From: Deltaproteobacteria bacterium
GTDB taxonomy: Bacteria > Myxococcota_A > UBA9160 > SMWR01
Assembly: GCA_019313245.1 (NCBI GenBank)
Contig: JAFDBP010000051.1
Location: forward strand, 1-36,075
Length of the DNA stretch: 36,075 nucleotides
Direction: 5' to 3'
Shown: one piece after another, positions 1 through 36,075 of the stretch
How positions within the stretch are numbered: the stretch's first letter is position 1
Layout: every line of letters begins with the position of its first letter
Position numbers and translations under genes: made by a program
The notes under the pieces: generated by a model
The model's database searches: none
The model's input: the letters and a program-made list of their open reading frames with translations, nothing else
Told to the model about the DNA's origin: nothing

Positions 1-1
1 G

Positions 2-478
2 ACCCGCCGGCCGGATACGCGCAAGCCCGACGCTCGGGCCGCCGACCGGGCCGCCAAGCGGCGAGCCGCAGCCGAGCAGAGCGCTGCCAGACCCGCCGCG
101 ATCCAGCAGTCGGAGCCCGTGGCGACTGCGAAATCCGTCGAGCCCGCAGCCGCGAAACCGCAACCGAAAGCGACGGAACCGGTCGAGATCGCGGCGGTCG
201 AGCCGAATCCGACTCCGGCGCCGATCCCCGCTCCCGTTCGAGAGCCCGAGAAGAAGGTCGTGCAACGCGCGAAACTGCCCTCGCTCAGCATCGAGAAGAC
301 GATCTGGCACCCCAACACCGAGCGGCGTATCGCCATCGTCAGACTGGTCGATTCCGAAGAAGTGCTGCGCCTGAAGGAGGGCGACGCGATCGGCCCCCTG
401 GTGATCGAATCCATCAAGCCCGGCAGCGTGCTCTTCAGCCACGACGGCATCGAAATCCGCTACAACGTCGGCGGCTAA
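2..478 (+). CDS. gspB: General secretion pathway protein B (GspB), C-terminal part; 5' end outside window
   Basis: The reading frame is open to the left edge, so the gene starts upstream. An in-frame GTG at 119 is an internal codon and not a convincing start. The visible N-terminal part is low-complexity, rich in Ala, Pro, Arg and Glu, as expected of a periplasmic linker. The last ~70 residues match the type II secretion GspB domain: a short Pro-Ser-Leu-Ser-Ile strand, an Arg-rich strand with IAIVRLV, the turn LKEGDAIGPLVIESI, and a final GSVLFSHDGIEIRYNV hairpin. In the family this periplasmic domain works with the GspA ATPase to assemble the GspD secretin in the outer membrane. Neither gspA nor any other gsp gene is visible here. 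The gene ends against a repeat-filled intergenic region and faces the rhomboid gene convergently. The family call rests on a short domain and is moderately secure. Confidence 0.7.
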   Translation, partial: TRRPDTRKPDARAADRAAKRRAAAEQSAARPAAIQQSEPVATAKSVEPAAAKPQPKATEPVEIAAVEPNPTPAPIPAPVREPEKKVVQRAKLPSLSIEKTIWHPNTERRIAIVRLVDSEEVLRLKEGDAIGPLVIESIKPGSVLFSHDGIEIRYNVGG

Positions 479-481
479 CCG

Positions 482-689
482 CCTGGGCAGACCTCACGGG
501 TGTTGCGCTGCGCTCCACTGGCCGGGCCCCAGTTGACCGGGCCCCGGCTTGCTCGGATAGACCTCACAGGCGACACCCCCCACCACCCGGCCAACTGGGC
601 CCCGGCCAGTGGTGAGTAGCGCGTTACCTGTGAGGTCTGTCCGGGCAGGCTAGTGGAGCGCAGCGCAACACCCGTGAGGTGTGCCCGGG
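482..689. repeat. Nested inverted repeat between convergent genes
   Basis: Outer arms at about 482-519 and 652-689 are reverse complements over 38 bp with only a few mismatches (shared core CACGGGTGTTGCGCTGCGCT). Inside them lies a second element at 551-646 with its own inverted ends. The region fills almost the whole gap between gspB and the convergent rhomboid gene, so it could act as a bidirectional terminator. No protein-coding gene is credible in it. Confidence 0.75.
551..646. repeat. ~100-bp element with inverted ends, copy A
   Basis: The ends read GCTCGGATAGACC and GGTCTGTCCGGGC, an imperfect terminal inverted repeat. The middle holds CCAACTGGGCCCCGGCCAGT, followed by a GTAGCGCG-like box. 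The same order of blocks is found in the copies at 4195-4296 and 4329-4426. It resembles a REP or MITE-like non-coding element; no transposase is present. Confidence 0.65.
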
Positions 690-692
690 CGT

Positions 693-1451
693 TTAGTGAT
701 GGCGGTTGTTGCGTTTGTCGTTTTCGCGGCGGCGGGCTTCGAATTCTTCGTATTGGACTTCCCGCAGCTTCTTGCGCATCTGGTGGCGCTTCCAGCGCGA
801 CTTCAGCTGGCCGATGCTGAAGATCGCGTTCGCGTGGCCCGTGCGGCGCAGATACAGCCAGCCGACGATCACGCCGCCGAGGTGCCCGATGTGGCTGATG
901 TTCTGTCCGCTCTGGAACATCATCGACATCAGGAAGAGCCCGGGGATCAGCCAGATCGCGCGAAATGCGACCGGCGGGAAGATCAACATGATGGTGCGGT
1001 CCGGCCAGGTCAGCGAGTAGCCGAGCAGCACACCGTAGACGGCACCCGAAGCCCCGAGGGTGTAGGAGATCAGACCGTGCGGGTTGAGCTGCATGATCAG
1101 ATAGGGGTAGGTCGCGATGATCAGGCCCGCGCCGACGCCGCAGATCAGATAGAAGCGCAGGAAGCGCTTGGGCCCCCAAGCCAGCGCGAGCTGCGAACCA
1201 AACATCCAGAGCATGAACATGTTCATCGCGATGTGGCCGAAGCTCGCGTGCAGCCACATGTAGCTGAACGGCTGCCAGAGATGGCCGAGCTGCCAGAAAG
1301 CCTGCGGCACCAGGGAACCGTAGAGCGTCACCTCGGGGGCGACCTGTTGGGCGAGGAAGATCACCGCGTTGGCGATCATGATCTTCTTGATGATCGGCGG
1401 CGTGATCGGCGGACCGATCCGCATGCCGGGCTGCTGGCCGCGTCCGTACAC
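693..1451 (-). CDS. Rhomboid family intramembrane serine protease
   Basis: A 252-residue polytopic membrane protein with the rhomboid signature. It has H73-x3-N77 in the TM2 segment (GHIAMNM), the catalytic-serine motif G133-A-S135-G, and the catalytic-histidine segment H190-L-G-G. Together these give a Ser135/His190 dyad, assigned by alignment from memory to GlpG. The C-terminal ~40 residues are strongly basic and charged (RWKRHQMRKKLREVQ) and probably cytoplasmic. Rhomboids cleave transmembrane segments of substrate proteins within the bilayer; the substrate here is unknown. The start is a GTG preceded by GGGGAG about 10 nt upstream. It lies 55 bp downstream of the luciferase-like oxidoreductase on the same strand and may be the last gene of that transcript. 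Confidence 0.9.
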   Translation of the reverse strand: MYGRGQQPGMRIGPPITPPIIKKIMIANAVIFLAQQVAPEVTLYGSLVPQAFWQLGHLWQPFSYMWLHASFGHIAMNMFMLWMFGSQLALAWGPKRFLRFYLICGVGAGLIIATYPYLIMQLNPHGLISYTLGASGAVYGVLLGYSLTWPDRTIMLIFPPVAFRAIWLIPGLFLMSMMFQSGQNISHIGHLGGVIVGWLYLRRTGHANAIFSIGQLKSRWKRHQMRKKLREVQYEEFEARRRENDKRNNRHH

Positions 1452-1506
1452 TGTTTGGAGTCTCCCCGCGCTATGGCCTAAAGCCTAAGAAGTCCAACTG
1501 CGCGCG

Positions 1507-2439
1507 TCAACGCGGCTTTGCGGGCGCCAGCCCCTCCAGCGTGGCGCGGCTGGCCGCCGCGTCGAGGCCCGAGAGGTCGACGACCGGAAAATCCAACTCG
1601 AGTTCTTCGGCGAGCCCCGCCAGGCGCGCCCGGCAGTGCTCGGCACTGCCCACGACCGCCGCGGCCGCGCACTCGTCATCGGAGAGCGAACCGAACCACG
1701 GATTCAGGCGGCGGTACTCGGCGATCGCGCCGGCCGGGTCGCCCGCCGCCCGCACCCGCGTGAAGATCCACATCGAGCGCTCGATTTCTGACGGATCGCG
1801 TCCGCGCTGCCGGCACGCGTTCGCGAGTATTGCGCTCGCCTCGGCGACGCGGTCGGGCAACGGCGGGAGGTTGATCTCCCAGCCGTCAGCGTGGGCGGCG
1901 ACGAGTTCGAGCAGCTTCGGGCGCCGCCCCGCGATCGCAATCGGGATGCGCCCGGCCGGCGGCGCGGGCTGGATGCGCGCACCGTCGAGCTTTACGTAAC
2001 GGCCGCTCGCGTGGACGGATTCGCCCCGCCAGAGTCCGCGCACCGCGCTGAGCATCTCGTCGAGCCAGATGACTCGCTCGCCCGCGTTCGGTCGCTGCAG
2101 CCCGAAGCGCTCGTCGTGCGGGCGGTCGCCGATCGAGATCAGGAATCGCAGCCGGCCGGGCGCGATCCGCTCGGCGCTCGCGGTCGCCTGGGCGAGGCGC
2201 GCGGCGTTCCAGTGGTGGACGAGGCGCATCGAGCCGATCTGGATGCGCTCGGTTCGCGCGAGCAGTGCGGTCGTCAGCGTCCAGCCGTCGAGCACTTCGG
2301 CTTTGCGCGTTCCGCCGAGCATCGAGACGTCGCCGTCGACGAACGCGGCCGCGTATCCGAGCGCCTCCGCGGTTTCGACCAACTCGAGCAGGGTCTCCCA
2401 AGGGTGGGCGTACCAGCCGAACGCGACGCCGAGTTTCAC
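1507..2439 (-). CDS. LLM-class (luciferase-like) flavin/F420-dependent oxidoreductase
   Basis: A protein of 310 residues with the TIM-barrel pattern of bacterial luciferase-like monooxygenases and F420-dependent reductases. Seen are the N-terminal strand KLGVAFGW, then ETAEALGYAAAFVDGD, the RIQIGSMRLVHHWN strand, the SAERIAPGRLRFLISIGD segment, and IPIAIAGRRPKLLELVAAHADGW near the middle. The family uses FMN or F420 for hydride transfer or mono-oxygenation. The sequence alone does not decide the cofactor or substrate. The chosen start is a GTG at 2439 that overlaps the stop of the NUDIX gene as GTGA, implying translational coupling. The frame stays open further upstream through the NUDIX gene, but that part is an out-of-frame shadow with no family resemblance. 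Confidence 0.88.
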   Translation of the reverse strand: MKLGVAFGWYAHPWETLLELVETAEALGYAAAFVDGDVSMLGGTRKAEVLDGWTLTTALLARTERIQIGSMRLVHHWNAARLAQATASAERIAPGRLRFLISIGDRPHDERFGLQRPNAGERVIWLDEMLSAVRGLWRGESVHASGRYVKLDGARIQPAPPAGRIPIAIAGRRPKLLELVAAHADGWEINLPPLPDRVAEASAILANACRQRGRDPSEIERSMWIFTRVRAAGDPAGAIAEYRRLNPWFGSLSDDECAAAAVVGSAEHCRARLAGLAEELELDFPVVDLSGLDAAASRATLEGLAPAKPR

Positions 2440-2963
2440 GCCAGCTTTCCGAGGCGCCGCGCGGCGTGGATCAAGGTCATCGCGCTCTTCGCGTCGGTGA
2501 GTTCGCCGCGCCAGATCAGCTCGAGCGCTTCTTCGAGCGAAACCCGATACGGCGAGATGATCTCGTCGTCTTCGGGCCGCGACGCGACGGGCTCGAGATC
2601 GAAACCCGCGTAGAGGTGGATCTTTTCGTCGGTGAATCCCGGAGTCGTCCAGATCCAACCGAGTTCTTCGATGCGCCCGGCCTTGTGGCCGACCTCCTCC
2701 TGCAGTTCGCGATCCGCCGTCGTGTACGGGGTTTCGCCCGGGTCGATCTTGCCCGCGGGCACTTCGAAGATCGTGTCGCGGGTCGCGTGCCGGTACTGCC
2801 GGATCAGCAGGACGTCGGTGTCCGAGATGAACGGCACGATGGCAGCTGCGCCCGGGTGCTTGACGATGTCGAGCTCGAGCACGCGCCCACTCGGCAGCTC
2901 GAACCGCTCTTTGCTGACGACCACGTGGAAACCGCGTTTCTCGACGGGCGGTTGTTCGCTCAT
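2436..2963 (-). CDS. NUDIX hydrolase, ADP-ribose pyrophosphatase-like
   Basis: A 175-residue protein with a complete Nudix box, G-x5-E-x7-R-E-L-x-E-E-x-G, in the segment starting GKIDPGETP and ending RELQEEVG. The box is preceded by the strand VLLIRQYRHATRDTIFEVPAG, which is typical of the ADP-ribose/ADP-sugar pyrophosphatase branch (NudF-like). The family hydrolyses nucleoside diphosphates linked to another moiety with Mg2+, bound by the box glutamates. The start ATG overlaps the stop of the upstream histidine kinase (ATGA), and its own stop overlaps the GTG of the oxidoreductase (GTGA). The exact substrate is inferred from flanking residues only. Confidence 0.92.
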   Translation of the reverse strand: MSEQPPVEKRGFHVVVSKERFELPSGRVLELDIVKHPGAAAIVPFISDTDVLLIRQYRHATRDTIFEVPAGKIDPGETPYTTADRELQEEVGHKAGRIEELGWIWTTPGFTDEKIHLYAGFDLEPVASRPEDDEIISPYRVSLEEALELIWRGELTDAKSAMTLIHAARRLGKLA

Positions 2964-4180
2964 CGGTCGCCCTCTCGCGCGGCGGTCGGTCGCTCTTCGG
3001 ACGCCGCCAATCGCACCGCGAATTCCGCCCCGCCCGCATCCCGATTGCGGACGCGGATCTCTCCACCCGCATCTCGAATGATCTGTCGCGTGATCGCCAA
3101 ACCCAATCCCCCCGGATTGTCGCTGCGCGTGGAGAAGAAGGGCTCGAAGATCTCCGAGCGCAACTCGGTCGGAACGCCCGGCCCCTCGTCGACGACGATG
3201 ATATCCACCGAATCTCCCACGCGCCTGGCGCTCAGCGCGACGCGGCCGCCCGGGACGGTCGCGTCGATCGCGTTGAGCAGCAGATTGAGCAGCACCTGTC
3301 GCAAGCGGTCTTCACTGAGTGCAACCGCGGGCAGATCGTCGGGGATTTCCGATTCGAGCTTCACCTCTCGCTTGCGGGCGCGGTGTTCGAGCAGCGCGAG
3401 GTTGCCGTCGATTGCGCTCGAGACGTCGGCGGGCCGATGGTCGGGGGTCTCACCGTCGGGCCGGGCGCACTCGATGATCACGTCGAGCAGGCGTTCCATG
3501 CGGCGCAGTTCGTCGCCGACCAGGGCGAGAAACGATTCGGAGAACTCGGGGTCGCCCCAGCGCTCGGGCAGGAGTTGCAGGAAGGTCTTCATCGAGACCA
3601 ACGGATTGCGGATCTCGTGTGCGATCTCGCTGCTGAGCGCTCCGAGTGATGCGAGGCGATTGAGCTGACGGACGTCGCGATCGAGCTGCTCGACGCGCGC
3701 GACGGCGAGCGCGGTGGCGACGGGAGTCTGCAGGCGATGGGCTTCGCGCTCGAGCCGGCCGAGCACGCGCGGCCGCGGCGTTTCGGGGCCGAGCAGCAGA
3801 ATTGCGGCGGCCTCGCCGCGCTCGCTCGGGATCGGAACCGCGACCGACAGGCGGTGGCGCCGGCCGATCGCACTCAGATCCGCCGAGCCGTCGAGTCGCG
3901 TGACTCCGGATCGCGTCGAGAGGGTGCCAAAGTCCGCCGCGTCGGGAGCGACCGGCGGTTCGCCGCTGAAGGCCGCGGCCACGACGTAGGGCTCGCCGCT
4001 TTCGCGCAGCGTCCAGGCGGCGACCGTGGTCGTGCCGCTGATCGCGTGCACGCGCTGGACGGCGGCCGACAGCAGCGCCTGTAGATTGCGCGTGGTGTCG
4101 CGACCCAGCGCCGCTGCCGCCGCGCGCCGATTGCGCTCGAGCCGCCGCCGCAATTGCGAATGAACGATTTCTTCCCCCAC
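2960..4180 (-). CDS. Soluble GAF-domain sensor histidine kinase
   Basis: A protein of 406 residues with no membrane segment. Residues ~30-150 look like a GAF sensor domain. The HisKA H-box follows with the phosphorylatable H188 (SSEIAHEIRNP). The ATPase domain has an N-box around N303, a G1 box DEGPGVP at 331-337, an FEPFF box at 345-349 and a G2 box GGLGLA at 357-362. All key residues are intact, so it should be an active cytoplasmic kinase of the NtrB-like branch. The start is a GTG at 4180 with no strong ribosome-binding site; no better start exists before the upstream repeat region. No response regulator adjoins it; the nearest is at 9191-10675. It leads a translationally coupled set with the NUDIX hydrolase and the LLM oxidoreductase. 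Confidence 0.9.
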   Translation of the reverse strand: MGEEIVHSQLRRRLERNRRAAAAALGRDTTRNLQALLSAAVQRVHAISGTTTVAAWTLRESGEPYVVAAAFSGEPPVAPDAADFGTLSTRSGVTRLDGSADLSAIGRRHRLSVAVPIPSERGEAAAILLLGPETPRPRVLGRLEREAHRLQTPVATALAVARVEQLDRDVRQLNRLASLGALSSEIAHEIRNPLVSMKTFLQLLPERWGDPEFSESFLALVGDELRRMERLLDVIIECARPDGETPDHRPADVSSAIDGNLALLEHRARKREVKLESEIPDDLPAVALSEDRLRQVLLNLLLNAIDATVPGGRVALSARRVGDSVDIIVVDEGPGVPTELRSEIFEPFFSTRSDNPGGLGLAITRQIIRDAGGEIRVRNRDAGGAEFAVRLAASEERPTAAREGDR

Positions 4181-4194
4181 CGCGCCCCAGTCTA

Positions 4195-4296
4195 GCCCGG
4201 ACAGACCATCCGGGTGGCGGACTCTACCCCGACCCCCCCGTCCACTGGGCCCCGACAAGTGCGGCGTAGCGCGCCACCGTTGCGGTCTGTCCGGGC
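4195..4296. repeat. ~100-bp element with inverted ends, copy B
   Basis: The terminal inverted repeat is perfect over 13 bp: GCCCGGACAGACC at the left and GGTCTGTCCGGGC at the right. The middle carries CCACTGGGCCCCGACAAGTG and a GTAGCGCGCCACC box. It is the best-preserved pair of ends of the three copies in the window. It lies directly upstream of the kinase start, so it could also carry leader or promoter functions. Confidence 0.75.
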
Positions 4297-4328
4297 GAGT
4301 CGGGGCCCAGTTGGCCGGGTCTCGGCTT

Positions 4329-4426
4329 GCCCGGACGAACCATCCGGGTGATGCACCCACCCGAACGCGGCCAACTGGGCCCCGGCCAGTGCGACGTAGC
4401 GCACCACCTTTGCGGTCTGTCCGGGC
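4329..4426. repeat. ~100-bp element with inverted ends, copy C
   Basis: The ends are GCCCGGACGAACC and GGTCTGTCCGGGC. The middle is CCAACTGGGCCCCGGCCAGT followed by GTAGCGCACCACC. It is in direct orientation with copy B. The two are separated by about 32 bp that carry a short inverted fragment of the element's middle (GGGGCCCAGTTGGCCGGG). Confidence 0.75.
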
Positions 4427-4444
4427 AGGTCGGGGCCCAGTTGA

Positions 4445-4519
4445 CGGGGTTCGGGTGGAAATCGGAGTGCGGGGTTCGGGTGGAAATCGGAGTGCGGGGT
4501 TTGGGTGGAAATTGGTGGG
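4445..4519. repeat. 25-bp tandem repeat, about three copies
   Basis: The unit CGGGGTTCGGGTGGAAATCG plus GAGTG begins at 4445, 4470 and 4495. The first two copies are identical and the third has diverged. It lies 3' of the PBP1A stop. With copies B and C it accounts for most of the 371-bp gap between the kinase and PBP1A; nothing else is recognisable in that gap. Confidence 0.85.
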
Positions 4520-4551
4520 TCGAGAGTGGGGTTCTGGGGAGTTGCGGGGGA

Positions 4552-7236
<2,685 letters not shown>

Positions 7237-7317
7237 CGAAACTCCAGGGGTTAACCGACCGTAGCCGAGAGCGCGCGCTCTGCGCTACCGCTTCGGCTCG
7301 CAGGAGGGATTGCTGAA

Positions 7318-8277
7318 ATGTCCACCCCCCGCCGCACCCTCGCATTCGTGATGGATCCCCTCGACGGCATCGACATCGGCGCCGATTCGACCTTTGCGCT
7401 GATGCTCGAGGCCCAGCGGCGCGGCCACGAGGTGCTCTACGTCGACCCGTCGGAGCTCGCGGCTTCCAATCGCGGCCCCTGCGCCCAGCTGCGGCCCGTG
7501 GAATTGCGCCGGGAGCCCGGCCGGCACTTCGATCTCGGCGAGGCCCGCAGCGCGCTGTTGGACGAAGACGTCGATCTGGTGTTCCAGCGCACCGACCCCC
7601 CGGTCGATGCCGAGTACGTGATTGCGACCCAGCTGCTGACGCTGTGTCGGCGCGCGGTCGTGCTGAATCGACCCGAAGGCATCCTGGCCGCCAACGAAAA
7701 GCTCTACACGCTGCAGTTCCCGGAGCTCATGGCCGAGACGCTCGTGAGTCGGAAAATCCCGGAGTTGTTGGGTTTTATGGACGGTCTCGGCGGAGAGATG
7801 ATCGTCAAACCGCTCGAAGGCAAGGGTGGAGAGGGGATTTTTCACCTGCGTCGAGAGGATCGAAACCTGCGCTCGATCCTCGAGCAATCGACCCGTTTCG
7901 AGTCCCGTCGGATCATGGCGCAGCGCTATCTGCCCGAGGTGCGGGAGGGCGACAAGCGGATCCTGCTCGTCGACGGAGAACCGATCGGCGCCGTGCTCCG
8001 GGTGCCGGGCGCGACCGAGGTTCGCTCGAATCTGCACGTCGGTGGGCGGCCGCAGCGCGCGGAATTGGACGATCGAGACCGCAAGATCGTCGAGGCGATC
8101 GCGCCCTCACTGCGTCGAGATGGCCTGTTCTTCGTCGGGATCGACGTGATTGGCGGTTTTTTGACAGAGGTCAACGTCACGAGTCCGACGGGGATTCAGG
8201 AGATCGACGCCCTCGAAAATCGCTGCCTCGAAGCCGAGATCCTCGACGCCGCCGAGGGTCGTTTGCGCGCTCGCTGA
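7318..8277 (+). CDS. gshB: Glutathione synthase
   Basis: A protein of 319 residues, the family's usual length (~315). It begins RTLAFVMDPLDGIDIGADSTFALMLEA, matching the GshB N-terminal signature (MDPxxxIxxxxDSTFA). The ATP-grasp domain follows, with EMIVKPLEGKGGEGIF, LVDGEPIGAVLRVPG and the metal-binding LTEVNVTSPTGIQEI near the C-terminus. It ligates glycine to gamma-glutamylcysteine with ATP in the cytoplasm. No gshA is visible nearby. A strong AGGAGG ribosome-binding site ends 10 nt before the ATG. A short GC hairpin follows the gene at 8294-8308. Confidence 0.96.
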   Translation: MSTPRRTLAFVMDPLDGIDIGADSTFALMLEAQRRGHEVLYVDPSELAASNRGPCAQLRPVELRREPGRHFDLGEARSALLDEDVDLVFQRTDPPVDAEYVIATQLLTLCRRAVVLNRPEGILAANEKLYTLQFPELMAETLVSRKIPELLGFMDGLGGEMIVKPLEGKGGEGIFHLRREDRNLRSILEQSTRFESRRIMAQRYLPEVREGDKRILLVDGEPIGAVLRVPGATEVRSNLHVGGRPQRAELDDRDRKIVEAIAPSLRRDGLFFVGIDVIGGFLTEVNVTSPTGIQEIDALENRCLEAEILDAAEGRLRAR

Positions 8278-8293
8278 ATCGGCGCGCCCATTT

Positions 8294-8308
8294 CGGGCGT
8301 TTCGCCCG
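8294..8308 (+). terminator. Short hairpin after gshB, possible terminator
   Basis: A perfect 6-bp stem, CGGGCG-TTT-CGCCCG, lies 16 nt after the gshB stop. There is no U-tract, so intrinsic termination is uncertain. Confidence 0.3.
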
Positions 8309-8352
8309 TCGAGAGCGGCTGTTCCCACCGTCGAAAAACCACCCCAAAACCA

Positions 8353-8381
8353 TTGACACCGCGAATTGCGCGCTCCATGCT
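8353..8381 (+). promoter_or_regulatory. Sigma-70-like promoter for the histone-like gene
   Basis: A perfect TTGACA at 8353-8358 is followed after 17 bp by CATGCT at 8376-8381, a poor -10 match. The predicted leader is about 120 nt long. The remainder of the 231-bp gap between gshB and the histone-like gene shows no other gene. Confidence 0.5.
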
Positions 8382-8508
8382 TTCCGTCGGTGCAAGCCTG
8401 CCACCCCCCGGGCTCGCGAGAATTGCACCTCCTCCAGGTAACACCGGTGCCACGCTTCTTTCCCTCCGGCGTGGACGAAATGCAATACTCACACGAAGGA
8501 GATGGCCG

Positions 8509-9051
8509 ATGGCCACAGTCGTAGAAAAGACGGGTATCCGTCGAGAAAAGGGTTGGCTCTACTATCTCGACAAACGCGGCGACGTGAGTCGCGCTCGCAT
8601 GGCGCGGGGCGGCGGCAAGGGCCCGAAGGGTCGCGAGAAGGTCGCCAAATGCGGGATCGAGCGAGAGGAAGGCTTCCTCTACTTCATCGACAAGAAGGGC
8701 AATGTCGCGAAGGTGAAGATGAAGCGATCTTCCGGGCGCAAGAAGACGTCCCGCAAGAAGACCGCGCGCAAGAAGACTGCGCGCAAGAAGACTGCGCGCA
8801 AGAAGAGCGCGCGCAAGAAGACCGCGCGCAAGAAGACCGCGCGCAAGAAGACTGCGCGCAAGAAGAGCGCACGCAAGAAGACGGCGCGCAAGAAGAGCGC
8901 GCGCAAGAAGACTGCACGCAAGAAGACTGCGCGCAAGAAGCCCGCACGGCGGAAGGCAGCCAAGAAGAAGGCTCGCAAGAAGACCGCCCGCAAGGCTCCG
9001 GCACGCAAGAAGACGGCGCGCAAGAAGGCCGCTCGCCGCGCGCGACGCTAG
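8509..9051 (+). CDS. Histone H1-like / AlgP-like Lys-Arg-Ala-rich DNA-binding protein with duplicated N-terminal motif
   Basis: A 180-residue, extremely basic protein. Residues 5-33 and 45-73 are two copies of one motif: K-(T/C)-G-I-x-R-E-x-G-(W/F)-L-Y-(Y/F)-(L/I)-D-K-x-G-(D/N)-V. They are joined by a Gly/Lys linker. From residue 77 there are 14 uninterrupted pentapeptides RKK(T/S/P)(A/S), then a more irregular basic tail to the end. Such tails occur in bacterial H1-like proteins (Hc1, AlgP, BphP types) and bind DNA non-specifically. The N-terminal motif is a small aromatic domain that I cannot name. A strong ribosome-binding site (AAGGAG at 8496-8501) places the start at 8509. The gene has its own candidate promoter and a GC-rich terminator hairpin, so it is probably monocistronic. 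The likely role is nucleoid compaction or global regulation. Confidence 0.85.
   Translation: MATVVEKTGIRREKGWLYYLDKRGDVSRARMARGGGKGPKGREKVAKCGIEREEGFLYFIDKKGNVAKVKMKRSSGRKKTSRKKTARKKTARKKTARKKSARKKTARKKTARKKTARKKSARKKTARKKSARKKTARKKTARKKPARRKAAKKKARKKTARKAPARKKTARKKAARRARR
8737..8946 (+). repeat. 15-bp coding tandem repeat (14 units)
   Basis: Fourteen 15-bp units of the form CGCAAGAAG + six variable bases encode the RKKxA pentapeptides. Units differ mostly at the fourth codon (ACC/ACT/ACG Thr or AGC Ser), so the copy number may change by slippage or recombination. Confidence 0.9.
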
Positions 9052-9060
9052 AAGGCAATC

Positions 9061-9092
9061 GCCGGGCCGACGGTTCGATCCGTCGGCCCGGC
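9061..9092 (+). terminator. Terminator hairpin after the histone-like gene
   Basis: A perfect 13-bp stem, GCCGGGCCGACGG, loop TTCGAT, CCGTCGGCCCGGC, begins 9 nt after the stop. The following GGTCCCTTT is only weakly T-rich. Confidence 0.75.
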
Positions 9093-9190
9093 GGTCCCTT
9101 TGCCGCCGGGGCGTCTGGCACCGGCAGTTGTTACCTTTCGGCCGTGTATTCCCCGCGCTTCGACACCAGCGCCAATTTGGCAGGCCGCTC

Positions 9191-10675
9191 GTGAGTTCGG
9201 ATCCGACGGAAGCGGGCGAGCCCATCGAGGCCGCTCGACGGCAGTCGGGCGGCGATCCCTACGAAATCCTGATCGTCGACAGCGATGCCGCGAGCCTGGA
9301 GTCGCTCGAGTTCGCACTCGGAACCGGCTATCGCGTTCACGTCGCGACGCAGGCCGCCGAGGCGCTCGATATTCTCGAGCGCGCGGAGATCGCGCTGATC
9401 TTTGTCGACGAGTCCCTGCCTTCGATTTCGGGGATCGACTTTCTGGAGCGCACCCGAGAATCCCGCCCGCTCGCGATTCGGATGCTGCTGACGCGCGACG
9501 CCGAGTCCCGCGCGCTGAACCGGGCCGCCAACGACGCGCTGGTCTATCGCTGGATCGAGAAACCGTGGGTTCCCGATGCGCTGCGGTTGACCGTGAAGCG
9601 GGCGTTGGAGTCCTACGAGCTCGCCTCCGAAAACATCCAGCTGGCCGTCGAGTTCGGTGTGGAAAACGAGCGGCTGCGCGCGGAAAACACAGACCTGCGT
9701 CGAGAGGTCGAGCACCGCTACGCGTTCGATCGCATCATCGGCTCGGGTCCCGCGATGGAGCGCGTCTTCGATCTGATCGAGAAGGTCGCGCAGACGGATT
9801 CGAGCGTGCTGATCACCGGCGAGCCCGGCACCGGCAAGGGCGTCGTTGCGAGGGCGATTCACTACGCCAGCGCGCGCTGCGGCGAGCGCTTTGCGGCGCA
9901 AGATTGCGCCGCGTTGCCGGACACGCTGCTCGAAAGCGAACTCTTCGGACACAAGAGCGGCGCCTTCACCGGGGCGCAGGCCGACAAGCGGGGGCTGTTC
10001 GAGATTGCCGACGGCGGCACGGCGTTCCTGGGCGAGGTCGGGGAGGCGCATTCCGCTATGCAGGTCAGGCTGCTTCGGGTGCTCGAGAGCGGCGAAATTC
10101 GACCGCTCGGATCCTCCGACACCCGCGTCGTCGACGCGCGGGTGATCGCGTCGACGAGTCGAGACCTGCTCGCAGACGTCGGCGAAGGGCGCTTTCGCGA
10201 GGATCTCTACTACCGGCTGCGCGTGGTCGAAATCGCACTCCCGCCGCTTCGAGAGCGCAAGACCGACATCCCGATGCTCGCCTCCCACTTCCTCGAGGCG
10301 GCCTGTCGCGAGGCGAGGCGCGAGGTGAAGGGGTTTGCGAACGAAGCCCTGGATTGTCTGGTGCGTTACGCCTGGCCCGACAACGTCCGGGAACTCGAGA
10401 ACGAGATCGTGCGAGCGGTTGCGGCAGCGGGCGGCGCGGAGCGGATCGAGGCCGAGATGTTGTCGGAGGCGATCCGCAGCCCTGCCGCCGCGGCCGTCCG
10501 GGGCGACTTTGCGGGCGATGGCGCGAGCCTGAGCCAAGCCGTCGACGCGCTCAAGCGCAAGCTGATCCTCGAGGCGATCGCCGCCGCCGGCAGCAAGACG
10601 GGCGCCGCCGAACGCCTCGGAATCCCCAGACAATCGCTGCAAAAGATGATGAAGCGGCTGGGTCTGAAGAGTTAG
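9191..10675 (+). CDS. NtrC-family sigma-54 response regulator with altered Walker B and switch residues
   Basis: A protein of 494 residues from the GTG at 9191; a TTG at 9128 would add 21 residues. The receiver domain (~24-140) has the acidic pocket around D30/D32, phospho-acceptor D73, T101 and K124 (WIEKPW). The AAA+ domain has Walker A G210-EPGTGK216, and GAFTGA at 257-262 for sigma-54 contact. The arginine-finger region is [10 protein letters not shown] (R336, R342), with sensor II NVREL at 398-402. A Fis-type helix-turn-helix closes the protein. The Walker B is GGTAFLGEV, with Gly281 in place of the usual Asp, while Glu282 is kept. The Asn that normally precedes Cys in the glutamate-switch position is Asp238. 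It activates sigma-54 promoters in the family; ATPase activity here is questionable. No kinase gene adjoins it. Its stop overlaps that of convergent galE (TTAG). Confidence 0.9.
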
Positions 10676-11673
10676 CCGCCCGGCTCGGACCCGCCGAGCT
10701 TCCAACTCTGTAGCCAGGCCCACGCGGTCGAGACGATCGTGTCGAGTTCCGAGAGGCGGGGCTCCCAGCCGAACTCGCGGCGAAACGCCGAGGCGTCCGC
10801 GATCAGCCTCGGCGGGTCGCCCGCGCGCCGGTCGGTTTCCCGCACCGGCACCGGCCGGCCGACCGCGCGCTCCACGGCCGCCATCACCTCGCGGTTCGAG
10901 TAACCGTTGCCGGTGCCGAGATTGCGGGCGCCGAGGGATCTGCCCTCGATCAGCGCTTCGATCGCGCTGACGTGGGCGTCTGCGAGGTCTGTGACGTGGA
11001 TGTAGTCGCGGATGCAGGTGCCATCCGGCGTGGGGTAGTCGGTGCCGAAGAGTTCGAGCCTCTCGCGCAGACCGCAGGCGGCTTCGAGCGCCGAGGGGAT
11101 CAGGTGGATCTCCGGGTCGTGGCATTCGCCGATGCCGCCCTCCGGATCCGCGCCGCTCGCGTTGAAGTAGCGCAGCGCCGCCCAGCGCAGGCCGTGCGCG
11201 GTCTCCGCGTCCGCGAGGATCCGCTCGACCATCGCCTTCGAGGCCCCGTAGGGGTTGATGGGCGCGAGCGGGGTGTCTTCCGAGATCGGAATCCGCTCCG
11301 GGATCCCGTAGGTCGCGCAGGTCGACGACAGCAGGAAGGCCCGGGTGCCGTGGGCGAGCGCCACGTCGATCAGCGCCAGCGAGCCGCCCACGTTGTTCGC
11401 GTAGTAGTCGAGCGGCTTGGCGACGGATTCGGCCACGAACAGCGAGGCCGCGAAGTGGAGCACGCCGTCGAACGGGCCGTGCTCGTCGAAGGCGCTGGAG
11501 ACGGCGTCGCGATCCGCGACGTCGCAGCGCACCAGCGGGGCGCCGCGGACCAGCTCCGGGTTGCCGGCGCGCAGGTCGTCGATGACGACGGCCGTGTGTC
11601 CCGCGCGCTGCAGGTTCCGCAGCGCGTGGGAGCCGATGTAGCCGGCCCCGCCGGTGACGAGCAGATGAGACAT
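10672..11673 (-). CDS. galE: UDP-glucose 4-epimerase
   Basis: A 333-residue short-chain dehydrogenase-type epimerase. The N-terminus LLVTGGAGYIGSH is the NAD-binding GxxGxxG motif. It is followed by HFAASLFVAESV, the catalytic region SSTCATYG, and the Tyr-Lys pair NPYGASK. The substrate-site segment LRYFNASGADP and the GTDYPTPDGTCIRDYIHVTDLA block are diagnostic of GalE. It interconverts UDP-glucose and UDP-galactose (possibly the N-acetyl forms), supplying surface polysaccharide precursors. The start is the ATG at 11673, directly before the Rossmann strand, with AAAGGA upstream. The frame's upstream extension has no family similarity. It is divergent from ogt and convergent with the sigma-54 regulator, sharing overlapping stop codons. 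Confidence 0.96.
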   Translation of the reverse strand: MSHLLVTGGAGYIGSHALRNLQRAGHTAVVIDDLRAGNPELVRGAPLVRCDVADRDAVSSAFDEHGPFDGVLHFAASLFVAESVAKPLDYYANNVGGSLALIDVALAHGTRAFLLSSTCATYGIPERIPISEDTPLAPINPYGASKAMVERILADAETAHGLRWAALRYFNASGADPEGGIGECHDPEIHLIPSALEAACGLRERLELFGTDYPTPDGTCIRDYIHVTDLADAHVSAIEALIEGRSLGARNLGTGNGYSNREVMAAVERAVGRPVPVRETDRRAGDPPRLIADASAFRREFGWEPRLSELDTIVSTAWAWLQSWKLGGSEPGG

Positions 11674-11781
11674 GGCCGCCGTCCTTTCCGGTGGCGCTGC
11701 CGCGAATTCCTCGAATTTCGGCGCGCATTGCTGACGATCACCGCACCGATCTGCGGCGCGAGATGTTATTGTGCCGGAGCG

Positions 11782-12309
11782 ATGGAAACCGTGCACATTG
11801 CCCGATCGAATTCACCGATCGGATGGGTCCGCGTGGCGTCGACCCGGTCGGGGCTCGCCTACGTCGAATTGCCGCATTCGAGTGGCCGCGGCATGCGGGA
11901 CTGGATGGAGCGCTATCTGCCCGAACACCGCTGCGTGGACGAGCTGGGGCCGAACGCGCTCGCGATCGAGCAGATTCTCGAGTATCTCGCGGGGGAGCGG
12001 ACCCATTTCGAAATCCCGCTGGATTTGCGCGGCACGCCGTTTCAACGCGCCGTCTGGGATGTGTTGCTCGAGATTCCCTACGGCGACAGCTGTTCGTACG
12101 CGGAAGTGGCGCGCGCGATCGGCAAGCCGAACGCGCAGCGCGCGGTGGGATCTGCCAACAACGCCAATCCCGTTTCGCTCGTCGTGCCGTGCCACCGGGT
12201 GATCGCCGCCGACGGCAGCCTCGGCGGTTACGGCGGCGGCCAGGATCTCAAGGCCCGCTTGCTCGCGATGGAGCGCGCGACGCGGCCGTCGTGCGATCGG
12301 CTGCTCTAG
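11782..12309 (+). CDS. ogt: Methylated-DNA--protein-cysteine methyltransferase
   Basis: A protein of 175 residues, the size of Ogt proteins. The C-terminal domain has FQRAVWDVLLEIPYGDSCSYAEVA, the arginine finger R120 in QRAVGSANNANP, and the active-site motif VVPCHRV with acceptor C137. The tail HRVIAADGSLGGYGGG is also typical. It repairs O6-alkylguanine by a one-time transfer of the alkyl group to Cys137. The start ATG at 11782 has GGAG only 2-3 nt upstream, closer than usual, but no alternative in-frame start fits the N-terminal domain better. It faces the metB gene convergently across 31 bp. Confidence 0.95.
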   Translation: METVHIARSNSPIGWVRVASTRSGLAYVELPHSSGRGMRDWMERYLPEHRCVDELGPNALAIEQILEYLAGERTHFEIPLDLRGTPFQRAVWDVLLEIPYGDSCSYAEVARAIGKPNAQRAVGSANNANPVSLVVPCHRVIAADGSLGGYGGGQDLKARLLAMERATRPSCDRLL

Positions 12310-12340
12310 CAGCGCGATCCAAGACTGTCGCGCCGGCCGG

Positions 12341-13561
12341 TCAGATCGCCCTCAGCGCTTGTTCGAGATCCGCGATCAGGTCCTCGGCGTCTTCGATGCC
12401 GCACGCCAGGCGCACCAGCGAATCCGTGATCCCCAGTTCGAGGCGCTCTGCGGGTTTCAGATCCCAGTAGGAGATCAGCGCGGGCATTTCGATCAGGCTC
12501 TCGACGCCGCCGAGACTCGCGGCGATGTAGGGGATGCGGCACGCGTCGACGAAGCGGCAGGTGCCGTCGAAGTCCGCGTCGAGATCGAAGGTCACCACGC
12601 CGCCGCAGCCCCGCATCAATCGGCGCGCCGTCGCGCAATCCGGATGGCTCTCGAGTCCCGGATACCAGACGCGCTTCACCGCGGGGTTGGCTTCGAGCCA
12701 GCGCGCCAGCTGCAGCGCGTTGTCGTTGTGCTTCTGCATGCGCAGCGAGAGGGTCTTGAGGCCGCGCAGCAATAGATAGGCGGAATGCGGGTCGAGAATG
12801 CCGCCGAGCATGCCGGCCGCTTCGCGAACCGGCGCGATCGCGTCGGCGGATCCGAGCACCACACCGGCCAACAGGTCGTTGTGACCGCCGAGGTACTTGG
12901 TCGCGCTGTGGATTGCGTAGTCGGCCCCCCATTCGAGCGGCCGCTGGCAGAGCGGGGTCGCAAACGTCGAGTCGATCACGACCTTCGCGCCGCGCGCGTG
13001 CGCGATTTCGGCCGCCTTCGGCAGGTCGATCACGCGCAGGTAGGGGTTCGTCGGGGATTCCGTGAAGAAGATCGCGCTGTCGTCGCGCAATGCGCTCGCG
13101 AGCTTGTCGGTATCCGCGGGTTCGATCACCGTGGCCTCGACATCCAGCTTGACGAGATGGTTCTCGATGAATTGACGCGTGCGCCGGTAGCAGTCGCTCG
13201 TGATCACCAGGTGCCCGCCCTTGGGCAGCAGTGCGAAGAAGAGCGTGGTGGCGGCGCACATTCCGCTCGCGAAGAGCACGGCCTCTTCGGCGCCCTCCAG
13301 ATCGCAGAGTTTGCGCTCGACCGCGCGCCAGGTGGGATTGCTGTAGCGGCCGTATTCGTCGCGCTTGAGTCGGCCCTCCTGCAACGCGCGAAGTTCCGCA
13401 GAATTCTCGAACCAGTAGGTCGAGGTCTGGTAGATCGGAGTCGTGACCGCGTGGCTGCTCTGGTCGTCGCGCTCGCCGCGGTGCACGGCCCGAGTCGAAT
13501 CCCCAGCGCTCTTCGTCTGTTCGTCGGCCGCCACGTCGTCGCGGCGGGATCCATCGCTCAT
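12341..13561 (-). CDS. metB: Cystathionine gamma-synthase (plant-like), PLP-dependent
   Basis: A 406-residue Cys/Met-metabolism PLP enzyme. The PLP lysine is K222 in HSATKYLGGHND. The cofactor-binding segments YGRYSNPT, ASGMCA and FFTESPTNPYLRVIDL are present. The phrases GMCAATTLFFALLPKGGH and TSDCYRRTRQFIE resemble plant plastid cystathionine gamma-synthase more than E. coli MetB, as I remember those sequences. The expected reaction joins an activated homoserine with cysteine to form cystathionine in methionine synthesis. Cystathionine gamma-lyase and O-acylhomoserine sulfhydrylase are the alternatives in this fold. The N-terminal ~30 residues are a charged extension. The upstream region has a well-formed promoter and a possible SAM-responsive leader, which supports a methionine-pathway role. 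Confidence 0.88.
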   Translation of the reverse strand: MSDGSRRDDVAADEQTKSAGDSTRAVHRGERDDQSSHAVTTPIYQTSTYWFENSAELRALQEGRLKRDEYGRYSNPTWRAVERKLCDLEGAEEAVLFASGMCAATTLFFALLPKGGHLVITSDCYRRTRQFIENHLVKLDVEATVIEPADTDKLASALRDDSAIFFTESPTNPYLRVIDLPKAAEIAHARGAKVVIDSTFATPLCQRPLEWGADYAIHSATKYLGGHNDLLAGVVLGSADAIAPVREAAGMLGGILDPHSAYLLLRGLKTLSLRMQKHNDNALQLARWLEANPAVKRVWYPGLESHPDCATARRLMRGCGGVVTFDLDADFDGTCRFVDACRIPYIAASLGGVESLIEMPALISYWDLKPAERLELGITDSLVRLACGIEDAEDLIADLEQALRAI

Positions 13562-13578
13562 ATTCAGTCTCGTGTCAT

Positions 13579-13650
13579 GGCGCTTAGCAGGTCGGGCGCG
13601 GATCCCTCAGGAGGTCCGAGAGGCTTGCAAGCGCCGGAAATCGCCCGGTG
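13579..13650 (-). promoter_or_regulatory. Possible SAM-II-type riboswitch in the metB leader
   Basis: On the minus strand the leader reads GGGC-GATTT-CC, then GGCGC-TT-GCA (13635-13626), then AGCCT. About 30 nt later comes TGC-TAA-GCGCC (13589-13579). GGCGC pairs perfectly with GCGCC and GCA with TGC, leaving TT opposite TAA. This is the split pseudoknot helix around conserved U's and the GCTAA(A) strand known for SAM-II. GATTT and TTGCA are also SAM-II signature strings. Deviations: the P1 stem is only about 4 bp (GGGC with GCCT), TAA replaces TAAA, and loop 3 holds an extra small hairpin (CTCGG/CTGAG). A 6-bp alternative pairing, CGGGCG with CGCCCG (13647-13642 with 13598-13593), is possible. 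A 4-codon open frame (13578-13564) follows directly and precedes the metB ATG. Confidence 0.45.
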
Positions 13651-13671
13651 TTTTTCGAACCCGATGCGGGG

Positions 13672-13700
13672 AGCCTAGGAACGGGAGTCGCCCGCGTCAA
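13672..13700 (-). promoter_or_regulatory. Sigma-70-like promoter of metB
   Basis: On the minus strand TTGACG (13700-13695) is separated by 17 bp from TAGGCT (13677-13672). A start near 13665 would give a leader of about 104 nt that contains the whole possible riboswitch. It lies in the gap between the sulfotransferase end and metB. Confidence 0.65.
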
Positions 13701-13724
13701 CCAGTCTCGAAAGTCGCCGGGCGC

Positions 13725-14342
13725 TCAGCCGTCGCTGCGATTGCGGTAGAGGCTGCTGTCGACCGCAGCTCGCATTGCGGCCTCGTCGAGGTGGCCACCC
13801 ACGAATGCGTTGACACTGCGCGCGGTCGCGGCGGGGTCTTCGATCGTGCGCTTGTAGTTGACCTCGATCAATTCGAAGTTCGGGCGGTTCTTGCACAGCA
13901 GTCGCGTGCGCACGATGTCGTTTCGGTAGGCCTCTTTCATCGCCTCTTCCGCGGCGGTCGCGTCCTCGGTTCCGAGGCGTTCGATCATCTTGTTCTGGCT
14001 GGCCAACACTTCGTCGAGGTTGCGCCGCATGAAGATGACCCGGTAGTCGTTGTCGTCCGGAAGATCCTTGATCAGGAAGGAGATCACCTTGAGCACCTTG
14101 CCGCGCCCCTCTCGGATGTAGCTCTTGTCGCTCTCCTTCTCGAGATCCTTGACGCGCTCGTACTCGAAGTAGCCCTTCGGGTTGTCGATGTCGGCGACGC
14201 GCTCGCTGTCGGTCATGATCTGCATGCCGCCGGCGTCGAGCATCTTCATCAACATCGAGGTTCCCGAGCGCGGCAGGCCGCTGACGATGACGATGGGTTC
14301 GCCCTGGGGTCGGCGAAACGCGCGTTTGAAGAATTCGAACAT
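13725..14342 (-). CDS. Sulfotransferase-family protein
   Basis: A 205-residue protein with a 5'-phosphosulfate-binding P-loop at 22-29 (GLPRSGTS, after the strand IVIVS). The segment YRVIFMRRNLDEVLASQNKM, with a basic pair followed by xDExxAS, matches the 3'-phosphate-binding region of PAPS-dependent sulfotransferases. Family members transfer sulfate from PAPS to sugars, lipids or tyrosine. This one is short, with no membrane segment and no signal peptide, so it is probably cytoplasmic. It is the last gene of a five-gene run with AlkP-superfamily hydrolases, 20 bp after the membrane protein. The acceptor is unknown. P-loop kinases are a less likely alternative, because the SGTS loop and the MRRN segment fit sulfotransferases better. 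Confidence 0.8.
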   Translation of the reverse strand: MFEFFKRAFRRPQGEPIVIVSGLPRSGTSMLMKMLDAGGMQIMTDSERVADIDNPKGYFEYERVKDLEKESDKSYIREGRGKVLKVISFLIKDLPDDNDYRVIFMRRNLDEVLASQNKMIERLGTEDATAAEEAMKEAYRNDIVRTRLLCKNRPNFELIEVNYKRTIEDPAATARSVNAFVGGHLDEAAMRAAVDSSLYRNRSDG

Positions 14343-14361
14343 GATCGATCCGGTCGCCTCT

Positions 14362-15180
14362 CTATAGGGTTACGCCGAAGAAGTCCTTGAGCGCGACGCC
14401 CGCGACGAGCGAGAGCACCATGGCCCACATCAGGATTCCGAGTTCGCCGTCCCAGACGAAATCGATCGGGCGCGTGTGCATGTCGAGTTCCAGCGAGAGC
14501 ACGGGGGCATCGCTCGGGATCGCGGCTTCGCCGGGATAGAGCAGCGCCTCCCAGTTGCGCAGGCGCTTGACGGGAACCTTGCGGGCTTCGCCACCGACCG
14601 CCCAGCCCTTCTCGTAGACCTCGTCACCGACCCTCACCTTGAACACGTGGTCGCCGGGCTGGTCGGCCTTCACCCGCCAGAACACCTGGCCGTCGGCCGT
14701 GCGCACGGGCGGCGCGTCGAGGCTCGTGCCGGCGGGCACTTCGAGCGAGACATCCTGGGCAGAAACCGCTGCGTCCGGGTCGAGCTTCAAGTGCAGCAAC
14801 TCGACGGAACCCGGCGGCGCGGGTTGGTAGGCGTAGTGGGCGACGAGCTGAACCATCAGCGCGATCATCGGGATGATCATCACGGCCATCGGCGTGAGGT
14901 TGTGCGCGATGTAGATCACGTTCTTGCCGATGATCTTCGCGGTCGACTTCAGCACCTGGGCGATGTCGTCGCGAAACAGCCGGATCTCGAGCAGGTGCAT
15001 GCTGATCTGCCGTTTCACGCTCGCGATCGCGGCCTGGTTCGAGGTGTACTTGTAGACCTGGAGGGCCCCGATCCCGATGATCACGGGCCAGACGATCAGA
15101 TCGAAGAGCGCGATCTCGTGGCCAAACGGCGCAAACAGGAAATCGAAGATCGCACTCGCGATGTTGTTGTACGTCTGCAT
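14362..15180 (-). CDS. Three-TM membrane protein with EMC3/Oxa1-like core and large periplasmic insertion
   Basis: A 272-residue protein. TM1 spans ~21-42 (IALFDLIVWPVIIGIGALQVY). A basic, helical, probably cytosolic segment of ~50 residues follows (KYTSNQAAIASVKRQISMHLLEIRLFRDD...). TM2 spans ~96-117. A soluble, probably beta-rich domain (~118-243) comes next, then TM3 (~246-266) and a short tail. TM1, a cytosolic helical hairpin and TM2 in N-out orientation is the layout of EMC3/TMCO1/DUF106 proteins of the Oxa1/YidC superfamily. The ~125-residue periplasmic domain between TM2 and TM3 is not usual there. I do not recognise the family with certainty and infer no catalytic role. It sits between the RHH-like gene and the sulfotransferase with 20-40 bp gaps. 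Confidence 0.75.
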   Translation of the reverse strand: MQTYNNIASAIFDFLFAPFGHEIALFDLIVWPVIIGIGALQVYKYTSNQAAIASVKRQISMHLLEIRLFRDDIAQVLKSTAKIIGKNVIYIAHNLTPMAVMIIPMIALMVQLVAHYAYQPAPPGSVELLHLKLDPDAAVSAQDVSLEVPAGTSLDAPPVRTADGQVFWRVKADQPGDHVFKVRVGDEVYEKGWAVGGEARKVPVKRLRNWEALLYPGEAAIPSDAPVLSLELDMHTRPIDFVWDGELGILMWAMVLSLVAGVALKDFFGVTL

Positions 15181-15216
15181 CAGGTCGTCGTCTCGCTTAC
15201 TCGTGGCGCCGTCTCG

Positions 15217-15417
15217 TTACGAGATGTAACCGAGGCCCTTCAGCTTGTCTCGAATGTCGTCGTCCGACCCGGCGTCTTCGAAGTGGAGCATCTCCTTTTC
15301 GAGCACGTGGGTGACGAACTCTTCCGTCGTCGCATAACCCGCGACGTCGGCGACCTTGCGCAGTCGGTCGAAGAGATCCCGGTCGATCTTCACCTTGACG
15401 GTCTTGCCTCCCAGCAT
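15217..15417 (-). CDS. 66-aa RHH-like small protein ending in LKGLGYIS
   Basis: The N-terminal part (KTVKVKIDRDLFDRLRKVADVAGYATTEEFVTHVLEKEM in outline) reads as a beta strand and two helices, the ribbon-helix-helix fold of CopG/ParD-like proteins. After an acidic linker (HFEDAGSDDD) it ends in IRDKLKGLGYIS. The final L-K-x-L-G-Y-I motif is familiar from the C-termini of sulfatase- and AlkP-type enzymes and recurs in the lipoprotein at 19858-20388. A strong GAGGAGG ribosome-binding site precedes the ATG. It lies 18 bp after the AlkP gene upstream. It may be an operon regulator or, given the tail, an adaptor of the neighbouring hydrolases; both are inferences. Confidence 0.8.
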   Translation of the reverse strand: MLGGKTVKVKIDRDLFDRLRKVADVAGYATTEEFVTHVLEKEMLHFEDAGSDDDIRDKLKGLGYIS

Positions 15418-15435
15418 GGCTGGCCTCCTCGTTGC

Positions 15436-17463
15436 CTAAAAGATGGATTCGCCCGTCATGCCGGCGAGCGGTTGGATTCCGTAGTGGGAGAGCACCGTGG
15501 CCGTCACGTCCGTCAGGTCGTGGCCGCTGCTCGATAGCTTGCGGTTCGTCAGCAGCACGCCGGGCACGACGTCGGGCGACATCAGGTGGTTGCCCGACCA
15601 GCGCGACGTGTTGTCCTCGATGATCTCCTCGGTGATCTCGCCCAGCGTCGATTCGTCCGAGCAGCCGTATCCGCGGTTGTAGCCGACCACGAGGTCGGGG
15701 CCTTCGGGGGTGCGCGGCCCGGTGTAGACCTCGTCGCCGCGGAACATTTCGAGCACGACCGTCTCCCCGTTCTCGGGGTCCTTCAGCGCTTCGAGCTTGC
15801 TGGAGAGTTCCGCCATCAGCGCGTCGGCTTCGGCCTCGGAGACGATGCCCTCGGCTTCGCGGCCCGCGATGTTCAGGTACAGACCGTTGAACCCCACCCC
15901 GTAGGCGCGGGTCTTCGACCAGTCGACGTCGCCCGTGAGGATGTGACCCGACTTCTTGCCGTCCTTCAGCACCAGGTAACCGTTGTCGCGCAACCAGCCG
16001 TTCAGGTGGAGCTTGCGGGTGTAGGGCTGGAAGCCGTGATCGCTCATCACGATCAGCAACGTGCCGGCGGGCAGGCGCTCGCGGATCTTGCCCAACGCCA
16101 CGTCGACATCCCGGTAGAAGTTCTCGATGTCGTGCGCGTGCGCGGGCGCCGTCGCGGGATCGAAGGCCGGGTGGTCGGGGGCGTCCGGATATTTGGGGTC
16201 TTCGTGGCGCCAGAGCATGTGGCACTGCAGGTCGATGTCCGAGAAGTAGACGAAGGTGGTGTCGCCGGGCTCGAAGCGGTCGAGCGAGAAATCGACCATG
16301 CGCCCGGTGTCTTCCTGGACCAGCGCGACCTGCGCGACGTACTCGTCATCGTCGAACACGCCGTCCTTGAGCGCCTCTTGCTCCTCCGGCATGCCCTGGG
16401 TGTAGAAGTAGCCGACGTTCGCGAAGATCGTCTCGACGAAATCGTCGGGGCTCGCAATCGGCATGAAGGGCGAGGCGGGCGAGAGATTGACCGGCGAGGC
16501 GTAGAGCGAGAGATTCGGGCGCAGCTGCTGCGCGTAGAACCGGACCGTTCCGGTGACCGGCATCATGCCCATCGGCAGCAGATCGAAACTCACCTCGACC
16601 CAGTCCGACCACTTGCCCTGTTCGACCAATGTGCGGCTGTCGCCGACCTCGACGACCGCGCTGTCGTTGTCGGGGTCGATGTGCACCGTGACTCGCACGG
16701 TCAGGTAATCGCCGCTCGAGGGAACCTGGCCGGGCTCGAGGTGGAACTGGTCGGGCGGGCCCCGCAGGATCGACGAGGCGGTCTCGGGAATTCCGTCGAG
16801 GTCGAGGTCCTGGACCGAGACGTACTCGATGTCGCCCTTGGGGTTCTTCTTTTCGACCAGGGTGTCGGTATACAGCGTGTAGGTTCCGAATCCGCCGCGC
16901 AGGTCGACGGTGCCCATGCCGCCGAGCACCTTCGCGTCCGACGGCGGGGTCGGGAAGTTTCCGGGGATCCGGATCACTTCGACGTCGACTTCGCTTTCGA
17001 CGAGCAGATCCCACCAGGGCGTGCCGCCGCGGTTGTTGCCCGCATCGGAACCGCCGAGCGGGATCACGTAACCGAACAGGCGCAGCGCGCTCGGCGGCTC
17101 GCCGGGCGCCGGCGTCGCGGACGAGACGGGGTGGTAGTTCGCGGGGTCGCGGTGGAGGAAGTCGAAGATGCCGTGGCCGCCCGGGTTCATCCCCGTGACG
17201 AAGTTCGACCACGCCACCGGGCTCTGCGGGGGGTTCGAGGTCCCGAGTTCCTGGTAGCTGCCCTCTCGCGCCAACTTCGCGAAGTTGGGCAGCTGGCCCT
17301 CGTCCATCATGCGCGAGAGGATCACGGGGTCCACGCCGTCGACGCCCATGATGAAGATGCCGGGCCGGCTCGCGGGTTGCGCGTGCGCGAGTGCGCCGCC
17401 GAGCAGCACCGCACACGCGGCTGCAGCGGACTTCAGCGTCGCCCTGGAGAAGATCGGGCTCAC
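15436..17463 (-). CDS. Exported AlkP-superfamily hydrolase (type I phosphodiesterase/nucleotide pyrophosphatase-like)
   Basis: A 675-residue protein from a GTG that overlaps the upstream stop (GTGA). A signal peptide is clear (basic start, KSAAAACAVLLGGALAHA, cleavage near residue 28), so it should be periplasmic. The AlkP metal site is intact by motif: D42 (MGVDGVDP), candidate nucleophile S81 (PPQSPVAW), D-x-x-x-H in SDIDLQCHMLWR, D475-H476 (MSDHGF) and the late His in WSGNH. A beta-rich insertion of ~130 residues lies around 240-360. It is a paralogue of the next gene upstream, with the same insertion pattern (SDWVE..., PFMPIASP). The family includes phosphodiesterases, phosphomutases and sulfatase relatives. 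The substrate is not predictable from sequence. Confidence 0.88.
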   Translation of the reverse strand: MSPIFSRATLKSAAAACAVLLGGALAHAQPASRPGIFIMGVDGVDPVILSRMMDEGQLPNFAKLAREGSYQELGTSNPPQSPVAWSNFVTGMNPGGHGIFDFLHRDPANYHPVSSATPAPGEPPSALRLFGYVIPLGGSDAGNNRGGTPWWDLLVESEVDVEVIRIPGNFPTPPSDAKVLGGMGTVDLRGGFGTYTLYTDTLVEKKNPKGDIEYVSVQDLDLDGIPETASSILRGPPDQFHLEPGQVPSSGDYLTVRVTVHIDPDNDSAVVEVGDSRTLVEQGKWSDWVEVSFDLLPMGMMPVTGTVRFYAQQLRPNLSLYASPVNLSPASPFMPIASPDDFVETIFANVGYFYTQGMPEEQEALKDGVFDDDEYVAQVALVQEDTGRMVDFSLDRFEPGDTTFVYFSDIDLQCHMLWRHEDPKYPDAPDHPAFDPATAPAHAHDIENFYRDVDVALGKIRERLPAGTLLIVMSDHGFQPYTRKLHLNGWLRDNGYLVLKDGKKSGHILTGDVDWSKTRAYGVGFNGLYLNIAGREAEGIVSEAEADALMAELSSKLEALKDPENGETVVLEMFRGDEVYTGPRTPEGPDLVVGYNRGYGCSDESTLGEITEEIIEDNTSRWSGNHLMSPDVVPGVLLTNRKLSSSGHDLTDVTATVLSHYGIQPLAGMTGESIF

Positions 17464-19691
17464 GACCGCTCGCCCGCCACGCGCTCTTCGGGCGCAAAGA
17501 CCAGCGCGCCCGGAGCGGCGCCGCTCTGCTCGAGTGTGGTCGGATCGAGCATGCCCTTCGCAGCGCCTTCTTTGGGATCGGAGGGCAGGATCATCTGCCC
17601 CTGCATGTAGTTCGGGATCTCCTGCCCGAAGAGTTTCATCACCGTCGCGGGGATGTCGACCAGGCGCGGCGTTTCGGTGTTGATCGCGCGATCGCAGAAG
17701 AAGACGCCCGGCACGATATCGGGATCGACGCAGTGATCGCCCGACCAGCTGCGGGTGTTGTCGGTGATGGTCTCCTCGGTCACCTGCCCGACCGCGCACT
17801 CCCAGCTGTTGCGATAGCCACCCTCCCAGCCGACGAGCAGGTCGGGCGCGTCGAAGCGATAGGGCCCGTCGAAGTACTGCTGGGACATCGCGACCTTGCG
17901 CACGCAGCGCTCGCCGTCGGCCGGATCGATCATCTTCTCGAGTTTTGCCGCGAGCTCCTTGACGAGCGCGCGGTACTCGGCGCCCTCGCTGACGATCCCG
18001 CTCTTTTCGCGCCCGGCGCGGTTGATGAAGATGCCCGTCAGCCCCAGCGCGAACGCCCGGGTGCGCGTCCAGTCGACGCCGTCGAACCACTCGCCGCTGG
18101 TGGTCGCGTTTTCGTCCTTCAGATAGAGGTAGCCGTTGTCGCGCAGCCAGCTGTTGATGTTGACGCCGCGGCGGAAGTTGGTGAAGCCGTGGTCGCTGAT
18201 CACCATGAAGATCGCATTCGGATCGTCGACGAGATCCCAGACCTTCCCCACGAGCGCATCGGCGCGCTCGTAGACCTGCGGGATGGCGTCCTTCCACTGC
18301 TCGGTGTCCTTGCCCGCATTCGCCGGATGGGTCGGATCGAGATAGCGGTAGAACATGTGCTGCACGCGATCGGTGGTGTCGAAGACGGTCGTGACCAGGC
18401 CGCTCTTGGTCTGCTTGACGGCGTCGAGGAACATCCGCTCGCGCTCTTCGCAGATCGAGATCGCCTGATCGAAGAAGACCTTCTCGTCGATCACGCGGTT
18501 GTTGAGCGACCAGGTGTCTTCGGCGAGGCCGAGCGTCGCGTACTTGCCCTGCTTCTTGGCCAGGTAGATCGCGTAGACCTCGGGGTGCGAGATCGGCATC
18601 GCGGGGTTCTCGGGGTCGATGTGGATCGGCGTCATGTAGAGGTTGACGTGGGGGTCGGTCGAGATCAGGTAGAACTTCGCGATCCCGCTGACCTTGATGC
18701 CGAGCCCCGCCTTGAAGGTGAGCTCGACCCAATCCGAGTACTCGTTGAGCTTCAGCGCGAGCGACTCGCCGCCGTCGATTTCGAGCTGCGCACTCTGCCC
18801 ATCGTCTGCGATCGTGAGCGTGAACGGCAGCGTCATGCGCCCGCCGGACTTGAGCACGCTGTTGTCGGGCCCGACGATGCGCGAGCGGATGCTATTGCCC
18901 TTGCGCCGCAGCACGGTCTGCTCGCCGCCGATGAACTTGGCCGCGTCTCCCTCGCTCTCGGTGCTGAAGAACGAGAAGGTGCCCTGGCTGCCGCGCAGGT
19001 CGGGCACGCACATGCCCGAGAGCAGCAGCCCATTCTTGAAGGGCGTGGGCGGAAAGGTGATCGGGACGCGCTGGATGATCGAGAAGATGTTCTTGTCGCC
19101 GAGCAGCTTCCAGAAGTGCTGGCTCTTCTGCAGCAGCTTCATCTTGGGTTTGCCGAGCGGCACGACGTAGCGGCCGATGTTGATCACCTTCTTGGCGCCG
19201 CCGATGTCGGTCGAACTCAGGATCGGCGCGTAGGTGCAGGGATCGCGCGTGAGGAAGTCGTAGATGCAGTGGCGGCTCGCGTCGACGCCGGTTGCGAACG
19301 TCGACCACGCCACCGGAGACATCGAGGGGACGCTGGTGTCGAGCGGCCGGAAGACGCCGCGTTCCGCGAGCTTCTGGAAGTTCGGCAGGCGGCCCTCGCG
19401 CATCAGCTTCGTCGCCATCCCCGGGTCCATGCCGTCGAGCCCGAGGATCACGACCTTCTTCGCCATCGCGGTCTTGTAGGGGTTGCCGACCTTGATCAGC
19501 CGGATCGCGGCGCGAATCGGCCAGGTGAGGATGATCGCGAACGCGAGCGCAAACGTGACCAGCAGCACCAGCATCGATCCGCCCAGAGCGAAGCCCGCGC
19601 CGGGACCGATGTAGGCGTGCGCTTCACTCGCGGTCAGGGTTAGAACGAGGGACCACGTTGTGGTGGTCGACCAATGTCGCGCGAATTTCAT
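17460..19691 (-). CDS. Membrane-anchored AlkP-superfamily hydrolase, probable cytoplasmic catalytic domain
   Basis: A 743-residue protein from an ATG with AGGAG 3-4 nt upstream; the longer frame start at 19775 lacks a ribosome-binding site. A short signal-peptide-like segment (ending SEAHA, residue ~26) is followed by YIGPGAG and a strong TM at ~34-58. Then come many basic residues (R60, R64, K67, K73, K78, K79), which by the positive-inside rule put the catalytic domain in the cytoplasm. Catalytic motifs: D86 (LGLDGMDP), candidate nucleophile S125 (SMSPVAW), DTTDRVQHMFYR, D500-H501 (ISDHGF) and WSGDH. The insert with EYSDWVELTFKAG and PAMPISHP is shared with the downstream paralogue. It leads the five-gene operon. 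It is more likely a phosphodiesterase or phosphomutase than a sulfatase, as no CxPxR motif exists. Confidence 0.88.
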   Translation of the reverse strand: MKFARHWSTTTTWSLVLTLTASEAHAYIGPGAGFALGGSMLVLLVTFALAFAIILTWPIRAAIRLIKVGNPYKTAMAKKVVILGLDGMDPGMATKLMREGRLPNFQKLAERGVFRPLDTSVPSMSPVAWSTFATGVDASRHCIYDFLTRDPCTYAPILSSTDIGGAKKVINIGRYVVPLGKPKMKLLQKSQHFWKLLGDKNIFSIIQRVPITFPPTPFKNGLLLSGMCVPDLRGSQGTFSFFSTESEGDAAKFIGGEQTVLRRKGNSIRSRIVGPDNSVLKSGGRMTLPFTLTIADDGQSAQLEIDGGESLALKLNEYSDWVELTFKAGLGIKVSGIAKFYLISTDPHVNLYMTPIHIDPENPAMPISHPEVYAIYLAKKQGKYATLGLAEDTWSLNNRVIDEKVFFDQAISICEERERMFLDAVKQTKSGLVTTVFDTTDRVQHMFYRYLDPTHPANAGKDTEQWKDAIPQVYERADALVGKVWDLVDDPNAIFMVISDHGFTNFRRGVNINSWLRDNGYLYLKDENATTSGEWFDGVDWTRTRAFALGLTGIFINRAGREKSGIVSEGAEYRALVKELAAKLEKMIDPADGERCVRKVAMSQQYFDGPYRFDAPDLLVGWEGGYRNSWECAVGQVTEETITDNTRSWSGDHCVDPDIVPGVFFCDRAINTETPRLVDIPATVMKLFGQEIPNYMQGQMILPSDPKEGAAKGMLDPTTLEQSGAAPGALVFAPEERVAGERS

Positions 19692-19788
19692 GATCTCCTG
19701 GGGGACCTCTCGAACAGAATCGACGGCGTTTTTCGGAGGTCTCGGCCGTGGCGGCTGCCCCGGCTTCTCGGACACTGGCCGTAGCGGC

Positions 19789-19794
19789 TATACT
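19789..19794 (+). promoter_or_regulatory. Candidate -10 box in the divergent promoter region
   Basis: TATACT at 19789-19794 lies inside the near-palindrome TATACTATA, so a -10 element could be read on either strand for the lipoprotein and the AlkP operon. No good -35 is seen on either side. A 7-bp-stem hairpin (GGAACCC at 19804-19810 with GGGTTCC at 19824-19830) follows in the lipoprotein leader. Confidence 0.3.
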
Positions 19795-19857
19795 ATACCA
19801 TTCGGAACCCACCAGGTGGCATCGGGTTCCAACCCCCGCGACCGGAGATTGGATTTG

Positions 19858-20388
19858 ATGTCGTTCGGAAAGACACCCGCGACGTTTCTCACCCGACGCG
19901 CGAAAGTGCTGGGTTCACTCGCAGTTATCGCATCGATATGCGGCTGCGACACGTCGCGGCAGGAGCATCTGATCGAGGCCCGCGCCGCGATGGCGGACGC
20001 CGCCTATGACGAGGCCGTCGCCGCCGCCGAGGCCGGCTTGCGCGCCGCTGTGGCGGGATCGCATGACGCGCTCGATGACGCGACCTCGTGGGGGCTCGAA
20101 CTCGTGAAGCTCGAGGCGTACGCGCGCGCGGGCCACGGCGAAGAGGCCAAGGCCCAGCTCGCCCAGCTCGCGCAGCGCCATCCGAATCGGGTGGAGGCGA
20201 GCGAATACTTCGCCACCGCGCATCAACTCCGCGGCGCGGGAGCCGGCACCGCGGCGATCGAGGTGCTCGACATGGGGGCGATCCTGTTTCCCTACGAGCC
20301 CGTGATCGGGCGCATGATCGAGGAGTCGAGCGAGGGCGGCGACCCGGCCGAACTCGAATTGCTCAGAAGCCTCGGCTACGTCGAGTAG
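19858..20388 (+). CDS. Small TPR-like lipoprotein ending in LRSLGYVE
   Basis: A protein of 176 residues. The N-terminus has basic residues, a hydrophobic stretch LGSLAVIASI and the lipobox ICGC, so it should be a lipoprotein acylated at the last of these Cys. The rest is alpha-helical and Ala-rich, with TPR-like helical pairs (RAAMADAAYDEAVAAAEAGL; LVKLEAYARAGHGEEAKAQLAQL). It ends PAELELLRSLGYVE, carrying the L-R-x-L-G-Y-V tail also found on the 66-aa protein of the divergent operon. GGAG lies 10 nt before the ATG. Divergent placement from the AlkP operon across 166 bp suggests it works with it at the membrane, perhaps as a scaffold. The precise function is unknown. Confidence 0.8.
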   Translation: MSFGKTPATFLTRRAKVLGSLAVIASICGCDTSRQEHLIEARAAMADAAYDEAVAAAEAGLRAAVAGSHDALDDATSWGLELVKLEAYARAGHGEEAKAQLAQLAQRHPNRVEASEYFATAHQLRGAGAGTAAIEVLDMGAILFPYEPVIGRMIEESSEGGDPAELELLRSLGYVE

Positions 20389-20406
20389 GCGCGCGCCCGC
20401 GCGGCT

Positions 20407-21261
20407 TCAGTTGGAACCGGTGACGGGGTCGGCGGCGAGGATCTTGTTGCGCTCGCGCTCGTAGTCGTACTCGTCGATCTCTCCGCGCTGCCGCCGCTCT
20501 TCCAGGTCCGCGAGGGCGCGGAGGGTCTGCGCGGAGATCCCGGCGGGCACGGTCTGCGCGCCGGCCGGTTGTTCGAGTTCGCCTTCCGCCTCGCTCTCGG
20601 GTTCCTCGCTCTCCATCAAGATCGTCTTGCGAACCATCTGGCCGCTCGGCGTGACCCGGGTGCGGGTGGGCCGTTCGAAGATCTCTTCGTCCCACGAGAT
20701 GGCCAGCGCCTGCTCGTCCACCAGCCTCATCGCCTTGCCCGGCAGGATGCGAAATTTGCTCGGAAATTTTCCGATCTTCGGCTCGGGCAGCGAGTCCTTC
20801 CTGCGCGGGGGGATTTCCCAATCCGAGCGCGAGAGGTGCAGGAACAGGTGTTCGCCGTACGCGTAGGCGATGAAGCTCGTGAGGTATTGCGTGTCGAAGA
20901 TGCCGAAGCGCTTTTCGCGCCGGATCGAGTAGACGATCACGCGCTGGTTGGGAGCCGCCTCGCGCAATCCCTTCGCGAGGCCCTCGGAGATGCCGTCGAT
21001 CTCCTCGATGTGAAAGGCCGGCACGCGCTGCTGCGAATCCTTGGCGGTGAGGCGGATGTCGATCCGGGCCAGGATGTGGGAGAGCCGGACGGGCGCGATC
21101 GTGATCGGGTGGTTCAGCTCGACGCTTTCGCTGCGCTTGGAGATCAGCTGGACGGTGATGCCCTGCTGCTGGAAGATCGTCTTCTTCGTCGTCATGCAGC
21201 CCGCGAGTGCGGCCGCGGACAGCGCGAGTGCTGCGAGCGCGATGGATTTGCGAGCGATCAT
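20407..21261 (-). CDS. Lipoprotein of unknown function with SHOCT-like C-terminus
   Basis: A 284-residue protein with a classical lipoprotein signal, ALSAAALAGC. The central ~180 residues are a mixed alpha/beta domain without a motif I recognise. It includes IRREKRFGIFDTQYLTSFIAYAYGEHLFLHLSRSDWE, suggesting a folded envelope domain. The C-terminus, TLRALADLEERRQRGEIDEYDYERERNKIL, matches the SHOCT (short C-terminal) pattern often attached to membrane or secreted proteins for oligomerisation. An acidic low-complexity linker (SEEPESEAEGELEQ) precedes it. It is convergent with the TPR-like lipoprotein (19-bp gap) and downstream of feoB on the same strand (55-bp gap); no functional link to iron uptake is evident. 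Confidence 0.75.
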   Translation of the reverse strand: MIARKSIALAALALSAAALAGCMTTKKTIFQQQGITVQLISKRSESVELNHPITIAPVRLSHILARIDIRLTAKDSQQRVPAFHIEEIDGISEGLAKGLREAAPNQRVIVYSIRREKRFGIFDTQYLTSFIAYAYGEHLFLHLSRSDWEIPPRRKDSLPEPKIGKFPSKFRILPGKAMRLVDEQALAISWDEEIFERPTRTRVTPSGQMVRKTILMESEEPESEAEGELEQPAGAQTVPAGISAQTLRALADLEERRQRGEIDEYDYERERNKILAADPVTGSN

Positions 21262-21316
21262 CGCGGGTAGGCTACCCCACGCCGATTTCGGTCGCCCCGC
21301 CCGCGCGCAGGCGCGC

Positions 21317-23203
21317 TCAGCCGATGACGCGCGCGACGATCTGGTGTGCGGCGAAGCTCGCCCCGTAGGCGAGCACGAGCAGGTAGCTGAACGCGAAGGC
21401 CGGCCAGCGCCACGAGTTCGTCTCGCGGCGCATGATCGCGAGGGTCGAGATGCACTGCAGCGCGAAGACGAAGAACACCAGCAAGGAGGCCACGGTCGGC
21501 GCGTCGAAGATCTTCGCTCCGGTTTCCGGGTCGACGTCGTTCTGGACGGCCGCGCGCAGCGAACTGCCCTGATCGGTCGCCGCGTAGGTCTGGGCCAGCG
21601 TCGCGACGATCAGTTCGCGCGCCGCCAGGCTCGCGACCAGGCCGATCCCGATCTTCCAGTCGAAACCCAGCGGTTCGATCAGCGGCTCGATCGCGTGTCC
21701 GGCCCTGCCCGCGAAGCTGTGCTCGAGTGCGTAGCGGCTCGCCTCCGCGGGGGTCGAACCGGGCGGCGCCTGCTGCTGCGGGAAGGTGATCAGGAACCAC
21801 AGCACGATCGAGACCGCGAGGATGATCGTGCCCGCGCGGCGCAAGAACGCCCAGGTGCTGCGCCAGACCTGGCCGACGAGCAGCCTCGCGGTGGGCATCC
21901 GGTAGGGGGGGAGTTCCATATAGAATGGCATCGCGTCTTCGCGCAGCAGCGTGCGGCTCAGCACCGATGCCACCAGCAGCGCCGTCAGCGAGCCGATCGC
22001 GTAGAGCGCGAGCAGCACGAGCCCCTGCAGGCCAAACGGGCCCAGCACCGAAACGGCGGGCACGAAGGCGCCGATCAGCAGCGCGTAGACCGGCAGCCGC
22101 GCCGAGCAGGTCATCAGCGGCGCGACGAGGATCGTGATCAATCGATGGCGCGGCGACGGGATCGTGCGCGTCGCCATGATTCCGGGCACCGCGCACGCGT
22201 AGGAGGAGAGCAGCGAGACGAAGGCGCGCCCCTCCAGCCCGACTCCCGCCATCACGCGGTCGATCACGAACGCCGCGCGCGCCATGTAGCCGATGTCCTG
22301 CAGGAAATAGAGCAGCGAGAAGAGCAGCACGATCTGCGGCACGAAGATGACCACGGAGCCGACGCCCGCGATCAGACCGTCCGCGAGAAAATCCGCGAGC
22401 AGACCGGCGGGAAGCACGGCGTGCACGAGATCGCCGAGGCTGCCGATGCCCGCATCGATCGCATCCATCGCCGGTTGCGCCCAGGCGAAGATCAGTTGGA
22501 AGAAGGTGATCATCACGGCGGCGAACAGCAGCGAGCCGATCACCGGGTGCAGCAAGACCCGATCGATCGCATCGCTCTTGCGGTTCCTGCCGGGATGTCG
22601 GGTCAGCACGTTTTCGAGGATCGACTCGACCCAGCCCGCTCGCGCGTTGACCTCGTCCGGCGGCACCAGGTGCGGGCGGCTCCACTCCTCGGGCTTGGCG
22701 AACAACCGCTTCAGCTTTGCGATGCCGATGCCGCGGTGGCCCACCACGCCGATGACGGGGATGCCCAGCGCCCGTTCGAGTCGGGGAATGTCGATGCGGC
22801 CGCCCCGCGCCTGCAGCTCGTCGGTCATCGTGAGCACGAGGCAGGTGGGAATTTCGCGGCGCAGGATCTGGGCGAGCATCAGCAGCGAGCGTTCGAGCGT
22901 GCAGGCGTCGGCGACGACTGCGAGCGCCTGCGGCACGCCGTTGAGTTTGCCGTCGAGTACGCGCACCACGACTTCTTCGTCGGGGCTGACGGGCGAGAGG
23001 CTGTAGGAGCCCGGCAGATCGATCACCACCGAGCGTCGCCCTTCGAAGGTCGCCGCGCCCTCGCGGCGCTCGACGGTGACGCCCGGGTAGTTGCCGACCT
23101 TCGCGCGCAGACCGGTCAGCGCGTTGAAGAGCGTGGTCTTGCCGGAGTTCGGGCTTCCGATCAGCCCGAGCCGCAGCGGAACTGGTGCAGCCGCGGTGGT
23201 CAC
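21317..23203 (-). CDS. feoB: Ferrous iron transporter FeoB
   Basis: A 628-residue protein with an N-terminal G domain and a polytopic membrane domain. G1 is G16-SPNSGKT, the switch region contains GNYPGVTVE, and G3 is DLPGSYSL. The expected G4 NxxD is T125-MTD128, so the base-specificity Asn is missing. The membrane part has both gate-type Cys motifs: SYACAVPGIMATRTI with PLMTCSARLPVY, and FALQCISTLAIMRRET near the end. It moves Fe2+ across the inner membrane in a nucleotide-dependent way. The GTG start overlaps the feoA stop (GTGA), giving translational coupling. It lies downstream of a Fur-box-like palindrome. At 628 residues it is slightly shorter than E. coli FeoB. Confidence 0.95.
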   Translation of the reverse strand: MTTAAAPVPLRLGLIGSPNSGKTTLFNALTGLRAKVGNYPGVTVERREGAATFEGRRSVVIDLPGSYSLSPVSPDEEVVVRVLDGKLNGVPQALAVVADACTLERSLLMLAQILRREIPTCLVLTMTDELQARGGRIDIPRLERALGIPVIGVVGHRGIGIAKLKRLFAKPEEWSRPHLVPPDEVNARAGWVESILENVLTRHPGRNRKSDAIDRVLLHPVIGSLLFAAVMITFFQLIFAWAQPAMDAIDAGIGSLGDLVHAVLPAGLLADFLADGLIAGVGSVVIFVPQIVLLFSLLYFLQDIGYMARAAFVIDRVMAGVGLEGRAFVSLLSSYACAVPGIMATRTIPSPRHRLITILVAPLMTCSARLPVYALLIGAFVPAVSVLGPFGLQGLVLLALYAIGSLTALLVASVLSRTLLREDAMPFYMELPPYRMPTARLLVGQVWRSTWAFLRRAGTIILAVSIVLWFLITFPQQQAPPGSTPAEASRYALEHSFAGRAGHAIEPLIEPLGFDWKIGIGLVASLAARELIVATLAQTYAATDQGSSLRAAVQNDVDPETGAKIFDAPTVASLLVFFVFALQCISTLAIMRRETNSWRWPAFAFSYLLVLAYGASFAAHQIVARVIG

Positions 23204-23508
23204 GCCGCGGGCTCTGCGTCGATCGCAATCACCCGGATGCGTGCGGCCTCGGAGCGTCGCAGACAGATCTGGCCACCGCGCAGGTAGAACGCGATCGGGT
23301 CGCTGAGCGGCGCGCGTCGCACGACGCAAATTTCGGTGTCGGGCAGGAAACCGAGTTCGAGCAGGCGGTGACCTTCGGGTGTGGACGCGTCGACGTCGGT
23401 GATCGTCGCGCGCGAGCCCGTCGGCAGCGACGAGAGCGGCACGCCGGCGTCGCGAATCAGCGTAGGTCGGGGGGTTTCGGTAACGAGGGATTCTGAGGGC
23501 AGCGCCAT
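23200..23508 (-). CDS. feoA: Ferrous iron transport protein FeoA
   Basis: A protein of 102 residues from the ATG at 23508; a TTG three codons upstream is possible. After a ~25-residue N-terminal extension it has the SH3-like FeoA domain: PLSSLPTGSRATITDV, the HRLLELGFLPDTEICVVRRAPLSDPIAFYLRGG core and QICLRRSEAARIRV. FeoA is a small cytoplasmic partner that interacts with FeoB. The stop overlaps the feoB start. Leader sequence upstream contains a 19-bp Fur-like palindrome. Confidence 0.93.
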   Translation of the reverse strand: MALPSESLVTETPRPTLIRDAGVPLSSLPTGSRATITDVDASTPEGHRLLELGFLPDTEICVVRRAPLSDPIAFYLRGGQICLRRSEAARIRVIAIDAEPAA

Positions 23509-23573
23509 GGTTTCCAACCGAGGTTTTTTCGGGATCGCCTTTGGGTTCTGATCGGCTTCCCGGCGGTTTAAAT

Positions 23574-23592
23574 GAAAACGATTTTCGTTTTC
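23574..23592 (-). promoter_or_regulatory. Fur box upstream of feoAB
   Basis: The sequence GAAAACGATTTTCGTTTTC is a perfect 8-bp inverted repeat (GAAAACGA/TCGTTTTC) around TTT, in an AT-rich island 66 bp before the feoA ATG. Its length and layout fit the 19-bp Fur operator (consensus type GATAATGATAATCATTATC). Iron-dependent repression of feoAB is inferred. Confidence 0.75.
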
Positions 23593-23710
23593 GCTTAAAA
23601 TCTAGCGCTCCCAACGCCTTCGCGCCACGCTTTCTGGTGGGGCTATTTGCCCCATTTTGCCTTTTCGTGCGGGGTGTTACGGGCGTTGGATTTATATGCG
23701 AACGCGTTCG

Positions 23711-24727
23711 CTATTCGTTCTCGCTGCGCAGCTGACGCGACATCAACCGGCGCGCGCCCTCTTCCGGCGTGATCTTGCCGCGGATCAGTTCGTCGACCAT
23801 CGCCGCGATCGGCAGCTCGACGCCGTGGCGGCGCCCGAGCTCGCACGCCCCCTCGGTCGTGCGCACGCCCTCCGCGACCTCGTTCATGCCGCTCACGATG
23901 TCCGAAAGCCTCTCTCCGCGCCCCAGGGCGAGCCCGACCCGGCGATTGCGCGAGAGGTCGCCCGTGCAGGTCAGCCAGAGATCGCCCGTCCCCGCGAGCC
24001 CGAGAAAGGTCTCCGGATCGGCGCCCATCGCGATGCCCAGGCGGGTGATTTCGCGCAGGCCCCGGGTCATCACGGCCGCGCGGGCGTTCAGCCCGAAGCC
24101 GAGCGCGTCGCAGACCCCCACGGCGATCGCGATGACGTTCTTGAGCGCGCCCGCGAGCTCGACGCCCACCACGTCGCTGCCCGTGTAGCAGCGAAATTCC
24201 GGCGTGGAGAGCGATTCTTGCACCGAAACCGCGAAGGTCTCGTCGCGGCAGGCGACCGTCACCGCGGTCGGCTGCCCGTCGGCGACCTCGCGCGCGAATG
24301 AGGGGCCCGACAGGAAGGTCAGGCGCGGGTGGTGGACCGGGTCGAGCACGTCCCGGAACACTTCGTCCATCAGCATGCAGGTGCGCTTCTCGATCCCCTT
24401 GACGGTCGAAATCAGGATGCTGGTATCGGCCAGCTCGCGATTGGCGCGCGTCATCACGTCGCGCACGAATTGACTCGGAATCGCGCAGATCACGAGTTCG
24501 CGGTCCCGCAGCGCCTCAGCCAGGTCCGAAGTCGCGCGCGCGTTGGCGGGAATTTCGAGGTCCGTCAGATACCTAGGGTTTTTTCGATCGCGGTTGATGC
24601 TTGCGGCCAGATCGGGGTCGTGTGCCCAAATTGTCACATCGTGATTTCGCGCGCAGAGAAGCGCGAGGCAGGTCCCGAAACTTCCGGCGCCGAGTACCGC
24701 GATGGGGATGCTCACGGCGCCCATCAT
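23711..24727 (-). CDS. gpsA: Glycerol-3-phosphate dehydrogenase [NAD(P)+]
   Basis: A 338-residue protein from the first of two adjacent ATGs (24727, 24724); a GTG at 24715 directly before the Rossmann strand is an equally possible start. The NAD(P) motif is AVLGAGSFGTCLA. Family motifs include VKGIEKRT, FLSGPSFAREVADGQPTAV, the catalytic lysine segment GALKNVIAIAVGVCDALGFGLNARAAVMTRGLREI, and LAGTGDLWLTCTGDLSRNRRVGLALGRG. It makes sn-glycerol-3-phosphate from dihydroxyacetone phosphate for phospholipid synthesis in the cytoplasm. It is divergent from the nuo operon. A palindrome GCGAACGCGTTCGC lies at its 3' end (23698-23711). Confidence 0.95.
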   Translation of the reverse strand: MMGAVSIPIAVLGAGSFGTCLALLCARNHDVTIWAHDPDLAASINRDRKNPRYLTDLEIPANARATSDLAEALRDRELVICAIPSQFVRDVMTRANRELADTSILISTVKGIEKRTCMLMDEVFRDVLDPVHHPRLTFLSGPSFAREVADGQPTAVTVACRDETFAVSVQESLSTPEFRCYTGSDVVGVELAGALKNVIAIAVGVCDALGFGLNARAAVMTRGLREITRLGIAMGADPETFLGLAGTGDLWLTCTGDLSRNRRVGLALGRGERLSDIVSGMNEVAEGVRTTEGACELGRRHGVELPIAAMVDELIRGKITPEEGARRLMSRQLRSENE

Positions 24728-24764
24728 ATACCCGCGCGAATCCCATTTCGAGGCGCCAAAATTC

Positions 24765-24793
24765 TTGACGCCCGCGGGGGACCCCGGTACCTT
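24765..24793 (+). promoter_or_regulatory. Sigma-70-like promoter of the nuo operon
   Basis: TTGACG at 24765-24770, a 17-bp spacer and TACCTT at 24788-24793. The predicted leader is about 60 nt to nuoA. It sits in the divergent region with gpsA. Confidence 0.65.
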
Positions 24794-24860
24794 CCGCGCG
24801 GTTTTCGTAAGTAGTTCAGGTAGTTCCCACCTCTTTTCACGCGCGCGGAGGACGCGATCC

Positions 24861-25214
24861 ATGCTCGCCGAGTACACCGGCGTTTTGGTGATCCTCGTCG
24901 TCGGGGTGGTGGTCGCCTGCGCGATGCTCGGCATCCACCTGCTGCTCGGTCCGCGCCGACAATTCTCCGGCAAACACGAACCGTTCGAGTGTGGCGAGTC
25001 GCAGATCGTTAGTCCGCGCCGCCGCTACGCGGTCAAGTTTTACATGGTCGCGATCCTGTTCGTCGTCTTCGATGTCGAGGCGATCTTCTTCTATCCGTGG
25101 GGCGCGATCTTCCAGGATCTCGGCTGGTTCGGTTTCACGACCATGTTCATCTTCACCATTCCGCTCGCGATCGGATTGATCTACGAGTGGATGAAGGGCG
25201 GTCTCGAATGGTGA
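24861..25214 (+). CDS. nuoA: NADH-quinone oxidoreductase subunit A
   Basis: A 117-residue membrane subunit with three TM helices: ~5-27, ~58-80 and ~86-108. The conserved loop KHEPFECGESQ lies between TM1 and TM2, and KFYMVAILFVVFDVEAIFFYPW is the family signature. NuoA lies at the junction of the membrane arm and the Q module of complex I. GGAGG ends 9 nt before the ATG. It is the first gene of the operon and overlaps nuoE; in most bacteria nuoB would follow instead. Confidence 0.96.
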   Translation: MLAEYTGVLVILVVGVVVACAMLGIHLLLGPRRQFSGKHEPFECGESQIVSPRRRYAVKFYMVAILFVVFDVEAIFFYPWGAIFQDLGWFGFTTMFIFTIPLAIGLIYEWMKGGLEW

Positions 25215-25678
25215 TCTCCGACGAGACGCGCTCGAAGATCGAAGAGGCGATCTCGAAGTACCCACAAAAGCGCGGCGCGCTGCTTCCAGCGATACACCTC
25301 GTTCAAGCCGATTGCGGTCACGTTTCCAAAGAATGTGCGGCCGAGCTCGCCGAGATCTTCGAGATCCTGCCGATCCAGGTGATGGAGGTCGTCAGCTTCT
25401 ACAACATGTTCTTCGATTCACCGCAGGCCAAGCATCACGTCTACGTGTGTACGAACCTGCCCTGTTCGCTGCGCGGTTCGCGCAGCCTGCTGAGCCAACT
25501 GGAGTCGCATCTCGGTGTGACCGCACCCGGAGCAACAGAGGACGGCCGCATCTTCCTCGGCCACGAAGAGTGCCTGGGGGCTTGCGGGTATGCGCCCATG
25601 ATGCGTGTCGACGACGAATACCACGAGGATCTCGACGTCGAAAAAGCCAAGCAGATCCTCGATTCACTCGGGAAATAG
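25208..25678 (+). CDS. nuoE: NADH-quinone oxidoreductase subunit E
   Basis: A protein of 156 residues with a thioredoxin-like [2Fe-2S] domain. The N1a ligands are C81-x4-C86 (CTNLPC) and C122-x3-C126 (CLGAC). The N-terminal helical part has ALLPAIHLVQADCGHVS and VMEVVSFYNMF, as in other NuoE proteins. It belongs to the NADH-oxidising N module. It starts at an ATG overlapping nuoA by 7 nt, or at a GTG (25211) making a GTGA overlap. This overlap leaves no room for the usual nuoB, nuoC and nuoD. Confidence 0.96.
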   Translation: MVISDETRSKIEEAISKYPQKRGALLPAIHLVQADCGHVSKECAAELAEIFEILPIQVMEVVSFYNMFFDSPQAKHHVYVCTNLPCSLRGSRSLLSQLESHLGVTAPGATEDGRIFLGHEECLGACGYAPMMRVDDEYHEDLDVEKAKQILDSLGK

Positions 25679-25688
25679 GGGTCGCGCC

Positions 25689-26984
25689 GTGCTCGAGAGT
25701 CCCTACGTGACCCAGTATCTGACCGAGCACTTCAGCGAGGCCGACTATCCCACGCTCGAGGGCTACGAGCGCCGCGGCGGCTACCGGGCCGCGCGCAAGG
25801 CCATCACCGAGATGGCTCCCGACGAAGTGATCGAAACCGTCAAGACCGCGGGCCTGCAGGGCCGCGGCGGCGCGGGTTTCTCGGCGGGCTTGAAGTGGTC
25901 GTTCATGCCCAAGGACGACGAGCGCCCGAAGTACCTGGTCTGCAACGCCGACGAATCCGAGCCGGGATCGTTCAAGGACCGGATCCTGCTCGAGCGCGGC
26001 GCGCATCAGATGCTCGAGGGCATCCTGATCGCGGCCTGGGCGACCGGGGCGTGCGCGACCTTCATCTACATCCGGGGCGAGTACGCGTATCCCGCCGTGC
26101 AGGTGGAGCGCGCCATCGCCGAGGCCTACGCCAAGGGTTATCTCGGCGAAAACGTGATGGGCACGGGTTTTCGCCACGACGTGCAGGTGACGCGCGGCGC
26201 GGGCGCCTACATCTGCGGGGAAGAGACCGGGCTGCTCGAATCGCTCGAGGGCAAGAAGGGCCAGCCGCGCAAGAAGCCGCCGTTTCCCGCGCAGTACGGC
26301 GCCTTCGGCATGCCGACGACGGTCAACAACGTCGAGACCTTCTCGCACGTGCCGCACATCATCGGCAAGGGCGCCGACTGGTTCCGCGGCTTCGGGACCG
26401 AGAAGAGCCCCGGCACGACCATCTTCGGCGTCTCGGGCCACGTGGTCCGCCCGGGTCTCTACGAGTTGCCGCTCGGAACGCCGCTGTCGGAGATCGTCTT
26501 CGAACACGCGGGCGGAATTCCGGGCGGGCGCAAGGTGAAGGGCGTGATCCCGGGCGGCATGTCGATGCCGATCCTGCCCGCGGGCCAGCTCGACGTCCCG
26601 ATGGCGAACGAATTCCTGCGCGAACGCAAGACCATGCTCGGCACCGGCGGGGTGATGGTGATGGACGAGACCACCTGCATGGTTCGGGCCGCGAGCGTGA
26701 TCTCGTACTTCTTCCGCGACGAGTCGTGCGGTCAGTGCACCCAGTGCCGCGAGGGCACGGGGTGGATGCACAAGATCATCGAGCGAATCGAGCGCGGCGC
26801 GGGTGAAGAGGAAGACATCGACGTGCTGGGCGACGTCGCCGGCAAGATGGAGGCGAAGACGATCTGCGCGTTCGCGGATGCCGCCGCGTGGCCGATCCAG
26901 GGGCTGCTGCGCCACTTCCGCGACGATTTCGTCGAGCACGTCCGACAGCGCAAGTGCCCATTTCCGGGGAGCTTCGAACTCTGA
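25689..26984 (+). CDS. nuoF: NADH-quinone oxidoreductase subunit F
   Basis: A 431-residue flavoprotein subunit. The FMN/NADH site includes GRGGAGFSAGLKW (58-70), CNADESEPGSFKDR, and GAGAYICGEETGLLESLEG. The N3 [4Fe-4S] ligands are C347-x2-C350-x2-C353 (CGQCTQC) and C393. It accepts hydride from NADH and passes electrons to the iron-sulfur chain. The start is a GTG at 25689 with a weak AGGGG upstream. Its stop overlaps the nuoG ATG by one base (TGATG). Confidence 0.97.
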   Translation: MLESPYVTQYLTEHFSEADYPTLEGYERRGGYRAARKAITEMAPDEVIETVKTAGLQGRGGAGFSAGLKWSFMPKDDERPKYLVCNADESEPGSFKDRILLERGAHQMLEGILIAAWATGACATFIYIRGEYAYPAVQVERAIAEAYAKGYLGENVMGTGFRHDVQVTRGAGAYICGEETGLLESLEGKKGQPRKKPPFPAQYGAFGMPTTVNNVETFSHVPHIIGKGADWFRGFGTEKSPGTTIFGVSGHVVRPGLYELPLGTPLSEIVFEHAGGIPGGRKVKGVIPGGMSMPILPAGQLDVPMANEFLRERKTMLGTGGVMVMDETTCMVRAASVISYFFRDESCGQCTQCREGTGWMHKIIERIERGAGEEEDIDVLGDVAGKMEAKTICAFADAAAWPIQGLLRHFRDDFVEHVRQRKCPFPGSFEL

Positions 26985-28588
26985 TGCCGAAGATCACGAT
27001 CGACGGGAACGAGCTCGAGGTCGCCGAGGGGCGAACCATCCTGCAGGCGCTCGACGACGCGGGCCTGCTGATGAACGGCATCGACATCCCGCATTACTGT
27101 TGGCACCCGAAGCTCCCGATCGACGGCTCGTGCCGCCTGTGCCAGGTGGAGGTCGAGGGCATTCCCAAGCTCCAGATCGCCTGCGACACGCCCGTGCGCG
27201 ACGGCATGGTGGTGCACACCCAGAACGAGCGCGTGAAGCAGGCGCGCGAGGGTGTGATGGAGCTGCTGCTCGTCAATCACCCGCTCGATTGCCCGATCTG
27301 CGACCAGGCCGGCGAGTGCAAACTGCAGGACTACACCTACGACTACGGGGTGAAGGCCTCGCGCACCAAGGAGCCGCGGCGCGCGCTCAAGAAGAACGTG
27401 GATCTCGGCCCGACGATCGTCTTCGATCAGGAGCGCTGCATCCTGTGCCGCCGCTGCGTGCGTTTCTGCCGCGAGATTCCGAAGACGGGTGAACTCGCGA
27501 TCTTCAACCGCGGCGATCACTCCGTGATCGAGACCTTCCCGGGGACGCCGCTCGACAATCCCTATTCGATGAACGTCGCGGACATCTGCCCGGTGGGGGC
27601 GCTCACCACCAAGGACTTCCGCTTCAAGATCCGGGTCTGGTTCCTCGAGGAGGTTCCCGGCATCTGCACGGGTTGTTCGAATGGCTGCAACATCCACCTC
27701 GGTGTCGCGAACAACAAGGTCTACCGCTACGTGCCGCGGCGCAACGATGCGGTGAACGACACCTGGATCTGCGACGAGGGCCGCATGAGCTACCGGCGCA
27801 TCGGCGCCCCGGACCGGCTGCGCGAATGCGCGGTGCGCGACGCGTCGGGGCGGCTCGAGCCCGTCGGGCTCGACCGCGCGATCGATGCCGCGGCGAGCCG
27901 CCTGCGCCGGTTGATCGATTCGAAGGGCCCCGGCGTGATCGCGGGACTCGCGTCCGCACACGCCACCAACGAGGACCTGTTCACCTTCCGGCGCTTCCTC
28001 GCGGCTCTGGGAGCCGAAACGCACGGCGTCGCGGTCGTGTGCGGCGAGGCGGACGATCTGCTCGTCAAGCGTGAGAAGGCGCCCAACGCCGCGGGCGCGC
28101 GCGAGATCGGCTTTCGCGATGCGCGCGCGGTGGTGGATCGCATCGGCAGCGGCGGCATCGACGCCGTGATCGCGCTCGGACACGACGCACTGCAGGAAGG
28201 TCTGCTCAGCAGCGAAGAGGCGCTCGCAAATCTCGATACGGTGATCGTGCTCGATACGCACGCGTCCGAATTCCAGCGCGTCGCACACGTGATCGTTCCC
28301 GTGCGGCACGCGGCCGAAAAGCTCGGCAGCTTCGTCAATGTGGCGCGCCGGGTGCAGCGCGTGGTTCCCGCCGTCGAATCGATGGGCGAGTCGTACTCCG
28401 ACGGAGAAGTGATCGCGAAGCTCGGCGCCGCACTCGGCCTTGAGGGCTTCGACGGAAGTTACGACGCGCGGCAGGTCGCGCGCGACCTCGCCGCTGCGAA
28501 TCCGGCGTTTGCGGGAATCGATCTCGATTCGGTCGGCGACGCGGGGCGTCCGCTCGCGGATGCGGCCGCTTCGGAGGCGGAGCGCTAG
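26984..28588 (+). CDS. nuoG: NADH-quinone oxidoreductase subunit G, short form with N7 cluster site
   Basis: A protein of 534 residues, much shorter than E. coli NuoG (~900). Ligand sets are complete: N1b C39, C50, C53, C67; N5 H99-x3-C103-x2-C106-x5-C112; N4 C152, C155, C158, C202; and the optional N7 C228-x2-C231-x3-C235-x27-C263. The C-terminal molybdopterin-oxidoreductase-like domain is cut down to about 270 residues. It keeps IVLDTHASEFQRVAHVIVPVRHAAEKLGSFVNVARRVQRV but lacks most of the middle lobes. The gene is not broken: the frame is continuous and ends two bases before nuoH with a GGAGG upstream of it. Confidence 0.95.
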   Translation: MPKITIDGNELEVAEGRTILQALDDAGLLMNGIDIPHYCWHPKLPIDGSCRLCQVEVEGIPKLQIACDTPVRDGMVVHTQNERVKQAREGVMELLLVNHPLDCPICDQAGECKLQDYTYDYGVKASRTKEPRRALKKNVDLGPTIVFDQERCILCRRCVRFCREIPKTGELAIFNRGDHSVIETFPGTPLDNPYSMNVADICPVGALTTKDFRFKIRVWFLEEVPGICTGCSNGCNIHLGVANNKVYRYVPRRNDAVNDTWICDEGRMSYRRIGAPDRLRECAVRDASGRLEPVGLDRAIDAAASRLRRLIDSKGPGVIAGLASAHATNEDLFTFRRFLAALGAETHGVAVVCGEADDLLVKREKAPNAAGAREIGFRDARAVVDRIGSGGIDAVIALGHDALQEGLLSSEEALANLDTVIVLDTHASEFQRVAHVIVPVRHAAEKLGSFVNVARRVQRVVPAVESMGESYSDGEVIAKLGAALGLEGFDGSYDARQVARDLAAANPAFAGIDLDSVGDAGRPLADAAASEAER

Positions 28589-29731
28589 ATGCCGATCGAA
28601 CCCATCATCAAGATTCTCTTCATCTTCTCCGTGATGGTGATGGGGCTCGCGCCGATCATCACCTGGATCGAGCGCAAGCAGAGCGCCGTGATGCAGGACC
28701 GCATCGGCGCCAATCGCGCGGATCTCAATGGCATCACCATCCTCGGCCTGCTGCACCCGGCCGCGGACGTGATCAAGTTGATGATGAAGGAAGACATGGT
28801 GCCCGAAGGGGCGAACCGCGTGATGCACATGCTCAGCCCGCTGATCGCGGCCGTGCCCGCGATCATGGCGTTCGCGGTGATCCCGTTCGGCGGTGTCTAC
28901 GTGTTTGGCGACACCACCCTCAATCTCGTCGGCGCCGACATCGACTGGGGGCTGCTCTACATCTTCGTGCTCGGATCGATTGCGGCCTACGGCAACGTCG
29001 TGGCCGGATGGTCGAGCAACAACAACTGGTCGATGCTCGGCGGGCTGCGCGCATCGGCCCAGATGATTTCGTACGAAGTCACGATGGGCCTGACGATCGT
29101 CGGCATCTTCATGGTGTTCCAGACGTTGCGCCTGTCCGACATGGCGCTCGCGCAGGACACCTCGTTTCGGGTTCTCGGCTTCCTGGATGTCCACTTCGGC
29201 TTGAATTGGGCGTGGATCGATTGGATTCGCCTTCCGGCCTGGGGAATCATCTACCAGCCGCTCGGATTCCTGATGTTCCTGACCGCGGTCATGGCGGAGA
29301 ACAAGCGCCCGCCGTTCGATCTTCCCGAGGGCGAATCCGAGATCATCGCGGGCTACCATCTCGAGTATTCGGGCATGCGCTTCGGCCTGTTCTTCATGTC
29401 GGAGTTCATCGAGATCATCCTGATCGCGGCGCTGACCACGACGCTCTTCCTCGGCGGCTGGGCGGTGCCGTGGCTCTCGACCGAGACGATCATCAACGGC
29501 ATTTCGTCCGTGATGGGAACCGGTTTCGCGACGGGCCTCTGCATCCTGATCCACTTCGTCAGCTTCCTGCTCAAAGTCATCTTCATGATCTGGGTGCAGA
29601 TGCTGATCCGCTGGTCGTTGCCGCGCTTCCGCTACGACCAGGTGATGAGCCTTTGCTGGAAGATCCTGCTGCCGCTTTCGATCGCGAACATCTTCGTGAC
29701 GGGCGCCGTGTTGCTATGGGTGAAGGGATGA
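28589..29731 (+). CDS. nuoH: NADH-quinone oxidoreductase subunit H
   Basis: A 380-residue polytopic subunit with about eight TM helices. Signatures include TWIERKQSAVMQDRIGANRA near the N-terminus, GGLRASAQMISYEVTMGL, and AENKRPPFDLPEGESEIIAGYHLEYSGM, the conserved loop contacting the quinone chamber. In complex I it forms the quinone-entry site together with NuoB and NuoD. The latter are not encoded here. It follows nuoG immediately and is followed by nuoJ after 7 bp, with no nuoI between them. Confidence 0.97.
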   Translation: MPIEPIIKILFIFSVMVMGLAPIITWIERKQSAVMQDRIGANRADLNGITILGLLHPAADVIKLMMKEDMVPEGANRVMHMLSPLIAAVPAIMAFAVIPFGGVYVFGDTTLNLVGADIDWGLLYIFVLGSIAAYGNVVAGWSSNNNWSMLGGLRASAQMISYEVTMGLTIVGIFMVFQTLRLSDMALAQDTSFRVLGFLDVHFGLNWAWIDWIRLPAWGIIYQPLGFLMFLTAVMAENKRPPFDLPEGESEIIAGYHLEYSGMRFGLFFMSEFIEIILIAALTTTLFLGGWAVPWLSTETIINGISSVMGTGFATGLCILIHFVSFLLKVIFMIWVQMLIRWSLPRFRYDQVMSLCWKILLPLSIANIFVTGAVLLWVKG

Positions 29732-29738
29732 TCGATCC

Positions 29739-30251
29739 ATGACGGCCGAAACGATCCTCTTCTACGTATTCGCCGGCCTCGCCGTCATCTCCGCGCTGGG
29801 CATGGTGCTCAACACGCGCAACACGGTGGCCTCGGCGCTGAGCCTCGTCGTCACGATGGTCTCCCTCGGCGCGATCTACCTGCTGCTCGAGGCCTACCTC
29901 GTCGCGGCGCTGCAGATCATGGTCTACGGCGGCGCGATCGTGGTGCTCTTCCTCTTCGTCGTGATGCTGCTCAATCTCTCGACCGACGAGTTTCCGCCCG
30001 GCCGGCAGCGGCTGATCAAATCCGCCTTCGTGATCGCGGGCGTCGCCATCCTGATCCAGATCCTGATCGCAATGGGCAACGATCCGCTGTTCGCCACACC
30101 GCCCGAAGCGGTTCCCGAGGGATATGGCGGTTATCGCCAGGTGGGTATCCAGCTCTACACGGATTACGTGCTGCTCGTCGAGATGGCGTCGCTGCTGCTG
30201 CTCGCGGCGATCGTGGGCGCGTTGATTCTCGCCAAACGGAAGATCGACTGA
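29739..30251 (+). CDS. nuoJ: NADH-quinone oxidoreductase subunit J
   Basis: A 170-residue membrane protein with five TM helices. The conserved TM3 region reads LEAYLVAALQIMVYGGAIVVLFLFVVMLLN, including the helix that bends around YGGA. The C-terminal helix is EMASLLLLAAIVGALILAKRK. It is part of the proton-pumping E-channel region of complex I. An AAGGGA-type ribosome-binding site lies in the end of nuoH. The stop overlaps the nuoK ATG by one base. Confidence 0.96.
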   Translation: MTAETILFYVFAGLAVISALGMVLNTRNTVASALSLVVTMVSLGAIYLLLEAYLVAALQIMVYGGAIVVLFLFVVMLLNLSTDEFPPGRQRLIKSAFVIAGVAILIQILIAMGNDPLFATPPEAVPEGYGGYRQVGIQLYTDYVLLVEMASLLLLAAIVGALILAKRKID

Positions 30252-30571
30252 TGCTACCGATGGATCACGTCATCGCCTTGTCGGCCATTCTCTTCACGAT
30301 CGGTGTGCTCGGAGTCGCGACCCGGCGCAACCTGATCGTGATCCTGATGTCGATCGAGTTGATGCTCAACGCCGTCAACCTGGCATTCGTGGGCTTCAAT
30401 CGCATCTGGTCCCAGACGGACGGCGTGGCCGCGATCGACGGGCAGATCTTCGTGCTGATGGTCATCGCGGTGGCCGCCTCAGAAGTGGCGGTCGGACTGG
30501 GAATCCTGCTCGCGATGTTCCGCAACCGGGATTCCGTGAACGTGGAAGAGGTCAACCTCCTCAAATGGTAG
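30251..30571 (+). CDS. nuoK: NADH-quinone oxidoreductase subunit K
   Basis: A protein of 106 residues with three TM helices, the usual size. Conserved acidic residues are within the membrane helices: MSIELMLNAVNLAF (TM2) and AVAASEVAVGLGILLA (TM3). These are the Glu pair of the antiporter-like channel. The start overlaps the nuoJ stop (TGATG), and the end overlaps the nuoL start by 7 nt, so all three are probably translationally coupled. Confidence 0.96.
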   Translation: MLPMDHVIALSAILFTIGVLGVATRRNLIVILMSIELMLNAVNLAFVGFNRIWSQTDGVAAIDGQIFVLMVIAVAASEVAVGLGILLAMFRNRDSVNVEEVNLLKW

Positions 30572-32607
30572 ACGTCGGCACAGAGACCGATCTGCTGCGC
30601 TGGATCCCCCTGCTACCCCTGTTGGTCGCGGCCTATCACGGGATCTCGATCGGATTGCTGCGCCGCCCGACGGTCCCGCGCGTGGCCGCGGTCTTTTCGT
30701 GCGCCGCCGTGCTGCTCTCGTTCGTGCTCGCGTGCATCGCGTTCCGCGATCTGCTGGCGCTGCCCTCCGATTCGCGGCTGCTGATCGACAACGTCTACAC
30801 CTGGATCGGGGCGGGGATCGGCTCGCACGCCCTGAGCGCCGAACTCTCGTTCCAACTCGATCCGCTCTCCGCCGTGATGACGCTGGTCGTCACCTTCGTC
30901 GGCTCGATGATCCATATCTACTCCATCGGCTACATGGAGGACGACCACCGCGACGACAAGGGCATCCAGCGCTTCTTCTGTTACCTGAACCTCTTCACCT
31001 TCTCGATGCTGGTACTGGTGCTGGCCGACAACCTGGTGCTGATGTTCCTCGGCTGGGAAGGCGTGGGCCTCTGCTCCTATCTGTTGATCGGTTTCTGGTA
31101 CAGCGACAACTGGAACGCCTACTGCGGCAGCAAGGCGTTCATCGTCAACCGGATCGGCGACTTCGGCTTCCTGATCGGGCTCTTCCTGCTGTTCAACGCG
31201 CTCTCGGAGATCGGGCACCCCGCGGTCTCCTTCGAGGGGATCAAGGCGCACTTCGACGGCATCGTGGGGATGACGATCGCGGTGCCCGCGTGGATGCCCT
31301 TCGCTCCCGAGTGGTCACTCGTGAACGTGATCGGGCTGTGTTTCTTCCTCGGCGCCTGCGGCAAGTCGGCCCAGATCCCGCTCTACGTCTGGCTGCCCGA
31401 CGCGATGGCGGGCCCGACTCCGGTCTCGGCGCTGATCCACGCGGCCACGATGGTGACCGCGGGCGTCTACATGGTCTGCCGCCTGAGCTTCCTCTACGCG
31501 GCCGCGCCCGAGGCCTCCGCCGTGATCGCGTGGACGGGGGCGATCACCGCGCTGGTGGCGGCCACGATCGCGATCGCGCAAAACGACATCAAGAAGGTGC
31601 TCGCCTATTCGACGGTGAGCCAGCTCGGCTACATGTTCCTCGCCGCGGGCTGCGGCGGTTATGCGGCGGCGATCTTCCACCTCGGAACGCACGCCTTCTT
31701 CAAGGCGCTGCTCTTCCTCGGCGCCGGCGCCGTCATCCTCGCGATGCACCACGAGCAGGACATGCAGAAGATGGGCGGCCTCTGGCGCCGGCTGCGGCAG
31801 ACCCGCTGGGTCTTCTTCGTGGGCGTGTACGCGATCGCGGGCTTCCCGCCGTTCTCGGGCTTCTTCTCGAAGGACGAGATTCTCGTCGCCGCCTGGGCGT
31901 CCCACGTGCCCGGTCACACCTGGCTCTACGGGATCGGCATGTTTACCGCGGGTCTGACCGCGTTCTACATGTTCCGCCTCTGGTACCTCACGTTCTGCGG
32001 CGAATCTCGCGTGCCGAGTGATGTCTACAGCCACATCGAGGATCCGAACGGTTTCGTGATCAATCCGCTCTGGGTGCTCGCGTTCTTCTCCGCGTCCGCC
32101 GGAATCGTCGGCCTGCCGCAGATCTGGGGCGACCTGATCGGGATCGAAGAGTCGAACAGTCTCGCCAACTTCCTGAAGCCCGCGTTCGTCGCGAGCGAAC
32201 CGCATCACATCGCGCACAGTACGGAGTACTGGATGGCGTTCTGGGCGGTCGCGATCGCGCTGTTCGGTACCGCGGTGGCCTGGCTGATGTACGTCAAGAA
32301 GCCCGGCATCCCCGACCGGATCGCCACGGCCCTCTCCGGCCTGTATCGGGCGCTGCTCAACAAGTACTACATCGACGAGCTCTACGACGCGGTCTTCGTG
32401 CGCCCGCTCGTCGCGCTCTCGGATCGCGTGCTCTACCGCATCGTCGATGCGGGCCTGATCGACGGGATCGGGGCCAACGGAACCGCGTACGGCATCCGCG
32501 CGGTCGCCGCGAACGGCCTGAAGTACGCGCAGTCGGGTCTCGCGCAGAGTTACATCTTTTTCATGATCGTCGGTGCGGTGGCGATCGTGGGTTATCTGCT
32601 GAGGTAG
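30565..32607 (+). CDS. nuoL: NADH-quinone oxidoreductase subunit L
   Basis: A 680-residue antiporter-like subunit, somewhat longer than E. coli NuoL (613). Family segments include FLGWEGVGLCSYLLIGFWY (with the conserved Glu), GKSAQIPLYVWLPDAMAGPTPVSALIHAATMVTAGVYM (with the conserved Lys), and KKVLAYSTVSQLGYMFLAAG. The C-terminal part contains the long lateral helix region and ends in a hydrophobic TM. It forms the distal proton channel of the membrane arm. It overlaps nuoK and is followed by nuoM after 7 bp. Confidence 0.97.
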   Translation: MVDVGTETDLLRWIPLLPLLVAAYHGISIGLLRRPTVPRVAAVFSCAAVLLSFVLACIAFRDLLALPSDSRLLIDNVYTWIGAGIGSHALSAELSFQLDPLSAVMTLVVTFVGSMIHIYSIGYMEDDHRDDKGIQRFFCYLNLFTFSMLVLVLADNLVLMFLGWEGVGLCSYLLIGFWYSDNWNAYCGSKAFIVNRIGDFGFLIGLFLLFNALSEIGHPAVSFEGIKAHFDGIVGMTIAVPAWMPFAPEWSLVNVIGLCFFLGACGKSAQIPLYVWLPDAMAGPTPVSALIHAATMVTAGVYMVCRLSFLYAAAPEASAVIAWTGAITALVAATIAIAQNDIKKVLAYSTVSQLGYMFLAAGCGGYAAAIFHLGTHAFFKALLFLGAGAVILAMHHEQDMQKMGGLWRRLRQTRWVFFVGVYAIAGFPPFSGFFSKDEILVAAWASHVPGHTWLYGIGMFTAGLTAFYMFRLWYLTFCGESRVPSDVYSHIEDPNGFVINPLWVLAFFSASAGIVGLPQIWGDLIGIEESNSLANFLKPAFVASEPHHIAHSTEYWMAFWAVAIALFGTAVAWLMYVKKPGIPDRIATALSGLYRALLNKYYIDELYDAVFVRPLVALSDRVLYRIVDAGLIDGIGANGTAYGIRAVAANGLKYAQSGLAQSYIFFMIVGAVAIVGYLLR

Positions 32608-32614
32608 GGAGGGG

Positions 32615-34338
<1,724 letters not shown>

Positions 34339-34342
<4 letters not shown>

Positions 34343-35862
34343 TTCCCGCGCCGGATCTCAATCTCTCGGTCCTGCTTCCGATCGTGCTGGTGGCGATCGG
34401 ATCGATGGCGATCCTGATGGGAGAAGTGCTGCTCACTCGCGCGAACACCGTGCTCGGGCGAGAGGTCACGGAGTCGTTCATCGGGACGGTGTTGGCGGCT
34501 ACGGCGATCTTCTTCTTCGCGCTGACCCTCTGGGCTTCGGGCGAGGCGTTCAGCGCTGGCAGCGTGCAGGTCTTCAATCCCGACAACCCGATGTACCAGC
34601 TCGACCCGTTCTCGTCGCTCGTGACCGCCGTGCTGGTGCTCTCCGCGCTGCTCTCCTGCGGGCTCTCGATCGCCTACCTGTCGGAGCTTCGGATCAACCA
34701 CGGCGAGTACTACGCGCTGATCATGCTCTCCGCGTCGGGCATGATGCTGATGGTCGCCGCGGTGGACCTGATCGCGGTCTTCCTCGGGCTCGAGTTGATG
34801 AGCATCCCCATCTACGTGCTGGCGGGCTTCGACCGGAACAAGCTGCGCAGCAACGAGTCGGCGCTCAAGTATTTCCTGATCGGATCGTTCGCGAGTGCGA
34901 TCCTGCTCTACGGGATGGCGCTCTTGTACGGCGTCTCGGGCGGGACCTCCTTCGAGGCGATCCGCGCGGGCTTCGACGTCGAAAACCCGATCGCGCTGAC
35001 CGGGCTGGGCCTCGTCGTGGTGGGCTTCGCGTTCAAGATCTCGATGGTGCCCTTCCACCAGTGGACGCCGGACGTCTACGAGGGCGCGCCCTCCGCGGTC
35101 ACCGCCTACATGTCGGTGACGGTGAAAGTGGCGGCTTTCGCGACCCTGATCCGGCTGCTCGCGATGGCCTTCGGCCCGCTCGAAGCCTCGCTCGAGAGCA
35201 TCTTCTGGGCGCTGTCCGCGCTCACGATCGTGGTCGGCAACGTGATGGCGATCATCCAGGAGAACGTGAAGCGCATGCTCGCCTACTCGAGCATCGCGCA
35301 CGCGGGTTATCTGATGATCGGGCTCGTGACCGGAACGATCGAAGGCTACTCGGCGATGATCTTCTATCTGATCGCCTATACGTTCATGAATCTCGGCGCG
35401 TTCGGCGTGGTGGTCGCGCTCGCGAACCGCGGCAACGACTGCGAGCGGATCGCGTCGTTCGCGGGCCTCGCGCGCACCCGCCCGGGCCTGGCCGCGGTGA
35501 TGGCGTTGTTCATGCTCTCGTTGGCCGGCATTCCGGGCACCGCGGGTTTCCTGGGCAAGTTCAAGGTCTTCATGGCCGCGGTGAATTCGGGCGACATCTG
35601 GCTGCTGATCATCGGCGTGCTGATGAGCGTGGTGTCCGTCTACTACTACCTGCGGATCCCGGTGCTGATGTACATGCGCGAGCCCGAAGGCGAATCGCAC
35701 CGGACGGAGATCTCGAGCGGCGAGGGCGCCGTGCTGGTCATTTGCGCACTGGCGGTGCTCGCGCTCGGTCTGGTCCCGAACCGCGTGCCGACGCTGCTGT
35801 TTGGCAATCTCGACGTGCTGGACTTGGCGACCCGGTCCGTGGGAATGTTCTTCGGCGGCTGA
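34339..35862 (+). CDS. nuoN: NADH-quinone oxidoreductase subunit N
   Basis: A 507-residue antiporter-like subunit. Conserved segments are LGLELMSIPIYVLAGF (with the Glu of TM5), FKISMVPFHQWTPDVYEGAPSAVTAYMSVTVKVAAF, and KRMLAYSSIAHAGYLMIGL. The GTG start overlaps the nuoM stop as GTGA. It is the last gene of the operon seen here. Its final Gly-Gly-stop codons (GGCGGCTGA) are also the beginning of the first unit of the 44-bp hairpin array. Confidence 0.97.
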
Positions 35863-36075
35863 GTGTTCCGCTCAGCTGGGCTTTCGCGTTCCGCTCGGCG
35901 GCTGAGCGCTGCGCGCTCAGCTGGCTTTCGCGTTCCGCTCGGCGGCTGAGCGCTTTGCGCTCAGCTGGCTTTCGCGTTCCGCTCGGCGGCTGAGCGCTTT
36001 GCGCTCAGCTGGCTTTCGCGTTCCGCTCGGCGGCTGAGCGCTTTGCGCTCAGCTGGCTCTCGCGTTCCGCTCGGC
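35853..36075. repeat. 44-bp tandem hairpin array, running off the right edge
   Basis: Units begin (CGGCGGCTGAG) at 35853, 35896, 35940, 35984 and 36028, with a sixth cut by the window end at 36072. Spacing is 43 bp then 44 bp. Units 2-5 each contain a perfect 9-bp stem, GCTGAGCGC with GCGCTCAGC, around a TGC or TTT loop. Unit 1 has a 6-bp stem. Units are joined by GGCTTTCGCGTTCCGCT-like linkers. 44 is not a multiple of three, so this is not coding. It may terminate or stabilise the nuo transcript. Confidence 0.92.

Follow-up and report, generated by a model that had tools for sequence, protein, structure and literature searches.

The minus strand of the window (the whole stretch of 36,075 nucleotides analyzed here) carries at 13646-13579 an H-type pseudoknot with the layout of the SAM-II and SAM-V riboswitches, located 5′ of a cystathionine gamma-synthase-like gene (12341-13561). 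Judged from its letters, the element very probably works like a SAM-II/SAM-V riboswitch, and it is probably an undescribed relative of these sensors in which the binding site has been consistently rebuilt. The original prediction of a divergent SAM-II-type riboswitch was right as regards the architecture and most of the core letters (GAUUU, UUG, the bulged U and AA), and all of the blocks that it named, including the pairing of GGCGC with GCGCC and of GCA with TGC, were located on the minus strand (Table 1).

Table 1. Parts of the element, its expression signals and its target gene (positions of the window; pairing refers to 41 aligned leaders)
Feature	Positions	Strand	Basis or remark
Promoter −35-like hexamer TTGACG	13695..13700	-	read in sequence; TTGAC similarly placed in 48/66 leaders
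Promoter −10-like hexamer TAGGCT	13672..13677	-	17 nt after the −35; similar by eye in many leaders; not consensus
P1 5′ strand GGGC	13643..13646	-	P1 pairs in 90.6% of cells; two-sided changes in 3/4 pairs
GAUUU (GATTT), third strand	13638..13642	-	in all leaders selected (part of the selection pattern); role by analogy with an excerpt of PMC6061858
CC linker; its first C corresponds to G11 of SAM-II/V	13636..13637	-	first letter C 67/67; second C 43, A 24
P2 5′ strand GGCGC-UU-GCA	13626..13635	-	P2 pairs in 99.3% of cells
P1 3′ strand GCCU	13621..13624	-	pairing over aligned leaders
Loop 3 hairpin (P3-like)	13599..13618	-	predicted fold of loop 3 alone
P2 3′ strand UGC-U-AA-GCGCC	13579..13589	-	bulged U (as U47) at 13586; G at 13583 in the place of A50
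Shine-Dalgarno-like CGAGA	13568..13572	-	read in sequence; GAGAG-like letters by eye in many near-start leaders
Cystathionine gamma-synthase-like PLP enzyme gene, 406 residues	12341..13561	-	start codon at 13561; PF01053 440 bits; 1i41 430 bits

The leaders were selected with a pattern that fixed GATTT, TTGC and GCTAAG and did not require the paired letters to pair. Pairing was tested over 41 of the 47 block-carrying leaders of orthologous genes, the six with the longest loops being left out. P2 (10 pairs around a bulged U) was paired in 99.3% of cells and P1 (4 pairs) in 90.6%; when the alignments were slid by 1-3 columns, 26-50% were paired over both helices. Two-sided changes were found in 7 of the 14 pairs, a number reached by none of 500 shuffles, and the variants of P2 included GGCGC/GCGCC, GGCAC/GTGCC, GGTGC/GCACC, GACGC/GCGTC, GCCGC/GCGGC, GGGGT/GCCCC and GGTAC/GTACC. 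Simple parsimony on a protein tree covering 39 of the 67 leaders assigned 12 two-sided changes to P2 and 10 to P1, and changes to unpaired letters numbered 2 and 9, respectively. In 12 of 40 rows the letters of the second P1 pair do not match, and are mostly A-C; in the window P1 is weak, as had been noted before, with 4 pairs of which one is G-U. Both helices are thus backed by compensatory changes, and the pseudoknot is conserved. Chance, which the original prediction had kept as a possible origin of the motif, is excluded by its presence upstream of orthologs together with this covariation.

An additional helix, in which the conserved CGGGU close to the presumed start of transcription would pair with CCCGA upstream of UGC, was considered and rejected (mean own pairing 4.80 vs 4.84 for exchanged partners); this exchange-type test is insensitive, giving for P1 only a small excess that 11 of 300 shuffles reached. 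CGGGUUCGAA (window about 13667-13655), likewise close to the presumed start of transcription, is kept at the same place in many leaders. Folding of the window leader with a program unable to make pseudoknots revealed no special stability (z 0.98).

Orthologs of the cystathionine gamma-synthase-like gene were present in 52 of 60 near genomes. Their leaders were obtained from 49 genomes, 30 at first and 19 added (one of the 20 added regions repeats genome G075), and 47 of the 49 carried the blocks. The covariance model built on the 41 leaders, R1, matched 68 of the 79 genomes of the window's order at E<=0.1, and the weakest match (G009, E 0.03) was confirmed as the element by reading its leader (L029). 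Four further genomes (G055, G058, G059 and G060) contain the element with a much longer loop 3, so that 72 of 79 carry it; G056, in which only the 3′ half is present at a contig end, was not counted. Of the six genomes without any RNA trace, four lack a close ortholog (the proteins of G006 and G074 are only 39% and 37% identical, and G001 and G027 have no ortholog at 1e-60). In the two others, G012 and G075 (leaders L064/L166 and L035/L070), the ortholog is present and the RNA was not found. The DNA upstream of the G012 ortholog looks coding by eye.

Beyond the order, R1 at E<=0.01 found nothing in 298 genomes of the phylum; all of the 67 matching genomes (out of 377) lie inside the window's order. 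A pattern scan of named genomes yielded 45 places. The element is present at 37 of them: at 35 the ortholog lies downstream, and two (L073 and L105) are at contig ends. The element-bearing group appears there among records labeled Myxococcota, Myxococcales or Deltaproteobacteria, including the isolate UBA9160, from which the order itself is taken to be UBA9160; the remaining 8 places, in other bacteria, look like chance. Weak matches were also obtained in 16 of 289 genomes of the class of G378 (Paracaedibacteraceae; best E 4e-4). None of the six that were read had the whole set of blocks, and one of these (L186) resembles, by eye, the opposite strand of a chemoreceptor gene.

Canonical SAM-II elements occur in the same order too (L001, and just below the cut-off L002, L003 and L005), before other genes, which indicates that the variant is not merely the order's own form of SAM-II. 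The SAM-II-like elements of the latter three loci scored 28-32 bits (cut-off 36). In each of these loci (L002, 1501-1852; L003, 1225-1576, minus strand; L005, 1237-1594) the SAM-II-like element is followed by a SAM-I/IV element scoring above its own cut-off, and the long frame that follows in L002 and L005 encodes an AAA ATPase (PF07728), an unexpected target. A second SAM-II copy after the first one in L001 was not supported.

Every copy of the element with readable downstream DNA precedes a cystathionine gamma-synthase-like ortholog; this count excludes the copy in G045 and three truncated ones, L073, L105 and L146 (the second copy in G033). In the window, the 406-residue product is a PLP enzyme of Cys/Met metabolism (PF01053), and its best solved relative is the cystathionine gamma-synthase 1i41, which we take to be a plant enzyme; the next, a methionine gamma-lyase, scored 326 bits. 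The protein scored under the cut-off of every NCBIfam model listed, so that cystathionine gamma-synthase is only its putative activity. In plants, SAM represses the mRNA of cystathionine gamma-synthase via the nascent peptide; plants and the bacterium of the window may therefore use unrelated means to put the same enzyme under SAM control at the mRNA level. The same-strand gene upstream of the leader (13725-14342, minus strand) matches the sulfotransferase families PF13469 and PF00685.

The letters of the presumed pocket can be compared with the SAM-V crystal, as described in an excerpt of PMC6061858. In that structure U47 pairs with the adenine, the sulfonium is faced by the triple U20:A48.U9, U19:A49.U10 forms another triple, and the amino-acid group is held by A50, which is paired to A18; the SAM-II site is reported there to be virtually identical. 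The element retains the three U of the third strand, U19, U20, U47, A48 and A49. Position 11 is C in 67 of 67 leaders, and position 18 is C in 63 (U in 3, G in 1). With no constraint on the letter following GCTAA, 30 leaders yielded 23 that could be parsed, all with G, and the 20 that were added yielded 18, of which 17 had G; in the eighteenth (L063) a nearer chance GCTAA had been matched, and its site further on has G. Judged by sequence, the constant differences (C11, and G50 paired with C18) sit at the part of the SAM-V site that binds the amino-acid end of SAM. The A noted as missing from GCTAAA is better read as a G (GCTAAG) at a now-paired position of a closed helix; the sequence alone cannot tell deletion of one A from substitution, and either way the inner loop that contacts the amino acid is closed into the helix.

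Among RF00521 loci, 28 of 30 could be parsed, with A50 in 28 and G11 in 27. Of the 22 RF01726 loci, 20 have A50, which a script found in 15 and reading by eye in 5; the others have U (L243) or G (L247), also read by eye. A50 thus has exceptions in the wider group. L247, a weak match to SAM-II long loops (39.2 bits, below the cut-off), has G50 together with A18, and is a possible intermediate.

The extra hairpin noted earlier in loop 3 does exist as a predicted fold. Such hairpins are predicted in most leaders when loop 3 is folded singly, and they differ in shape, place and length; the stretch from TTGC to GCTAAG varies from 19 to 126 nt (67 leaders). The last 10 nt of loop 3 have a mean A content of 0.19 in the 67 leaders, vs 0.61 in 30 RF00521 loci and 0.72 in 21 of the 22 RF01726 loci. 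According to the excerpt of PMC6061858, A residues of the SAM-V loop 3 dock on P1.

The good promoter of the original prediction was not recovered by a strict promoter scan, which found none; nevertheless, TTGACG-17-TAGGCT is readable at 13700-13672 (minus strand), and TTGAC occurs 47-61 nt before GATTT in 45 of 66 leaders and 84-85 nt before it in 3 more, i.e. in 48 of 66 vs 2.3 expected. This placement puts the probable start of transcription some 20 nt upstream of GATTT. Start codons were assigned in 53 of the 67 leaders and none in the other 14. The distance from P2 to the start codon is 5-25 nt in 36 of the 53, 33-38 nt in 3 and 50-188 nt in 14, and a purine-rich ribosome site follows P2. 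T-rich tracts of the kind that a terminator would need were found within 200 nt in only 3 of 67 leaders, and for this reason a terminator platform is not favored. The near-start group fits an OFF switch that blocks the ribosome. As for the far-start leaders (50-188 nt), translation may be controlled at a distance, by analogy with a Sinorhizobium SAM-II riboswitch for which such control is reported in an excerpt of PMC9373788. Directly after P2 there is a five-codon frame (ATG ACA CGA GAC TGA; 13578-13564, minus strand), which is probably meaningless, as AAG replaces ATG in three relatives (L022-L024).

Taken together, the element is probably a SAM-sensing OFF switch acting in cis on translation initiation, a sister of SAM-II and SAM-V. 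P1 and P2 form the H-type pseudoknot. The pair next to U19-A49 is a closed C18-G50, with which the invariant C11 might, as a guess, make a C+.G-C triple, and the amino-acid end of SAM would be held differently than in SAM-II/V. Binding of SAM would clamp the pseudoknot a few nucleotides upstream of the ribosome site, and plentiful SAM would thereby lower translation of cystathionine gamma-synthase. We base this reading on the conservation in 72 of 79 genomes, the two-sided pair changes, the core letters shared with SAM-II/V, the methionine-pathway target in every case read and the joint occurrence of RNA and gene; control at the level of translation is suggested by the short distance from P2 to the start codon and the rarity of T-rich tracts. 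Against it we count G50 in place of A50, C11 in place of G11, the loss of the A-rich end of loop 3, the length and mostly G-C pairs of P2, which may let it form without ligand, the 14 distant starts, the z value of 0.98 of the window leader and the two genomes with the gene and no RNA.

The changed pocket leaves room for either a new binding mode or another ligand. If C18-G50 and C11 remove the amino-acid subsite, the same fold could sense another adenosyl or sulfonium compound; both constant changes lie at or next to this subsite of SAM-V, and for another SAM aptamer there is a close variant that senses spermidine, according to an excerpt of PMC10853860. We regard this as unlikely, because genes of the methionine pathway, to which the target belongs, usually respond to SAM, and the adenine and sulfonium contacts are kept. 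Still less probable is an ordinary, divergent SAM-II with the usual pocket, in which the change of A to G is tolerated drift. The architecture is the same and position 50 does vary in the two RF01726 matches read by eye (one of them below the cut-off), but C11 is found in 67 of 67 leaders and G50 throughout, whereas almost every canonical locus examined has G11 and A50, loop 3 differs, the R1 and RF00521 models miss each other's members at E<=10 (four canonical loci of the order, and 20 loci plus the window, respectively), and drift would not stay constant over 11 families. A structured leader bound by a protein instead of a metabolite would also fit the constant unpaired letters and the single target gene; however, these letters are the ligand-contact letters of SAM-II/V, with which a protein site need not coincide, and we consider this very improbable.

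A SAM-sensing switch on translation initiation is therefore the reading that we prefer. A bolder proposal, which we advance tentatively and with some doubt, is that the element represents a new class of riboswitches built on the SAM-II/V scaffold. A set of coordinated changes (C11, G50-C18 and the lost A-rich end of loop 3) would have replaced the half of the pocket that binds the amino acid, so that SAM would be held anew, possibly by a pH-sensitive C+.G-C triple, or another adenosyl or sulfonium compound would be sensed. SAM-II and SAM-V share one binding site with contacts known from crystals, and the element provides a naturally conserved set of which half is fixed differently. With one short RNA it becomes testable which base contacts the amino-acid end of SAM, and whether this contact can be exchanged while SAM is kept.

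The element also adds an RNA family missed by the Rfam models tried. Neither the window nor 20 further loci matched any Rfam SAM family at E<=10, the covariance models RF00521, RF01726 and RF01826 included, and R1 matched none of the four canonical SAM-II loci of the same order at E<=10. A literature search on SAM-II/SAM-V variants, newer SAM classes and Myxococcota/UBA9160, which left most subscription journals uncovered, revealed no description of the element and no riboswitch paper for the window's order. By model score, pocket letters and loop 3, the element is not a member of RF00521, RF01726 or RF01826.

With SAM-II (RF00521, SAM_alpha) the element shares the H-type pseudoknot, the GAUUU third strand, the CUUGC and GCUAA strands and a methionine-synthesis target. 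It differs in that GAUUU is followed by C (67 of 67) and not by G (27 of 28 SAM-II loci), GCUAAA with A50 (28 of 28 parsed) is replaced by GCUAAG, P2 is closed without the inner loop, the end of loop 3 is not A-rich, and nearly all leaders lack a terminator. SAM-II long loops (RF01726) have the same core and a longer loop 3, and their weak member L247 also has G50; in contrast to the element, they have an A-rich loop 3 end, G11 and mostly A50, and were found here in Bacteroidota-type genomes. SAM-V (RF01826) likewise has a short P1 and probable control of translation, and its loop 3 hairpin may have a counterpart in the hairpins predicted in most leaders, but its consensus is UUUG and CUAAA, as opposed to UUUC and CUAAG, and its Shine-Dalgarno sequence lies in P2a (excerpt of PMC6061858), whereas the ribosome site of the element follows P2.

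Follow-up and report, generated by a model that had tools for sequence, protein, structure and literature searches.

Four kinds of described systems come closest to the locus analysed here. Proteins of the Oxa1 superfamily share a core of three transmembrane (TM) segments with a cytosolic helical hairpin between the first and the second TM (PMC8675477). Their elements follow one another in the order peripheral N-terminal helix, TM1, cytosolic hairpin, TM2 and TM3, with a variable segment called h4h5 (PMC8675477), and the superfamily includes archaeal YidC (MJ0480), EMC3, TMCO1, GET1 and YidC. The second are the PF01663 enzymes of the AlkP superfamily (nucleotide pyrophosphatase/phosphodiesterases and phosphonoacetate hydrolase), and the third the loci in which Sulfotransfer_3 enzymes act in the sulfation of surface glycans or small molecules. 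The fourth are ribbon-helix-helix (RHH) proteins such as Arc, NikR and ParD. No described system with the gene set reported below was found in the open-access literature, in agreement with an earlier sequence-only reading of this DNA, which knew of none. Judged by open-access text, the novelty lies in the system and not in the folds, all the proteins being members of known superfamilies.

The window (the whole stretch of DNA analysed, 36,075 nucleotides) belongs to a Myxococcota MAG of 3.9 Mb in 308 contigs. Five genes in the minus-strand order alk1-alk2-rhh-mem-st span 13725-19691, and a lipoprotein gene diverges from them:

17460-19691, minus strand: alk1, AlkP-superfamily (Phosphodiest) enzyme, 743 aa, Pfam PF01663 E=5e-30
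19515-19613, minus strand: YIGPGAG motif and predicted TM of Alk1, residues 27-59; predicted outside tail uncharged, 6 K/R in the 25 residues past the TM
15436-17463, minus strand: alk2, paralogous AlkP enzyme, 675 aa, GTG start, PF01663 E=1e-30
15217-15417, minus strand: rhh, 66-aa ribbon-helix-helix-like protein with a third helix and the tail LKGLGYIS
15220-15243, minus strand: codons of the RHH tail LKGLGYIS, L-x-x-L-G-Y being invariant in 37 aligned homologs
14362-15180, minus strand: mem, putative Oxa1-superfamily protein of archaeal/EMC3 type, 272 aa, 3 TM
14461-14817, minus strand: predicted periplasmic Ig/filamin-like domain of MEM, residues about 122-240, between TM2 and TM3 (filamin and Foldseek Ig-like matches)
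13725-14342, minus strand: st, PAPS-dependent sulfotransferase, 205 aa, no TM
19858-20388, plus strand: divergent TPR-like lipoprotein, 176 aa, weak TPR match (Pfam, E=0.014)
20362-20385, plus strand: codons of the lipoprotein tail LRSLGYVE; 28 of 29 homologs end with the tail

The five open reading frames on one strand described in the sequence-only reading were borne out, alk1 and alk2 overlapping by 4 nt (17460-17463) and the remaining genes being separated by 18 bp (alk2/rhh), 36 bp (rhh/mem) and 19 bp (mem/st). That reading had named separate promoters and terminators as what would speak against a single operon. No promoter-like site was found, terminator-like sites were fewer than the chance number, and the two scans together give no sign that the operon is split. 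The divergent lipoprotein gene is also real, with a likely start at 19858, which is not the longest-ORF start, and a lipobox (..ASICGC..). Elsewhere in the window (24861-35862) there is a nuo operon in which, reading the ORFs by eye, nuoA seems to be followed directly by nuoE-F-G-H-J-K-L-M-N, nuoB, C, D and I being missing between nuoA and nuoE.

Synteny of the alk1-alk2-rhh-mem core extends over Myxococcota, Planctomycetota, Acidobacteriota, Gemmatimonadota and Verrucomicrobiota; gene order is still kept at MEM identities between phyla of 25-31%. Within the host's class mem is present in 21 of 91 genomes; its neighbours are the same wherever the contig permits, with alk2-rhh-mem-st recurring together, and in the most distant copies ST is displaced or locally missing. 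RHH was found in 47 of 379 genomes phylum-wide. When the RHH alignment was scanned against named genomes, 37 loci were recovered in records under the labels Myxococcota/delta, Planctomycetota, Acidobacteriota, Gemmatimonadota, Verrucomicrobia and a small number of others, and alongside RHH these loci carried MEM (34), ALK2 (33), ALK1 (31), ST (25) and the lipoprotein (17), the latter being kept beside the operon in Myxococcota. All six proteins show correlated pairwise distances (r 0.73-0.97, Mantel p=0.001), a correlation to which the shared ancestry of the hosts contributes. The genes do co-occur across genomes, where the sequence-only reading had named the contrary as a refutation, and we regard it as almost certain that they are functionally or genetically linked as one conserved operon. 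The module also appears in two records labelled Klebsiella pneumoniae and Rheinheimera (L080, L085), which are almost certainly mislabelled or contaminated MAGs.

For MEM itself Pfam gave no match. A profile built from 39 MEM sequences matched MJ0480 (5c8j) with E=1.4e-7 in two co-linear stretches (9-121 and 242-273), between which residues 122-190 gave filamin-like matches (E=0.03); the same profile matched no YidC chain at E<=10. In the AF2 model (pLDDT 91) helices at 2-16, 24-46, 49-68 and 73-116 are followed by a beta domain and a last helix at 245-263, and three segments are hydrophobic (22-40, 95-113 and 246-264). MEM has, in other words, a three-TM core with a predicted cytosolic helical hairpin and sequence homology to a known Oxa1 member, and the modelled elements follow the order H0, H1, H2/H3, H4, h4h5, H5 described for the superfamily. 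Foldseek returned Ig-like matches only and did not recover the Oxa1 fold, so that the assignment rests on the sequence profile and the predicted topology. The family PF01956 (EMC3_TMCO1) matches two of the 39 MEM homologs (best E=0.021, below the curated cut-off), and a scan of the host genome gave no match to it. The MJ0480 match agrees with the Oxa1/EMC3-like membrane protein seen in the sequence-only reading, and profile and model together place MEM in the Oxa1 superfamily, with the archaeal/EMC3 type. It departs from the described members in being bacterial yet not YidC-like, in having an Ig-like domain as its h4h5 and in being encoded with AlkP enzymes; to our knowledge an Ig-like domain at this position of an Oxa1-superfamily protein is new. 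We rejected the idea that MEM is the genome's own YidC, as the housekeeping YidC (PF02096) is a separate gene located elsewhere (C134).

Both Alk proteins match Phosphodiest PF01663 (E ~1e-30), and in profile searches the nearest structures were nucleotide pyrophosphatase/phosphodiesterases and phosphonoacetate hydrolase; profiles were needed here, as phmmer of Alk1 alone against the PDB gave no match. The nucleophile and the metal ligands of the superfamily are in place. Residues D86, S125, D438, H445, D500, H501 and H653 are invariant in Alk1 (23 homologs), as are D42, S81, D411, H415, D475, H476 and H626 in Alk2, and the nucleophile site reads S-P-V-A-W invariantly in both families. The formylglycine (fGly) sulfatase motif C/S-x-P-x-R is absent from the alignments of both, for which reason sulfatase activity was rejected. 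Judging by these residues, both Alk proteins are AlkP enzymes of the serine type with intact active sites, and not sulfatases. As to the earlier suggestion of group-transfer and group-removal enzymes working on sulfate or phosphate, sulfate removal by the AlkP proteins is unlikely, given the missing motif. Compared with other PF01663 enzymes they share the catalytic core, the serine nucleophile and the metal ligands, and they differ in a long, partly beta-rich insert that separates the core halves and in forming an obligate paralog pair, of which one member is predicted to be cytosolic and the other exported.

This last prediction comes from their N-termini. Alk1 begins with a signal-like sequence (..AHA/YIGPGAG..) followed by one TM. 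In all 22 homologs scored the stretch from YIGPGAG to the TM is uncharged, and in the next 25 residues beyond the TM there are 4-11 K/R and zero D/E, a pattern that by the positive-inside rule predicts a cytosolic catalytic domain. Most Alk1 homologs have the signal-like N-terminus, and some (L068) begin directly at MFAYIGPGAG, without signal peptide. Alk2 has a signal peptide, and most of its homologs have a signal peptide or a lipobox (a lipoprotein signal in many). With Alk1 cytosolic and Alk2 exported, the inner membrane is predicted to lie between the two paralogs, an inside/outside arrangement that we consider quite likely.

The PAPS-type sulfotransferase proposed earlier is well founded. 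ST matches Sulfotransfer_3 (PF13469, E=7e-12) and PF00685 (E=3e-7), and has both the PAPS-binding loop (VSGLPRSGTS) and a second conserved segment, FMRRxLDEVLxSQ. The module has genes for ATP sulfurylase and/or APS kinase as direct neighbours in L084, L088 and L089, and a Sat-CysC-like gene in L180, so that PAPS-synthesis genes at four loci support the link to PAPS. The presence of an APS kinase somewhere in the genome was dropped as support; 86 of the 91 genomes of the class have one, that of the window included, and only adjacency counts as evidence. In six of eight genomes seemingly devoid of ST, a strong ortholog (E<=1e-83) was found elsewhere, and on reading L178, L179 and L180 the gene turned out to be beside or near Alk1. 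Two genomes that carry the core (G379 and G385) had no clear ST ortholog in our search, and sulfation may therefore be an accessory function. We still consider it likely that sulfation is part of what the module does. ST resembles the enzymes of described Sulfotransfer_3 loci in its PAPS loop, its fold family and the surface-glycan-like genes near some copies (nucleotide-sugar, glycosyltransferase and lipid-carrier-like genes, identified by eye), whereas the core partners of the module are AlkP, Oxa1-like and RHH proteins, with neither glycosyltransferase nor polymerase. Those genes, found near some copies only, suggest an envelope molecule or surface glycan as the target.

RHH and the lipoprotein end in a common tail, L-x-x-L-G-Y-[ILV]. 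In RHH it takes the form L-[KR]-G-L-G-Y-I, (near-)invariant across phyla, and in the lipoprotein L-[RK]-[SA]-L-G-Y-[VIL]. Over the loci studied the tail is present in 56 of 57 RHH and 28 of 29 lipoproteins (the exception is cut by a contig end), in none of 47 Alk1 or 52 Alk2 proteins, and in two of 458 other genes, both of them sulfatases. A pattern search of the window's genome found only four ORFs ending in LGY[IV]x, two of them from the sulfatase family and the others RHH and the lipoprotein. Among 42 LGY-ending ORFs sampled from five other genomes, about 30 belong to the AlkP superfamily, often with the tail after a linker; several of the others were spurious or unrelated, so the pattern alone is not fully specific. 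A PF01663 AlkP of Anaerolineales carries the tail LRGLGYIT in cis (L091:2671-4365), and in a Terriglobia MAG that lacks both MEM and Alk1 an RHH-LGY gene lies directly downstream of a sulfatase-like gene (L090:7055-8174). We infer from this distribution that the tail is plausibly a partner element of AlkP enzymes which the module supplies in trans, a proposal we hold at rather less than even confidence. A single common receptor for the tail is not obvious, given that RHH is predicted to be cytosolic and that the lipoprotein, like most of the tailed sulfatases, looks exported.

Further LGY-tailed proteins were encountered. Second RHH paralogs ending in LGYL lie upstream of alk1 in two loci (L047:5490-5756 and L088:1381-1605), the latter beside ATP sulfurylase and APS kinase. 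Single-TM proteins of 59-61 aa ending in LRKLGYVD or MQDLGYVD (L131:26-205, L141:26-211) form another class, each divergent from a gene for a ca. 990-aa M16 peptidase-like protein, and a 913-aa glycosyltransferase-TPR-sulfotransferase fusion ends in LRELGYLG (L148:504-3242).

Several other explanations have to be weighed against a dedicated system. The genes could be unrelated and neighbours by accident, for which nothing speaks beyond the diversity of the families; a gene order conserved in five phyla at such low MEM identity, together with the co-divergence of the proteins, led us to reject this, and we assign it practically no probability. They could also form an operon for scavenging phosphate or degrading sulfate esters, with the Alk proteins freeing phosphate or sulfate from environmental esters. 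Membership in the AlkP superfamily, the export of Alk2 and a genome rich in sulfatases would fit, but the fGly motif is missing, Alk1 is predicted to be cytosolic, and the stable association with a sulfotransferase that consumes PAPS (and, in certain phyla, with PAPS synthesis) points to making and not breaking sulfate esters, so that we consider this quite improbable.

The other two alternatives concern single components. RHH might be an ordinary DNA-binding autorepressor of the operon, its tail having nothing to do with AlkP binding. Pfam gave no match for the 66-aa protein itself, but its homologs have weak RHH_1 and RHH_4 matches, its profile finds no more than weak NikR matches in the PDB, and the AF2 model (pLDDT 91.7) has the beta-alpha-alpha arrangement of the fold, with helices at 13-26 and 31-46 after a strand region, plus a third helix; Foldseek places Arc, NikR and ParD as best matches (all E>0.5). 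Family profiles and models thus back the RHH-like protein of the sequence-only reading, and a nearly invariant Lys in the presumed DNA-facing strand would suit a repressor. However, only one of the presumed DNA-facing positions of the strand is well conserved, no conserved operator or palindrome was seen upstream of alk1 in 16 relatives (where alignment across genera is poor), the tail common to AlkP enzymes is among the most conserved parts of the protein, and the L090 gene adjoins another AlkP-type gene where MEM is missing. We therefore think a plain autorepressor rather unlikely. RHH differs from Arc, NikR and ParD in its extra helix, in the invariant C-terminal LGYIS and in that its gene has AlkP-type genes next to it in every locus seen. 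MEM, for its part, could be a dedicated membrane insertase or chaperone for Alk1 that stands outside the chemistry. An N-out TM with a short uncharged outside tail is a typical Oxa1/EMC substrate, and this is the topology predicted for Alk1; the Oxa1 homology of MEM, the Alk1 homologs that start at MFAYIGPGAG and the separate housekeeping YidC retained in the genome point the same way. Yet the signal-like N-terminus of most Alk1 homologs is something that Sec could handle, and the conserved periplasmic Ig-like domain is left unexplained, which makes this account, too, rather doubtful.

The reading that we prefer, tentatively and short of an even chance, is that of one inner-membrane machine handling phospho- and sulfo-groups of an envelope glycan or lipid. 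The operon, its synteny in several phyla, the co-divergence, the protein families, the intact active sites and the spread of the tail are computational results, topology and the architecture of MEM are sequence-based predictions, and the complex, its substrate, the direction of the reaction and the role of the tail are inferred. The cytosolic ST would sulfate an acceptor with PAPS as donor, and Alk1, anchored by its one TM with the catalytic domain inside, would hydrolyse or transfer a phosphodiester or phosphate on the same or a linked molecule, with the exported Alk2 carrying out a matching step at the periplasmic face. MEM, with its predicted cytosolic hairpin and periplasmic Ig-like domain, might bridge both sides, be it as scaffold or as dedicated insertase. 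On the inside RHH, and on the outside the TPR lipoprotein, would be partner subunits giving in trans the LGY tail that is present in cis on other AlkP enzymes. A still bolder version, which we consider less likely than not, would see here an undescribed multi-phylum transmembrane enzyme system, with two-faced AlkP paralogs, a bridge made by a new Oxa1 family of bacteria with its Ig-like domain, and control by a portable docking tail provided in trans, the one found in cis on other AlkP and sulfatase enzymes.

If this is true, the Oxa1 superfamily would have a non-YidC branch in bacteria whose place is an operon of enzymes and not the biogenesis of proteins, and the locus would provide the first testable setting for a cytosolic, membrane-anchored AlkP family. 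Some of these genomes are rich in AlkP and sulfatase enzymes, for which the LGY tail may then act as a general code for partners. It would also predict an undescribed sulfated or phosphorylated component in the envelope of uncultured bacteria of several phyla.
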